From positions 64,001 through 128,000 of IMG/VR virus record IMGVR_UViG_3300045051_000909: a stretch of 64,000 nt of DNA, one strand, 5' to 3'. Source of the DNA: a virus. The notes beneath the pieces are model-generated. The model searched no databases, had not been told where the DNA came from, and saw only the letters and a program-made list of their open reading frames with translations. The position numbers were made by a program, and so were the translations under genes. Below are positions 1 through 64,000 of this stretch, one piece after another. How positions within the stretch are numbered: the first letter of the stretch is position 1; every line of letters begins with the position of its first letter.

Positions 1-16
1 AACCCCAGGAGGTAAC

Positions 17-184
17 GTGAGGAAGAAGACCAGCACCATTCGCACAGGTACGAAGGTGCAGTTCAAGATTGGACGAGGAACGCTGACCGGTCGTGTGGAG
101 ATGATCAAGGACGGAGTTGCGATCATCGTGAGCTCGGGTCGTCCGGTTCTCAGCCGCAAGCTCGCACTTATCAAGCGGGCCTAA
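17..184 (+). CDS. small basic protein, 55 aa
   Basis: A GTG start at 17 sits behind a strong Shine-Dalgarno AGGAGGT at 7-13. The 55-residue product is very basic (RKKTSTIRTGTK at the start, LIKRA at the end), with alternating hydrophobic stretches that suggest a small beta barrel. I do not recognise a family; a small nucleic-acid-binding protein is a guess. Its stop is followed directly by the ATG of an 18-codon ORF. Confidence 0.7.
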   Translation: MRKKTSTIRTGTKVQFKIGRGTLTGRVEMIKDGVAIIVSSGRPVLSRKLALIKRA

Positions 185-202
185 ATGCCTGCGGTATCCA
201 TT

Positions 203-230
203 GCTCCGCCGGGGGCGACTTCGGCGGAGC
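203..230 (+). other. hairpin between small genes
   Basis: A perfect 9-bp inverted repeat (GCTCCGCCG at 203-211, CGGCGGAGC at 222-230) encloses a 10-nt loop. No U tract follows, so it is not an ordinary terminator. It lies inside an 18-codon ORF (185-241) whose stop overlaps the next start in TAATG, so it could affect translation of the following genes. Confidence 0.55.
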
Positions 231-240
231 CGGGGACCTA

Positions 241-369
241 ATGTTCAAAGACCTCTGGAAGTCACTTCCACTGCCCTTGAAGCTGTACTGGCTGTTCTGT
301 GGTGTAGCCAGTGTGACGTTCGTTGTTCTAGGGTGCATCGCCCTCTTGAAATTGATCGCGAGGCTCTAA
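241..369 (+). CDS. small single-pass membrane protein, 42 aa
   Basis: This ORF encodes a short charged N terminus (MFKDLWKSLPLP) followed by one hydrophobic segment of about 25 residues and a basic end (KLIARL). It would be a small inner-membrane peptide. Its TAA overlaps the ATG of the next gene (TAATG), which suggests translational coupling. The function is unknown. Confidence 0.6.
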   Translation: MFKDLWKSLPLPLKLYWLFCGVASVTFVVLGCIALLKLIARL

Positions 370-653
370 TGCGCATTTCGCACGACTCCCCGATAGCTCG
401 AGCGGTGCTAATCCTAGACGCACAGGATCAGCTCGTTGGCATGGTGCATAGCCTCGACACGGAGGCAAACACCATTACTAGGCTGGTCGTGCGTGATGGC
501 CGCGCTGTCGCAGCCGAGAATGGACAGTGGCTCACGACTACTGAGTCACTCGACGGATACCGTGTGTTCATCGACTTGGCGTACCTGGAACCGCAGATCA
601 AGGATCTCCTTCCCCTTTCCGACGAGGTGACTTCAAATGTACGTGATCATTGA
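369..653 (+). CDS. hypothetical protein, 94 aa
   Basis: I chose the ATG at 369 because it overlaps the preceding stop; the frame is open further upstream but that part overlaps the small membrane gene. The protein begins MRISHDSPIARAVL and looks like a compact alternating beta/alpha domain. No family is recognised. Its 3' end overlaps the next gene by 17 nt. Confidence 0.65.
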   Translation: MRISHDSPIARAVLILDAQDQLVGMVHSLDTEANTITRLVVRDGRAVAAENGQWLTTTESLDGYRVFIDLAYLEPQIKDLLPLSDEVTSNVRDH

Positions 654-1140
654 TATCGACGGGACGTTGGCGGATAACAGCCACCGGGAAGGGCACATCA
701 ACAAGAACCCCAAGGATTGGGAGACCTTCCTCAAGCCTGAGCTCGTGGCCCAGGATAGCGTCCTGCCTGGAGCTCAGCGCGGCATCGAGAATCTGCGTAA
801 CCAGAAGCACGAGCTCATCTTCCTGACTGGCCGAAACGAGGGGTTGCGCCTCGTCACTGCGGATTGGCTGCAACAACACTTCGGGCTCGTCGTTAACGAG
901 GAGTGGCTGCTGATGCGCCCCATCGGCAATATGCTCAAGCCGACAGAGTACAAGCGCGAGCAGATCCAGCGTCTAGTGACCACTATCGACCGTAGCCACG
1001 GTTTAGTGTTTGTGGACGACGATCCGTTTATGTGGCCGATCTATCGGGAGTACGGCCTTTGCTTGAAAGCCCCTGACTGCTGGCAGGTACTGTTTCCTGA
1101 GGCACAAAATCTTCCAGAAGAAACACATTGGCGGAAGTAG
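637..1140 (+). CDS. HAD-superfamily phosphatase (PNKP 3'-phosphatase-like)
   Basis: The 167-residue protein opens with the HAD motif I DIDGTLAD (nucleophile Asp6, general acid Asp8), has motif II in FLTGR near residue 65 and acidic motif IV in FVDDDP near residue 125. The spacing and the NPKDWETF segment resemble the phosphatase domain of phage polynucleotide kinases such as T4 PseT. No kinase P-loop is present, so it is a stand-alone phosphatase. It could remove 3'-phosphates or cyclic phosphates from nucleic-acid ends, or act on nucleotides. The link to the RNA-repair genes downstream is inference. Confidence 0.8.
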   Translation: MYVIIDIDGTLADNSHREGHINKNPKDWETFLKPELVAQDSVLPGAQRGIENLRNQKHELIFLTGRNEGLRLVTADWLQQHFGLVVNEEWLLMRPIGNMLKPTEYKREQIQRLVTTIDRSHGLVFVDDDPFMWPIYREYGLCLKAPDCWQVLFPEAQNLPEETHWRK

Positions 1141-1143
1141 CCC

Positions 1144-1623
1144 ATGCCCTGCTGCGTAGCTTGCGGTAAGATTAAATCACGGTGTCAGTTTTATGTGCAA
1201 CGGCGTCAACTAGCCGACGGCTCACTAAAGGGTTACCGGACAAAACGATGCAAGCGCTGTCATAACAAGTACACACTGACACACTGTGACACTGTACGTC
1301 GAAAACGGATGCAGCGTGAGTGGGCACAGCGTGGGCGCCGTGAGCGGTGGCTGCGGCGCAAACAATCACGACACGCCTGGTTGGAGGTGTTGAAAGCAAA
1401 GCCTTGCGCTGATTGCAGGCGCGTGTTTCCACCTGTATGTATGGACTTTGATCACCGAAATCCGCGCACTAAGTACATGTCGATAGCTGCGATGATTAAT
1501 CAAGTACGTTCAAAGACCCGCATTCTCGCCGAGATCAGAAAGTGTGATCTCGTGTGTGCTAACTGTCATCGATTACGGCATGCACGACGTAACGGATGGA
1601 TGAGCCACCGCACTGATGGGTGA
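1144..1623 (+). CDS. HNH endonuclease with N-terminal zinc finger
   Basis: The protein (159 aa) has an N-terminal CxxC...CxxC knuckle (CCVACGK to CKRCH) and a C-terminal HNH core: CADCRR, then MDFDHRNP, then CANCHRLRH. This is the usual layout of free-standing phage HNH homing-type nucleases. Its stop overlaps the start of the next ORF. It is probably a selfish insertion and may differ between related phages. Confidence 0.85.
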   Translation: MPCCVACGKIKSRCQFYVQRRQLADGSLKGYRTKRCKRCHNKYTLTHCDTVRRKRMQREWAQRGRRERWLRRKQSRHAWLEVLKAKPCADCRRVFPPVCMDFDHRNPRTKYMSIAAMINQVRSKTRILAEIRKCDLVCANCHRLRHARRNGWMSHRTDG

Positions 1624-1628
1624 GACGT

Positions 1629-1973
1629 ATGCGCATCATCATCGCAGGCTCTCGCCAGTTCACAGACATTAAGTTGATCGACGAAGCCGTGCAGAAGAGC
1701 GGGTTCGAGGTCACGGAAGTTGTCTCGGGTGGAGCGCGCGGCGTCGACTCCCTTGGTGAGCAGTGGGCTCGTTCCAAGGGCCTGCCCACCAAGCGGTTCA
1801 TCCCTGACTGGCGTCAGGGGAACTTGGCTGCGCTGCATCGCAATGGCGAGATGGCCGCGTACGCCGAAGCCTTGGTCGCCGTTTGGGATGGCCGTAGTCG
1901 GGGTACGCAGAATATGATTTATCAGGCCGAAGCGCGTAAGCTACCTGTCTTCGTCCTATACCGAGAACCCTAG
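1629..1973 (+). CDS. SLOG/DUF2493-like nucleotide-binding protein
   Basis: The product starts MRIIIAGSR and contains VVSGGARGVDSLGEQWA, the Rossmann-type signature of the YspA/DUF2493 branch of the SLOG superfamily. These proteins are thought to bind nucleotide-derived ligands; the phage role is unknown. ATG at 1629 is preferred, but a GTG at 1620 overlapping the upstream stop is possible and would add three residues. Confidence 0.75.
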   Translation: MRIIIAGSRQFTDIKLIDEAVQKSGFEVTEVVSGGARGVDSLGEQWARSKGLPTKRFIPDWRQGNLAALHRNGEMAAYAEALVAVWDGRSRGTQNMIYQAEARKLPVFVLYREP

Positions 1974-1983
1974 TGGAGGCGCC

Positions 1984-2061
1984 ATGTGGGAATTCCTGAA
2001 GCTGATTGTCGCTGTACTGCGTGAGGAGTACAAGAAGTGGACGCAGCGTCAGGGGCCCTGA
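1984..2061 (+). CDS. small protein, 25 aa
   Basis: A short ORF begins with ATG at 1984, with GGAGG just upstream at the end of the preceding gene. The peptide has a hydrophobic amphipathic start (MWEFLKLIVAVL) and a charged end (REEYKKW). It is too short for firm prediction, but its spacing and ribosome site fit a gene. A further 13-codon ORF with a good Shine-Dalgarno lies at 2120-2161. Confidence 0.4.
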   Translation: MWEFLKLIVAVLREEYKKWTQRQGP

Positions 2062-2227
2062 GGGGGTAATTTCGTTTTCCGCTTTGGCGTGTGCTAGGCT
2101 TCTGCGCGAAGGAGGAGGAATGATCACGCATCCTAGCGCAACGTCTACAGATCCGCCATGAATCCAGTCCTCATTTTCAGTTCACGATTGGTCGCCACCG
2201 TGCGGGACCTTCGCCTTAAGAGGACGG

Positions 2228-2422
2228 ATGACGAGGCTCGAGGCAGAAAAGAAGGCACAGGCGCTCCTAGGCGAGATGGGTGACTGTCTTAGTCTTGGAG
2301 CCGGGATCTTTCAGATCGGCTTCTGGGAGAAAGGCCCGCAAGGATTCATGATTTTCCGTGTGTGCGGTCGCGGCCCAAGTTGGGAGGCTGCGCTTCGCAA
2401 CACCGAGACACCGTCTACCTGA
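2228..2422 (+). CDS. hypothetical protein, 64 aa
   Basis: ATG at 2228 follows a purine-rich AAGAGGA. The protein begins MTRLEAEKKAQALLGEMGD, with a predicted helix and then a beta-rich half ending PSWEAALRN. No family is recognised. It is the last small gene before the hairpin and promoter region that precede the large genes. Confidence 0.5.
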   Translation: MTRLEAEKKAQALLGEMGDCLSLGAGIFQIGFWEKGPQGFMIFRVCGRGPSWEAALRNTETPST

Positions 2423-2433
2423 TAGCCTATACT
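2405..2433 (+). promoter_or_regulatory. candidate sigma-70-like promoter
   Basis: GAGACA (2405-2410) and TATACT (2428-2433) are separated by 17 nt. Transcription would start near 2440, just before a 25-bp inverted repeat, and read into the large gene at 2557. The -35 element matches the consensus only in part. Confidence 0.45.
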
Positions 2434-2443
2434 TCAGGAGTCC

Positions 2444-2540
2444 TACCCGATGTAGGGGTGCGACGACTGAACGTCCGACGGGGTCCCTTCCCCTCCCCGC
2501 CCTCCTGGGCAATTAAGTCGTCGCACCCCTAGATCGGGTA
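2444..2540 (+). repeat. long imperfect inverted repeat (25-bp stem) in a 5' leader
   Basis: The arms 2444-2468 and 2516-2540 are complementary over 25 bp with one mismatch, with a pyrimidine-rich loop of 47 nt. No U tract follows. It lies between the promoter at 2405 and the start at 2557, so it would fold at the 5' end of that mRNA. A role in mRNA stability or processing is the simplest reading. Confidence 0.7.
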
Positions 2541-2556
2541 ACCACTAGGAGAAGCG

Positions 2557-3912
2557 ATGCGCGACCAATTTCTACGCGGTGCAGCGACAGCGAGCACCAA
2601 GTTCGCTGTTGACGTCCGTGACGTAGCGATGATGGAGCAGATTCTCCACGCGCTCGTTCCCGCAGGCCAGAAGATGCCGGTTCCGCTAGGCTCCATTACA
2701 GGCCTACATAGCGGTATGACAGATACGGGGGACAGTCCCATCGCGCGGGGCCTTCTTACCGGCGCAGGCATGCATTTTGGGGATCGTGCTGGCCAAGCCG
2801 TTGGTGGTACGGTGGGTGGCCTTGTGGGTACGGGTGCCGGCATGCTTGCCCGCGGTCTTGGCGCTGGCCCGCACGCTGGCGGGAATATTTACAACTTCAG
2901 TTCGCTGCTCGGTAAAGCCTTGGGCGGTTACGTCGGTGCACAGGAAGGTGCACACGCAGGTCAGGCGTTTGCGGATCGCAATAAGCCAAAGCCTGAGCCG
3001 AAGAAGCCCGAAGTCGAGAAGAAGTCCGCACTAGATGAGTTCTTCCTCAAGGAAGCAGCGGGCTTCGGTGCCAAGAGCATGGGCACGATGATGCGCCAGC
3101 AGGCGCTCAACGACGCCTTCCGCGCTGCACCTCGCCAGGGACCGCAGATGCCCGTAGCGCGCCAGGTCCCCATGGTCCAGATGGCACAGCAGAGCGGCGG
3201 TCGCAATATCGCGCTCCCTGGCGCCAACGCGCCGTCGCTCGAGCTCGACATGACGCCGAAGCAGTTCGCCTATGGCTACAAGGGCGGCAGCGAGAAGCAG
3301 GCGTTCACACTATTCGACTTGATCTCGCATGGTGTGATGGGTGCTGCGTGGGGTAACGCTACCTCAAACCCAGAGCACCAGCTACTAGGAACTACGCTGG
3401 GTGCCTTAGGCGGTATGGGGGGTATGGTAGGAGGGGCGCTCACCCCCACAATCCCAGGAAACGGAACACCTAGCATTATTGCCAATGCAATGCGGCCTGT
3501 CGCAGGCGCTGTTGCGGGCGGCGCTCTCGGCGGGGCAGCGACACGACTCCTTCCGCGCCACGAAGAAGAGAAGGGTGCCGCCGACGCTTCGGCTTCCTTC
3601 GGTCTCCAGAAAGAAGCAATTGCGCCGCTCCTCGGCCTTGCTGCTCGCGCCGTGCCGTGGATGGCTCGCACAGCGGTTCCATGGTTGGCCAAGAACCTCG
3701 GCAAGGGCGCTCTCGTCAATGGTGGCATCAGTGCTGGGACGTCTCTGGCCCAAGGACAAGGGGTTGGTCAATCGCTCGCCAGTGGTGTTGTCGGAGCAGG
3801 CGCCGGTATGATCAAAAATCCCGTGCTGAGCGCTGGCGCCAACATGGCAGGCGGCATGGCCGTCGATAAGCTCATGGGTCCTAAAGCATCGATGGGCAAT
3901 GGTCTCAACTGA
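2557..3912 (+). CDS. Gly/Ala-rich protein with glycine-zipper segments
   Basis: The protein (451 aa) starts after TAGGAGAAGCG. It has two long glycine-zipper-like hydrophobic regions (about residues 65-135 and 255-330) and a Lys/Pro/Glu linker near 142-156. Segments DEFFLKEAAG (160-169) and LQKEAIAP resemble segments in the next two proteins. Glycine-zipper stretches occur in membrane-penetrating and internal virion proteins, so a virion or ejection protein is plausible, but no family is recognised. The next ATG is 8 nt downstream, so the two are probably co-transcribed. Confidence 0.6.
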   Translation: MRDQFLRGAATASTKFAVDVRDVAMMEQILHALVPAGQKMPVPLGSITGLHSGMTDTGDSPIARGLLTGAGMHFGDRAGQAVGGTVGGLVGTGAGMLARGLGAGPHAGGNIYNFSSLLGKALGGYVGAQEGAHAGQAFADRNKPKPEPKKPEVEKKSALDEFFLKEAAGFGAKSMGTMMRQQALNDAFRAAPRQGPQMPVARQVPMVQMAQQSGGRNIALPGANAPSLELDMTPKQFAYGYKGGSEKQAFTLFDLISHGVMGAAWGNATSNPEHQLLGTTLGALGGMGGMVGGALTPTIPGNGTPSIIANAMRPVAGAVAGGALGGAATRLLPRHEEEKGAADASASFGLQKEAIAPLLGLAARAVPWMARTAVPWLAKNLGKGALVNGGISAGTSLAQGQGVGQSLASGVVGAGAGMIKNPVLSAGANMAGGMAVDKLMGPKASMGNGLN

Positions 3913-3920
3913 GATGCCTG

Positions 3921-6900
3921 ATGATCGAATTCGAGAAGGTTGCGCTTCACGCGCTTGACCGTCTTCGGGAGCGGACGCAGCTCGACCCGGATCTGATTCC
4001 TCTGCTCGAGGCCGAGGCTGACCGCGTTTCTAACGAGGTCCCGCCCGGCAAGTACTGGCTGCCGTTGCGCGACGAGCATGGACGGGTCATCGCTATCGCC
4101 GCGTTCAAGACGGTGCAGACCTACTACGGTCACAAGCTCGTCTTGGCCACGGTCCTCGCGCCAACGATGGTGCCACAAGGTACCTCGCTTGAGCACCTGA
4201 TGCACCCGCCACAGTTGGCCAAGGCTGCGGCATATGCTCCGGGCATCAAGGAGAAGGGCGACAAAGGCGACCATACCGACCTTCCCGTTGGTTTGGCTGA
4301 CTTTGTAATCCATAAGCATGACGCCGAGCGCGCGGGGCTGCACTACGACATCCGTATCGGAACACCGAAAAGCGGCCTCATCTCCTGGGCCACTCGTGAA
4401 AACCTCCCAGCACCCGGGGCGCGCATCACGGTCTTCCGTCAACCCGTGCATGAGTATTCATACAAGGACTTTGAAGGGAAGATCGAGTCTGGTTACGGCA
4501 AGGGCGACGTTAAGATCCACGACTCCGGGAAGGCCATCGTTACACAGGTTAAGCCCGAGCTGCTTCAGTTCACGCTGGGTCACAAGAAGTACCCACAGCG
4601 GTTCACCCTGATCCCCTGGAAAGAGGATCAGTGGTTGATGATGAACAGCACGCCTGTCTCACCGATCCCCTATAAGAAGCAGCACTACAAGACGCTTCCG
4701 CCCTCGAAGGCCGAAGACTTCCTGAAGAAGATTCCGACGGGAAGCTCTGTACAAGCGAAGATCGACGGGGCAGCGGGGCTAGTCACCTTCAAGAATGGCA
4801 AACTGGAAGTTGCGTCCTACCGCACGGCGGGGCCGACAGGGTACCCGATCATCCACACTGAGCGCGTCTTCGGTGGTCGCCCGGAAGTATCTCTCCCGGC
4901 ACACCTGAAGGGGACGATCCTTCGCGGCGAAATTTACGGCGTAAGGGACGGCAAGGTCATTCCGCCGCAGGAGCTCGGGGGCATCCTCAACGCAACCACC
5001 AACAACTCGCTAGAGATGCAGAAGGAGCGCGGCATCTCGTTGAAGATGATGGTGTTCGACATCCAGCAGTACGGCAAGAAGCCGACTGCGGGTATGCCAT
5101 ACAATGAGCGTCAGAAGCACGTCGATGAAGTTCTCAAGCATCTCCCGAAGGATCGGTTCCACGTCCCGGAAGAGGCCACGACACCGAAGGGCGCGCTGGA
5201 CCTTTTTCACAAGGTTCGTTCTGGCGGCCATGCGCTTACTCACGAAGGTGTTGTGGTGCACCTGCCTGAAGGTAAGCCCGTAAAGATCAAGTTCGTAGAC
5301 GACCACGACGTCTACATTACTGGCTTCTTCCAAGGAGAGGGCAAGTACGCCAAGGGTCACGTAGGCGGCTTTACCTACGCCTTCTCTAAGGACGGGAAGA
5401 CTGTTGGCCGTGTGGGTACCGGCTTGAGCGATGAATTGAGGAAAGATATGCACGAGAATCCCGACGATTTCATCGGGCGCGTAGCACGCGTGCGTTCACA
5501 GGAAGTGCTTCCCTCCGGGGCACTGCGTGCACCTTCGCTCATTGCTCTGCACGAGGACTACCCCGCCGCCAAGACGGCGGGGGAGATGTTGGAGCAGTTC
5601 CTCATTAAGATCGCGGATGACGCCGTAGCGCCGCAGATCCCCTCACACGAGTACTCGCCTGCGGAACTGCGCCTACTTCAACAGCGCTTTGGCCGTCTTC
5701 AAGGTTACCTGCGGGAGCACGGGGCCTTCGCCGGAACAGGGCACCAGCGCATCGTTATCCCCAAGAACGTATTGACTGAGGCCGACATCAATCAGTTGGG
5801 GTTCAAGCCTGTCAAGATCGCCATCCCTGAATCGGGACAGGATCGTTTTGAGTCTTTCCGGCACCCGGACAACCTCTTCCACATCCACTCGCATCCCGAG
5901 GGGTGGACGATGCACGAGGACCGTCACCCCGCCTCGACGATGCTCATCACCAAGCTTCAGCACCCCTGGGACAAAGCCAAGGCTTTTTTTCAGGGTCTCC
6001 CGCATGTCGTTACTGAGGGTATGCCAGGGCTCTTCTACTACACCAAGGGCAAGGTGCGTGACGCGCGCTCGACAGCGCAGGCAGTGCTCGAGGAAATGGA
6101 TCCTGGTGTCATTAAGCGCTTTCAAAGCTGGAAGCCCTCACCAAGCTATGCGCCGCCACCTGAGGTCACCGAGGAGTTGAAGGCGGCTGCCGAGAAGCTG
6201 TTCGGCGGAAAGGCCGATGGTCGGTCTGACACCGAATTCAATCCTGCGGCAATTGCGGCGGGCGTGCAGGTAGAACGCGAGCATACGTCGAACAAGGCGG
6301 TCCAGAAGGAGATTGCGAAGGACCACCTGTCCGAGGACCCCTCGTACTATCAGAAGCTAGAGAAGATGGAGAAGAAGGGGTTTGAGCAGTTTCTATTGAA
6401 GTCCGCGAAAGAAGCTCCAGCCCCGAAGACCGAGAAGCCGAAGTCGACCGAGAAGCCCAAGGCCGAGCCGCCAAAGAAGGCAAAGCCTGCGCCGAAGCAT
6501 GAGCTCAACATCCCCAAGGATCAACCCAATTACCAGCACACGCAGCTCTTCACAAAGCTGCTCGAAAAATCTCCGGTTCCGGTGAAGCTGGAACCGAAGG
6601 CGTACACGCACCCGGAGGACAACGGGTTTTATGACTTCGTCAACAAGCGGATCAGACTCCTGTCACCAAATCACGATTCCTTGGCACACGAAATAGGCCA
6701 CGCGCAGTACGATGAGACCCCGCTCGGATGGGCGCTGCAAAGTCGTGCCCTGTATCCGCAGATTTGGAGTACTCCGTTCGCGTCAATAGCAGGTGGCGTA
6801 ACATCGGGCCTTCTTCGTGGCTCTGGATCCTTGAAAGGACAGGGTACAGCGTCCCTGCTCAATGAGGCCGCCGGGCTACTAGCACCACTTCTACTTAGCG

Positions 6901-7730
6901 CCCCTGCTTTGTGGTCGGAGTACAACGCTACAACGCGCGGGCGAAAGCTCCTTGAGGGCGTGGGCGCAACGCCTGAGGAACTGGATCACTACGACAAGGG
7001 CCTCTGGAAGTCATATAAGTCATACTTGACCCTCCCGACTATCTCCGCGCTAGGCGGCGCCGTTATGTACGGCCTGAGCGCCTTGAACGCTCCTAAATTT
7101 GGATCAGAGAAAACCGCCGACTGGAAGGACATCCTCCTCGGCGCGGGCAAGGGCGCTGTGTTACCGGGGCTTTTCGGCGCAGCGGCTGGCGCCCTGACGG
7201 ACAGTGAAGACCGGGCGCGTGGAGCCCTGAAGGGTGGCCTCACAGGGGCAGCTATTGGTGCCATCCCCGGCGGGATTCAAGGACACCTCGAAGGCAAAGC
7301 GACAGCCGCTAACCAAGCGCTCTGGGGGCATAAGGATGTCGCCGATCACTATACACAGCAGGCAGGTGACGCAGCTCGGGCTATCGAACGCTGGCAATAT
7401 TCGCCGCCGGATGTGAAACTGCCTCCTGGGGGGCGTACTGCGGTTCGTACGCCGCAGCTACACGACCTAGGTAAGCTATTCGACCGCTACGACTTTCATA
7501 CGCAGCAGGCAGAGCTTGCTAACACGTTGGCGGACCAAGCGCGTGCGCACTGGCAACACCTTGGTGGGCAGGCTGCTGGCATGAACAAGTGGCGGTGGGG
7601 CGCGGTGCCTGCGGGTATGCTCGCGGGCGGGCTCGCAGCCTACGCACCTGAGAAGCCGGAGTGGGAGAGTGGTGGCAAGGTCTCATCGCTTCGGAGGTTA
7701 CTTCATCAAGGAAGCGAAAGTTGTCACTGA
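3921..7730 (+). CDS. multidomain protein: LigD-type phosphoesterase, ATP-dependent ligase, JAMM-like, HExxH peptidase, Gly-rich tail
   Basis: Domains in the 1269 residues: (a) a LigD 3'-phosphoesterase-like domain, about 125-205, with HKHDAERAGLHYDIR and SWATRE; (b) a nucleotidyltransferase DNA/RNA ligase domain, about 275-460, with KIDG (motif I, Lys280), RGEIYG (III), HEGVVVH (IV) and KIKF (V); (c) an OB-like part to about 545; (d) a JAMM-like motif HIHSHP (654-659); (e) a putative zinc peptidase motif HEIGH (923-927); (f) a Gly/Ala-rich hydrophobic C-terminal third. Segments LEQFLIKIA (near 557) and FEQFLLKSA (near 821) separate the modules. Phosphoesterase plus ligase suggests DNA end repair. 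Fusion to peptidase and membrane-like parts is highly unusual and suggests a polyprotein or a virion-carried protein. Confidence 0.75.
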   Translation: MIEFEKVALHALDRLRERTQLDPDLIPLLEAEADRVSNEVPPGKYWLPLRDEHGRVIAIAAFKTVQTYYGHKLVLATVLAPTMVPQGTSLEHLMHPPQLAKAAAYAPGIKEKGDKGDHTDLPVGLADFVIHKHDAERAGLHYDIRIGTPKSGLISWATRENLPAPGARITVFRQPVHEYSYKDFEGKIESGYGKGDVKIHDSGKAIVTQVKPELLQFTLGHKKYPQRFTLIPWKEDQWLMMNSTPVSPIPYKKQHYKTLPPSKAEDFLKKIPTGSSVQAKIDGAAGLVTFKNGKLEVASYRTAGPTGYPIIHTERVFGGRPEVSLPAHLKGTILRGEIYGVRDGKVIPPQELGGILNATTNNSLEMQKERGISLKMMVFDIQQYGKKPTAGMPYNERQKHVDEVLKHLPKDRFHVPEEATTPKGALDLFHKVRSGGHALTHEGVVVHLPEGKPVKIKFVDDHDVYITGFFQGEGKYAKGHVGGFTYAFSKDGKTVGRVGTGLSDELRKDMHENPDDFIGRVARVRSQEVLPSGALRAPSLIALHEDYPAAKTAGEMLEQFLIKIADDAVAPQIPSHEYSPAELRLLQQRFGRLQGYLREHGAFAGTGHQRIVIPKNVLTEADINQLGFKPVKIAIPESGQDRFESFRHPDNLFHIHSHPEGWTMHEDRHPASTMLITKLQHPWDKAKAFFQGLPHVVTEGMPGLFYYTKGKVRDARSTAQAVLEEMDPGVIKRFQSWKPSPSYAPPPEVTEELKAAAEKLFGGKADGRSDTEFNPAAIAAGVQVEREHTSNKAVQKEIAKDHLSEDPSYYQKLEKMEKKGFEQFLLKSAKEAPAPKTEKPKSTEKPKAEPPKKAKPAPKHELNIPKDQPNYQHTQLFTKLLEKSPVPVKLEPKAYTHPEDNGFYDFVNKRIRLLSPNHDSLAHEIGHAQYDETPLGWALQSRALYPQIWSTPFASIAGGVTSGLLRGSGSLKGQGTASLLNEAAGLLAPLLLSAPALWSEYNATTRGRKLLEGVGATPEELDHYDKGLWKSYKSYLTLPTISALGGAVMYGLSALNAPKFGSEKTADWKDILLGAGKGAVLPGLFGAAAGALTDSEDRARGALKGGLTGAAIGAIPGGIQGHLEGKATAANQALWGHKDVADHYTQQAGDAARAIERWQYSPPDVKLPPGGRTAVRTPQLHDLGKLFDRYDFHTQQAELANTLADQARAHWQHLGGQAAGMNKWRWGAVPAGMLAGGLAAYAPEKPEWESGGKVSSLRRLLHQGSESCH

Positions 7731-9141
7731 GCTCAAGCCCCACCAACAGCGTGTAGTTGAGCGCATGCAAGACCCCGATCAGCGCGGCCTGGTGGCCGTG
7801 CACGGTCTTGGCTCGGGTAAGACGCTCACGAGCATCGCTGTTGCTGACGCCCTCAAGCTTCCGGCGGACGTGGTGGTTCCTGCGGCGCTCCAGGGCAACT
7901 ACCAGAAGGAAGTTGCGAAGCACACCGACAAGCCGTTCCCGATGAATCTCCAGAGCCTCGAGCTGACGGCTCGCAAGGGTGGCGGCTCGTTGCAGAACCC
8001 GCTTTTGATCGTGGACGAGGCTCACCGTGTGCGTAACCCCGGGAAGACGCAGTCGGCGTTGATGAAGTCTCCGGCCAGCAAACGGCTACTCCTGACGGGC
8101 AGCTTGATGTACAACCACCCTGGCGACATGGCTGCACCGATCAACTTGGTGGCGGGCTCCGGAACCCTGCCTTCGAAGCAGAACGAGTTTGAGAATCAGT
8201 TTATCCAGGAGCGGCGTATCAGCCCTGGCCTCTGGGGAGAGCTCGTCGGTAAACCGGGCCAGACGAAACTCGAGATCAATCCTCTGATGAAGCCATACTT
8301 GGAGAAGGTCCTCCACAAGTACGTCGACTACCACCCGGGGTCAACGGAGAACTTCCCGCAGACACAGGAACAGACGCTAAAGGTTCCGATGTCCGGGCGG
8401 CAGCGCAAGATCTACGACGCAGTTATGGACGCCGCTCCGCCTTGGGTGAAGGATAAGATTCTTCGGAATCTACCTCCCACGAAAAGCGAAGCAAAGGAAC
8501 TCAACGCCTTCCTAACAGGCATCCGGCAGGTGTCGAACAGCACGGCTGCGTACGATCTGAAGAACCCTGCGGAGAGCCCGAAGATCGACCGGGCTGTGGC
8601 GGAGCTCAAGCAAATGCTTGAGGCGAATCCACGCGCAAAGGCCATCGTCTACTCCAACTTCCTGCCTTCGGGTATCAACCCCTACAAGGCCAAGCTGGAT
8701 GAGCTGAAGGTCCCTTACGGTGAGTTCACAGGAGAGATGCCGCGTCTAAAGCGCGACCAGCTCGTTCGTGATTACAACGAGGGCAAGCTGCGCGCGCTGC
8801 TACTGTCCTCGGCCGGCGGCGAAGGCCTCGACCTAAAGGGTACGCGCCTGATCCAGTTGCTCGAGCCCCACTGGAACGAAGAGAAGTTGAAGCAGGTACA
8901 GGGGCGCGGCATTCGCTTCAAGTCACACGACGACCTACCCCCGGAGGAGCGGAACGTCTTGATTCAGCGCTTCCTCGCGACTAGACCCCGGGCCGGGTTC
9001 TGGGAGAAACTACGTCTCAAGGATCCTGGCACGTCGGTAGACGAGTATCTGCACGACATGGGTGCGCGCAAGGAAGAATTGAAGGGCCAGTTCAAGGCAC
9101 TGCTCGCACAATCGGAAAAGGAGAAGACACATGCTGCGTAA
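7669..9141 (+). CDS. SF2/SNF2-type helicase
   Basis: The protein (490 aa) has Walker A HGLGSGKT (45-52), Walker B DEAH, motif III LTGS, and C-lobe motifs SSAGGEGLDL and QVQGRGIR, as in SNF2-like and other SF2 ATPases. It would translocate on double-stranded DNA or remodel DNA-protein complexes. Start codons are GTG at 7669 or 7672, so the gene overlaps the multidomain gene by about 60 nt in another frame. Its N terminus carries GGYFIKEA, similar to the module-boundary segments of the two proteins upstream. Confidence 0.85.
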   Translation: MVARSHRFGGYFIKEAKVVTELKPHQQRVVERMQDPDQRGLVAVHGLGSGKTLTSIAVADALKLPADVVVPAALQGNYQKEVAKHTDKPFPMNLQSLELTARKGGGSLQNPLLIVDEAHRVRNPGKTQSALMKSPASKRLLLTGSLMYNHPGDMAAPINLVAGSGTLPSKQNEFENQFIQERRISPGLWGELVGKPGQTKLEINPLMKPYLEKVLHKYVDYHPGSTENFPQTQEQTLKVPMSGRQRKIYDAVMDAAPPWVKDKILRNLPPTKSEAKELNAFLTGIRQVSNSTAAYDLKNPAESPKIDRAVAELKQMLEANPRAKAIVYSNFLPSGINPYKAKLDELKVPYGEFTGEMPRLKRDQLVRDYNEGKLRALLLSSAGGEGLDLKGTRLIQLLEPHWNEEKLKQVQGRGIRFKSHDDLPPEERNVLIQRFLATRPRAGFWEKLRLKDPGTSVDEYLHDMGARKEELKGQFKALLAQSEKEKTHAA

Positions 9142-9730
9142 CATCGCTGTTTTTTTTTGTCGGTTGGGCGTAGTCGCGTACCTTAGCCTCCGGCTTTACC
9201 AGGTAAAGTCGTGGTTGTATCGCTGGGTGTTCGAGCGCAAGTATCGGGATACGCCGCTTCCTACGTACACCAGTATGGATGACCTGGTGGCATTCATCCA
9301 CAAGCTAATCTGGGTAGCCGATTCCTGGCAGCAACTTTGGGACGCATTCTCGTACCCCGGCAAAGTCCAGTGGATCGGGACCGAGGGTGATCGGCGAGTC
9401 GGCGATTGCGATGAGTTCGCGATCTACAGCGCCACCGCGATCCTGAAGGCAAACGCAGCTGGATACCTCAAGGAGTACCGGAATCCGCGCATCCTTACCG
9501 CTTGCTGGATGGACTCCAAGGGAAAGCTGGGAGGCCATAACGTCTGCCTGCTTGAGCGCGACGGTGGGGTCGCTTACATGGATTACGGCGACCCGATTCA
9601 CTTCGACACGCTACAAGATCTGGTCGCGAGCGTTATCGCACGCTACACACGCGAGGAGAACGGCGCGTGTATTGGATGGGGCGTCACGGATCCCGTGACG
9701 CTCCGCCCTATCGAGGTTCACTGGTCCTAG
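9131..9730 (+). CDS. transglutaminase-like cysteine peptidase with N-terminal membrane segment
   Basis: ATG at 9131 follows AAGGAGAAGACAC and overlaps the helicase stop. A hydrophobic N terminus (about residues 5-22) is followed by a domain with GDCDEFA (Cys), GHNVCL (His) and YMDYG (Asp). These fit the Cys-His-Asp triad order of the transglutaminase-like/BTLCP fold. It could cleave or cross-link peptides near the membrane. The function in the phage is unknown; its 3' end overlaps the convergent gene by 4 nt. Confidence 0.7.
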   Translation: MLRNIAVFFCRLGVVAYLSLRLYQVKSWLYRWVFERKYRDTPLPTYTSMDDLVAFIHKLIWVADSWQQLWDAFSYPGKVQWIGTEGDRRVGDCDEFAIYSATAILKANAAGYLKEYRNPRILTACWMDSKGKLGGHNVCLLERDGGVAYMDYGDPIHFDTLQDLVASVIARYTREENGACIGWGVTDPVTLRPIEVHWS

Positions 9731-10065
9731 AGTCCGAAGCGCTCCCAGCGAGAGTCCACACCGGCATCCCGGAATAGGTCCACCATACTCCGTGCGCGGT
9801 ACATATTAAACGAGTGGACGACGATGATCGGTGGGAGTTTCTCACGCGGAAACTGCTCGGGGTCTACAAGGGTGTTGGCAAATACGGTGCCGTTCATCCC
9901 GTATCCGAGATCGTGATCCAAGGTCGCTGCGTCAAACCGAGGGCCATCCCTCATGCAGGCGAGGGCCTCTTCGGCGGTGTAGCAGTGTACACACTCATCG
10001 GCTTCATACTTCAAGGCGAAGTACCGATGGCGAATCTCCTCGTCATCAAGAATCAAGATCCGCAT
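9727..10065 (-). CDS. cyclic-phosphate processing receiver-domain protein (CPPRec-like)
   Basis: I start at 10065 because GGAGGT lies 5 nt upstream there; an upstream start would add 12 residues without such a site. The protein begins MRILILDDEE and contains TAEEA and FDAATLDHDLGYG. This pattern fits the receiver-like CPPRec family, which has been predicted from gene neighbourhoods to process cyclic phosphates at RNA ends. It is the only minus-strand gene in this block. It fits an RNA-repair theme with the HAD phosphatases and RtcB. Confidence 0.7.
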   Translation of the reverse strand: MRILILDDEEIRHRYFALKYEADECVHCYTAEEALACMRDGPRFDAATLDHDLGYGMNGTVFANTLVDPEQFPREKLPPIIVVHSFNMYRARSMVDLFRDAGVDSRWERFGL

Positions 10066-10094
10066 GTTGTACCTCCAGAAGATTCTAGGTGTTT

Positions 10095-10124
10095 TTGACA
10101 AAAGCCCCTAAAGTCGACTAGGTT
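10095..10124 (+). promoter_or_regulatory. sigma-70-like promoter
   Basis: TTGACA (10095-10100), an 18-nt spacer and TAGGTT (10119-10124) face the metallophosphoesterase gene at 10155, in the gap between it and the divergent CPPRec-like gene. The -35 box is a perfect consensus. Confidence 0.65.
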
Positions 10125-10154
10125 TCGTCGGAGGGATGGGGCCATCGGAAGAGC

Positions 10155-11144
10155 GTGACCGTGAACAAGACCTGTACACGTTGCCTCCATGAGTACCCTG
10201 CCACCCCCGAGTACTTCTTTCGCCTCGCACGTAGTGAGGACGGCCTTAGGAATCAGTGTAAATCCTGTCTCGGGAACCAGCCTAGTAAGCCAAAGCCCCC
10301 ACCCGCTATGCAGCGCGAGCCTACCATGCCACCAGCGAAACGGCCTCGTAAACCGTCTGGGCAGCCTAAGGTGGCGCGCGCGCCCGACCTGAAAACAATA
10401 CTCATCCTACCCGACCTGCATGTCCCCGAACATGACCAAATCGTCTGGGACGCACTTCTTCAGTGGCTTCGTGAACACCCCGTATCAGAAATCGTGTTGC
10501 TGGGCGACTTCCTGGAACTCGCTAGCTGCTCACAGCACCCTGGCACCGACTTCACCTCTCTCAACGAAGACTTCAAAGCAGGGCGACAAGTACTTAAGGA
10601 GCTCCTGACAGCTTGTCCGAAAGGACACATCACACTCCTTGAAGGCAATCATGAGACACGATTGGCGCGCATCACTGCGTCAAAATTGCCACAGCTGGCT
10701 GACAATTTGTCAATCGCAGAAGGTCTGCGACTCGCTGAAATAGGGGCAACATGGGTCCCTGAGGATGAGCAACCCATTACGCGCGGGGACCTTGAGCTCA
10801 TTCACGGACACCAGGCTCTAGGTGAAGGCTTCGGAGCGCGCTACCACGCCGCCAAGATGGTCGACGTCTATGGTGAGCCGGGGCATACCGTCGTCTACGG
10901 TCACACGCACAAGCAGCAGGCCATCCTGAAGGCCAGTAAGCGCGGGAATCAGTTGGGCCTAGGACTTGGTGCGTTGCGCACTATGCGCCCAGACTGGCTG
11001 CACGGGCGTGAGGCGGGCTGGTGCCATCAGTTCGCAGTGGCCTGCGTTCGCGCAAATGGGCATACAGACGTGATGGTCGTCTCCATTAGGGACGGCGCAT
11101 TCGTCTGGGACGGTAAGCTATACACCGGACGACGTCATGGCTGA
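10155..11144 (+). CDS. calcineurin-like metallophosphoesterase with N-terminal zinc knuckle
   Basis: The N terminus (5-40) has CTRC...CKSC, a zinc knuckle usually seen at the front of phage HNH nucleases; here it is followed by a Pro/Lys-rich linker. From about residue 80 the metallophosphoesterase motifs follow: LPDLHVPEHD, LGDFLE, LEGNHE, a His near GHQALG, and GHTH. It should hydrolyse phosphoester bonds in nucleic acids or nucleotides with two metal ions. GTG at 10155 or 10161 are both possible starts. Confidence 0.85.
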   Translation: MTVNKTCTRCLHEYPATPEYFFRLARSEDGLRNQCKSCLGNQPSKPKPPPAMQREPTMPPAKRPRKPSGQPKVARAPDLKTILILPDLHVPEHDQIVWDALLQWLREHPVSEIVLLGDFLELASCSQHPGTDFTSLNEDFKAGRQVLKELLTACPKGHITLLEGNHETRLARITASKLPQLADNLSIAEGLRLAEIGATWVPEDEQPITRGDLELIHGHQALGEGFGARYHAAKMVDVYGEPGHTVVYGHTHKQQAILKASKRGNQLGLGLGALRTMRPDWLHGREAGWCHQFAVACVRANGHTDVMVVSIRDGAFVWDGKLYTGRRHG

Positions 11145-11469
11145 GGATCCAGAACCGCTCGAAGAGGAGGATCCGCCGCAAGAACTGACCCCCGGACACC
11201 ACGAGGTAGCGGAAATGATTAGCGGGGATCTCGGCGAGGCCCTTCTTCTACTCATCGGTAATGCGTCTCAGGTACTCGCGTTGCTACTCGAGACCGACGA
11301 AGAAGAATTTGGAATGAATGCACGCCGGCTCCAGACCTTCTTCGATATCGTGCGGAACATGCCGACGCAGCCGATGCGGAGAACGCCCGTGAAGTTGCCG
11401 GTGGGCTTCCAGGTAGCCGCGAAGAAGACTTTACGGCGTAAAAGCCGGAAGCCAAAGAAAACCGAATAG
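11137..11469 (+). CDS. hypothetical acidic/basic protein, 110 aa
   Basis: The gene overlaps the end of the metallophosphoesterase by 8 nt. The protein has a very acidic N terminus (EDPEPLEEEDPP), a helical middle and a very basic C terminus (KKTLRRKSRKPKK). I recognise no family. The charge layout would suit a nucleic-acid- or protein-binding adaptor. It is the last plus-strand gene before the tRNA block. Confidence 0.6.
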   Translation: MAEDPEPLEEEDPPQELTPGHHEVAEMISGDLGEALLLLIGNASQVLALLLETDEEEFGMNARRLQTFFDIVRNMPTQPMRRTPVKLPVGFQVAAKKTLRRKSRKPKKTE

Positions 11470-11475
11470 CGGTGT

Positions 11476-11549
11476 TGCCCCTGGAAGGATTTGAACCCTC
11501 AGCCTGCCGGATAGAAGCCGGTCGCTCTGTCCAATTGAGCTACAGGGGC
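11476..11549 (-). tRNA. tRNA-Arg(TCT)
   Basis: 7-bp acceptor GCCCCTG/CAGGGGC with discriminator A. Loop CTTCTAT gives anticodon TCT (AGA/AGG codons). The 27-43 pair is A-C. Confidence 0.88.
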
Positions 11550-11553
11550 TTTG

Positions 11554-11640
11554 CAGAGAGTCGAGGTCTTGATCCTCACACGCTTGTCGCGTGCCATCGG
11601 TTTAGCAAACCGCGCTGGGCGCCCGCCCAGTTGGCTCTCC
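11554..11640 (-). tRNA. tRNA-Ser(GCT)
   Basis: Class II tRNA with long variable arm; loop TTGCTAA gives GCT (AGC/AGT). Discriminator G, as expected for Ser. The D arm CTGGGC...GCCCAG forms 6 bp, longer than normal. Confidence 0.85.
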
Positions 11641-11644
11641 ATAG

Positions 11645-11729
11645 AGGAAGGCAGTGGTCTTGATCCACACGCCCTTGCGAGCGCGCTCCGCTTTCGAGGC
11701 GGGCCTGGTCCCTGACCAGTTTACCTTCC
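11645..11729 (-). tRNA. tRNA-Ser(CGA)
   Basis: Long variable arm; loop CTCGAAA gives CGA (TCG). The D arm is an extended CTGGTC/GACCAG stem. The discriminator reads T where G is expected for Ser, so charging may be altered. Confidence 0.78.
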
Positions 11730-11738
11730 GAATCTGAG

Positions 11739-11823
11739 CGGAGAACGGAGATCCCGACTCTCACAGACTTACGCCTGCGCACGCGCTTCCAACGCGGCCT
11801 GGTCCCTGACCAGTTCATTCTCC
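11739..11823 (-). tRNA. tRNA-Ser(GGA)
   Basis: Acceptor GGAGAAT/GTTCTCC, discriminator G, loop TTGGAAG with anticodon GGA (TCC/TCT). The D arm is the same extended stem as in the neighbouring Ser(CGA), so the two are probably duplicates. Confidence 0.85.
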
Positions 11824-11829
11824 AACGTG

Positions 11830-11917
11830 CAGAGGGCGGAGGACTTGAACCCCATGCCCCTTCCGGAGCACGATCTGCTTTCAAGGCAGCCTCGGTCGCC
11901 TAACCGATTCACCCTCT
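11830..11917 (-). tRNA. tRNA-Ser(TGA)
   Basis: Loop CTTGAAA gives TGA (TCA/TCG), discriminator G, long variable arm, D stem TCGGT/ACCGA. Completes a four-member Ser set. Its 5' end overlaps by 2 nt the stop codon of the protein gene upstream. Confidence 0.88.
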
Positions 11918-12473
11918 ATAGACCAATTTTCGCTAGCACTTCGTGAGCCTTCTCCTCAGAAGGATCACCCGCGCAGATCTGGAGTACCCGATGCGCCAGC
12001 TCATGAACGAGTGCTGAGTCGTCGAGGCGCAGATGCCAGCCCACAGTGATAAACGTGCCGTCTTGTTCCCCGGCGACACGGCGAAGCGACGTTATCTGGG
12101 TCCAGGTAGGTTCCCGAAACACCACCACACAACCCGCCAGTGCTTGTCTTGCCAGCGGATACGTCGGCTCAAGGTGGACGAGGAGCTCCTCAACGGTTGC
12201 ATCGAAGTCCTCGATCTTTACCGCGTACTGTTTGTCCGTCCAGCCTACCCAGAGACGGTGCGAGCTCTCAAACTTTAGGATCTTGGTTGTGCGACAGCGC
12301 TGTATAACCTGAACGATACTGACACCTATCCAGCCAGCGGCGGCTACCCAGGACACAAGCTGGGCCGGGGCTTCCTGTTGCGACACCATTGCCCATACCG
12401 CAGTTGCTAGGGCGAGTAGTGGAAACAGAACAAAAAAAAGAGCGTCGGTGAGGGTGAGCAGGCTCAGGCGCAC
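11916..12473 (-). CDS. membrane-anchored HExxH protein, 185 aa
   Basis: A GTG start at 12473 has AGGAG 6 nt upstream. Two N-terminal hydrophobic segments (about 8-30 and 38-58) anchor the protein. The C-terminal part carries VHELAHRV, an HExxH zinc-binding motif, followed by EEKAHE. It may be a small membrane-bound metallopeptidase, but no family is recognised. Its TAG stop uses bases of the adjacent tRNA-Ser(TGA). Confidence 0.6.
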   Translation of the reverse strand: MRLSLLTLTDALFFVLFPLLALATAVWAMVSQQEAPAQLVSWVAAAGWIGVSIVQVIQRCRTTKILKFESSHRLWVGWTDKQYAVKIEDFDATVEELLVHLEPTYPLARQALAGCVVVFREPTWTQITSLRRVAGEQDGTFITVGWHLRLDDSALVHELAHRVLQICAGDPSEEKAHEVLAKIGL

Positions 12474-12531
12474 AGGCGACTCCTAATCGGGATGCTCGCC
12501 CTCCTAGTATAGAGGGCGAGCGCCCCTGTAG

Positions 12532-13080
12532 TCACTTGTCCTGCACGAGCTCACCGTGCCAGTACTCAACATCGCGTAGGAACGCCTTCCAAGAGACCGG
12601 CATTCCGTTTTCATACCGCAGCGTAATGTTGAGGATGTTTGGTAGCCGCTTTGGCTGAATAGGCTCACGGAGGAGCTTCATCCCGGCCTCAGCGGGAGTG
12701 CTGTCCGCCTTCTTCTGGTTGCAAGGGATGCAGGCGACTACTACGTTCTGCCATGTCGTCTTGCCTCCCCGGCTCTTCGGCACGACGTGCTCGAAGGTGA
12801 AGTTGTGGCGCGGTACGTTTCGCCCGCAGTACTGACACTGGCCGTTGTCCCGGATCCAGATGTTGTCCCGGGAGAACCGTGCGGGGCGATCCTTCTTCCG
12901 CTTGCCTCGGATGTAGCGGACGATGGACGGTACCTTGATGGTCATGGTGACGGAGCTGACGGTACGATCTTCGTACTCCTCGACAATCTGCACCAGACCC
13001 TTGAACCAAAGTGATACGGCATGTTGCCAAGGGACCCGACGCACGGGTTCCCATTGGGCGCTAAGCACCAGCGTGTCCAT
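12532..13080 (-). CDS. HNH endonuclease
   Basis: The ATG at 13080 is preceded by AGGAGGACG. The 182-residue protein has an HNH core of the widespread bacterial/phage type: CQYCGRN, then FEHVVPKSRGGKTTWQN, then CIPCNQKKAD. The N-terminal third (SAQWEPVRRVPWQHAV) is typical of these proteins too. It sits between the Ser and Leu tRNA groups and is probably a free-standing homing or regulatory nuclease. Confidence 0.9.
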   Translation of the reverse strand: MDTLVLSAQWEPVRRVPWQHAVSLWFKGLVQIVEEYEDRTVSSVTMTIKVPSIVRYIRGKRKKDRPARFSRDNIWIRDNGQCQYCGRNVPRHNFTFEHVVPKSRGGKTTWQNVVVACIPCNQKKADSTPAEAGMKLLREPIQPKRLPNILNITLRYENGMPVSWKAFLRDVEYWHGELVQDK

Positions 13081-13109
13081 CGGGCGTCCTCCTGTTGTAA
13101 GTTTAGTTG

Positions 13110-13191
13110 TGCCCCCGGGAGGATTCGAACCTCCACGCCTTTCGGCGGCGGGGTTTAAGGCCGCTGCGTCTACCTATTCCACCACGAGGGC
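13110..13191 (-). tRNA. tRNA-Leu(TAA)
   Basis: Class II; acceptor GCCCTCG/CGGGGGC, discriminator A, anticodon TAA (TTA). A C-C mismatch closes the anticodon loop. First of five consecutive Leu tRNAs. Confidence 0.88.
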
Positions 13192-13194
13192 GAG

Positions 13195-13277
13195 TGTCCC
13201 GGGCGGGATTCGAACCCGCAAGCCTTTCGGCAGTGGTTTTTGAGACCACCCTGTATACCAGTTCCAAGCACCAGGAC
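13195..13277 (-). tRNA. tRNA-Leu(CAA)
   Basis: Stem GTGGT/ACCAC with loop CTCAAAA; anticodon CAA (TTG). Discriminator A. Confidence 0.92.
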
Positions 13278-13280
13278 GTG

Positions 13281-13363
13281 TGGCTAAGGAGGGACTCGAA
13301 CCCTCAAGGTCTTGCGACCACCGGCTTCTAAGACCGGCGTGTATGCCATTCCACCACTCAGCC
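13281..13363 (-). tRNA. tRNA-Leu(TAG)
   Basis: Loop CTTAGAA; anticodon TAG (CTA and wobble). Acceptor GGCTGAG/CTTAGCC. Confidence 0.92.
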
Positions 13364-13373
13364 GTATCAAATG

Positions 13374-13459
13374 TGCTCGAGAGAGGAGTCGAACCTCCAC
13401 GGCCTCGCGGCCACAGGACTCTCAATCCTGCGTGTCTACCAAAGTTCCACCACTCGAGC
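13374..13459 (-). tRNA. tRNA-Leu(GAG)
   Basis: Stem CAGGA/TCCTG with loop TTGAGAG; anticodon GAG (CTC/CTT). Discriminator A. Confidence 0.92.
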
Positions 13460-13464
13460 AAGAG

Positions 13465-13548
13465 TGCTTCGGAGAGGATTTGAACCTCCACGGGTTTTAC
13501 CCCACCGGCTTCTGAGACCGGCGCGAATACCAGTTCCGCCACCGAAGC
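13465..13548 (-). tRNA. tRNA-Leu(CAG)
   Basis: Loop CTCAGAA; anticodon CAG (CTG). Completes a set reading all six Leu codons. Confidence 0.92.
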
Positions 13549-13554
13549 ATACAG

Positions 13555-13626
13555 TGCCCAGAGCAGGGATCGAACCTGCGACAGTCGGCTTGTAAGGCCG
13601 CTACTCTACCGCTGAGTTATCCGGGC
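13555..13626 (-). tRNA. tRNA-Val(TAC)
   Basis: Loop CTTACAA; anticodon TAC (GTA/GTG). Acceptor GCCCGGA/TCTGGGC. A small ORF from the upstream spacer ends at a TAA within its 5' part. Confidence 0.9.
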
Positions 13627-13633
13627 AATACGT

Positions 13634-13756
13634 TCTCGTCTGGGGCTGCATTAGCTTCACCAGCCTTGGGAGCCAGATCCGCGAACACCCCAGCCTTCAG
13701 TTGTTCCCAAGAACTTCAGGCCTCCTAAGGGGAGTGGGCTTTATACCCAGACGAGA
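13634..13756 (-). ncRNA. candidate structured RNA of about 123 nt between tRNA-Met and tRNA-Val
   Basis: Perfect 11-bp arms (13634-13644 and 13746-13756) close the element. Inside are GCCT..AGGC around GTTC-TTGG-GAAC, and CTCC/GGAG beside a strong Shine-Dalgarno AGGAGG (complement of 13721-13726). A 23-codon ORF starting at GTG 13688 with codon-like composition (VFADLAPKAGEANAAP) ends in tRNA-Val at 13617. The element could be a processed small RNA, a leader with a peptide, or both; I recognise no class. Confidence 0.45.
13739..13748 (-). promoter_or_regulatory. candidate -10 element GGGTATAAAG
   Basis: The minus strand reads GACTCTCGTCTGGGTATAAAG, similar to the element before the AAA+ gene. 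It lies in one arm of the structured element at 13634-13756, so it may instead be part of that RNA. Confidence 0.3.
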
Positions 13757-13757
13757 G

Positions 13758-13830
13758 TCGCGACGGGTGGACTCGAACCACCGCATGACGGCTTATGAGG
13801 CCGTTGCCTTTCCATCTTGGCTACGTCGCG
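13758..13830 (-). tRNA. tRNA-Met(CAT), elongator type
   Basis: Acceptor CGCGACG/CGTCGCG with a paired C1-G72, discriminator A, stem ACGGC/GCCGT, loop CTCATAA; anticodon CAT. The paired first base makes it elongator-like; an Ile tRNA needing lysidine is the alternative. Confidence 0.85.
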
Positions 13831-13833
13831 TTA

Positions 13834-13943
13834 TAGCGGGGGCAGGAATTGAACCTGCGTAGACCGGCGTATGAGACCAGTGAGTCTTGCCTAGGCTGGG
13901 CCTTCTGAGGGCTTCTGCGTCGGCTCCACTACTCTACCCCGCA
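13834..13943 (-). tRNA. initiator-like tRNA-Met(CAT) with enlarged D loop
   Basis: The 2-7 pairs GCGGGG/CCCCGC are the same as in E. coli tRNA-fMet, and positions 1-72 are an unpaired T-T, an initiator-type trait. Anticodon loop CTCATAC, discriminator A. The D stem GAGT/ACTC encloses about 45 nt instead of about 8, an insertion of roughly 37 nt with internal pairing (GCC/GGC). Total length is 110 nt. The GGG/CCC anticodon-stem signature of initiators is only partly kept. Confidence 0.7.
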
Positions 13944-14011
13944 AGCCCCAGGCGGGAATCGAACCCGCCGGCTGAACCTTAGGACGGTCCGCCAGATCCA
14001 TCGTCTGGGGC
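13944..14011 (-). tRNA. tRNA-Arg(CCT), short D arm
   Basis: Acceptor GCCCCAG/CTGGGGC, loop GTCCTAA, anticodon CCT (AGG). Only 68 nt long, because the D arm is degenerate. It abuts the initiator-like tRNA with no spacer. Confidence 0.75.
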
Positions 14012-14015
14012 GACT

Positions 14016-14089
14016 TGCTCTCGGCCGGAGTCGAACCGGCAACCTCACGCTTCGGAGGCGTGCGACCTATCCAGTTGATCGACGAGAGC
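14016..14089 (-). tRNA. tRNA-Arg(CCG)
   Basis: Stem CACGC/GCGTG with loop CTCCGAA; anticodon CCG (CGG). Discriminator A. Confidence 0.92.
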
Positions 14090-14093
14090 GTAG

Positions 14094-14166
14094 CGTCCTC
14101 GGAAGGAGTCGAACCTTCATTCCGGGTTTCGTAGACCCGTGTGATATCCAGTTTCACTACGAGGAC
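14094..14166 (-). tRNA. tRNA-Arg(ACG)
   Basis: Stem CGGGT/ACCCG with loop CTACGAA; anticodon ACG, which after A-to-I editing by host TadA reads CGT, CGC and CGA. Discriminator G. Confidence 0.9.
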
Positions 14167-14169
14167 GTA

Positions 14170-14243
<74 letters not shown>

Positions 14244-14251
14244 ACTGTGAT

Positions 14252-14303
14252 CAAAAAAACCGGCGGTGTAGGGCGACCCCGACGGAGCGGGGCCGCCCTA
14301 CGT
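14252..14303 (-). terminator. terminator after the AAA+ gene
   Basis: A strong GC stem (GTAGGGC..CCCCG with CGGGG..GCCCTAC, one mismatch) is followed, after a short GC stretch, by seven Ts on the minus strand (14252-14258). It separates the AAA+ gene from the tRNA-Thr end of the array. Confidence 0.65.
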
Positions 14304-14314
14304 ACCACCACCAA

Positions 14315-15832
14315 CTATGCGCGAGCCGGAACGACGCCGTTCTTCTTCTGCGTGGTGGACAGGACCACCGTGACCTCGCCGTTCTCGTTGTCGTGCTCGA
14401 CGGCCGAGACGCGGTACTGCTCCTGCTTCTCCGCCTTCCCGTTCATGAGGTCGATGTGCGTCTGCATCCCGTCGATGGTGACCAGGATGTCCTGCTCGTT
14501 GATGCTCAGGCCGCTCTGCACCGCCGTGCCCTTGGGCAGGCGCCCGATGGCCGCGAGCTTGGCGCGCTCCACGACCTCCCGGATGATCGCCGGCCGCTGC
14601 CCGGCCAGACGCTTGCCGACCGCGCTCAAGTCGGTGCCCGGGACCATCAGGTCCCGTGCGTACAGCGTCACCAGCCGTTCGACGGCCTTGGCATCGGGCG
14701 GCCGCATCACGATGACCGCGTCGAGCCGACCCGGCCGCAGCATCGCCGGATTGATCTTCTCGGCGTGGTTGCTCGTGAGCACCACCATGATCTCCTTGCC
14801 CTTGCTGAGGATGCCGTCCAGGGTGTTCAGGATGTCGTTGACCGCCTCGTCGCGGTCCTCGTCGTCACCCCGAGTGACCTGGTCGATGTCCTCGGAGAAG
14901 ATGCAGGCCGGCTGGTACTGCATGGCGAAGGTGATCGCGTGCTCGAGGTGCTTGACCGACTTGAGGTAGATGAAGGTCCAGTCCTTCGCCTCGCACTTCT
15001 TCGCCAGGATGTTGGCCGACATGGTCTTGCCCACGCCGTAGCTGCCGGCGAGGAGCACGCCGCGCTTCAGCGGAATGCCGAGCTGGCGGCACTCCTCCGT
15101 CCGCTCCACCGGGGTGAAGAGGTTGGTCTGCATCAGCGCCTCGACCTCGCCGGGCAGGACGAGCTCGCGGTCGTCGATGCCGTGGAGGTTCATGAACTTC
15201 GGGGCGACGTCCTCGGGGCTCGTCTCGCGGGGGTTGAAGTCGTCCGGGAAGGCGACGGTGATCGCCTTGCCCTTGTAGATCGACTCCCGGTCGACGATCT
15301 TGCGAGCGAGCTCGCAGATCTCGGTCACGAGGACGCGGTGCTTGTGCTTGATCTCGCCCGCGACGGCGAAGAAGTAGCCGTCCTTGGTGACCTCGATGGA
15401 GGAGGACAGGTAGCCCTCCATGCCCGGGATCTGGAAGCGGCCCCAGGGCACCTGGACGAACTTGTTGTACGCGACCTCGATGCTCAGCATGTGCGGGGGG
15501 CGCGAACCCCAGAAGCCGGGGGTCGGCACCTGGTCGACCCAGCCGAACTTCTCGCGCAGGGCCTTGACGAAGGCGACGGCGCCGTCGAACGGGTGAGTCT
15601 TGATGACCTCGTGAACCGCGACGACCTTCTCCTCCTCCTCGCGGCGGCGGCGGATCCAGACCTCCGCGTCGGCGAGGCTCATGCCCTCGGGCATGATGAT
15701 CTTCTGGACCGGCGCCCGCTCGAGGCCGATGACGTCGAGCTTCTGGGGGTTGTTCTCCTCCATGCCCAGCTTCTTCGCCATCTTGTCGAGCTGCTTCTGC
15801 ATCTCCGCCATGTTCTGATTCTGATCAGCCAT
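14315..15832 (-). CDS. AAA+ ATPase, 505 aa
   Basis: A coiled-coil N terminus (residues 1-25), a middle domain, and a C-terminal AAA+ module: Walker A GSYGVGKT (263-270), Walker B CIFSEDID (310-317), sensor LTSN (352-355) and arginine finger RPGRLD (366-371). This is the classic single-AAA layout of the FtsH/SpoVK/proteasome-ATPase type. The gene has its own promoter, leader hairpin and terminator inside the tRNA region, and its third codon positions are strongly GC-biased, which suggests high expression. The partner or substrate is unknown; no peptidase domain is fused. Confidence 0.85.
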   Translation of the reverse strand: MADQNQNMAEMQKQLDKMAKKLGMEENNPQKLDVIGLERAPVQKIIMPEGMSLADAEVWIRRRREEEEKVVAVHEVIKTHPFDGAVAFVKALREKFGWVDQVPTPGFWGSRPPHMLSIEVAYNKFVQVPWGRFQIPGMEGYLSSSIEVTKDGYFFAVAGEIKHKHRVLVTEICELARKIVDRESIYKGKAITVAFPDDFNPRETSPEDVAPKFMNLHGIDDRELVLPGEVEALMQTNLFTPVERTEECRQLGIPLKRGVLLAGSYGVGKTMSANILAKKCEAKDWTFIYLKSVKHLEHAITFAMQYQPACIFSEDIDQVTRGDDEDRDEAVNDILNTLDGILSKGKEIMVVLTSNHAEKINPAMLRPGRLDAVIVMRPPDAKAVERLVTLYARDLMVPGTDLSAVGKRLAGQRPAIIREVVERAKLAAIGRLPKGTAVQSGLSINEQDILVTIDGMQTHIDLMNGKAEKQEQYRVSAVEHDNENGEVTVVLSTTQKKNGVVPARA

Positions 15833-15874
15833 TTGGTGTTACCTCTTGGGTAGTGGTGGTGGTGATTCCCGTGC

Positions 15875-15894
15875 GTGAGGCACAGTTGCCTCAC
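15875..15894 (-). other. 5' leader hairpin of the AAA+ mRNA
   Basis: GTGAGGCA and TGCCTCAC pair perfectly around a 4-nt loop. The element starts close to the predicted transcription start, so it would cap the mRNA 5' end. Confidence 0.55.
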
Positions 15895-15902
15895 AGCGAC
15901 GG

Positions 15903-15912
15903 CTTATACCCG
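15903..15912 (-). promoter_or_regulatory. -10 element of the AAA+ promoter
   Basis: The minus strand reads CGGGTATAAGCC about 70 nt before the AAA+ start and just after a terminator. TATAAG is 15908-15903. Similar elements precede other minus-strand genes here. Confidence 0.55.
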
Positions 15913-15944
15913 AGAGTCATGAATTTTTTGAAAGCCTGGGAGCC

Positions 15945-15999
15945 AAAAAAAGCCGGGTTATAGGTGGCCCGGAGAGAGATAGCCTTCTCTCCCCGGGCC
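15945..15999 (-). terminator. terminator upstream of the AAA+ gene
   Basis: A 14-bp stem with one mismatch (15966-15979 with 15986-15999) is followed on the minus strand by CCGGC and seven Ts (15951-15945). It ends the transcript carrying the structured RNA of 16.0-16.4 kb. Confidence 0.75.
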
Positions 16000-16447
16000 G
16001 GTCATTTGGCTTTCTCGCCGACCGTGGTGATCTATGGGCTCCGTTTAAGTCACAGGGTCAGTCTTAGATAGGACGCTCTAGCTTTAAGCTACCGGGCCAT
16101 AAGATATTTGGCGGCCCGGGAGGGACTTCAACCCCCATCTTCCCGTCATAGCTCCTGTAACGTTCGACTAGATCATACGGTTGTTAGTCTGAGCTTGGAG
16201 TGTAACAGCTTGAACTTGAATCTCAGTGCCTCGCTCCTAACTTACGACCTTGCCTCTCTGTGGGCTACCCGGGCGTACTAAGCAGCTACCGAATGGCTTA
16301 CACCGTTTATGGCGGTGCCCAGGTGCACGCTGGGAATTCGGTCGCTGCTTACTATGCCCGGGGGTGGTTACGAGCCACCGCTGGGGGGTCTAGGTTAGGG
16401 CTAAGCATCAGCTATCAGTCTCAGCTTGCACTCCGTAGAAACTGTTC
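16000..16447 (-). ncRNA. large structured RNA of unknown class
   Basis: No protein gene lies between the terminator and the stop at 16448. The minus transcript can form a long helix (16336-16362 with 16268-16294, about 23 pairs) topped by two hairpins (16318-16322/16330-16334 and 16301-16305/16313-16317), a neighbouring hairpin 16363-16367/16375-16379, and a tRNA-like part near 16070-16140. Position beside tRNAs in a phage recalls ornate large RNAs such as ROOL or GOLLD, but I cannot assign it to a class. Confidence 0.6.
16071..16140 (-). other. tRNA-like element in permuted order (3' half before 5' half)
   Basis: In minus-strand order: T arm GGGGG-TTGAAGT-CCCTC, CCGGGCC (16119-16113), G, CCA, ten nucleotides, GGCCCGG (16098-16092), TA, then a D-arm-like GCTT...GAGC (16089-16075). 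The two 7-nt acceptor strands pair perfectly. Positions 27-30 (TCCT) can pair with GGGA before a 4-nt variable region. The T loop has G instead of C56. It may be a permuted tRNA or a tRNA-mimicking part of the larger RNA. Confidence 0.45.
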
Positions 16448-17185
16448 CTACTTGTTGAACAAGTAGTCGAGGATCGGGGAGGTGTTGAGCTCCACCGCCT
16501 CATGCATGTTCGCTTCCTCGCGCGACGTCTTCACCGCGCGCTGGAGCTTCTCGACCCGCTCGAAGAGCTCCTTGACCTGCTGGGCCGGCATCGCGCCGGA
16601 GAACTTGACCGTGGTCCAGTAGCCGTCGAGGACGTCGGTCGTCACCTTGACTGCCTGAGCCGGATGCTCCTTGGTCGGCTGGACGATGACCTTGAAGTCC
16701 TCGACCTTCTTCTGGCGGATCGTCTCGACGGGCTCCGTGGCGTGGCAGTTCTGGTTCGAATCCCAGTGCCAGGTCTCGGTCGGATCGAGCGTCGGCAGCT
16801 TGCCGATGAAGGTCTTGAGATCGACCAGCTGCTTCTCGAGCCAGAGCAGATGCGTGGCCGGGACGCCAGTGACGAGCACCTGACCATCGACGATGACGTC
16901 GGCCTTGGCGACGCAGTTGGTCGAGTCCTTCATGCCGACGATGTTGAAGAGCTCGCTGAGGTTGCGCTTGACCTCGGTGATCACCTCGTGCGCTCGCAGC
17001 TGCACGACCTGGCGCTCGGACGGGAGCTTGTCACCCTCTTCCATCTTCGCGCGGTAGGTCTTGGCGAGACCTGCGAGCAGCGCAGGTTTGGCCATGTTCT
17101 GGTAGGCGTCGGTGAAGACCTTGTTCGCCTGGGTCTTGATGCTCTTCTCGACAGCGACAACTTGGTTCAACTTCTTGAGCTTCAT
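16448..17185 (-). CDS. conserved-looking hypothetical protein, 245 aa
   Basis: ATG at 17185 follows GGGAGACAAG. The protein is mainly helical and charged, starts MKLKKLNQVVAVEKS and has a middle segment with WHWDSNQNCH. I do not recognise the family. It shares with the AAA+ and the 20.5-kb coiled-coil genes a GTATRAG-type promoter and GC-rich third positions, so it is probably highly expressed. It may be functionally linked to them, but only position and expression suggest this. Confidence 0.65.
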   Translation of the reverse strand: MKLKKLNQVVAVEKSIKTQANKVFTDAYQNMAKPALLAGLAKTYRAKMEEGDKLPSERQVVQLRAHEVITEVKRNLSELFNIVGMKDSTNCVAKADVIVDGQVLVTGVPATHLLWLEKQLVDLKTFIGKLPTLDPTETWHWDSNQNCHATEPVETIRQKKVEDFKVIVQPTKEHPAQAVKVTTDVLDGYWTTVKFSGAMPAQQVKELFERVEKLQRAVKTSREEANMHEAVELNTSPILDYLFNK

Positions 17186-17235
17186 CTTGTCTCCCGTGGT
17201 GGACTGCGGACCCTTAGTGAGTGCCGTCAGTACTC

Positions 17236-17245
17236 CTCATACCAC
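17236..17245 (-). promoter_or_regulatory. extended -10 promoter element
   Basis: The minus strand reads CGTGGTATGAGG, an extended -10 (TGGTATGAG) about 50 nt upstream of the ATG at 17185. Confidence 0.5.
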
Positions 17246-17265
17246 GGGCAACCAGATTTTTATGA

Positions 17266-17337
17266 TGCGCGAGGCAGGACTTGAACCTGCAACTTTCGGC
17301 GTGTCACACCGACGCTCTACCTTTGAACTACTCGCGC
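17266..17337 (-). tRNA. tRNA-Val(GAC)
   Basis: Stem TCGGT/GCCGA with loop GTGACAC; anticodon GAC (GTC/GTT). Discriminator A. Confidence 0.9.
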
Positions 17338-17340
17338 GTG

Positions 17341-17403
<63 letters not shown>

Positions 17404-17413
<10 letters not shown>

Positions 17414-17655
17414 TTGAACTCATTGAATCTGTCCAGCGTTGCTACCTTTGCCGGATCCTCGATGTACTGCGGGCAGCCGCCATACTTCACGACGCTGAGC
17501 TGCCGCTTGGCGTCACTGTGCTTGAGATGTTCGTAATTGTGCAGCGAGCAAGTGCCCCACTCGTTGTTGGGGAATTTGCTATAGCGGCACAACGCGCAGC
17601 ACTTGAAGATTCGATACTCGATCTTCGCTAGCTTCTGTCTCTTGTTCTCATCCAT
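17404..17655 (-). CDS. Cys-rich small protein, 83 aa
   Basis: I start at the ATG at 17655 (MDENKRQKLAK); the frame upstream is only read-through of tRNA genes. Cysteines in CCALC, GTCSLH and GGCPQ suggest a metal-binding fold. Its TAG stop lies inside the 5' part of tRNA-Ala(CGC), so gene and tRNA overlap by 10 nt. Function unknown. Confidence 0.6.
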
Positions 17656-17659
17656 GGTG

Positions 17660-17732
17660 TGGACCCGAGCGGGATCGAACCGCTGACCTCCTGAATGCCA
17701 TTCAGGCGCTCTCCCAACTGAGCTACGAGCCC
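17660..17732 (-). tRNA. tRNA-Ala(GGC)
   Basis: Stem CCTGA/TCAGG with loop ATGGCAT; anticodon GGC (GCC/GCT). G3-U70 present. Confidence 0.93.
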
Positions 17733-17735
17733 GTG

Positions 17736-17808
17736 TGGAGCCAGCCGGAATCGAACCGGCGACATCCAGCTTGCAAAGCTGGCGTTCTCCCAACTGAACT
17801 ATGGCCCC
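17736..17808 (-). tRNA. tRNA-Ala(TGC)
   Basis: Stem CCAGC/GCTGG with loop TTTGCAA; anticodon TGC (GCA/GCG). G3-U70 present. It directly follows a terminator on this strand. Confidence 0.93.
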
Positions 17809-17860
17809 AAAAAACCCTTTCTCTCCAGCGGGACGCTGATCGCGTTCATCAAGAAAGGGG
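17809..17860 (-). terminator. terminator downstream of rtcB
   Basis: CCCTTTCT pairs with AGAAAGGG around a loop that itself holds a GC-rich hairpin, followed by six Ts on the minus strand (17814-17809). A second hairpin, CCGGGGGT/ACCCCCGG, lies nearer the rtcB stop (about 17890-17945). Confidence 0.65.
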
Positions 17861-17962
17861 ACTGCGCAATATGCGTCCCGTAATAAAGGCCGGGGGTTCG
17901 AGTGGTGAAAGGAAAAGGCCACTCATCTTCACGGACACCCCCGGTGGTCCGACCACCACAAG

Positions 17963-19234
17963 CTACTCACGTACCCGATGCTTCATCTCTCGTTCGAGTC
18001 GGCGCTGGTTCTTCCACGCCTTCTCGCTTTCCTTACGGTCGCGCCTCATCTTCTCGTCGTGCCCCTTGACTGTCAAGAGAGAGTGAAGCTCGAACATCGG
18101 CGTAACAAGGTCCGCTTGGTTCTGCATGACGACCTCGATGTCCTTGTAAGCCATCGCGATCTCGTCAAGCACGCCCTTGCCGATGTGGCACTCGACGCCT
18201 TTGGTGGACTCGCGGAGGTCGTCGAGCGTGAACGTCTTGTTGGCCTTGGACCGGCTCATCTTACGTCCAGCGCCATGGCTGGCGGACATCAGGCTCTCGG
18301 GATTGCCGAGGCCTTGCACGATGAAGCTCTTGCGCCCCATGGCCCCAGGGATGATGCCCCACTGACCTTCCTTGGCTTCGATGGCGCCCTTGCGTGCGAC
18401 GATCAGTTTCTCGCCATCGATAACTTCCTCGGTGGCGTAGTTGTGATGGCAGCTGACCCGCATATCGACGGGAGCGTAATCGAGACCCTCAGCGTGCAGA
18501 GCCGACAGCAGAAGGTCCATCATCAGTTGCCGGTTCAGCCGCGCGTACTCCTGCGCGGTCTGCATGTCACGCCAGTAATCGGCGAAGTCAGGGGACTCTC
18601 GCGGAAACACGGCGATGCGCTTGTCCGGAAGATCCCGGTTGATTGGGTGTTCCTCGGCCAGGTGCGCATAGCTATCGGCGACCTCCTTGCCGAAGTTGCG
18701 TGAACCCGAGTGCAGCATGAGCCAGATGCGCCCTTCTTGATCCTCGCACACCTCGATGAAGTGATTCCCCGAACCGAGGGTTCCCATTTGACGCTTGGCA
18801 TTCTCGAGGGAACAGCGAGACTGCCTGGTCTGCTTGACGCGCTCCCACAGCTCCTCGAACTCAGGAGCCTTGGTGCCCGGATGCGCCGTCTCATGCGCAC
18901 AGCCGGTACCATTGGGGATGAACTCCTCGATGCGTAGGCGCAGACCCTTGAGGTCCTTCGGCAACATCGCGGGTGTGAGTGAGGTGCGCAGAGCATCCAT
19001 CCCGCATCCGATGTCAACACCGACGATGCCCGGGGCAACGGCGTCCTTCAACGCCACGACGCTCCCGACGGGGACGCCGAACCCCGCGTGCACGTCCGGC
19101 ATGGCGCGCACGTAGCGTGCGCTCGGCAGATTGGCGGTGTTACGAAGTTGCGTTAGCGCCTCGGACTCCACCTCATGGAGCGGCGCCCACAGCAGTACAG
19201 GCACTTGCTGCCCGTCCATCCGTGAGATCGACAT
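17963..19234 (-). CDS. rtcB: RtcB-type RNA ligase
   Basis: The 423-residue protein has the RtcB signature motifs in order: MPDVHAGFGVPVG, GVDIGCGM, LGSGNHFIEV, HSGSRNFG, CHHNYA and ASHGAGRKMSR (with the His that is guanylylated). RtcB joins 2',3'-cyclic-phosphate or 3'-phosphate ends to 5'-OH RNA using GTP and Mn. It can therefore seal tRNAs cut by anticodon nucleases, or join split or permuted tRNAs. SD GGGGAAGG precedes the ATG. A terminator-like hairpin lies only about 20 nt upstream of the start. Confidence 0.95.
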   Translation of the reverse strand: MSISRMDGQQVPVLLWAPLHEVESEALTQLRNTANLPSARYVRAMPDVHAGFGVPVGSVVALKDAVAPGIVGVDIGCGMDALRTSLTPAMLPKDLKGLRLRIEEFIPNGTGCAHETAHPGTKAPEFEELWERVKQTRQSRCSLENAKRQMGTLGSGNHFIEVCEDQEGRIWLMLHSGSRNFGKEVADSYAHLAEEHPINRDLPDKRIAVFPRESPDFADYWRDMQTAQEYARLNRQLMMDLLLSALHAEGLDYAPVDMRVSCHHNYATEEVIDGEKLIVARKGAIEAKEGQWGIIPGAMGRKSFIVQGLGNPESLMSASHGAGRKMSRSKANKTFTLDDLRESTKGVECHIGKGVLDEIAMAYKDIEVVMQNQADLVTPMFELHSLLTVKGHDEKMRRDRKESEKAWKNQRRLEREMKHRVRE

Positions 19235-19251
19235 GACCTTCCCCTGAATCG

Positions 19252-19286
19252 AAAATAAAGGGGAGCGGCGCTGGTGCGCCGTCCCC
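19252..19286 (-). terminator. terminator-like hairpin just before rtcB
   Basis: GGGGgaCGGCGC-ACCA-GCGCCGctCCCC (complement of 19260-19286) is followed by TTTATTTT (19259-19252). Read-through is needed for transcription from upstream to reach rtcB, so it may be an attenuator. Confidence 0.75.
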
Positions 19287-19558
19287 CGGGGGCGACCTGG
19301 TTAGGTCACCCTCCACCACCCATGCTGACGGGCACGGGACCGTTTGAAAGTGGAGCTGCGAAAAGCTGAAGAGCCGGATAGTACGCAGTAGGTAGTATGC
19401 ACTTGAGACCCGAGAATGTCGGTTCTGAATAATGCCCGCTTTGATGGCCGTTGGTCATGCCGGCGAGCTTTTACACGTCTACCGCTCTCTAGGCCCTTCC
19501 GGTAGCGGACGGGGTCCGCTGTCATTAGCTTTCAACTTCTCGCAGTCTGAAAGCGACT
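19287..19558 (-). ncRNA. structured leader or intergenic RNA upstream of rtcB
   Basis: This stretch has no convincing gene; a 74-codon ORF here has no clear start signal. On the minus strand it can form GCTTTCA/TGAAAGC, GCGGAC-CCC-GTCCGC (about 19505-19519), CTACCG/CGGTAG (about 19480-19506) and GGTGACCT/AGGTCGCC (19291-19310) hairpins, before the terminator-like hairpin. It could be a regulatory leader or a separate small RNA. Confidence 0.45.
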
Positions 19559-20065
19559 TTAGAGGTCGCCGTCAGCAAGATCGGACACGCCGACCTTCTC
19601 CGTGTTTCCTTCGGCGATGAGACCCTTCAGCGTGGCAAGGATTTTCTCTGCCTCGATGATCTGGGCCATCACCTGATCGTTGGTCATCACCGGCTTTGCG
19701 TGCTCCTCGGTGACATCTGCGCGCTTGATGCGGATCGTCTCATCCGGCTCGAGGTCCATGCGCTGATACATGCTCCAGCGACCTGCGTTCCGTCCCGCGA
19801 CGCCCTGCAACCGGACGGCTTCAGCCAAGGAGATCTTCTGTCCCTGGAAGTCTACCTTGACCAGCAGGTTGTACTGGGTCTGGGCTGCCTGGAGGCGGAC
19901 GATGCGGCGCTCGAGCTCGAACACCTGCGCTGCAAGCTTGGTCGGATGCTCCTTCTCCTGATCAGCGAAGCGATACATCGCCTTGTTGAACTTCCGCTCG
20001 ATGTTCTGCAACGTCAGCGAGTGCTTCTTCAGCGCCTCGCGCAACTGGTATCCTGTGACTTCCAT
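19559..20065 (-). CDS. hypothetical helical protein, 168 aa
   Basis: The protein starts MEVTGYQLREALKKHSLTL after an AAGGGGAAG ribosome site. It is rich in Lys/Glu helices and probably forms a coiled coil (residues 10-65 and 125-150). No family is recognised. The gene lies between tmRNA and the rtcB leader. Confidence 0.65.
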   Translation of the reverse strand: MEVTGYQLREALKKHSLTLQNIERKFNKAMYRFADQEKEHPTKLAAQVFELERRIVRLQAAQTQYNLLVKVDFQGQKISLAEAVRLQGVAGRNAGRWSMYQRMDLEPDETIRIKRADVTEEHAKPVMTNDQVMAQIIEAEKILATLKGLIAEGNTEKVGVSDLADGDL

Positions 20066-20092
20066 GTGGTCTTCCCCTTGTGAATGTTTCAG

Positions 20093-20431
20093 TGGAGCTG
20101 CCGGGAATCGAACCCGGGTCCGAAGATCAATCCAGAACAGCTTCTACGAGCGTAGCCACTACCGGTGGCGCGGTACTACAGTGGAGCCCCGTTCGCAGAC
20201 GAGTGCGGGCTGCCTCTCTTCCCCGTCATGTGACCCTGTTGGTTTACCCCTGCGGCTACTAGGGTGATCTTGCCTCGGGGTGCCCACGCGGCTTTTTAGG
20301 CCGCCATCAGCTGGGCGCGCTCAACGTTGTCGTTGGCGTTTGTGTCTTTGGTCGGCTTTTAACGTGGCCTGCTGACCAACCACGGCTCGCAACCATTCTC
20401 TCTTTCACTTCGTCGAAACCAGTTCAGCCCC
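20093..20431 (-). ncRNA. ssrA: tmRNA (one-piece)
   Basis: The 5' end GGGGCTG AACTGGTTTCGACG and 3' end with T arm CCGGGTTCGATTCCCGG and CAGCTCC are the tRNA-like half of a tmRNA. The acceptor has the G3-U70 pair for alanine. The tag frame at 20296-20337 encodes ANDNVERAQLMAA followed by TAA. Downstream are GC hairpins that can form the usual pseudoknots. It would rescue stalled ribosomes and mark products for proteolysis. CCA is not encoded. Confidence 0.95.
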
Positions 20432-20526
20432 GAAACCACGGGGTGGAGCCTCGCGGCTCCGCAGTCGCTGTGCGTCCGCCTGTGGTCAATTCCACAGAGT
20501 ACCCGTGGGTGCTTCAACAACTACGG

Positions 20527-21552
20527 CTAGGCGCGCTTCCCGTTGCCCATGCCGTTGTTCTGCTGCGAGGCCGTCTGCATGGCCACCGCGAGCGCCTGCT
20601 GGCCGGACGCCGACTCGAGGGCCTTGCTGGCGATGGTCTCGGCGCGCATGTTGGCGGCGTCGATCTGGGTGCGCAGGGAGTCGATGAGCTTCTGCTGCTC
20701 GTTGATGGTCTTGGTCAGCGAGGCGATCTCGTTGCTCGAGACCTTCAGCGCCACCTCGGCGTCCTTCTTGATCATCTCGATCTGGTGGTTGAAGTCCTTG
20801 GTCAGCCGGTTGGTCGTGATGGCCTCGACGGTCTTCTCGGCCTTGGCGATGACCGACGGCATCTCGTCGACGGTCTTCTTCAGCGCGGCGAACTCCTGCT
20901 CCTTCGCCGCCATCACCGTCTCCCGCTCCTTCATGTTCTTGTTGAACGCATCGGCGCGGTCCCGCTCTTGGGCCTGCTGAACCCGCATCTGCTCCTTCCA
21001 GGCGTCCTCCGCCTGGCGGCGCTGCTGCCCGAGCTGGTACGCGTACTCCGCCTCCTCGCGGGTGCGCTCCTGGCGCTCTTCCTCATCGAGCTCGGTGATG
21101 CGCTTCTTGAGGGCGGCCAACTGCTGGTCCAGCTCCTCGCGACGGGCGAGGAAGGTGGTCTCGAGCTCCTTCTGCTTGGTGTCGTACTCGGCGACGAGGG
21201 TCTCGATGCTGGCCTTGGCGATGTCGATCTTGTACAGCCGCTCGAGCTCCGCCTTCTCGAGCTTCACCGCCTCGCGGGTCTCCTCGAGCTCCTTGACGGT
21301 GTTGGCGAACTGCTCGCTCACGCCTGCGAGGGTCTTCTGGAGGGTGAGGCCGACGTCGGTGAGGTTCTTCACCGCCTTCTCGACGGTGACCTCGTTGGTG
21401 GCGTTGCGGATCTCGGTCTCGCGCTGCGCCTGGAGCGCGCGCTCGGTGGGCGTGGCGGTCTTGACCGTCATCGTCTCAGCGCGAACGTCCTCGAAGCTCT
21501 GCTTCACGTCGGCCTTGGTCCGGGTGTTGCGATTGCTGCGCTTGCTTGCCAT
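20527..21552 (-). CDS. long coiled-coil protein, 341 aa
   Basis: I start at 21552 (MASKRSNRN), where CGGAG lies 8 nt upstream, not at the longer ORF start. Almost the whole length is charged heptad-like helix with many Glu, Lys, Gln and Ala, so an extended coiled coil is expected. The C terminus is Gln/Asn/Gly-rich. Third positions are strongly GC-biased and a consensus-like promoter lies just upstream, so it is probably abundant. The role is unknown; scaffold or filament-like functions are possible. Confidence 0.7.
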   Translation of the reverse strand: MASKRSNRNTRTKADVKQSFEDVRAETMTVKTATPTERALQAQRETEIRNATNEVTVEKAVKNLTDVGLTLQKTLAGVSEQFANTVKELEETREAVKLEKAELERLYKIDIAKASIETLVAEYDTKQKELETTFLARREELDQQLAALKKRITELDEEERQERTREEAEYAYQLGQQRRQAEDAWKEQMRVQQAQERDRADAFNKNMKERETVMAAKEQEFAALKKTVDEMPSVIAKAEKTVEAITTNRLTKDFNHQIEMIKKDAEVALKVSSNEIASLTKTINEQQKLIDSLRTQIDAANMRAETIASKALESASGQQALAVAMQTASQQNNGMGNGKRA

Positions 21553-21605
21553 GTCGTTGCTCCGAAAATGTGGGTGGTGTCCTACACCGTCGAACCACAA
21601 TGGTC

Positions 21606-22037
21606 TCAGGTGCTGGTGCTTATACCACGACCCTCTGACAATTTATGTTCATGCGGGCAACGACCGTCAGGCGAATGTGCACGGCCGCAATTGCAGTTAT
21701 AGCAGAGCAACCGATATTCAGGAGGGAACCCTTGGCTACGAATCTGTTGGTATACGCGCGCTGAGCTGCCCAGTGAACGCCGATGCGTGGCACCGTTATT
21801 ATTTATGTGATCGATGGTCAAGAATCTCGGTTCTAACTCGCCACAACATGCGCACTTTCCGCCGTATGCCCGCAGCACCTCGTCGCGAATCTGAGTACGG
21901 TATTGGCGTTGATACGTGGCTTCCTTAGCTAAAAACGAGGCATCTACTTGTTTACGCCGTTTACGTAACTCTCTCTGATACTTCGCGCTTTTGCTAACCG
22001 GAACAGAGTTGCTACGAAACGCTAAACCCACGCGCAT
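21606..22037 (-). CDS. HNH endonuclease
   Basis: The 143-residue protein has an HNH core: CACCGE, then LTIDHINNNG, then LCYNCNCGR. This is the common small phage HNH type. A Lys/Arg-rich N terminus may bind DNA. The gene starts near tRNA-Phe and contains the promoter of the coiled-coil gene at its 3' end. A start at the following in-frame codons is possible. Confidence 0.85.
   Translation of the reverse strand: MRVGLAFRSNSVPVSKSAKYQRELRKRRKQVDASFLAKEATYQRQYRTQIRDEVLRAYGGKCACCGELEPRFLTIDHINNNGATHRRSLGSSARVYQQIRSQGFPPEYRLLCYNCNCGRAHSPDGRCPHEHKLSEGRGISTST
21619..21628 (-). promoter_or_regulatory. extended -10 promoter element
   Basis: The minus strand reads CGTGGTATAAGC, an extended -10 (TGGTATAAG) about 65 nt before the ATG at 21552. 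Confidence 0.6.
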
Positions 22038-22062
22038 GCGATCACTCGTAGTGTTGAGAGAA

Positions 22063-22135
22063 TGCCAGCTCCCGGAATCGAACCAGGCTCGTCCGCTCTT
22101 CAGGCGGCTGCGATCACCAGATGTGCCTAACTGGC
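22063..22135 (-). tRNA. tRNA-Phe(GAA)
   Basis: Loop CTGAAGA; anticodon GAA (TTC/TTT). Acceptor GCCAGTT/AGCTGGC, discriminator A. Confidence 0.88.
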
Positions 22136-22140
22136 AAGAG

Positions 22141-22212
22141 CGCTCCGTACGGGACTCGAACCCGTCTCATCGCATAGACAGTGCGACAGCCTCACCCGAT
22201 GCTTAACGGAGC
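22141..22212 (-). tRNA. tRNA-Asp(GTC)
   Basis: Stem TCGCA/TGCGA with loop CTGTCTA; anticodon GTC, discriminator G as expected for Asp. Position 37 is T, which is unusual. Confidence 0.88.
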
Positions 22213-29155: not shown

Positions 29156-29512
29156 CTACGCCTTCTCGGGCGGCCAGAACCACTCGCCCGTCTGCTTTTT
29201 GTAGATGAGGCCCTTGTTGGCCTTCATGAATCGGTCAACAGTGCAGCCGCAGAGCGTCTCACGGGTCGCCACGTTTCCATGACGATCCCGCGTGGTCGTA
29301 CGCAGCCGCCCTACTCCAAGCACACTGTAGCGGCAAGCGGAGCAGCCGCGCTTGGCGAAGGCCAGAACTTCCTCGTTCGTAACCGGGCGGAGCGTGTCAC
29401 TCGTCGTCGTGGGCGAAGTCGTCACGGCGGGTGCCGCGACTGCGGCGTCGGCGGTCTCGGCGTTCGGCGCCGTCACCGTTGGTCCACTCGACGCGCTGTT
29501 GCTCGGGTCCAT
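29156..29512 (-). CDS. Cys-containing protein, 118 aa
   Basis: I start at 29512 (MDPSNSAS) with AGGAGAACC directly upstream; the longer ORF lacks such a site. A Thr/Ala/Pro-rich N-terminal third is followed by GCSACRYSV and LCGCTVDRF, four cysteines that may bind a metal. The first 116 nt overlap the preceding zinc-ribbon gene in a different frame. Confidence 0.55.
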   Translation of the reverse strand: MDPSNSASSGPTVTAPNAETADAAVAAPAVTTSPTTTSDTLRPVTNEEVLAFAKRGCSACRYSVLGVGRLRTTTRDRHGNVATRETLCGCTVDRFMKANKGLIYKKQTGEWFWPPEKA

Positions 29513-29678
29513 GGTTCTCCTGGGGTTGGTTGTTCGGTCGCTGCGTCTTGCGCTGCTGGCGGCAGCCCTTGCACCGCTTGGGCTCTTGGAAACCCATACG
29601 CGAGAAAAAGGCTTGCTCGCTCTCACTGAGGGTAAACGGGTTGTTGCACTCCTTGCAGGTCAGAGTCTTGTCAGGCAT
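29397..29678 (-). CDS. zinc-ribbon protein (zf_Tbcl-like)
   Basis: The N-terminal 45 residues have CKECNNPFTLSESEQAFF and CKGCRQQRK, the signature of a common small zinc-ribbon domain. The rest is a disordered Arg/Asp/Gln-rich tail (RRDRRRRSRGTRRDD) that overlaps the next gene. Nucleic-acid binding is plausible. Confidence 0.75.
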   Translation of the reverse strand: MPDKTLTCKECNNPFTLSESEQAFFSRMGFQEPKRCKGCRQQRKTQRPNNQPQENHGPEQQRVEWTNGDGAERRDRRRRSRGTRRDDFAHDDE

Positions 29679-29691
29679 TTGTTTTTGGTTC

Positions 29692-30114
29692 CTATCGTTT
29701 GCGGAGAAGTCCCTCGAGCTTCTCCTTGAGCTCGGGGGTGATGCCCTTCATAGAATCGACTTGCAAGAAACGCTTGTCGTGTCCGTGTTGGGCAAGCCAG
29801 GTAACCTCATGCGGGATAAGTTCACCGTCGATCCAGTAGAAATTGTCACCATGCGGTTCAATGACTTCTACCTTCGAAACATCGAAGAGATGGACGGGCA
29901 CCGAGTCCTCTGGGAGGGCGAGGTGGTCGTTGAGGTAAAACGCATCCCGAGGGCTACGATCCGTGAGCCAGCGAACGTCAAAGTGACTCAAAGCCCAGTT
30001 GACGAAAGGCTTGGCGTACGGAACGACTTCTCCGTGAAGGAACCGTTCAGGCGTGTGAGAGGGGACGACGACGGGGCCGTCGATCCCGATGAATAGCTTG
30101 GGCTTGGCAGTCAT
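29692..30114 (-). CDS. HAD-like protein with altered motif I
   Basis: The protein resembles short HAD domains of the Swiss-Army-Knife RNA-repair type: KLFIGIDGPVV, then VRWLTDRSPR, then a C-terminal acidic region. Motif I reads G-I-D-G, so the usual nucleophilic Asp is Gly and catalysis by the standard mechanism is doubtful. ATG overlaps the preceding stop. Confidence 0.55.
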   Translation of the reverse strand: MTAKPKLFIGIDGPVVVPSHTPERFLHGEVVPYAKPFVNWALSHFDVRWLTDRSPRDAFYLNDHLALPEDSVPVHLFDVSKVEVIEPHGDNFYWIDGELIPHEVTWLAQHGHDKRFLQVDSMKGITPELKEKLEGLLRKR

Positions 30115-30434
30115 GTTGGGCTCCGCTCGTATTCTAGCCCAACAGCCGTACGAACCGGATACTGAACCGGACCATTTGCAAGCTCTTCAGCTATCTCCTT
30201 GAGCTCGTCGTCTGTAAGATCGTTGGGTGTGGGGTGCTTGAAAACAACGATCATCTTGTAGCCGCCAGGCGCATCTTCGAACCGAAGCTTCGCGCGAACG
30301 CCGCAAGCTAGCCGCGTGAATGGAGAGAGGTCCGTGTAAGCCTCTCCACGAGCAGATGCCTCCCGTCGGAAATTAAGCACCCGTCGAGCTACTAGTAGGA
30401 GGAACTGCCGTTCAGCGTTGTCGACTTGGCTCAT
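30111..30434 (-). CDS. hypothetical protein, 107 aa
   Basis: The protein begins MSQVDNAERQFLLLVARRVL; an N-terminal helix is followed by a small alpha/beta part with KMIVVFKHPTPNDLTDDEL. No family recognised. Its stop overlaps the start of the HAD-like gene (ATGA). Confidence 0.6.
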   Translation of the reverse strand: MSQVDNAERQFLLLVARRVLNFRREASARGEAYTDLSPFTRLACGVRAKLRFEDAPGGYKMIVVFKHPTPNDLTDDELKEIAEELANGPVQYPVRTAVGLEYERSPT

Positions 30435-30436
30435 GG

Positions 30437-30754
30437 CTAGGTGACGTCGTCGTAGTAATCAGCGGCCGACTGCGCAATCGTGTCGAATGCTTCTTTGCCC
30501 TCGGGGTACTCTTCCCGAAGGTTGATACACGCGAGCGCCATCCCAAACACCATATGTTCCTTGGAGAGTCCAAGCTCGCGGCAGCGAGCATTGAGACACT
30601 TCACCAGGAACTCTGTGAGTCCGCCCGCCTCCTTGATGAACTCTTCCTGAAGAGCGGCCTGCTGCTTCTCAGCGTCAGCCTTCTGATCCTTGGCCACGAC
30701 TTCTCCCTCAACCTCCGACCAACCACCCTTGCCGTCTGGTACGCGCACTTTCAT
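30437..30754 (-). CDS. hypothetical protein, 105 aa
   Basis: The protein has a short beta N terminus (MKVRVPDGKGGWSEVEGEVV), a charged helix, then EEFIKEAGGLTEFLVK and a helical end. The EEFIKEAGG segment resembles the boundary segments of the 2.5-9 kb proteins, which may be chance. No family recognised. Confidence 0.55.
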   Translation of the reverse strand: MKVRVPDGKGGWSEVEGEVVAKDQKADAEKQQAALQEEFIKEAGGLTEFLVKCLNARCRELGLSKEHMVFGMALACINLREEYPEGKEAFDTIAQSAADYYDDVT

Positions 30755-30762
30755 GGTTCACC

Positions 30763-31002
30763 TCACCGCTTGAGCGCCTGGGGACATGCTGCCACAACCT
30801 CATCGGTGCGCACGATCACGGGCTTCGCCAGCTTCTCAGGGGAGTCGACGCGACGTGCCGACGGAGGGAAGACCTGCCCTGGGCCCTCCTTGAAGGGGTA
30901 GAGCGAACGGGCAACGCACCAGCCGTGCGAGGCCGTGTGTCCCTTGGGCGGTGTGACCGGATCGAAGTACTTGCACTCAGAGCAACGCAACGTGTTTGCC
31001 AT
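30763..31002 (-). CDS. Cys-rich small protein, 79 aa
   Basis: The protein starts MANTLRCSECKYFD and has further Cys in HGWCVARS and AACPQ, a four-Cys pattern as in small zinc proteins of phages. Unknown function. SD GGAGATC precedes the ATG. Confidence 0.6.
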   Translation of the reverse strand: MANTLRCSECKYFDPVTPPKGHTASHGWCVARSLYPFKEGPGQVFPPSARRVDSPEKLAKPVIVRTDEVVAACPQALKR

Positions 31003-31010
31003 GTGATCTC

Positions 31011-31487
31011 CTAGACGATGAGGGCTTTGATTCTTGCTGCGGCGATAGCCTTTTCCCCGTCGGGCTTGTTCTGTAGTTCCCGCAGTACGCCGACCAGAGT
31101 ATCTACGGCTGCTTTGTCATCGGTAGCTCGGATACGAACAAAGCTATTTTCCTTACCGTGAATGGTCGCATGCGGACCGGATTCGTCCAGACCGGCCAGG
31201 AAGACTCCAGCCTGTTCAAACGCGGAGCGGTGCCCCTTGGCCAAGGTGTGCACCAGCGCCACAATGCGGCTGCGAGCCGTCTCCATTGGTGTTTCGCAGT
31301 CTGCATCGAGCCATACGTGCAGGCGCGTTCGGTACCCAGGGAACACCGCACAAATCTCTTCCTGATCCTGAACAGGCTCCAGGGCGTCTTCTACACGCAG
31401 CGCATGCTTCGGATCCGTAGCCGCCTCATCTCGAGTCGGCGCCTCCTGTCTCCATGGATCGAAGATACCCGGGCGGGACTTTTTCAT
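31011..31487 (-). CDS. hypothetical protein, 158 aa
   Basis: The product starts MKKSRPGIFDPWRQEAP, and from residue 50 forms an apparent alpha/beta domain (RTRLHVWLDADC, HATIHGKENSFVRI). No family recognised. It overlaps the upstream gene by 4 nt, so co-translation is likely. Confidence 0.6.
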   Translation of the reverse strand: MKKSRPGIFDPWRQEAPTRDEAATDPKHALRVEDALEPVQDQEEICAVFPGYRTRLHVWLDADCETPMETARSRIVALVHTLAKGHRSAFEQAGVFLAGLDESGPHATIHGKENSFVRIRATDDKAAVDTLVGVLRELQNKPDGEKAIAAARIKALIV

Positions 31488-31708
31488 TTGGTCACGATCT
31501 CGATAACGTGGTCGAGCGAAGTATTCTCGCAGTCAACGTGCACGAGTTCGAATTCGCCACTAAGCCACGAGCCGAAGTTCCGGATATTTCCAGGATCGAC
31601 GCCGACCTTTTCGACGATGTACGCAGGGAGAACGCGATCCGTCGCCTGGAGTCGACGCTGACATTTCATACAGCGGTCAGTGCCGCGAGAAGTCATTGGG
31701 GCGGTCAT
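31484..31708 (-). CDS. small protein with CxxC, 74 aa
   Basis: CMKCQRRLQ near residue 13 and VHVDCEN near residue 58 suggest a zinc site. The remainder is beta-like. Start and stop overlap both neighbours by 4 nt. No family recognised. Confidence 0.6.
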   Translation of the reverse strand: MTAPMTSRGTDRCMKCQRRLQATDRVLPAYIVEKVGVDPGNIRNFGSWLSGEFELVHVDCENTSLDHVIEIVTK

Positions 31709-32199
31709 GTGCGACTCCGAGTATCTTGCCTCGAGCTCTCGTGACTGGTCAATGCCAAAAGATACGCGGCGCCTGTGCGCCAGCTGCGCGCATCAAGTAC
31801 CTGCGGGGTTGTGTTCACGAACTCCGACGCGAGCTTCTCACCATCGGGGAGATAAACGTGAATCTCCTCTTGCCCGATACCTTGGAGAGCCTCTGGATGT
31901 GTGTGCATCAAACGTTCGAGGCAGCGCACAACGGCTAATCCTTTGGCGGCCGTTTTTGACTCCTGGGTCGTAACGGCCCAGCTAAGCACAGATCGGCGTA
32001 GATGTGCAATGACTGACGTTGTCAGGTCCATCGGTAGGCGCTTAGGCTGGCTCAAGAAACGCGCGCGGCGCTTACGTCCTCGAGCATTACGATACTCAAA
32101 TGTCGGTTCCGGATCGTTTACTGGGTAAACGACGGCCGCCGCGGTGTATCGCTTATGTGATCCTACGACGTCCACGGCAATCACCAGCTTGGCGCTCAT
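31705..32199 (-). CDS. possible RNase H-fold protein, 164 aa
   Basis: The start MSAKLVIAVDVVGSHKRYTAAAVV recalls the first strand of RuvC/RNase H-fold nucleases (hydrophobic strand, Asp, Gly, then second strand). Later EEIHVYLPDGE could hold another acidic residue. This is a weak match and the basic middle section is unusual. SD GGGGAAGTGA precedes the ATG. Confidence 0.45.
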   Translation of the reverse strand: MSAKLVIAVDVVGSHKRYTAAAVVYPVNDPEPTFEYRNARGRKRRARFLSQPKRLPMDLTTSVIAHLRRSVLSWAVTTQESKTAAKGLAVVRCLERLMHTHPEALQGIGQEEIHVYLPDGEKLASEFVNTTPQVLDARSWRTGAAYLLALTSHESSRQDTRSRT

Positions 32200-32208
32200 T
32201 CACTTCCC

Positions 32209-32248
32209 CTGGCTAGCTGGGGGGCAGCATACCCCCCAGCCGAGCCAG
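32209..32248 (-). other. strong hairpin between HTH gene and next gene
   Basis: GCTGGGGGG (32216-32224) pairs with CCCCCCAGC (32232-32240), extended by CTGGCT/AGCCAG. No U tract follows; the hairpin ends just before the ribosome site of the gene at 32199. It may slow ribosomes or stop RNase decay. Confidence 0.55.
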
Positions 32249-32252
32249 GTGT

Positions 32253-32492
32253 CTACTTCGTATTCAGTAACTCAGACAAAGAGATTCGAAATACTTTCGC
32301 CAAACTACACAAGTGGTCGTAGTTCAGCATTGACCGCCCTTGTTCGATCAGCGTGTATTGCGACCGTGAAATCCCGAGCTCCCACGCGACCTGTGCCTGC
32401 GTCAGTGAGTTCTGAGCGCGCAGGGTGTACAGGCGTTGGAGAAGCCACACATATTCGCGGGGATTACGAATTTCCCGCCTTCGAGTTCTCAC
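32253..32492 (-). CDS. Cro/CI-type HTH regulator, 79 aa
   Basis: GTG at 32492 is preceded by AGGAGGAAACC. The protein has a helix-turn-helix of the XRE class: SLTQAQVAWELGISRSQYTLIEQGR, then LCSLAKVFRISLSELL. It probably regulates phage genes. The start overlaps the helicase 3' end by 29 nt. Confidence 0.85.
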   Translation of the reverse strand: MRTRRREIRNPREYVWLLQRLYTLRAQNSLTQAQVAWELGISRSQYTLIEQGRSMLNYDHLCSLAKVFRISLSELLNTK

Positions 32493-34593
32493 GGGTTTCC
32501 TCCTGACGGCGCAACATCGCCAAGTAGCGCTCGACGAGGTTGAAGTCGTCGGTGCGTTGGCCATAACCCAGAGCCTTGACCACAGCGGCACCATAGCCCC
32601 AATGCGACTGAGTGGCCGTGGGCAACTTCTTACTGCTGCCGGTGTACACCCGGGGATCGAGAATAGCCAGAACACCCCGGTCCGTCTTGGTACGGATGAG
32701 CCGCCCCGCGCCCTGCCGAAGATCAGTGAGCATGGCGGGGACTGCGAAGATGTTGAAGACTTGCTTCTCGGCAACATCCTGAGGAACGCCCCGCGCCACT
32801 TGCTGCTGTACGTACTGACGCACTTGGGCGGCGTACACGGGCTCGCTTGGCATCGGAAAGGGCAGCTTCGTGATGATGACAAGCCGCAACTTGTCACCCT
32901 CGATGTTCACCCCTTCCCAGAACGACTTCACACCCAACAGGAAACTGCGGGGCGTGTTCTTGAACTCCTTGAGCGTGGACTCCGCGTCCTCCCCTTGCAG
33001 GACGATTGGGTTGTCCAGATCCTCCTCAAGAAGCCGAGCGTGGATCTCCTTCATGTCTTCCTTGGAAGAGAAGAGCACGAACGCATTGCCGTCGGACGCC
33101 CGGACCAGCTTCAGTATCTTGCTCTCAAGCTGGTCGTAGTACTTCGACTTGTCGGGATGCCCGCCCGAAACCGGCAAAGGCAGATCCCTGGGCATGTAGA
33201 GCAGGGCCTGCCGGTTGTAATCGAACGGTGTCTCGAGGATGGCTTCGAGCGGTTTGACATAGCCCTCCCACGGCGTGGAGGGGTCCTCGAGGCCAAGGCG
33301 ACGCTTGATGTCCGAGAAGCTGTCGCCGACGGCGATGGTGGCGCTGGTGACAACGACCGTGGACAGTGTGCGCAACTTGGGACCAATCATCGGGCCCACG
33401 CTGATCGGCGCAACGGTGACCGTCTTGTACTTGCGCTCCGACGACGGCGGAATGTAGATCACCTTGTTGTCGCCGGGCTCCTTCAGGTCACGCAGCGTCA
33501 ACCGAGTCTGCGCGAGAGAGCCCCCCAACGACTCCAAGGTGAACATCCGTTTCAGCTCTTCACTATCGGTGGGGACTGTGCTTTCTGCGTCTTCGCTGTC
33601 CCCTGACCGCCGCATCCCGAAGTCATCCTTGAGTGTGGTAGCCACGAGCTCTTCGTAGTCAGCTACCTGCGCGGCAAGGTCGTCGTGCGTCGAGCCGAAA
33701 GGGTCGCGGGCGATCTCCCCCTCCAGATCACGGATGCGCTCAAACGCAGCCGTCCACGCGTCCTCGAGACCCTTGGCATTGAAATGAACGCCAGCACGGT
33801 CACCCGCTTTGATCAGTCGCTTGACGTACTGGGATCCGAGGGACACGCTGTAGGCGCCCTGGAAAGCCTTCTCCGCCTGATGCGCCTCATCGATGACGAG
33901 CACGTCGTACTTACCGAGAATGCGCTGCGGCCCGAACTTCAGGTCGAACGCCACGACGTGATGGTTGGCGATGATGATGTGCGCGGTCTTGGTCTGCTGC
34001 TTGGCCTTCCAGTAGCCACAGCCGCGCTCAGCCCAGGGGCAGCGCTTACCGATGCAATCTTCCGCAGTGGCTTCGTACCAGAACGGAGGGGGACGCCCGG
34101 GGTAGTCAGCGATGTCTCCGTATTCCGACTTCTCGAGCCACTCGACGAACTTCTTGTAGCCGTCGCGGGCAACGAGATCGGTCGCCTTGTAGCGACAGGC
34201 GTAGTTGGACTTGCCCTTGAGCAATGCGACGGTGTAGTGTGGTCGTCCGAGTTTGGCGACAAGCTTCGGGAGATCGTCGCGGAGCTGGTGTTGGAGCTGC
34301 TTCTTGGCCGTGCTGATTACGACCCGTTTGTTGGCGAGAATTGCAGGGACGCAATACCCGAAGCTCTTGCCGATGCCGACGGGACCCTCAATGAACGCGA
34401 CCGCTTTCTTTTGAATGGCCTCTTCGATCAATCGACCCATCTGCACCTGGCCCGGCCGTATCTCGCGGCCCAGCGCGCCGTGCAAAAGAAAGTCATCTGA
34501 CTGGGGCTGCATCAGCTGCCCGCAGGACATGCAGCCATGACCAGCGGGAGCCTGTGGAAGGGGAATGGTGAAACCGCATGCAAGGCACAGCAT
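32464..34593 (-). CDS. DinG/XPD-type superfamily 2 helicase
   Basis: I start at 34593 (MLCLACGF), where AAAGGA lies upstream. An N-terminal zinc ribbon (CLACGF...CMSCG) precedes the helicase: Walker A EGPVGIGKS, a cysteine set (NYACRYK...DCIGKRCPW...CGYWKA) fitting the iron-sulphur domain of XPD/DinG, DEAH in VIDEAHQAEKA, and the C-terminal QGAGRLIRT motif VI. These enzymes unwind DNA or DNA-RNA hybrids 5' to 3'. It is the first gene of the long minus-strand operon. Confidence 0.88.
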   Translation of the reverse strand: MLCLACGFTIPLPQAPAGHGCMSCGQLMQPQSDDFLLHGALGREIRPGQVQMGRLIEEAIQKKAVAFIEGPVGIGKSFGYCVPAILANKRVVISTAKKQLQHQLRDDLPKLVAKLGRPHYTVALLKGKSNYACRYKATDLVARDGYKKFVEWLEKSEYGDIADYPGRPPPFWYEATAEDCIGKRCPWAERGCGYWKAKQQTKTAHIIIANHHVVAFDLKFGPQRILGKYDVLVIDEAHQAEKAFQGAYSVSLGSQYVKRLIKAGDRAGVHFNAKGLEDAWTAAFERIRDLEGEIARDPFGSTHDDLAAQVADYEELVATTLKDDFGMRRSGDSEDAESTVPTDSEELKRMFTLESLGGSLAQTRLTLRDLKEPGDNKVIYIPPSSERKYKTVTVAPISVGPMIGPKLRTLSTVVVTSATIAVGDSFSDIKRRLGLEDPSTPWEGYVKPLEAILETPFDYNRQALLYMPRDLPLPVSGGHPDKSKYYDQLESKILKLVRASDGNAFVLFSSKEDMKEIHARLLEEDLDNPIVLQGEDAESTLKEFKNTPRSFLLGVKSFWEGVNIEGDKLRLVIITKLPFPMPSEPVYAAQVRQYVQQQVARGVPQDVAEKQVFNIFAVPAMLTDLRQGAGRLIRTKTDRGVLAILDPRVYTGSSKKLPTATQSHWGYGAAVVKALGYGQRTDDFNLVERYLAMLRRQEETRENSKAGNS

Positions 34594-34657
34594 GTGAGGT
34601 GTTCCTTTCGACGTCGTGGGGTCTAACACAATTTGGTTGATGGCGTCAACGTAGCAC

Positions 34658-34686
34658 TTGTGCGCGGCCCTCGTTCGAGATAGGGT
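34658..34686 (+). promoter_or_regulatory. candidate promoter of the tail operon
   Basis: TTGTGC (34658-34663), 17 nt, TAGGGT (34681-34686). The -10 resembles TAGGTT before the metallophosphoesterase gene. The intergenic region between the divergent helicase and tail genes (34594-34739) must hold promoters for both. Confidence 0.4.
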
Positions 34687-34739
34687 TTACCGCGTAAATG
34701 TCTGGCTTGAAATCTTGTACCAAAAAACCTGGAGATCTC

Positions 34740-35387
34740 ATGGCACAACGTCCCCTCATCGGCGATTTCCGCTCCCCCTCTAATAACGCGCCGCGTACCG
34801 ACGCCCCACCGCCCGCTGAGGAAACGCTGGCCACGCCCGCACCCGAAGCCGCGGTAGCCGAGCGAAGCGAAGAAGTGAACGCCGATGCGGCGAAGGAGGC
34901 GACGGAGGAGGTGCTCAAGGAGATCGAGGAAGAAGCCAAGATGACGCCGGCGGAGCGCTACCGTAAGCGCTTGGAGAAGGCGAAGATCGACATCAACACC
35001 GCTCGCGCAATCTTCGACGCTGTGCTCGCCAAGGGTCACTACGAGGAATACATCTACCTCGGCAAGAAGGAACTGGGTAAGCGTGCCACGCTGCGCACGC
35101 GCCTGTATGAGGACACGCTACGGCTCCAGACCCAGCTCGAGCTCACACGCCCTGTTCTGGGTATGACGCAGGATGACCTCGTCACGCGCTACAACCTGGC
35201 CGCGTCCTTGGTGGAGTGGAATGGTAAGCCCCTCAAGCACGAGACCGACGAAGAGTTCGACGCGGTGGTCAAGTTGTTGCACCGCCTACCGGCTCCGGTC
35301 TACGGAATGCTTGCTCAGGAGCTTGCTAAGTTTGACCGCAAGACAATGATCGTCTTCAGCGAGGGGGCGGTTGAAAATTTCTCGTAG
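34740..35387 (+). CDS. tail assembly chaperone (gpG-like)
   Basis: I start at 34740 (MAQRPLIGDF), with GGAG just upstream, and not at the longer ORF at 34698. The 215-residue protein has a Pro/Ala/Glu-rich N terminus and a helical C-terminal domain. It lies directly before a tape-measure-like gene and ends in a -1 frameshift site, the hallmark of gpG-type tail chaperones. It should bind the tape measure protein during tail assembly and be absent from the virion. Confidence 0.8.
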   Translation: MAQRPLIGDFRSPSNNAPRTDAPPPAEETLATPAPEAAVAERSEEVNADAAKEATEEVLKEIEEEAKMTPAERYRKRLEKAKIDINTARAIFDAVLAKGHYEEYIYLGKKELGKRATLRTRLYEDTLRLQTQLELTRPVLGMTQDDLVTRYNLAASLVEWNGKPLKHETDEEFDAVVKLLHRLPAPVYGMLAQELAKFDRKTMIVFSEGAVENFS

Positions 35388-35450
35388 CCCCGTGGGGGAA
35401 CTCTCGCGCGCATTGGTACGCTAAGGGTCTCCCACTACCTCCACGGGGCT
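35375..35450 (+). promoter_or_regulatory. -1 programmed ribosomal frameshift site
   Basis: The heptamer A AAT TTC (35375-35381) is a canonical X XXY YYZ slippery site in the gpG frame. Four nt after it, a 10-bp perfect stem forms (35386-35395 with 35441-35450). The -1 frame is open from here to 35779. Confidence 0.85.
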
Positions 35451-35779
35451 CTGCCCAAGATGAGCTCCTTCGGGAACTCTATCGTCGTGAAATGAATGAA
35501 CGAATGGCGCAGACGGCGCTGTTCGCACGGCTGCTTGGCGCAGGTTTGCACGTCCCTGGCAAGACTGTTAGCCAGATGCTGGAACTATATGCACTAGAGC
35601 TCTCGCAGGATCGCTACCGTCCGGCTATCATTGAAGCAATGCGCCAGACACGTTTGGCGCAGGCTGCGCAGCAAGAGGCGGACAAGAAACTCCTGGAGAA
35701 GGTGGAGCAGCTCACCGTCCCCGAAACGGAGCTACCGCCGCTGCCTAAGCCCAAGGGGCGCGCGCGCCGGAGGAAGTAA
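35378..35779 (+). CDS. gpT-like extension of the tail chaperone (expressed by -1 frameshift)
   Basis: After the slip the ribosome would read LVAPWGNSRAHWYAKG and then DELLRELYRREMNERM into the frame that ends at 35779, giving a fusion of about 346 residues with the 34740 gene. A separate start at ATG 35492 is possible but lacks a clear ribosome site. The C terminus is basic (KPKGRARRRK). This fits the gpGT product of other phages. The stop is followed immediately by the tape measure start. Confidence 0.8.
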   Translation, partial: FLVAPWGNSRAHWYAKGLPLPPRGSAQDELLRELYRREMNERMAQTALFARLLGAGLHVPGKTVSQMLELYALELSQDRYRPAIIEAMRQTRLAQAAQQEADKKLLEKVEQLTVPETELPPLPKPKGRARRRK

Positions 35780-38700
35780 ATGGCGGACGGCGACATGAAT
35801 GTGATGCAGGCTCAACTGGGTCTTCTTGGACAGTCTAGTATGAGCCCGCTCGGCATCCCAACTCCGATGCCAAATATGCCGCAGGTGAAGCACCCCGGCG
35901 AGGTCTCTCAAGAGGCCGTTCGACAGACCCAGAGTCAGTCCGTCCAGACGATGCAGTCTGCGATGATGACTCGACCGGGGGCTATGGGTGGCTGGCAGAC
36001 CCCAGGGCAGGTTGGTCCGTTCGGCGGTCCTATCGGCAGCTTCGCACAGCAATTCCAGGCTAACATGTCGCAGATGAATGGGATGATGTTCAACCCGTTC
36101 ATGGCTCAGGCGATGGCCGGCATGATGGGCCAGCAAGGCTTTGCTCCGGGCATGCTGCCCTCGCCGGTTCAAATGACGTCACCGTCGATGGGCATTTTTC
36201 GGTCGTTCCCGCAAGGACCGATGCCGTCGATCCCGCCCGTTCCGCAAATGCCGCTGTTCCAGACCCCGTTTACTCCGCGTCCGGTGTCTCCACAGTTCCA
36301 AACGCCGTACGACTACAACCACGCGTTCTATGGGCAGCGTGCGTCGCAGTGGGAGGGTGCCGCGCTTGCCACGCCGGGTGTTATGGCGCGTGGCGGCGTA
36401 GACTTCGCTGGAACCTTTGCTGGAGCGGGTATCGGCGCGGCTCTGGGCGCGCGCTTCGGCGGTGGCATGGGCGCGCGCTTTGGCGGCGGCCTTGGCGCCC
36501 TAGCGGGGTTCGCGCTGTCTGAGGGCGGCGGTTTCGGTCAAGCCGCTCAGCACATGATGGACGGCCTTAATCCTTTTGCCCCGATGGCGCGGCGTGCAGC
36601 GCAGATGCGTGGCATCACTCAGGAGTTCGTTGTTGGAGGTTCTGAGTTTGGAAGCCCAATGGCGGCACGGCGACTAGGCCGCCAGATCGAAGACGTTGGA
36701 TACGACTCTGACTTTAGGCGCCAAACTGGCGGCCAGTTCTCCGTCCAGGATCTTACTCGCATCACCCGTATGTCGGGGGAGCAGGGTCTACTGGACATGA
36801 CGCAGACCTCGGGTCAGATCGCAGGTCAAGTCAAGAACGTGGCCAAGCTAGTACGAGAGCTGATGCGTATCGTCGGCGAGCCTGACGTCAAGGAAGTCAT
36901 CAAGCAGATGGGCCAGATGAATGCCATGGGCCTATCGATGCCTGAGATGGAACGCCTGGCCCGTAACGCTAAGACGTACGCGCGTATGGCTGGCACCACG
37001 GTCAAGGGAATCATGGAGTCCGGTCTGGCCGGCGCATCTACCTATCAGCAGATGGGGCTGTCGGCAGGCTTGGGTTACGAGATGGGTATGGGGACTCTGG
37101 GTATGGCCCGTCAGGCCGTGTCCGCTGGCGTATATAACCCACAGCAACTTTCAATGCTCGGTGGCGTATCGGGCATTGCTCAGCGTGACATGATGAGCGG
37201 TGCGGCCATGCTCCGCCTGCCCATGATGGCGGCCGGCATGTCGCGCATGGGTGCTAACGGCACCTTTGGGCTCGACCCGTCTTCTGTCCTCGGGTTGATC
37301 AATGGCAACGTCGACATTCATCAGATGACCACAATGGGGGCGAACAACCTGCTCGGTGCGGTCAATAAGGGCGGTGTCGGCGCTCTGGGTATGTACAAGC
37401 TCCAAGAACGGGAGCTTCAGGATCAGCTCGGACGCGTCCTCGGCCCGCGTGGCATGAAGGTAATGACCGCACGCCAGGTCATGCAAACCCAGAAGCTCAT
37501 GGGTCTGGATCAGAACGCCGGCGGTCTAGCCACCGCTGCAATGTCAATGGGTTTAGACGAGGATCAGACTCGACAGTTCCTACAAGAGGCTGGAAGCCCC
37601 GCCTACTGGCGCAACATGCAGACGCAGTCTGAACGCGAACGCATGGAGACCCGTGCGTCTGAGCGTGAGCGTCGAGACAGGGACCGCCCGGGCATGCTAC
37701 ATCGATGGGCGAATCAAAGTCTCGCCGGCGCAGGGGGTCTTGGAAATTCAGCAGCTGCGGGTTTGATGTATGGCGGTGTACGTGACTTTGGGATAGGCAT
37801 CCGCGACACGATCAATGGCGTAGGGTCCTACTTCGACCGACAGGGAGTCGAGGCGGCCAACTGGCAAGCCCGTCAAGCTACGGTGTTCACCGAGCGCAAT
37901 CTCCTGGCGTCAAGCCCCGCGGAGGAGCGCCAGATGCGTGCGCTCAGTGGCAAAGAGATGTCAGGGGCTGCCCGCGAGATGGAGGCTTTGGCGCGTCGTC
38001 GTAGTGGTGAGGGATCGCTCTTTGGTGTCCGTAGCGGCTCGGTTGGGTTATTCAATGACGCTGTGATGGGGGGGGACTCGATGGACCTCGCCCAAGCGCG
38101 CGCAGGGCAGGGAGGTCTCTCTGGACTCATCGGCGGTGGGGTAGCCGAGGGGATCGTCCGTCTAAGTCCGTTTGGCGCTCTCTTAAGCTCAGGAAGTGAA
38201 GTCCGTGCGGAAAACGAGCGGATGTCTCGAAGTGCAAACACTACGGGTCGCGGCCTATCTATGTCCGGTGGTGAGCGAACGTCCAGCATGAAGAAAGTTT
38301 CAAAGGCATTCGGCGGCGAAGATAAGGCGATGGAATTCCGCATGCGCCTTGAACAAAAGATGGCTAAGATCGGCCGCGATAAGACCGGTGTTGTAGGGGA
38401 TACTGGAGCTATGCAGGGAGAAGAGTTTGGCGCATTCGAAGAAACCGCTCGCGAGATGGGTCTCAATACAGCACAGCTAGGGGATGCGCGTGGGGCCATG
38501 ACCCAAATGGCCGCGCGAGGGGCCAGCATTGAATCTAAGACCACCGGTGGAGGTGAGCTGCGCTTCTTCGATGCGCAGAGTATGCAGAAGGAGGGTCAGT
38601 GGGCGGCTGCGGCACAGGATTATATGACGGGTGTAAAATCCGACCTTTTCGGAAACAACGACGGCCTCTCTGGCTGGCTAAGTGATATCACCGGCGGCTC

Positions 38701-39487
38701 GGTACGCACAGGGGAGGAAAGACGGCGCGACGAGGTCATGGACATGCTGGCCAATGTCTCACCGGAAGTAGCGACCGTCGCATCTCTTATTGCAGCCGGA
38801 AACAAAGTAGAAGCGGGCAAGCTCTTAATGACGCTCCCGGAGGACCGCCGAGGAATTGTTGAAGATGATGCCAACAGCCTGGTAGCCCAGGCGGACGCCG
38901 CCGGTAACAAAGACCTCCTGGCCAAAATGGGCCGGAAGGTAAACACAATGCAGAATCCAAAGGCACAGCGTGCCTGGGTGGAAGGCAACGTCAAACGCCA
39001 TATCGCAGGTAAAGCGATCACACAATACCGCTCTGGGGTTAAGAAGCTAGTTAAGGACAGCTCACTGCTCGCCGACTCCATCGCACCCGACAGCGTGTTG
39101 CGTAAGCTGTCAGGCCTAAACGCTGACCGCCTCGAGAGCGCCGGCGTCAGCGCTGCGGGTAAGAAGATCATCGCTAAGTACAAGGGAGCCCGGACGGACA
39201 AGGAGCGTACGGCCGCCATTAATGATTGGGAGAACCTTGGCACTTCGCTTGGTGACGTGCAGGAGGCCAATGCGCGAGGTGGTGATATTACCTCGAGCGA
39301 AGGTAAGTACGATACCGAGCAGGGATCAATGGCGGCTACACAGACCGATCTCGCCAAGAACTTCCCCGGAAGCGTCGACATCTTTGCTGACGCGTCTCAG
39401 CAAATGCTCGAGGCGGCGAAGATGCTCAAGCAGATCGCACCGGACACTTACTACAACCCTGGTACGAACACGATGCGGAGGCCGTAA
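35780..39487 (+). CDS. tape measure-like protein, 1235 aa
   Basis: The gene follows the frameshifted chaperone, the normal position of the tape measure gene. The N-terminal 170 residues are Met, Gln and Pro-rich; a Gly/Ala-zipper segment follows (about 205-260); the rest is mainly helical with Met, Arg and Gly. The tape measure protein sets tail length and helps DNA exit. The Met/Pro-rich start is unusual and could carry a separate function. Confidence 0.7.
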   Translation: MADGDMNVMQAQLGLLGQSSMSPLGIPTPMPNMPQVKHPGEVSQEAVRQTQSQSVQTMQSAMMTRPGAMGGWQTPGQVGPFGGPIGSFAQQFQANMSQMNGMMFNPFMAQAMAGMMGQQGFAPGMLPSPVQMTSPSMGIFRSFPQGPMPSIPPVPQMPLFQTPFTPRPVSPQFQTPYDYNHAFYGQRASQWEGAALATPGVMARGGVDFAGTFAGAGIGAALGARFGGGMGARFGGGLGALAGFALSEGGGFGQAAQHMMDGLNPFAPMARRAAQMRGITQEFVVGGSEFGSPMAARRLGRQIEDVGYDSDFRRQTGGQFSVQDLTRITRMSGEQGLLDMTQTSGQIAGQVKNVAKLVRELMRIVGEPDVKEVIKQMGQMNAMGLSMPEMERLARNAKTYARMAGTTVKGIMESGLAGASTYQQMGLSAGLGYEMGMGTLGMARQAVSAGVYNPQQLSMLGGVSGIAQRDMMSGAAMLRLPMMAAGMSRMGANGTFGLDPSSVLGLINGNVDIHQMTTMGANNLLGAVNKGGVGALGMYKLQERELQDQLGRVLGPRGMKVMTARQVMQTQKLMGLDQNAGGLATAAMSMGLDEDQTRQFLQEAGSPAYWRNMQTQSERERMETRASERERRDRDRPGMLHRWANQSLAGAGGLGNSAAAGLMYGGVRDFGIGIRDTINGVGSYFDRQGVEAANWQARQATVFTERNLLASSPAEERQMRALSGKEMSGAAREMEALARRRSGEGSLFGVRSGSVGLFNDAVMGGDSMDLAQARAGQGGLSGLIGGGVAEGIVRLSPFGALLSSGSEVRAENERMSRSANTTGRGLSMSGGERTSSMKKVSKAFGGEDKAMEFRMRLEQKMAKIGRDKTGVVGDTGAMQGEEFGAFEETAREMGLNTAQLGDARGAMTQMAARGASIESKTTGGGELRFFDAQSMQKEGQWAAAAQDYMTGVKSDLFGNNDGLSGWLSDITGGSVRTGEERRRDEVMDMLANVSPEVATVASLIAAGNKVEAGKLLMTLPEDRRGIVEDDANSLVAQADAAGNKDLLAKMGRKVNTMQNPKAQRAWVEGNVKRHIAGKAITQYRSGVKKLVKDSSLLADSIAPDSVLRKLSGLNADRLESAGVSAAGKKIIAKYKGARTDKERTAAINDWENLGTSLGDVQEANARGGDITSSEGKYDTEQGSMAATQTDLAKNFPGSVDIFADASQQMLEAAKMLKQIAPDTYYNPGTNTMRRP

Positions 39488-39490
39488 GCT

Positions 39491-39694
39491 ATGTCGACCA
39501 AGCTCATCGTTCCGACCTCTATCAACATCGTCACCTTAGTGAACGACACCATCCTCAAGAACTACCGTGAAGGATCGTCCGCTGAGGTCGTGCTGCCTAG
39601 CCTCCGCCAGCGCGCAAAGATGATTGTTCAGGAGCAGGGGGCCATTGCGGTCCATGAGGAAGAGATTGCCGGCACTGTGATGGTAACGAGGTAA
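39491..39694 (+). CDS. small structural-module protein, 67 aa
   Basis: ATG at 39491 with GGAGG inside the preceding gene. The protein starts MSTKLIVPTSINIVTLVND; beta strand followed by helix. Not recognised; likely a small tail component by position. Confidence 0.6.
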   Translation: MSTKLIVPTSINIVTLVNDTILKNYREGSSAEVVLPSLRQRAKMIVQEQGAIAVHEEEIAGTVMVTR

Positions 39695-39696
39695 CT

Positions 39697-40635
39697 ATGA
39701 CGTCCCCCTTTGACGGATTCAGCGACTACGATCTCCGAGACTCGTCGTTCGCCTCGGTTCTCGAGGGGGCGAGCAAGCTTGGGCTGCCGCTACCGCGTGG
39801 CGTGTTCGCGCAGAATCCGGTCGCCACCCCTAAGTACACCAAGCAAACGCCGAATGGCGTGCGCGAGGCGGATTTCGCGGAGACCTTGGCGCGCCTATTC
39901 GTGCAGGTTGGGCGCCAGGAGTATGACAAATTCCTGAACTCCGTCGCCGCGAGCGGGGACTCATCGGCTGTGGCCCTGGCTAAAGTTCTCGCGGGTACGA
40001 ACCTAGGCGTTGGCGACGGACAGGGCGGCGCAGGTTATATCGACTTCATTCTTCAGAGCGCGCAGCACAACTTAGCGGAGCGTAAAGAAGTTGTTCCGCT
40101 GCTCTCGAATAACTACGTCGTCTACTACTTCGGCGCTGAGCCCCCGACGTTCATGTACAACGGGGCACTGATCAATAGTAAGGAAGACGATCAGGCGCAC
40201 AATATGTACCGAGTCTACCGGGACATGATCCGGGGTACGCAGCTCGCCCGTCGCCGCAAGTTGGTTGCACTGCGTTACGACAATATGATCGTCCGTGGAA
40301 CTACGGACAGCATGGGCTGGTCGATAAGCGCTGACAATGAGATGGTGTGCCCATTCCAGTTCTCTCTACTGGTCAAGACGATCACCTTGCTGCCCAATCC
40401 GGATGCGGCCATCTACCCGCTCAGCGAGCCATTCGCGGGGTCTGATGTACTGCCGAAGATGGAGAGCGCCGACGCTGTCCAGACGCGCTCTAAGATGTTC
40501 CGTGTTACACTTGTCCCACCCGAATCTAACACTGCGGCTACGAGCGCAGAGGGTACGCGCGCGAAGGTAGAGACCACTGCCGCTACGACCCCCGCTTTTG
40601 GTAGAATGGACAACTGGACGCAGGGCTCTCGGTAA
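39697..40635 (+). CDS. putative tail structural protein, 312 aa
   Basis: The protein is mixed alpha/beta with a helical N-terminal third and a beta-rich middle (VVYYFGAEPPTFMYNGALINSK). Position between tape measure and fibre genes suggests a distal tail or baseplate component. No family recognised. Confidence 0.6.
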   Translation: MTSPFDGFSDYDLRDSSFASVLEGASKLGLPLPRGVFAQNPVATPKYTKQTPNGVREADFAETLARLFVQVGRQEYDKFLNSVAASGDSSAVALAKVLAGTNLGVGDGQGGAGYIDFILQSAQHNLAERKEVVPLLSNNYVVYYFGAEPPTFMYNGALINSKEDDQAHNMYRVYRDMIRGTQLARRRKLVALRYDNMIVRGTTDSMGWSISADNEMVCPFQFSLLVKTITLLPNPDAAIYPLSEPFAGSDVLPKMESADAVQTRSKMFRVTLVPPESNTAATSAEGTRAKVETTAATTPAFGRMDNWTQGSR

Positions 40636-40644
40636 GGAGCAGCG

Positions 40645-41211
40645 ATGGCCAGCAACAACGACTTCGTCATCGCTGTTTACGACGTAAATGGGGACCCCCT
40701 CCCCGGGGTCACGCCTACTTGGGTTTTCCTCAAGGACGTAGGCACTGGTAGCGACGTAACGCCGCCTGATGTGACACACATCTCCAATGGGGTCTATAAG
40801 GCTGCGCGTGCCGCTCTCCTGGAGCAGCATATTGCGGGGCTCATTGACTTCGGCGCCTCAGCCAAGCCCCGGTACGTCCTATACGAAGATCCGCGCGTTG
40901 ACGCGCGCCCGCCCTACGTCTCCTTTATTGGCGGTGGCGCGACGTCCAATCCTGTGGTCGCGCAAGTAGACGTGCCGCGCCGCAACCAGGTCAGGGTGAC
41001 CTTCTCTGAGCCTGTTGTGATGACTGGGGACGTGAACGGGGCTCTGCGGCTTGCTAACTACGACATCCCAGGCCTAACGCTATACGCGGTGTCGCGCGTG
41101 AGCGATACTCAAGTGCTGCTAACCACGGCAGTACAGGTCCCGGGTACAGCGTATAATCTCACCATCTCCAACGTGGAAGACCTGGACGGAAATCCCGTCG
41201 CTCCTCTCTAA
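40645..41211 (+). CDS. Ig-like (Big_5) domain tail protein, 188 aa
   Basis: The N-terminal 80 residues form a beta domain (VIAVYDVNGDPLPG...). The C-terminal 90 residues, with VRVTFSEPVVM, LANYDI and YNLTISNVEDLDGNPV, match the Big_5/SbsA-type Ig-like domain. A close relative of this domain ends the 407-residue fibre protein at 47.8-49.0 kb. It probably decorates tail or fibre. Confidence 0.65.
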   Translation: MASNNDFVIAVYDVNGDPLPGVTPTWVFLKDVGTGSDVTPPDVTHISNGVYKAARAALLEQHIAGLIDFGASAKPRYVLYEDPRVDARPPYVSFIGGGATSNPVVAQVDVPRRNQVRVTFSEPVVMTGDVNGALRLANYDIPGLTLYAVSRVSDTQVLLTTAVQVPGTAYNLTISNVEDLDGNPVAPL

Positions 41212-41223
41212 TAGGGAATCCCA

Positions 41224-41649
41224 ATGCCTGGATTCAGTCACTACCTGGAAGGCAAAATTATTGGGGCCGTGTTTCGTGGCCTCGCGTTCCCAGCCCCGCC
41301 TGCTAATCTATACCTAGCGCTCTTTACTGCGTCGCCAGGAGAAGCAGGGGAGCTCACCAATGAGCTCGTCCCTGAGACAAGCCCGGGGTACGCGCGGGTA
41401 ACCCTGAGTACATTGGCCTGGGGAACGCCGGTCGTGTACTCATCAGGCACGCTGATCGCTAATGCAGGTACCATCGAGTTTCCTGGGGCGAATGGTGACT
41501 GGACGGGGCCTATCACTCACTTCGCATTGCTTGACGCCGCGTCGTTTGGAAATGTGTGGTTCCACGGCGCACTAAGCGCGCCGCGAACCGTTCTCAGTGG
41601 TGACGTACTTCGCTTCGGTCCTGGGGCGCTAAGCGTTCTAATTGATTAA
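41224..41649 (+). CDS. phage tail fibre-like protein, 141 aa
   Basis: MPGFSHYLEGKIIGAVFRG, YLALFTASPGEAG, THFALLDAA and GALSVLID match a widespread small phage tail protein family (MAGLSNYLE...HFGIFDAA...). A paralogue lies at 44933. These usually sit next to fibre genes. Confidence 0.75.
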   Translation: MPGFSHYLEGKIIGAVFRGLAFPAPPANLYLALFTASPGEAGELTNELVPETSPGYARVTLSTLAWGTPVVYSSGTLIANAGTIEFPGANGDWTGPITHFALLDAASFGNVWFHGALSAPRTVLSGDVLRFGPGALSVLID

Positions 41650-41655
41650 CGTCCA

Positions 41656-42741
41656 ATGGCTCTCGAGAAAACATGGCAGTACGCCCTGAACCAACCCATC
41701 ACGGGCATCTCTACAGTCGCCGGACTGTCGAAGGCGCAGATCCTGTCCCTAAAGAACGGATTGCTTGGAAATGGTGTTACCTTCACGGACCAGAGCGGTG
41801 CTGTCATAGATAGCCCCAAGGCACTCTGGGCGATGTACGCATCTTGCGATGGGACTACTGCCGGAACTATGAATGACGGGGTTGACCGCATCGGGGTGGA
41901 TCCAGCGAAGCTGGTCCGCGCGGCGGCTGGTGTTGCCCATTCATGGTTCGTCCTCAAGTCTCCCCTGATGTCCAATAAGTCGTTCACAGGTGCGTATTTC
42001 TATCTCATCGTGGACGTGTCCGGCGCCGACGACCAGCGTATGGCCCAGGTGGTGATGAGCAAGGCCGCACCCACGGGTGGAAGTACTACTGCTCGACCTA
42101 CCGCGACAGATGAGTGGGTCATCTCTCCGGCGAACACCTACTGGAACGCTAATACGATCACCACGGGTCATGTGAACTTCGTGTTGAGCACTGAGGGCTC
42201 GTGGTTCTGGTACTGGATTCCGGGCAACCTCAACATCCCGACCAACACGTTCGCGGCTTTGTTGATGGAGGATGTGTACGCAACGGACCAGTACCCGCTT
42301 TTCTGTTGGCAGGGCTACTACACAGCCGGAGGCGACGGCGTAATGAGTCGCGCTCTACAGATTCTTTACTGGGCCAACTATGGCACCAACTATCTGGTAC
42401 GTAACCGAACTCATGACGGATCAGCACTAACAGATCAAGGGGTTATCTTCCCAGTCAGAGGATCCGGGGCTTCGGGATTTACCGATTTTACAGCGGCATC
42501 GTTTGGTACTTATTCCGGAGACTACCAGACTCGCTATATGCCTGACTTTCCATGTTGGGTCATTAGCCTTTCGACAGGATACTATGGACTTCGCGGTAGG
42601 CTCCCGGACATGTTCATTACAGGGAATAACCTTCCAGGCTTCGGCTCTGCACGCCTGTCAACACCACTTGGGCCTGTGGAATATGTAGATCTTGGTGGGT
42701 TCCTGTATCCGTCCAATTCTTCGATTGTGTTGAGCTACTGA
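41656..42741 (+). CDS. fibre/receptor-binding paralogue 1, 361 aa
   Basis: The first of three tandem full-length paralogues, with a fourth copy fused in the 45.4-kb gene. Shared segments include HSWFVLKSP, GGSTTARPTATDEW and GRLPDMF near the end. No known domain is recognised. Such arrays often hold exchangeable receptor-binding or decoration proteins. Confidence 0.65.
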   Translation: MALEKTWQYALNQPITGISTVAGLSKAQILSLKNGLLGNGVTFTDQSGAVIDSPKALWAMYASCDGTTAGTMNDGVDRIGVDPAKLVRAAAGVAHSWFVLKSPLMSNKSFTGAYFYLIVDVSGADDQRMAQVVMSKAAPTGGSTTARPTATDEWVISPANTYWNANTITTGHVNFVLSTEGSWFWYWIPGNLNIPTNTFAALLMEDVYATDQYPLFCWQGYYTAGGDGVMSRALQILYWANYGTNYLVRNRTHDGSALTDQGVIFPVRGSGASGFTDFTAASFGTYSGDYQTRYMPDFPCWVISLSTGYYGLRGRLPDMFITGNNLPGFGSARLSTPLGPVEYVDLGGFLYPSNSSIVLSY

Positions 42742-42748
42742 GGTCACG

Positions 42749-43831
42749 ATGGCGACAGAGAAAATTTGGCAGTACTGCCTGAACAACCACTTGGCCGACT
42801 ACTCCAGCGTTGCTGCGCTATCGAAGTCTAATGTTCTTGCCCTCAAGAATGGGCTTATGGGAAACGGGGTCTCGTTTCTAAACCAAAGCGGCGCGGCTAT
42901 TGGATCACCTCAAGGGCTATGGACGATGTACGCCTCGTGCGACTCGGTTACAGCGGGGACGATGAACGACGGCGTGGACCGCATAGGTGCAGACGCTACC
43001 AAGCTCGTGCGCAACACTGCCGGCAACGCGCACTCGTGGTTCGTGCTCAAATCCCCGCTGATGAGTACGCCTACGTTCCAGCCTGGGGCGAATTTCTATC
43101 TCATCGGCGATGTCGCAGCAGCGGGCGACCAGTTGATGATCAACTACTACTGGAGCAAGAGCGCTCCGACTGGTGGTAGTACGACGGCACGCCCCACTGC
43201 GACAGACGAGATGGGATTCTCAAATACGGGCACATATCAGAATGATAACACCGCGACGAATACGTGGTGGCATTTGATGCTAACTACGGAAGGGTCGTTC
43301 ATCTACTTCGCCGCGAAGTCTGGACTGGGCATCCCGCACTACGGGGCAGTGTTCCTGTTACTCTCCGATACCACGGCTATCGAGCAGTACCCAATCTACG
43401 CCATGAACGTATACTACGCGGCAGGATGGGGCGCTCTTGGAGCTACGTGGTGGTTTCTATGGTCGAACAACGCCACGGGAAACGGCAACTGGGGTAATCG
43501 TATATACGATGGCTCTGCACTTTCTACAGCAGGTGTTGCTTACCCGATGCGCGGAAGTCTAAACAACTCAAACTGGATCGACTTCCTAAACAGCGGATTT
43601 ACGACAGCGCAAGGGGATCGTGCTACCGGAAAGAGCCCAGAATTTCCTATGTGGGCTTACACGTTCACTACGAACCTGTACCAGTACAAGGGGCGGATCC
43701 CAGATCTGATGTGGGGTCAGTCTAACCTGTCCCCTGTAGTAGGATGCACCGACCCCCTTTCCGGGTCTCCGACTTCTATCAACATGGGCGGGGTCTGGAT
43801 CCCCACCAATAGCGCGCTGCTCTGGGGCTAG
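42749..43831 (+). CDS. fibre/receptor-binding paralogue 2, 360 aa
   Basis: Paralogue of the genes on both sides, starting MATEKIWQYCLNNH; shares HSWFVLKSPLMS and GRIPDLMWGQ. Differences are concentrated in the middle of the protein, as expected if copies bind different ligands. Confidence 0.65.
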   Translation: MATEKIWQYCLNNHLADYSSVAALSKSNVLALKNGLMGNGVSFLNQSGAAIGSPQGLWTMYASCDSVTAGTMNDGVDRIGADATKLVRNTAGNAHSWFVLKSPLMSTPTFQPGANFYLIGDVAAAGDQLMINYYWSKSAPTGGSTTARPTATDEMGFSNTGTYQNDNTATNTWWHLMLTTEGSFIYFAAKSGLGIPHYGAVFLLLSDTTAIEQYPIYAMNVYYAAGWGALGATWWFLWSNNATGNGNWGNRIYDGSALSTAGVAYPMRGSLNNSNWIDFLNSGFTTAQGDRATGKSPEFPMWAYTFTTNLYQYKGRIPDLMWGQSNLSPVVGCTDPLSGSPTSINMGGVWIPTNSALLWG

Positions 43832-43834
43832 TCG

Positions 43835-44914
43835 ATGGCGACAGAGAAGACTTGGCAGTTCTGCCTGAACCTTGCTGACTCGGATACGAGTTCGGTGGCG
43901 AACTTGTCTAAGTCCCAATTGATGAATCTCAAGAACATGCTCCGTGGAAACGGGGTAACTTTCACGGATGCGGCCGGAAGCGCTATTGGATCACCACAAG
44001 GGCTCTGGGCCACTTACTACTCCTGCGACAGCGTGACAGCGGGGACCGCCAACGACGGCGTGGACCGTTGGGCAGCTATTGCCAACATCGTACGAAACGC
44101 TGCGGGTGTGCATTCATGGTTCGTCTTGAAGTCGCAGACGATGAGCACCACGACGTTCACTCCGGGCGCACCGCTCTACATGATTTTGGACTGCAATGGA
44201 TCCACCGACCAGTCGATGGCTACCGTGATCTTCAGTAAGGCGGCGCCGACCGGTGGCACTACTTCGGCTAGACCGACCGCAACAGATGAGTGGGTACACG
44301 GAGCTTGCGCGCTCAACGACAACACCGCCTCTGCGGGCAAGTGCCACATGGGATTGACGAGCCAGGGGGCTTTCTGGTTCGGCACGAGCAAGAACACCGC
44401 CGGGTACATGTATGGCGGTATTTGTGCGTTCCTACTAGAGGACACCAGGACGACGGATCTGTACCCGTGGCTCACGTACTTCGGGTACCTCGTTAACGGG
44501 ACCAACGACTTCCGTGGTGCGTTCTCCCAGGCGTGCTTCTGTCGCTACAGTCCCGCAGGTAGCTCTACAGGTGGCGCGTGGCGCGCTCGCGCTCATGACG
44601 GTGCGGAGGTAATCAACGAAACCGCGCCGCTCAACCCGATGGGTGGAAGCGCGACTAATAACTTCATTGACATCATGGATACGTTTAGCGCAAGTACGTA
44701 TGACCGGATCACAGGGAAATCATTCGAATTTCCTATGTGGATTTTCTCATACAAAGCGGCCAGCAACTACTTCTCCTATCGCGGCAGGATCCCGGACTTT
44801 TTCTGGGGCCAAGACAACCTAACCTATCCCACCTACGAGCCTACGGTGGGTACGTACAGTACGGGAAACTTCGCAGGCATTTGGATGCCTGTAAACGCAG
44901 CGCTATCGCTGTAA
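43835..44914 (+). CDS. fibre/receptor-binding paralogue 3, 359 aa
   Basis: Third tandem copy (MATEKTWQFCLN), closest to the fused copy in the 45.4-kb gene by the segments FTPGAPLYMILD and GRIPDFFWGQ. Confidence 0.65.
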   Translation: MATEKTWQFCLNLADSDTSSVANLSKSQLMNLKNMLRGNGVTFTDAAGSAIGSPQGLWATYYSCDSVTAGTANDGVDRWAAIANIVRNAAGVHSWFVLKSQTMSTTTFTPGAPLYMILDCNGSTDQSMATVIFSKAAPTGGTTSARPTATDEWVHGACALNDNTASAGKCHMGLTSQGAFWFGTSKNTAGYMYGGICAFLLEDTRTTDLYPWLTYFGYLVNGTNDFRGAFSQACFCRYSPAGSSTGGAWRARAHDGAEVINETAPLNPMGGSATNNFIDIMDTFSASTYDRITGKSFEFPMWIFSYKAASNYFSYRGRIPDFFWGQDNLTYPTYEPTVGTYSTGNFAGIWMPVNAALSL

Positions 44915-44932
44915 ACCAATACGGAGGATTAC

Positions 44933-45343
44933 ATGGCTGGACTAAGCAACTATTTTGAAACCGCGATTCTGAACTACCTATTCCGGGGAAGCGCGGCTCC
45001 CTCGATTCCGGCCACGCTATACATCGGCCTGTTTACAGCGGATCCGGTAGATACCGGTACCGCCAACGAAGTGTCGGGTAACAACTATTCGCGAGTTTCG
45101 ATCTCAACGTCAAATGCGTTTGGGGCTCCGTCAGGCACCCCGGCCCAGAGCATCGCCAACAGCTCCACGATTACATTCCCCGTCGCATCCGGAAGCTGGG
45201 GCACGATCACCCACTTCGCTATCTTTGACGCCGCTTCGAACGGCAATATGCTTGTGGGTGGTGCTCTAAATACCCCGCAGGCTATTGGCCTCAATACGGC
45301 TGCGCAGTTTGGTGTGGGGTCGTTGACGATTAGCCTCGATTAA
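44933..45343 (+). CDS. phage tail fibre-like protein, 136 aa
   Basis: Starts MAGLSNYFETAILNYLFRG after GGAGG; has YIGLFTADP, THFAIFDAA and GSLTISLD. Paralogue of the 41224 gene, which lies on the other side of the three-copy array. Confidence 0.8.
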   Translation: MAGLSNYFETAILNYLFRGSAAPSIPATLYIGLFTADPVDTGTANEVSGNNYSRVSISTSNAFGAPSGTPAQSIANSSTITFPVASGSWGTITHFAIFDAASNGNMLVGGALNTPQAIGLNTAAQFGVGSLTISLD

Positions 45344-45366
45344 GCACTGGCGAGTGAGCGCTACCG

Positions 45367-47547
45367 ATGGGACAACCAGTACTGCCATCCACAATCTTTT
45401 TGTGGCCGATGGACACGGCGTGGAACGCCAATTCCTATACCGCCCTCGGGTCGCTCAATAGTTACGGCCCCGCAGCCTACAACGGCAGCGGTCAGGATGC
45501 GATTATTACTTGGGCGCCTGGCCGGTACAATTATGGGTTTCGTACGCTAAACGATGCTGTTGCTGCGAATCAGCGGTATGGCGCGTTGCGGGTTGGGAAC
45601 AGCTCCGGAAGTGACTCCCTCGCTCAGGCGTTTCTAGGGTCGTGGACTGTAGAGCTATTCACCAAGTGGGACGCAACACAGACGCCTCGAAGTGGGCGCG
45701 TCTGCCTGTTCTCACACTATGCGAACTACAACTCGTTAGGGGAAGTCGGCGTGCTGTGGGGCGCTGAGGGCCCTACAGGTCTCTATGTCGGTTGGGAAAA
45801 CGATGCTCACAATCAAGTTTACGCGGACCTTACCACTCCTCTGGCTATTGACGGTAACTGGCGGCATCTTGCATACAGGCGCAGTGGTGGCACCGTAACA
45901 TTCTTTGTGAATGGAACTCTCGTTGGGACTGTATCTGGTCTTTCCGGAGCAGGGTTGGACCCAGGGTTTAATGGGACTACCACTGAGCACCTGACACTAG
46001 GGTACCGCCCCCTTAGCGACTTCGCAGCCCCCGGCAGCTACTTGTACAACGGATACACCGATGACGTGCGGCTGAGCAACGTTGCCCTGTCCGACGCCAC
46101 GATCTTATCCGATGCAGACTACACCGCGCCTACCTACGCGGGAATAGCCGGTGCTGTCTCTGCTGCCGCAGCTAGCTCGGGGACAGTCACCGTTGTTCCT
46201 TACTACCAACTACAGGGGGCTGCCTCGGCTACCGCCAGTGCCACAGGCGGGGTAACGGTGGTTCCGTACTACTCTCTGGCCGGTAGCGCTGTAGCGACCG
46301 CCGCCGCTGCTGCAACCGTATTGCGTCAGCTTTTCCAGGCACAAGCGTCTGTACAAATCAGCTTTACAGCCGGCGCGCCATTGCTTGCAGGCGACGTGAT
46401 CCCTATTCAAGGCACCAGCACTCCTGCGGCGTCTGCTGCGGCTACTCTGACCGGACTGGTGTCTAAACACGAAAAGCTCTGGTCCTTCTGTCTCAACACG
46501 GTTCGCACCGCTGATTTTTCGTCTGTCGCCGCAGTTTCGAAGTCCATCCTTCTGAGCTTGAAAAACATGCTCATCGCGAATGGCGTGATTTTCACAGACG
46601 ACTACGGTAGCCCTACATCCCCACCAGGAAAATGGTCCATCTATTACTCGTGTGATGGGAACACCGCCGGAACCGCCAACGACGGCGTAGACCGCTGGCT
46701 TAACAATTTGTCGATCACACGAGCGACGGCGGGCTCCGCGCATTCCTGGATGGTACTCAAGTCTCCCACGATGAGTACCGCTACTTTCCAACCCGGCGCC
46801 CCGCTCTACATGATCCTAGACGCCAGCGGAACTACGGATCAGGTAATGTTAAACCTGACCTTTTCAAAGGCAGCGCCGACCGGGGGGACCACAACGGCTA
46901 GACCAACTGCTACTGATGAGTGGACTCACGGCATTACAGCTTTGAACGACAACACGGCGACAGAGCATAGCTTGTTCTTGGCGTTGGCTAGCTCGGGGGC
47001 TTTTTGGTTTGGGTCCAGTAAGCGTGGTCAGGGATACATTGCTGAGGGTATCGCTGCCTTCTTGCTGGAAAACACCGACGCAACCGATGTGTATCCTTGG
47101 CTTACGATGTTCGGCTCTTATGGAGGCGCAGGTTCCTCGCGTGGGGCTTACGCACAAGCCAGCTTCTACCGCTACACAAGCGGCGGGTCTGCTTCGGGCG
47201 GCATGTTCAGGGCGCGCTCGCACACAGGGACTTCGGTACTGACTATGGAGTCCCCGATTCTTCCCTGGGGCGGCACCGGGGCTAGCGGTCTCTACGTGCC
47301 CTGGGACTATTGGCCGGATGTATACCACGACCGGCAGACCAACAAAGCCCCGCGAGTTCCGATCTACGTGTTCGCGTATGATACGGCGGGGGCTACTTAC
47401 TACGCCTATCGCGGGCGCCTCCCGGACTTTTTCTGGGGTCAAACAACTATAGACTATGGAAATGGTGATACCCTCTCCGGAGGAACTAACTTTGTAAACT
47501 GCGGCGGTACCTGGGTACCGGTGAACGCGGGACTGGGACTGGGGTGA
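45367..47547 (+). CDS. LamG-domain fibre protein fused to paralogue 4, 726 aa
   Basis: Residues 5-250 form a LamG/concanavalin-like domain (WTVELFTKWD, WRHLAYRRSGGTVTFFVNG). Then come two short repeats with GVTVVPYYSL-like units (about 258-310). The C-terminal 360 residues are a fourth copy of the paralogue family (HSWMVLKSPTMS, RLPDFFWGQ). The LamG part may bind sugars or surface proteins. Confidence 0.75.
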   Translation: MGQPVLPSTIFLWPMDTAWNANSYTALGSLNSYGPAAYNGSGQDAIITWAPGRYNYGFRTLNDAVAANQRYGALRVGNSSGSDSLAQAFLGSWTVELFTKWDATQTPRSGRVCLFSHYANYNSLGEVGVLWGAEGPTGLYVGWENDAHNQVYADLTTPLAIDGNWRHLAYRRSGGTVTFFVNGTLVGTVSGLSGAGLDPGFNGTTTEHLTLGYRPLSDFAAPGSYLYNGYTDDVRLSNVALSDATILSDADYTAPTYAGIAGAVSAAAASSGTVTVVPYYQLQGAASATASATGGVTVVPYYSLAGSAVATAAAAATVLRQLFQAQASVQISFTAGAPLLAGDVIPIQGTSTPAASAAATLTGLVSKHEKLWSFCLNTVRTADFSSVAAVSKSILLSLKNMLIANGVIFTDDYGSPTSPPGKWSIYYSCDGNTAGTANDGVDRWLNNLSITRATAGSAHSWMVLKSPTMSTATFQPGAPLYMILDASGTTDQVMLNLTFSKAAPTGGTTTARPTATDEWTHGITALNDNTATEHSLFLALASSGAFWFGSSKRGQGYIAEGIAAFLLENTDATDVYPWLTMFGSYGGAGSSRGAYAQASFYRYTSGGSASGGMFRARSHTGTSVLTMESPILPWGGTGASGLYVPWDYWPDVYHDRQTNKAPRVPIYVFAYDTAGATYYAYRGRLPDFFWGQTTIDYGNGDTLSGGTNFVNCGGTWVPVNAGLGLG

Positions 47548-47551
47548 TACT

Positions 47552-47821
47552 ATGGCGGTTGTGGGGCGCAGCTACTACTCGGTTTTTTATCCAGCGTACA
47601 CCTCGGTAACTACACCTGCGTCCGATTTTGCCGCCCGTCCTATCGTGGCGCGGGACGTTGACTGCCCGACTGGTACAGTGCCGGTCCCGGAAGCTGTGCA
47701 GCCCAAAGCGGTGCGTGCACCTGCATTCCGTTTTGTAATGCAGCACTGGAACTTGCGCATACCCTGGCAGGCGACAACAGCGGGAACGGGAACGATGCTG
47801 CCGGGCGTTAGGAGAGCGTAA
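47552..47821 (+). CDS. small protein, 89 aa
   Basis: MAVVGRSYYSVFYPAYTSV...; aromatic and Pro-rich. Ends with an ATG overlap into the next gene. Not recognised; probably structural by position. Confidence 0.5.
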   Translation: MAVVGRSYYSVFYPAYTSVTTPASDFAARPIVARDVDCPTGTVPVPEAVQPKAVRAPAFRFVMQHWNLRIPWQATTAGTGTMLPGVRRA

Positions 47822-49044
47822 TGCAGCTTATTCCGCGAGGCGACACACCCAGAGTGCTCCTTTACGCCACGGACGGTGGCGGTGCACCGCTTACCGGGCT
47901 CACGGTTGCGGCAAAGGTGTCAAAAGATGGTGGTGGATTCATCGCTAGTTCAAACGTAGTCCAGGAAACCGGCTATGGCTTCTACTATGTAGATCTGACC
48001 TCAGCTGAAACCAACGCAGCTGTCATCGCTATCGTTGCTACAGCTACCAATGCTTTCTTCGGCCCGGTGGTTTTGAACACTGAGCCCAACTATACGCCGG
48101 CTCGGTCGGCACGGCTCGACAACCTAGACGCGACCGTGAGCAACCGCGCGACCCAGGCCAGCGTGGATGCGCTGGGGTCCCCGCTTCAGGCCTCGGCGTA
48201 TACCGCGCCGGATAACCCCCGGATCGCGGCTATCGATGCCAAGACCAGCAATCTTCCGGCGATTCCGGCGGCGCGGGGGGACGCGATGACCCTCACTCCG
48301 GCGTATGATGCTGCGAAGACCGCCGCTCAAGTTTCAGACATCCCCACACCCACTGCGAATGCTATTGCCGTTTGGGAGGAACCCACAGCGTCGCACCAGG
48401 CCGCAGGTACCGCCGGTAAGGCAATCACCGCCGGTACAGCTCCCACCGTGCCCGAGATCGTTAGTGGTATTCTGGACGAAGCGCTAGCGAGTCACACGAC
48501 CGCTGGAACTGTCGGCAAACGCCTAGCCGACACCGCTCTGATTACCGACATCCCGACAGCCGCACAGATTACCGATTCCGTATGGGATGAGCCTAAAGCA
48601 GACCATCAGATTGCTGGTTCTACCGGTCAACAGCTATCAACAAGCACCGCGCCTACCGTTCAGCAAATTGTCGACGGCGTACTGGACGGACCCATTGCAG
48701 GGCATGTTGGAGCCGGTACGGTCGGCGAGGCGATCTCGGCTACCGGGAGTTCGACCGTCTATCAGTTTACGGGCGGCGGGGAGATGGTCAATCCGATCAT
48801 TACTTCCGTCATGGCTCCAAACCGACACACGGTCACAGTTGTATTTTCAGAGCCGGTAAAAATGACTGCTGACCCTGATGGTGCTTTGAACCTGGCAAAC
48901 TACTCTATCGTGGGTCTTACAATTAATTCCGTCACCGAAGTCAACAGTACGACGGTAACGCTACACACTGACCTGCAAGTGCCCGGGCTGGGCTACTCCC
49001 TCACCGTGCTCAACATCGTTGACCTCAACGGGAACCCACTCTAA
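47821..49044 (+). CDS. fibre protein with repeats and Ig-like C terminus, 407 aa
   Basis: The N-terminal 90 residues form a beta domain. The middle has three to four repeats of the form VWxEPxxxHxxAGTxGK (about 185-310). The C-terminal 85 residues are a Big_5-like Ig domain (TVVFSEPVKM, LANYSI, YSLTVLNIVDLNGNPL), paralogous to that in the 40.6-kb gene. Probably a tail fibre or connector. Confidence 0.7.
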   Translation: MQLIPRGDTPRVLLYATDGGGAPLTGLTVAAKVSKDGGGFIASSNVVQETGYGFYYVDLTSAETNAAVIAIVATATNAFFGPVVLNTEPNYTPARSARLDNLDATVSNRATQASVDALGSPLQASAYTAPDNPRIAAIDAKTSNLPAIPAARGDAMTLTPAYDAAKTAAQVSDIPTPTANAIAVWEEPTASHQAAGTAGKAITAGTAPTVPEIVSGILDEALASHTTAGTVGKRLADTALITDIPTAAQITDSVWDEPKADHQIAGSTGQQLSTSTAPTVQQIVDGVLDGPIAGHVGAGTVGEAISATGSSTVYQFTGGGEMVNPIITSVMAPNRHTVTVVFSEPVKMTADPDGALNLANYSIVGLTINSVTEVNSTTVTLHTDLQVPGLGYSLTVLNIVDLNGNPL

Positions 49045-49694
49045 TGGCCGAGATCATTTTCAGTGGTGGGAACTCGACCCCTAGAGATGCAGGGGCCGAT
49101 ATCACCGCGTTGGGTGCGCCCGAACTCAACCTGACCGCCGTTCGAGAGGTGGAGGCACCTACTATAACTGCGGGGGCTTCGGTCTCGCTTAGCAGCCATG
49201 CCCGCGTCAGTTTCACCGGCACAGGTCCGATTACCGAATCTGTCGGCGGAGCCATCGTCGAACAGTTCCCTGTTGAGCTGCGCCTGCTCTCACCTTTCCC
49301 TTACCCTGCCCTCGAGGAATGCCGTCAACGCACGCTACGCGCCGTGACGATCTTCCCTGACACTACTGCGCAGTCGCGAGGCGTTCTCGTATTCGCATAC
49401 GCGACCGAGCTCAGGTCAGTATTCGTGGAACTGCTCAACGCACCTGTTGAGAAGGTTATCGTAGCGATCCCGGGGCGCCAGAAGACGCTAGACATCGATG
49501 CTGACCTCCAGATCTTGCAAATGCGTAAGCCTCAGTTCATGCGCGAAATGGAACAGCTACGCGTACCCCAAGCGTACCGGGACGTCATCGAAACTCACTA
49601 CACCAGCGCATCCTTTACTCACCGTGTATCCGCGATGTGCGCTATGCTCGTGCTCGTAGCCGCGCTGCTCTTGGATGACGAGGCACATGCGTGA
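49044..49694 (+). CDS. putative tail/baseplate protein, 216 aa
   Basis: Beta-rich N terminus, alpha/beta middle and a hydrophobic C-terminal segment (MLVLVAALLL) near the end. Start overlaps the previous stop (TAATG) and the end overlaps the next start (GTGA). Not recognised. Confidence 0.6.
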   Translation: MAEIIFSGGNSTPRDAGADITALGAPELNLTAVREVEAPTITAGASVSLSSHARVSFTGTGPITESVGGAIVEQFPVELRLLSPFPYPALEECRQRTLRAVTIFPDTTAQSRGVLVFAYATELRSVFVELLNAPVEKVIVAIPGRQKTLDIDADLQILQMRKPQFMREMEQLRVPQAYRDVIETHYTSASFTHRVSAMCAMLVLVAALLLDDEAHA

Positions 49695-52066
49695 CCGCTT
49701 TCACCGAGACCTTCACTCCGTCTGACCCACATCGCGGGGCCTGGTTGGTTTACATCAACGGGATCGAAGTTCCCTGCCCCGCTGTAACAGTAAGCTACGG
49801 GGTGTGGCAAATCCCTGAGGCAACACTTTCGTTCGCGCCACACCGACTACTTCAGCGGTTGGGTAACGAGGATCGCCTTGAGGTGGTGGTCTTCTATCTG
49901 GATACCCTCCAGAACCCCGATGAGCCTACGTGGAAGCTGCTATTCGAGGGTGACATTGTGGGCTGGAGCTATACCAGCTCGGCACGCGGTCGCCAGATGT
50001 CTTTCAACGCCATCGGCGATATCTCCATCTGGACTCAGCTAAACTATTTCTTCACCAACACCGTTGATGCTGTCGCGACCTCCGTGCTCGATCCGGAAGT
50101 ACACGCGGGCGGCATAATCCAACCGGGGGCCTTTTATCCGTTCTCACTCTTCAAGAAGGGGTTGGTAGTACCCCCTGGGCGTGAAGGTGAAGAGACACCG
50201 GCGGATATCACCCGGCCGTATGAACTAGTCTACAACATCGTGAAGGGTATGCTGAGTCACAACCTCCCTAGCCAGCAGCGCACACTTGCAGCGGTGAACT
50301 TCTTCGCGCGCTGGGCTCGGAAGCGTAACTTCCTGAATCGGTTTGCTGCGCTGCCCTTGATTGAAGACGAGGCCGATAAGACAGCTGGCGTCTTCCCAAT
50401 CTTTCAGTCTGCGCAGGCGGTGCAGGCTGTAGACGCCATGAAGTCCAGCCTGGCAACGACCATTGGCAGCGCAGGGACGATCTTCGACGTACTTAAGGAA
50501 GCCCTGGGTCAGGTCTTCTTCGAGCTCGCGATGATCCCCACGGCTCCCTGTCTACGCGTACGTCTGAATGACGGGACCATCCTGGGACCCTCTAATGTAG
50601 AGCCTACGTCCCCAGTGAACGCAGCACTCGAGCCAGTGCGCGTGGTCAACTACTTCGCCAAACCTCAGATGGTTTTTGGCATACCACCAACCTGCAATGT
50701 CATCTTCCCACCGATGATCGCGTCGTACTCGTACAGCGAGAGCTTCCTCTCGCAACCGACGCGTATGTATGTCAATGACCAGTTCATCTCCAAAGGCCTG
50801 AGCACAACGAACGCATTCGTGCCTCCCGCTCTGACCGCAGCGTATCCTGAAAGTGCCCAGGTCATCCTGCGTCAGCATACCGGGGACCCTACTGACGACA
50901 GCCCAGCCCCCAATAGCCTGGCGCACGGTAAGAACTTGTTGGTGTTCCCTGAAGAGTTCTTCAAGGGGCCGATTATCCGACGCACGCCCGTCCCCGCGTG
51001 GTTCACACACCTGATGAACACGCTGCGGGCAAACAAACCTGACGAGAACACCCCAGAAGAATCCGAGGTACTCAAGCAGGAAGTAGGCCGGGTGCAGCAG
51101 CTTCTCGAGCTGTACGCCAAGTATGAGTACTTCAGGAGCCGCTACGAGCGGCGCGGCGGTGCGGTGAACCTCGCATTCAACCCATATGTTCTGCCTGGCT
51201 TTCCTTGCGTCGTCTTTGACCACCGAGCCAGTGCACTGGACACCGTTGGCTACGTAACCAATGTCACGCAGTCACTAAGCAACGGGAGCATGAGCACGGC
51301 CATCCAGTACAGTTTCGGACGCACCCTCCAGGAGATGTTCGATCTCCTGCACTACGACATTGCTCAGCAGGGCAAGGTGTACGGGGCCGCGCCGCTGGAG
51401 CCGGTGCCCATGATCCGGGACATCATTCAGGATTTCGACAAGGCCGAGCAGTTGTACGGTTCGCTCCTTTTTGGCCGACTGGTACCTGAGGGGCAGACCG
51501 CGGCCTTCGACTTCCGTAAGGTGATTGGCTACATCAAGGATGATCCGACCAAATGGTACGATGATGAAGTCATCGAGCCTATTCAGGTGACCACGACAAA
51601 GGACAATCTAAGTGGGGACCGGGACATTGCTCCGCTTAAGACTGCGGAGGAACTGTTCCAGAACTACGACGCCGCCATGCAATATGTGTCGCGCCCTATC
51701 TGTACCTTGCAGGAGTACATCACCTTCTTGCACGGCGGGAAGTTGCTAAGCGAGCTCATTGATAGTGGGGAGCTACAAGGCGTGAGCAATGAGTACGGCT
51801 ACGACGGCGAAAACGTGTCTACGGATCCACAGATTCCTATCACCGGCGCAACCTACTTCACACGAATTCGAAAATTGCGGCAGGGACCGGGTCCCAATCC
51901 CAATGCCTCGCAGGTGGGCGTGGCGAGTGCAAATGGTGCTGTAACCCCGTATACTGGGAGTCCGCAAGGTGTGGACGCTGGGTTCGCACAGACCCGGTTT
52001 GACTGGGACGCTGTATTGCTAGCGTACCGCCATGAGATCTTGACTCTGGAATCGCCGCAGAGGTGA
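49691..52066 (+). CDS. baseplate hub-like protein, 791 aa
   Basis: A beta-rich N-terminal part (residues 15-110, VYINGIEVPCPAVTVSYG...LLFEGDIVGW) resembles the hub proteins of the gp27/gpD class that begin with a tail-tube-like barrel. The middle is helical, and a second beta part follows (650 on). Position before a sigma-like gene, a peptidoglycan peptidase and gp25/J proteins supports a central hub role. Confidence 0.6.
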   Translation: MTAFTETFTPSDPHRGAWLVYINGIEVPCPAVTVSYGVWQIPEATLSFAPHRLLQRLGNEDRLEVVVFYLDTLQNPDEPTWKLLFEGDIVGWSYTSSARGRQMSFNAIGDISIWTQLNYFFTNTVDAVATSVLDPEVHAGGIIQPGAFYPFSLFKKGLVVPPGREGEETPADITRPYELVYNIVKGMLSHNLPSQQRTLAAVNFFARWARKRNFLNRFAALPLIEDEADKTAGVFPIFQSAQAVQAVDAMKSSLATTIGSAGTIFDVLKEALGQVFFELAMIPTAPCLRVRLNDGTILGPSNVEPTSPVNAALEPVRVVNYFAKPQMVFGIPPTCNVIFPPMIASYSYSESFLSQPTRMYVNDQFISKGLSTTNAFVPPALTAAYPESAQVILRQHTGDPTDDSPAPNSLAHGKNLLVFPEEFFKGPIIRRTPVPAWFTHLMNTLRANKPDENTPEESEVLKQEVGRVQQLLELYAKYEYFRSRYERRGGAVNLAFNPYVLPGFPCVVFDHRASALDTVGYVTNVTQSLSNGSMSTAIQYSFGRTLQEMFDLLHYDIAQQGKVYGAAPLEPVPMIRDIIQDFDKAEQLYGSLLFGRLVPEGQTAAFDFRKVIGYIKDDPTKWYDDEVIEPIQVTTTKDNLSGDRDIAPLKTAEELFQNYDAAMQYVSRPICTLQEYITFLHGGKLLSELIDSGELQGVSNEYGYDGENVSTDPQIPITGATYFTRIRKLRQGPGPNPNASQVGVASANGAVTPYTGSPQGVDAGFAQTRFDWDAVLLAYRHEILTLESPQR

Positions 52067-52070
52067 GTGC

Positions 52071-52811
52071 ATGATTTACCGCGTAAAGGAAGCACTCCAG
52101 GGTGCGGGCGGGCGGCCTGACGTCAAGCAGAAGGACCTCGAGCTCTGGCGCCAGTGGAAGAAGTCTCAGAATCCCCAGGACCTTCAAAAGCTGCTCGACC
52201 AGATGCAGCCGATCATCTCGCGCGAGGTAAATAAATGGGCGGGCGCGATGTCTCGCAGTTTGCTCGAAGCAGAGGCCAAACGGTTGGCGGTGGAGGCGTT
52301 CAAGAGCTACGACCCTAATCAAGGCACCGCGCTCTCAACCTACGTGGCGAGTCGTCTGCCAAAACTATCCCGCATGGTGTATGCAACGCAGAACACGGCA
52401 CGGCTATCTGAAACCAAGGCCTTGCTCTTTCACACCTACAACACCGCCACCAATGAGCTGCGCGATAAGCACGGGCGTGAGCCGACTAACGAAGAGCTTG
52501 CCGACCATCTCGGCTGGTCAAAAAAGAAGCTTGAGCAGTTTCAACGCCAGGCTACGCGCAAAGAGTTCATCGAGTCGGAAGAACACCCCGACCATGAAAC
52601 CGCTGAGGATCATCTGGCTGACTTCATCTACCACGACCTTACACCACTCCAGAAGCAGATCTTCGAGTATACGACTGGCTATGGTGGTAAGCCCAAGCTT
52701 TCTGGCAAAGAGATCATGTCCAAGCTGGGCGTCACACAAGGCCAACTCTCCTATCAGAAGAGCCTCATCGTCAAAAAGGTAGAGGAGGCACAGCAGGTTC
52801 ATGGCCTATAA
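52071..52811 (+). CDS. sigma-70-family factor
   Basis: Region 2: LAVEAFKSYDPNQGTALSTYVASRL is the conserved core-binding/-10 region pattern (YDPxxGxxLxTY). Region 3: LRDKHGREPTNEELADHLGW. Region 4: LTPLQKQIFEYTTG...LSGKEIMSKLGVTQGQLS, a HTH for -35 recognition. Length 246 aa fits small sigma factors of the FliA/SigF size. It probably directs RNA polymerase to a class of phage promoters. Its place within the baseplate genes is unusual; it overlaps the next gene by 11 nt. Confidence 0.8.
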   Translation: MIYRVKEALQGAGGRPDVKQKDLELWRQWKKSQNPQDLQKLLDQMQPIISREVNKWAGAMSRSLLEAEAKRLAVEAFKSYDPNQGTALSTYVASRLPKLSRMVYATQNTARLSETKALLFHTYNTATNELRDKHGREPTNEELADHLGWSKKKLEQFQRQATRKEFIESEEHPDHETAEDHLADFIYHDLTPLQKQIFEYTTGYGGKPKLSGKEIMSKLGVTQGQLSYQKSLIVKKVEEAQQVHGL

Positions 52812-54039
52812 CGGCACGCTGAACTTCAGCCAAGACTTTGCTGATGCTTCCTGGGTGGTCCAGATCACGGACGGGGAGCTCGTTAGTGTCTTCCGTAACA
52901 AGGAAGACGTGACTCGGGCATTTCTGGATCTAGACGTATCCGGCATTTATAACGACACCAGTGTTGGCCGGGATGTGCAGATCGAGCGCATCCTGACGAA
53001 ACTTCAGGCCGAATACGCTACCAAGTTCAAACCCCGGGACGACGTCTCCGTAGACCGGCTACCGCCGCAACTGCTGAACGACCCCGTCAGTGTGGATCCA
53101 ACAGCGGCAGCGGGCGCACTTCAGAGCGTAGCCCAGCACGCGCAGAACGCGGCGCTTGCCTGCGTCAATGTGACGAATCCCCCAGCACTTCGCCAAGGGC
53201 CTCGTCTACCCCCGTTGCCCGTGCAGACAGTGGAGGGCTACGCACGCGGCTCCCCGCTACAAGTCCAAGTCGTTACGATTGATGGATTCCAGATCGAGGA
53301 GAACACGGCCAAGGACTTCATCCTGATGCGCAACGCTGCGGCTAAGGATGGGATTATCCTGCACATCGTCAGTGCGTTTCGATCAATGGAGCTCCAGACA
53401 AGGATGTACAGTGAGCGCTTCAATAGCGACGGCTCACTTACGGCTGAAGGGCTCAAGTGGGGGCCCGCTGCTAAGCCCGGCTGGAGCAACCACCAGAGTG
53501 GCGTCGCCCTGGACATTGAAACGGGTATGACCATCGCTGACCGTCTGGCCGGGCGACGCTCCGCGATCTTTGCCTGGTTGCAAACACATGCAGCAACCTA
53601 CGGGTTCGACAACGACGACATCCCTCCCAAGCAACCCGAGCCGTGGCACTGGCGGCACAAGGAGAAGCGCTTCGTCGCCGAGACTCTGATCGACAGTGTG
53701 CTCGCCACGGATTACTACGCGCAGCTCGTCGACTCCAGTGAAGCAGCCAAAGCAGCTATGCGCAGAGGGTCACTGTCAAAGGTGGCCTACGACAAGGTCC
53801 GCGCATACGAGCGTAGCGTTAAAATTGCCAACTCGAGCCGGGACACCCTCATCAATCAGAACGCGGCTGAGAAGCTAGGCACTTCGGCTGACATCAACAA
53901 GACCGCCGCCCAGATGACCCAAACCGCCGTTAAGGCAGATCAAGAATATCCTGCATATACGGCGGGGTCTCTCAACGCCCTCGTCTACAATTTTGAAACG
54001 GGGCGCTGGGGTGAGGACGGGAAGGGAGACGTGGTCTGA
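52801..54039 (+). CDS. baseplate peptidoglycan carboxypeptidase (VanY/M15-like)
   Basis: The C-terminal domain (about 160-300) has SAFRSMELQ, SNHQSGVALDIE (His231, Asp238) and PWHWRH (His283), the zinc ligands of the M15B D-Ala-D-Ala carboxypeptidase/VanY fold. It would cut cell-wall peptides during DNA entry. The N-terminal 150 residues may attach it to the baseplate. ATG overlaps the previous stop region. Confidence 0.85.
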   Translation: MAYNGTLNFSQDFADASWVVQITDGELVSVFRNKEDVTRAFLDLDVSGIYNDTSVGRDVQIERILTKLQAEYATKFKPRDDVSVDRLPPQLLNDPVSVDPTAAAGALQSVAQHAQNAALACVNVTNPPALRQGPRLPPLPVQTVEGYARGSPLQVQVVTIDGFQIEENTAKDFILMRNAAAKDGIILHIVSAFRSMELQTRMYSERFNSDGSLTAEGLKWGPAAKPGWSNHQSGVALDIETGMTIADRLAGRRSAIFAWLQTHAATYGFDNDDIPPKQPEPWHWRHKEKRFVAETLIDSVLATDYYAQLVDSSEAAKAAMRRGSLSKVAYDKVRAYERSVKIANSSRDTLINQNAAEKLGTSADINKTAAQMTQTAVKADQEYPAYTAGSLNALVYNFETGRWGEDGKGDVV

Positions 54040-54485
54040 TGGCTACCTACGACACCCACATCCAACTGCTCGCTCCTGAAGTACAGGAAAGAACTGGCAA
54101 ATTTTTTGGCTTCGGCTATGTGGCATCCGTAGCCATACGCGGGCCACAGAAGCTCATCAACCGCTGGTTGAAGTGCCTACTCACACCTAAGGGCTCTGAT
54201 CCACGGGAGCCTGCGTATGGCACCGGTTTCACAGGGTTGATTGGGTCGAACATCAGCAGTAACAAGGATGTCTATGACGCGCTGACCCTCTTCGTCGAAG
54301 ACTGCAACAATCAGATTCGGGCCATGGATATCCGTAGTTTCCCTCCGGACGAAGAGCGGTTAGAATCAGCAACAGTGGCGGGTGTCGTACCGCACGCATC
54401 TGGCGACGGCTTCGAAGTCTATGTCCGGCTCCGTAACGCAGCTGGGCTAGTAGTCGCTCTTCAACTTCCGAGTGTCTCGAGGTAG
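54039..54485 (+). CDS. baseplate wedge protein, gp25-like
   Basis: The 148-residue protein, with RWLKCLLTPKGSDPREPAYGTGF and a beta-rich C terminus, fits the gp25/W family. It sits directly upstream of the J-like gene, as in other contractile-tail phages. Overlaps the preceding stop. Confidence 0.75.
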   Translation: MATYDTHIQLLAPEVQERTGKFFGFGYVASVAIRGPQKLINRWLKCLLTPKGSDPREPAYGTGFTGLIGSNISSNKDVYDALTLFVEDCNNQIRAMDIRSFPPDEERLESATVAGVVPHASGDGFEVYVRLRNAAGLVVALQLPSVSR

Positions 54486-54487
54486 GA

Positions 54488-56473
54488 ATGGCAACGATCA
54501 CGATCACGGCGCAGGATGTCGAACGCGCTGACGCGTTTCTCGAAGCCTACCTAAAAGCAAAGATCCCGGACGCGGACTTCAGCCCGGGAAGCGCTAACCG
54601 GGACTTCACTGTCAAGGCTATTGCGTACATCTTTGCGTACCTCGAGAGTGAACGAAATCAGGCCCGTGCCCGGCAGTCCCTTAAGAACCTAACGGCACTC
54701 ACACCCGACGAAGATGTAGGCGAGGCCATCGAGGCGCTGCTCTCGAACTGGTTCCTTACCAAGAAGGGGGGCACTCGCGCACGGCTTCCCGTGGTCCTCC
54801 ACTTCTCACGGGCTACCGACGTAACTCTTAAGCCCACACAGCGCTTCTTCAAGAGCTCCTCTCTGATTTTCCAGCCGAACATCACCGAGCAGATGGTAAT
54901 TCCTGCTAGCGATCTACAGCGCTCGGTTGACGCAGACGGCACGATCCAGGACTACAGCATTACCGTGACGCTGTTGGCCAAGGAAGCCGGGAGCACCTAC
55001 AACGTCAAGGCGGGGCGCTTCGTTGCAGCGGATCCCTTCAATCCGTACTTCCTGTACGCCGAGAACCTGGTTGAAGGCTATGACGGCCAAGACGCAGAAA
55101 CGGCACAGGAGCTGCTCGAGCGCGCGCCAACCGCCATTACCGTGCGCAATATGGTGAATGAGCGGTCCATCGCAACTGTCCTTCGTGAACGCTATTCTGA
55201 TCTTCGCCGCGTGGTAACTGTTGGGTTTGGTGACCCTGAGATGTTGCGAGATCGTGCTGTTGAGGCGGTCACCAACCTCGACATGCACGTCGGCGGCTAC
55301 AAGGATATCTTCGTCGATCTGAACCGAACAGATGTCACTGAAACGTTGACTATTGGCGGAGAGTTCCGGCGTCCCGACAATCTCATCACGATCCTGCGGG
55401 ATGAGACCATCGACTTTACTGGCGTAGTGCAGCCACGCGATATTCTGCGTGTCGTGCAAGGGCTTCCTCGAGTACCCCGTATGTACGTCGTTCAGAGCGT
55501 ACTACCGAACCAACTTGAGGTAGTGTCCCGGCAGCCCTTCAGTGATGCCACAGATGAACAGGGCACCATTGAACAGCCTGTGTTCGTTCGCTATAGCGTA
55601 GGAGCCACAGCTCCCGGCTTCCAAGATCATGTTCCTCTGCGATACACCGGCCAGACTTCTCGCGTGTACAAGAATACAGGAAGTGTCGTCCTGACCGGCC
55701 GCCCACACTACCGGATCAAGCGGATCGAAGTACTGAACGATGATGACACCGTAAACGCCGTGCTCAGTACGCGCGTAAATATGGGCCCGGGGCCCACGCA
55801 GTACAGTGTTAGTGTGTACAACCCGCCCGCAGCACAGTCCAGCAGTGTGATGACTGTGATCAATGTGAATGCTGCGTACAACGGGCGCCGGCTTCGCGTC
55901 ACATATGAGACTCTGAGCGGGTTTTCGGAAATCGACACCTTCGTTCAAGATCGCTATGAGCGCGTTCTAGACTCAAACGTCATGCTGCGCGCGCTGCACC
56001 CGGTGTACCTCAGCATCCTGCTCAACTGCCGTCCGTTGGTAGAGATCGACAAAGCAGATGTTGCCCGGCGACTTGCGGCGTACATCAATACTCTGGATCC
56101 CTCGAAGACGGTCGACGTCATGGAAATCGGGCGGTATGTGCGGTCCACGTTCCCTGAGCTTGGAGCTGTTCTAGACCCCCTGGGCGTGAGCTACAGTCTG
56201 CTCGCACCCGACGGACAGGTATACTCCTTCACTACGCGAGACATCGTTACCATCCGTCCGGAGTACCCCACGAACCATGCAAAGCTGACCAATGGTGGCT
56301 CCCTGCGTATCGCCATCCCGTACGCGAGCCTGGACCCTGCGATTCCCGCAAACACAACGAAAGTCTCCACTGCTGAAAAGACTTTGCGACGCCAGTTGGA
56401 CGCACTGGGTGTATCTGATCGCACTATTCGACTTATGACCGATACCTCTTTGATCACCATCAACGCAGGGTAA
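54488..56473 (+). CDS. baseplate J/gp6-like protein, 661 aa
   Basis: Residues 10-60 (AFLEAYLKAKIPDADFSPGS...RDFTVKAIAYIFAYLE) and the middle (LERAPTAITVRNMVNERSI) match the J/gp6 baseplate assembly family. These proteins form the wedge ring that changes shape during contraction. With gp25 and hub it defines a contractile tail. Confidence 0.8.
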   Translation: MATITITAQDVERADAFLEAYLKAKIPDADFSPGSANRDFTVKAIAYIFAYLESERNQARARQSLKNLTALTPDEDVGEAIEALLSNWFLTKKGGTRARLPVVLHFSRATDVTLKPTQRFFKSSSLIFQPNITEQMVIPASDLQRSVDADGTIQDYSITVTLLAKEAGSTYNVKAGRFVAADPFNPYFLYAENLVEGYDGQDAETAQELLERAPTAITVRNMVNERSIATVLRERYSDLRRVVTVGFGDPEMLRDRAVEAVTNLDMHVGGYKDIFVDLNRTDVTETLTIGGEFRRPDNLITILRDETIDFTGVVQPRDILRVVQGLPRVPRMYVVQSVLPNQLEVVSRQPFSDATDEQGTIEQPVFVRYSVGATAPGFQDHVPLRYTGQTSRVYKNTGSVVLTGRPHYRIKRIEVLNDDDTVNAVLSTRVNMGPGPTQYSVSVYNPPAAQSSSVMTVINVNAAYNGRRLRVTYETLSGFSEIDTFVQDRYERVLDSNVMLRALHPVYLSILLNCRPLVEIDKADVARRLAAYINTLDPSKTVDVMEIGRYVRSTFPELGAVLDPLGVSYSLLAPDGQVYSFTTRDIVTIRPEYPTNHAKLTNGGSLRIAIPYASLDPAIPANTTKVSTAEKTLRRQLDALGVSDRTIRLMTDTSLITINAG

Positions 56474-56477
56474 TCGA

Positions 56478-64000: not shown

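What the first reader, a model, noticed from the sequence alone, without database searches (positions are those of the whole stretch)
16000..16447. Large ornate non-coding RNA in the tRNA region
A protein-free 450-nt stretch bounded by a gene stop and a strong terminator can form a long interrupted helix with two hairpins on top, several satellite hairpins and a tRNA-like part. Phages carry large structured RNAs such as ROOL and GOLLD near tRNAs, some holding tRNA-like parts, but I see no match I can name.
Basis: partly seen in the sequence, partly recalled or inferred. Interest (0 to 1): 0.7.

Follow-up and report, generated by a model that had tools for sequence, protein, structure and literature searches.

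The report
Paired tRNA-mimic RNA with protein partner
The phage stretch encodes a previously unnamed structured RNA carrying two tRNA look-alike modules; the same RNA occurs in many bacteria and phages, essentially only where one uncharacterised protein (DUF7873) also occurs, which points to an undescribed RNA-protein machine.

Summary
The RNA is real. It lies on the minus strand (about 16440 to 15966), immediately downstream of a DUF7873 gene (16448-17185). It matches no Rfam family at the curated threshold. It is one member of a widespread family of about 370 nt. Each member has two circularly permuted tRNA-like modules (T-arm, acceptor stem, end loop, D-arm) on separate stems, followed by a terminal GC hairpin. 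In a tree-based covariation test 31 column pairs were significant. Thirty lie in the predicted structure; the 31st is a 99%-paired contact joining the "NCC" acceptor end of module 2 to the "GGN" loop of the terminal hairpin. The RNA lies near DUF7873 in 74 of 80 bacterial and 76 of 80 viral loci. In genome samples a full-length RNA occurs in 6 of 6 and 15 of 18 DUF7873 genomes, and in 0 of 192 and 0 of 283 others. In about eight Chloroflexota genomes the two genes are unlinked, so the RNA works in trans. The modules resemble the Y RNA YrlA, but Ro60 is absent from this record, two complete phages and 18 of 38 bacteria. Function is inferred.

The parts
15966..16440 (-). Whole structured RNA (5' end about 16440, 3' end 15966)
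   Evidence: Profile built without the window finds 16274-15966 at E 2e-22 plus 16443-16355; CM R1 82.8 bits at 16181-16014 (window is one of 52 training sequences)
16448..17185 (-). DUF7873 gene (245 aa), proposed protein partner
   Evidence: PF25283 E 3e-88; genome-wide co-occurrence with the RNA
16429..16434 (-). P1 5' strand GGAGUG, pairs with CACUCC 16202-16197 (family consensus GGAGCG/CGCUCC, a compensated change here)
16197..16202 (-). P1 3' strand CACUCC
16363..16379 (-). Module 1 T-arm
   Evidence: covarying pairs; coordinates
16356..16362 (-). Module 1 acceptor stem, first strand CCCGGGC
16275..16355 (-).
   Evidence: only this stretch is missed by the leave-one-out profile
16268..16274 (-). 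Module 1 acceptor stem, second strand GCCCGGG
16252..16268 (-). Module 1 D-arm (degenerate in this copy)
16169..16174 (-). Basal helix of half 2, first strand GAUCUA, complementary to UAGAUC 16034-16029
   Evidence: sequence; equivalent helix has 5 of 6 pairs with changes on both sides
16154..16161 (-). Stem below module 2, first strand GUUACAGG, pairs with CCUGUGAC 16056-16049
   Evidence: equivalent helix: 7 of 7 pairs with double changes
16120..16136 (-). Module 2 T-arm; position 56 is G (16129) instead of the family's C
16113..16119 (-). Module 2 acceptor stem, first strand CCGGGCC, pairs with GGCCCGG 16098-16092
   Evidence: 7 of 7 pairs with double changes
16110..16112 (-). Module 2 'NCC' acceptor end (GCC), pairs with GGC 15984-15982
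   Evidence: columns 253-364: E below 1/60, 99% paired; tally
16075..16092 (-). Module 2 second acceptor G, U8/A9 and D-arm; position 19 is C (16081), complementing G56
16042..16049 (-). Conserved CUUAAACG bulge motif
   Evidence: nearly invariant columns in A3
15966..15999 (-). Terminal GC hairpin with the conserved GGNYA loop

Best explanation
The RNA is a free-standing, trans-acting structured RNA made of two tRNA-mimic modules, and it forms a ribonucleoprotein with the DUF7873 protein. Shown: the conserved fold, the two modules, the NCC:GGN contact, and near-exclusive co-occurrence with DUF7873 even when the two genes lie megabases apart. Inferred: the stems and the CUUAAACG bulge bind DUF7873, while the tRNA elbow and acceptor surfaces dock one or two tRNA-binding enzymes (PNPase, tRNA nucleases or tRNA-modifying enzymes). 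DUF7873 is thereby tethered to, or redirects, that enzyme, much as YrlA tethers Ro60 to PNPase. The NCC:GGN contact would keep the acceptor-like end capped so that the RNA is neither charged nor processed like a tRNA. Confidence in the DUF7873 partnership is about 0.85; confidence in the tether mechanism is about 0.35.
For: 31 significant covarying column pairs, 30 of them in the consensus structure; 96% of cells paired against 35-46% when partners are slid, 27 of 31 pairs with double changes. RNA found near DUF7873 in 74/80 bacterial and 76/80 viral loci. Actinomycete sample: full-length RNA in 6/6 DUF7873 genomes and 0/192 others (Fisher 1e-11). Chloroflexota sample: 15/18 against 0/283 (Fisher 1e-22). 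In about eight Chloroflexota genomes RNA and gene are unlinked (1.8 Mb apart on one contig in G005), which excludes a purely cis role. No other neighbouring gene is conserved. Promoter-like hexamers sit just upstream of the RNA in chromosomal copies (mean score 5.58 against 5.20, sd of the shuffled mean 0.07). YrlA precedent: tRNA-like domain binds PNPase, stem binds Rsr (PMC8394870).
Against: No expression, binding or phenotype data. Fisher values ignore shared ancestry. DUF7873 has no recognisable fold match or catalytic motif and the family is not strongly basic (median pI 6.5; window protein 8.4), so RNA binding is unproven. Three of 18 DUF7873 genomes in the Chloroflexota sample had no strong RNA match (one has a weak full-length match at 48 bits). 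Some Streptomyces copies lack module 1, so two modules are not obligatory.
Confidence: 0.62

Rival explanations
1. It is a divergent Y RNA (YrlA class) that serves host Ro60/Rsr, and DUF7873 is only an accessory.
For: Sub-threshold YrlA matches over the modules in many members (25-41 bits). In Nocardia G019 even the YrlA beside Ro60 scores only 51 of 69 bits, so the Rfam threshold is strict. Hosts of phages may supply Ro60; TROVE is present in 20 of 38 DUF7873 bacteria.
Against: No TROVE in the phage record, in L004's record or in two complete phages, nor in 18 of 38 DUF7873 bacteria. The RNA tracks DUF7873, not Ro60. A separate YrlA lies beside TROVE in the same Nocardia genome.
Confidence: 0.12
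2. It is a decoy or competitive inhibitor: the tRNA mimics protect phage or cell tRNAs by occupying tRNA-cleaving enzymes, and DUF7873 stabilises the RNA.
For: Phage copies often sit in tRNA arrays; this phage also has RtcB and a tmRNA. Competitive inhibition of an anticodon nuclease has been suggested for YrlA (PMC7790460).
Against: The modules have no anticodon loop, the usual target. Chromosomal copies are stand-alone and widespread, with no link to tRNA arrays or defence genes.
Confidence: 0.2
3. It is an RNA-protein toxin-antitoxin pair, with DUF7873 the toxin and the RNA its antitoxin, or the reverse.
For: Compact two-gene unit that moves between phages and chromosomes.
Against: The two genes are unlinked in several Chloroflexota, which is unusual for such pairs. 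The RNA is far larger and more structured than known RNA antitoxins; no PADLOC or NCBIfam match for DUF7873.
Confidence: 0.08
4. It is a cis-acting 3' UTR or terminator element of the DUF7873 mRNA.
For: Usually lies a median of 39 nt downstream of the gene in viral loci.
Against: In Herpetosiphon and related genomes the full RNA stands alone between unrelated genes, up to 1.8 Mb from DUF7873.
Confidence: 0.04
5. It is a permuted tRNA or tmRNA-like translational RNA that is cut and charged.
For: Module topology equals a circularly permuted tRNA; weak permuted and beta-tmRNA matches in some loci.
Against: No anticodon arm and no tag reading frame; the acceptor end is base-paired intramolecularly in 80 of 81 sequences; this phage and GodonK have a separate tmRNA.
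Confidence: 0.05

Closest known systems
YrlA bacterial Y RNA (RF02553)
   Same: T-arm, acceptor-like stem and D-arm in permuted order on a stem; tRNA mimicry; bulged basal stem; found in bacteria and phages
   Different: Two modules in about 370 nt rather than one in 90-150 nt; terminal hairpin with NCC:GGN contact; partner is DUF7873, not Ro60; below the Rfam threshold
ROOL and GOLLD RNAs
   Same: Large ornate RNAs of unknown function, often near phage tRNA genes (PMC12286853)
   Different: No Rfam match; different structure; protein-associated and common outside tRNA arrays
T-box riboswitch (NCCA:UGGN contact)
   Same: Pairing of an acceptor-type NCC end with a GGN loop
   Different: Contact is intramolecular; no tRNA sensing element; not a leader of aminoacyl-tRNA genes. 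Comparison from general knowledge
tmRNA (RF00023, RF04321)
   Same: tRNA-like domain in a larger RNA; permuted forms share the module order
   Different: No tag reading frame; a separate tmRNA exists in the same phage (20092-20431)

Membership tests
YrlA (RF02553) | Rfam gathering score of 69 bits | tested here: not met
   25.3 bits in the window, at most 40.8 in relatives; a Ro60-adjacent YrlA also fails at 51 bits, so this alone is weak
YrlA (RF02553) | tRNA-like domain of T-, acceptor- and D-arms | tested here: met
   Covarying arms in two modules
YrlA (RF02553) | Encoded near Ro60/Rsr (TROVE) | tested here: not met
   No TROVE in own record or two complete phages; absent from 18 of 38 bacterial genomes with DUF7873
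YrlA (RF02553) | Basal stem binds Ro60 | not testable with these tools
   Needs a binding assay
ROOL / GOLLD / HEARO / OLE | Rfam covariance match | tested here: not met
   No match at gathering or with E up to 10
tmRNA | Rfam match with tag reading frame | tested here: not met
   No match over this region; the phage tmRNA is at 20092-20431
tRNA | ARAGORN or Rfam tRNA with anticodon arm | tested here: not met
   No tRNA called between 14243 and 17266
T-box riboswitch | Rfam covariance match | tested here: not met
   Not among matches

The most novel reading that the evidence does not exclude
An undescribed ribonucleoprotein machine, conserved across at least Actinomycetota, Chloroflexota, myxobacteria, cyanobacteria and their phages, in which a DUF7873 protein is paired in trans with an RNA that presents two tRNA mimics side by side and caps one of them with its own 3' hairpin. 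It would be a second, Ro60-independent lineage of tRNA-mimic RNPs in bacteria.
Probability: 0.55. Interest if true: 0.9.

Novelty: new variant of a known kind. Interest (0 to 1): 0.8.

Why it matters
Bacterial tRNA-mimic RNAs are known almost only as Ro60 partners. A second family with its own obligate, uncharacterised protein partner, found in many bacteria and phages, gives both an unknown RNA and a domain of unknown function (DUF7873) a direct, testable biological assignment, and raises the question of which tRNA enzyme needs two mimics presented together.

Tried and rejected
DNA similarity to phage records: none. Pattern scan of viral contigs with the single window protein: none confirmed; the alignment query was needed. 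Folding energy did not decide the strand. Rfam E-value matches to miRNA, snoRNA and HCV families were judged chance. DUF7873 model (pLDDT 93.8): no confident fold match by Foldseek PDB or viral, and VIA Z of 6.9 or less, mostly helical proteins; a missing match does not show a new fold. PDB sequence search: only E 0.05 matches. Conserved neighbours beyond DUF7873: none. Bacterial tRNA arrays: only isolated tRNAs. Literature: no paper in the held library names DUF7873, and none found describes this RNA; the primary Y RNA papers were not held. Partial R1 matches covering only the module are mostly neighbouring tRNA pairs or YrlA and were not counted as family members. MAFFT misplaces module 1 of the window because of its insert; half-1 covariation was therefore recomputed without it.

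Full report
The window is bases 64001-128000 of a 194,266-base virus record. Genes and the 39 tRNAs and one tmRNA in the region lie on the minus strand. The finding abuts the stop codon of a 245-aa gene at 16448-17185 whose product matches Pfam DUF7873 at E 3e-88. The next gene downstream is an AAA ATPase (14315-15832).

Check of the observation. The stretch 15940-16447 folds better than 100 of 100 shuffles on both strands, so energy alone does not give the strand. Rfam gives no match at the curated thresholds. At a permissive threshold the best match is YrlA, minus strand 16161-16046, 25.3 bits against a cut-off of 69. Sub-threshold YrlA matches of 29-38 bits also lie just downstream of DUF7873 homologues in Arthrobacter, Gordonia, Klebsiella and Rhizobium phages, and of 27-41 bits in bacterial chromosomes. 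That fixed the strand and led to the family.

The family. An alignment of DUF7873 recovered 434 viral relatives and more than 560 bacterial ones, the best 80 of each being kept. A profile of 12 seed RNAs, including the window, found the RNA near the gene in 74 of 80 bacterial and 76 of 80 viral loci, two of the viral matches being weak. A profile built without the window finds the window RNA at 16274-15966 with E 2e-22 and, weakly, 16443-16355.

Structure. In an 81-sequence alignment made without structural information, RNAalifold gives 77 pairs. A test of the R-scape type, with null alignments evolved on the FastTree tree, gives 31 pairs with E below 0.05. Thirty belong to the predicted structure. 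They fall in the T-arm and acceptor stem of module 1; in the T-arm, acceptor stem, D-arm, supporting stem and basal stem of module 2; in P1; and in the terminal hairpin. On the 52-sequence alignment of half 2, 96.1% of cells pair, against 35-46% when partners are slid by 1-3 columns, and 27 of 31 pairs have changes on both sides. P1 rests on a single significant pair in each test.

The extra contact. The thirty-first pair joins the first base after the acceptor stem of module 2 to the third base of the terminal hairpin's GGNYA loop. It is G-C 37, U-A 25, U-G 13, A-U 3, G-U 2 and C-C 1. The next two positions pair in 80 and 78 of 81. The permuted tRNA's NCC end is thus paired to a GGN loop of the same molecule. 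In the window this is GCC 16112-16110 with GGC 15984-15982.

A local sign of selection in this copy. Module 2 has G instead of C at T-loop position 56 (16129) and C instead of G at D-loop position 19 (16081), which would keep the tRNA elbow pair 19-56. P1 is GGAGUG/CACUCC where the family has GGAGCG/CGCUCC. These readings are from the sequence.

Partnership. In 198 genomes drawn evenly from the phylum of G019, the full-length RNA (over 60 bits) occurs in exactly the six genomes with DUF7873; G019, the centre, is one of them. In 301 genomes from the phylum of G005 the RNA occurs in 15 genomes, all among the 18 with DUF7873. In about eight of these 15 the RNA is on another contig or far away, for example at 1.17 Mb against 3.01 Mb in Herpetosiphon aurantiacus. 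There it is an intact two-module gene between unrelated genes. A purely cis role is therefore excluded, and a functional link in trans is the natural reading. Fisher values (1e-11 and 1e-22) ignore shared ancestry.

Ro60. TROVE is absent from this record, from L004's record and from the complete genomes of Racecar and GodonK. It occurs in 20 of 38 DUF7873 bacteria. In Nocardia G019 a separate YrlA lies beside TROVE on contig C57 while the DUF7873 RNA is on C25. The YrlA beside Ro60 itself reaches only 51 bits, so the Rfam cut-off is not a sharp test.

DUF7873. The AlphaFold model is confident (pLDDT 93.8, pTM 0.78): long helices and long beta hairpins, without a confident structural match. No family library other than Pfam names it. 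No paper in the held library mentions it.

Mechanism. Shown: fold, modules, tertiary contact, co-occurrence. Inferred: an RNP. The closest precedent is YrlA, whose stem holds Rsr and whose tRNA-like domain binds PNPase (PMC8394870). By analogy DUF7873 would sit on the stems and the modules would dock tRNA-binding enzymes. A decoy for tRNA-cleaving enzymes is the strongest rival; a comparable role was suggested for YrlA (PMC7790460). Neither is tested.

Verdict. A real, strongly conserved RNA family, not in Rfam 15, related in module design to Y RNAs but with a different partner and architecture. The window copy is a divergent member with an ornate private insert. The literature search covered only an open-licence library, so prior description elsewhere cannot be excluded.

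Noticed in passing
window 17963-19234 (-): RtcB RNA ligase gene within the tRNA region; in some bacteria rtcB is in one operon with Ro60 and Y RNAs, but here no Ro60 is present.
   Followed up: partly
window 20092-20431 (-): Phage tmRNA with tag ANDNVERAQLMAA.
   Followed up: no
window 11476-24751 (-): 39 tRNA genes covering most amino acids.
   Followed up: no
window 14315-15832 (-): AAA ATPase with a weak PADLOC IetA match; relatives at about 44% identity in Enterobacteria and Pseudomonas phages.
   Followed up: no
L130, L149, L125, L167: Streptomyces and similar copies in which module 1 is missing while module 2 and the terminal hairpin remain.
   Followed up: partly
L173:5180-5476 (-): Herpetosiphon RNA standing alone 1.8 Mb from DUF7873, with a promoter-like TTGCCC-17-TACAAT just upstream.
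   Followed up: partly
L014:189-408 (+): Sub-threshold group I intron match (44.7 of 50 bits) in a viral contig that carries DUF7873.
   Followed up: no
L002:6824-6890 (+): Racecar module 1 has ACCA directly after the acceptor stem, like an encoded tRNA 3' end inside the loop.
   Followed up: no
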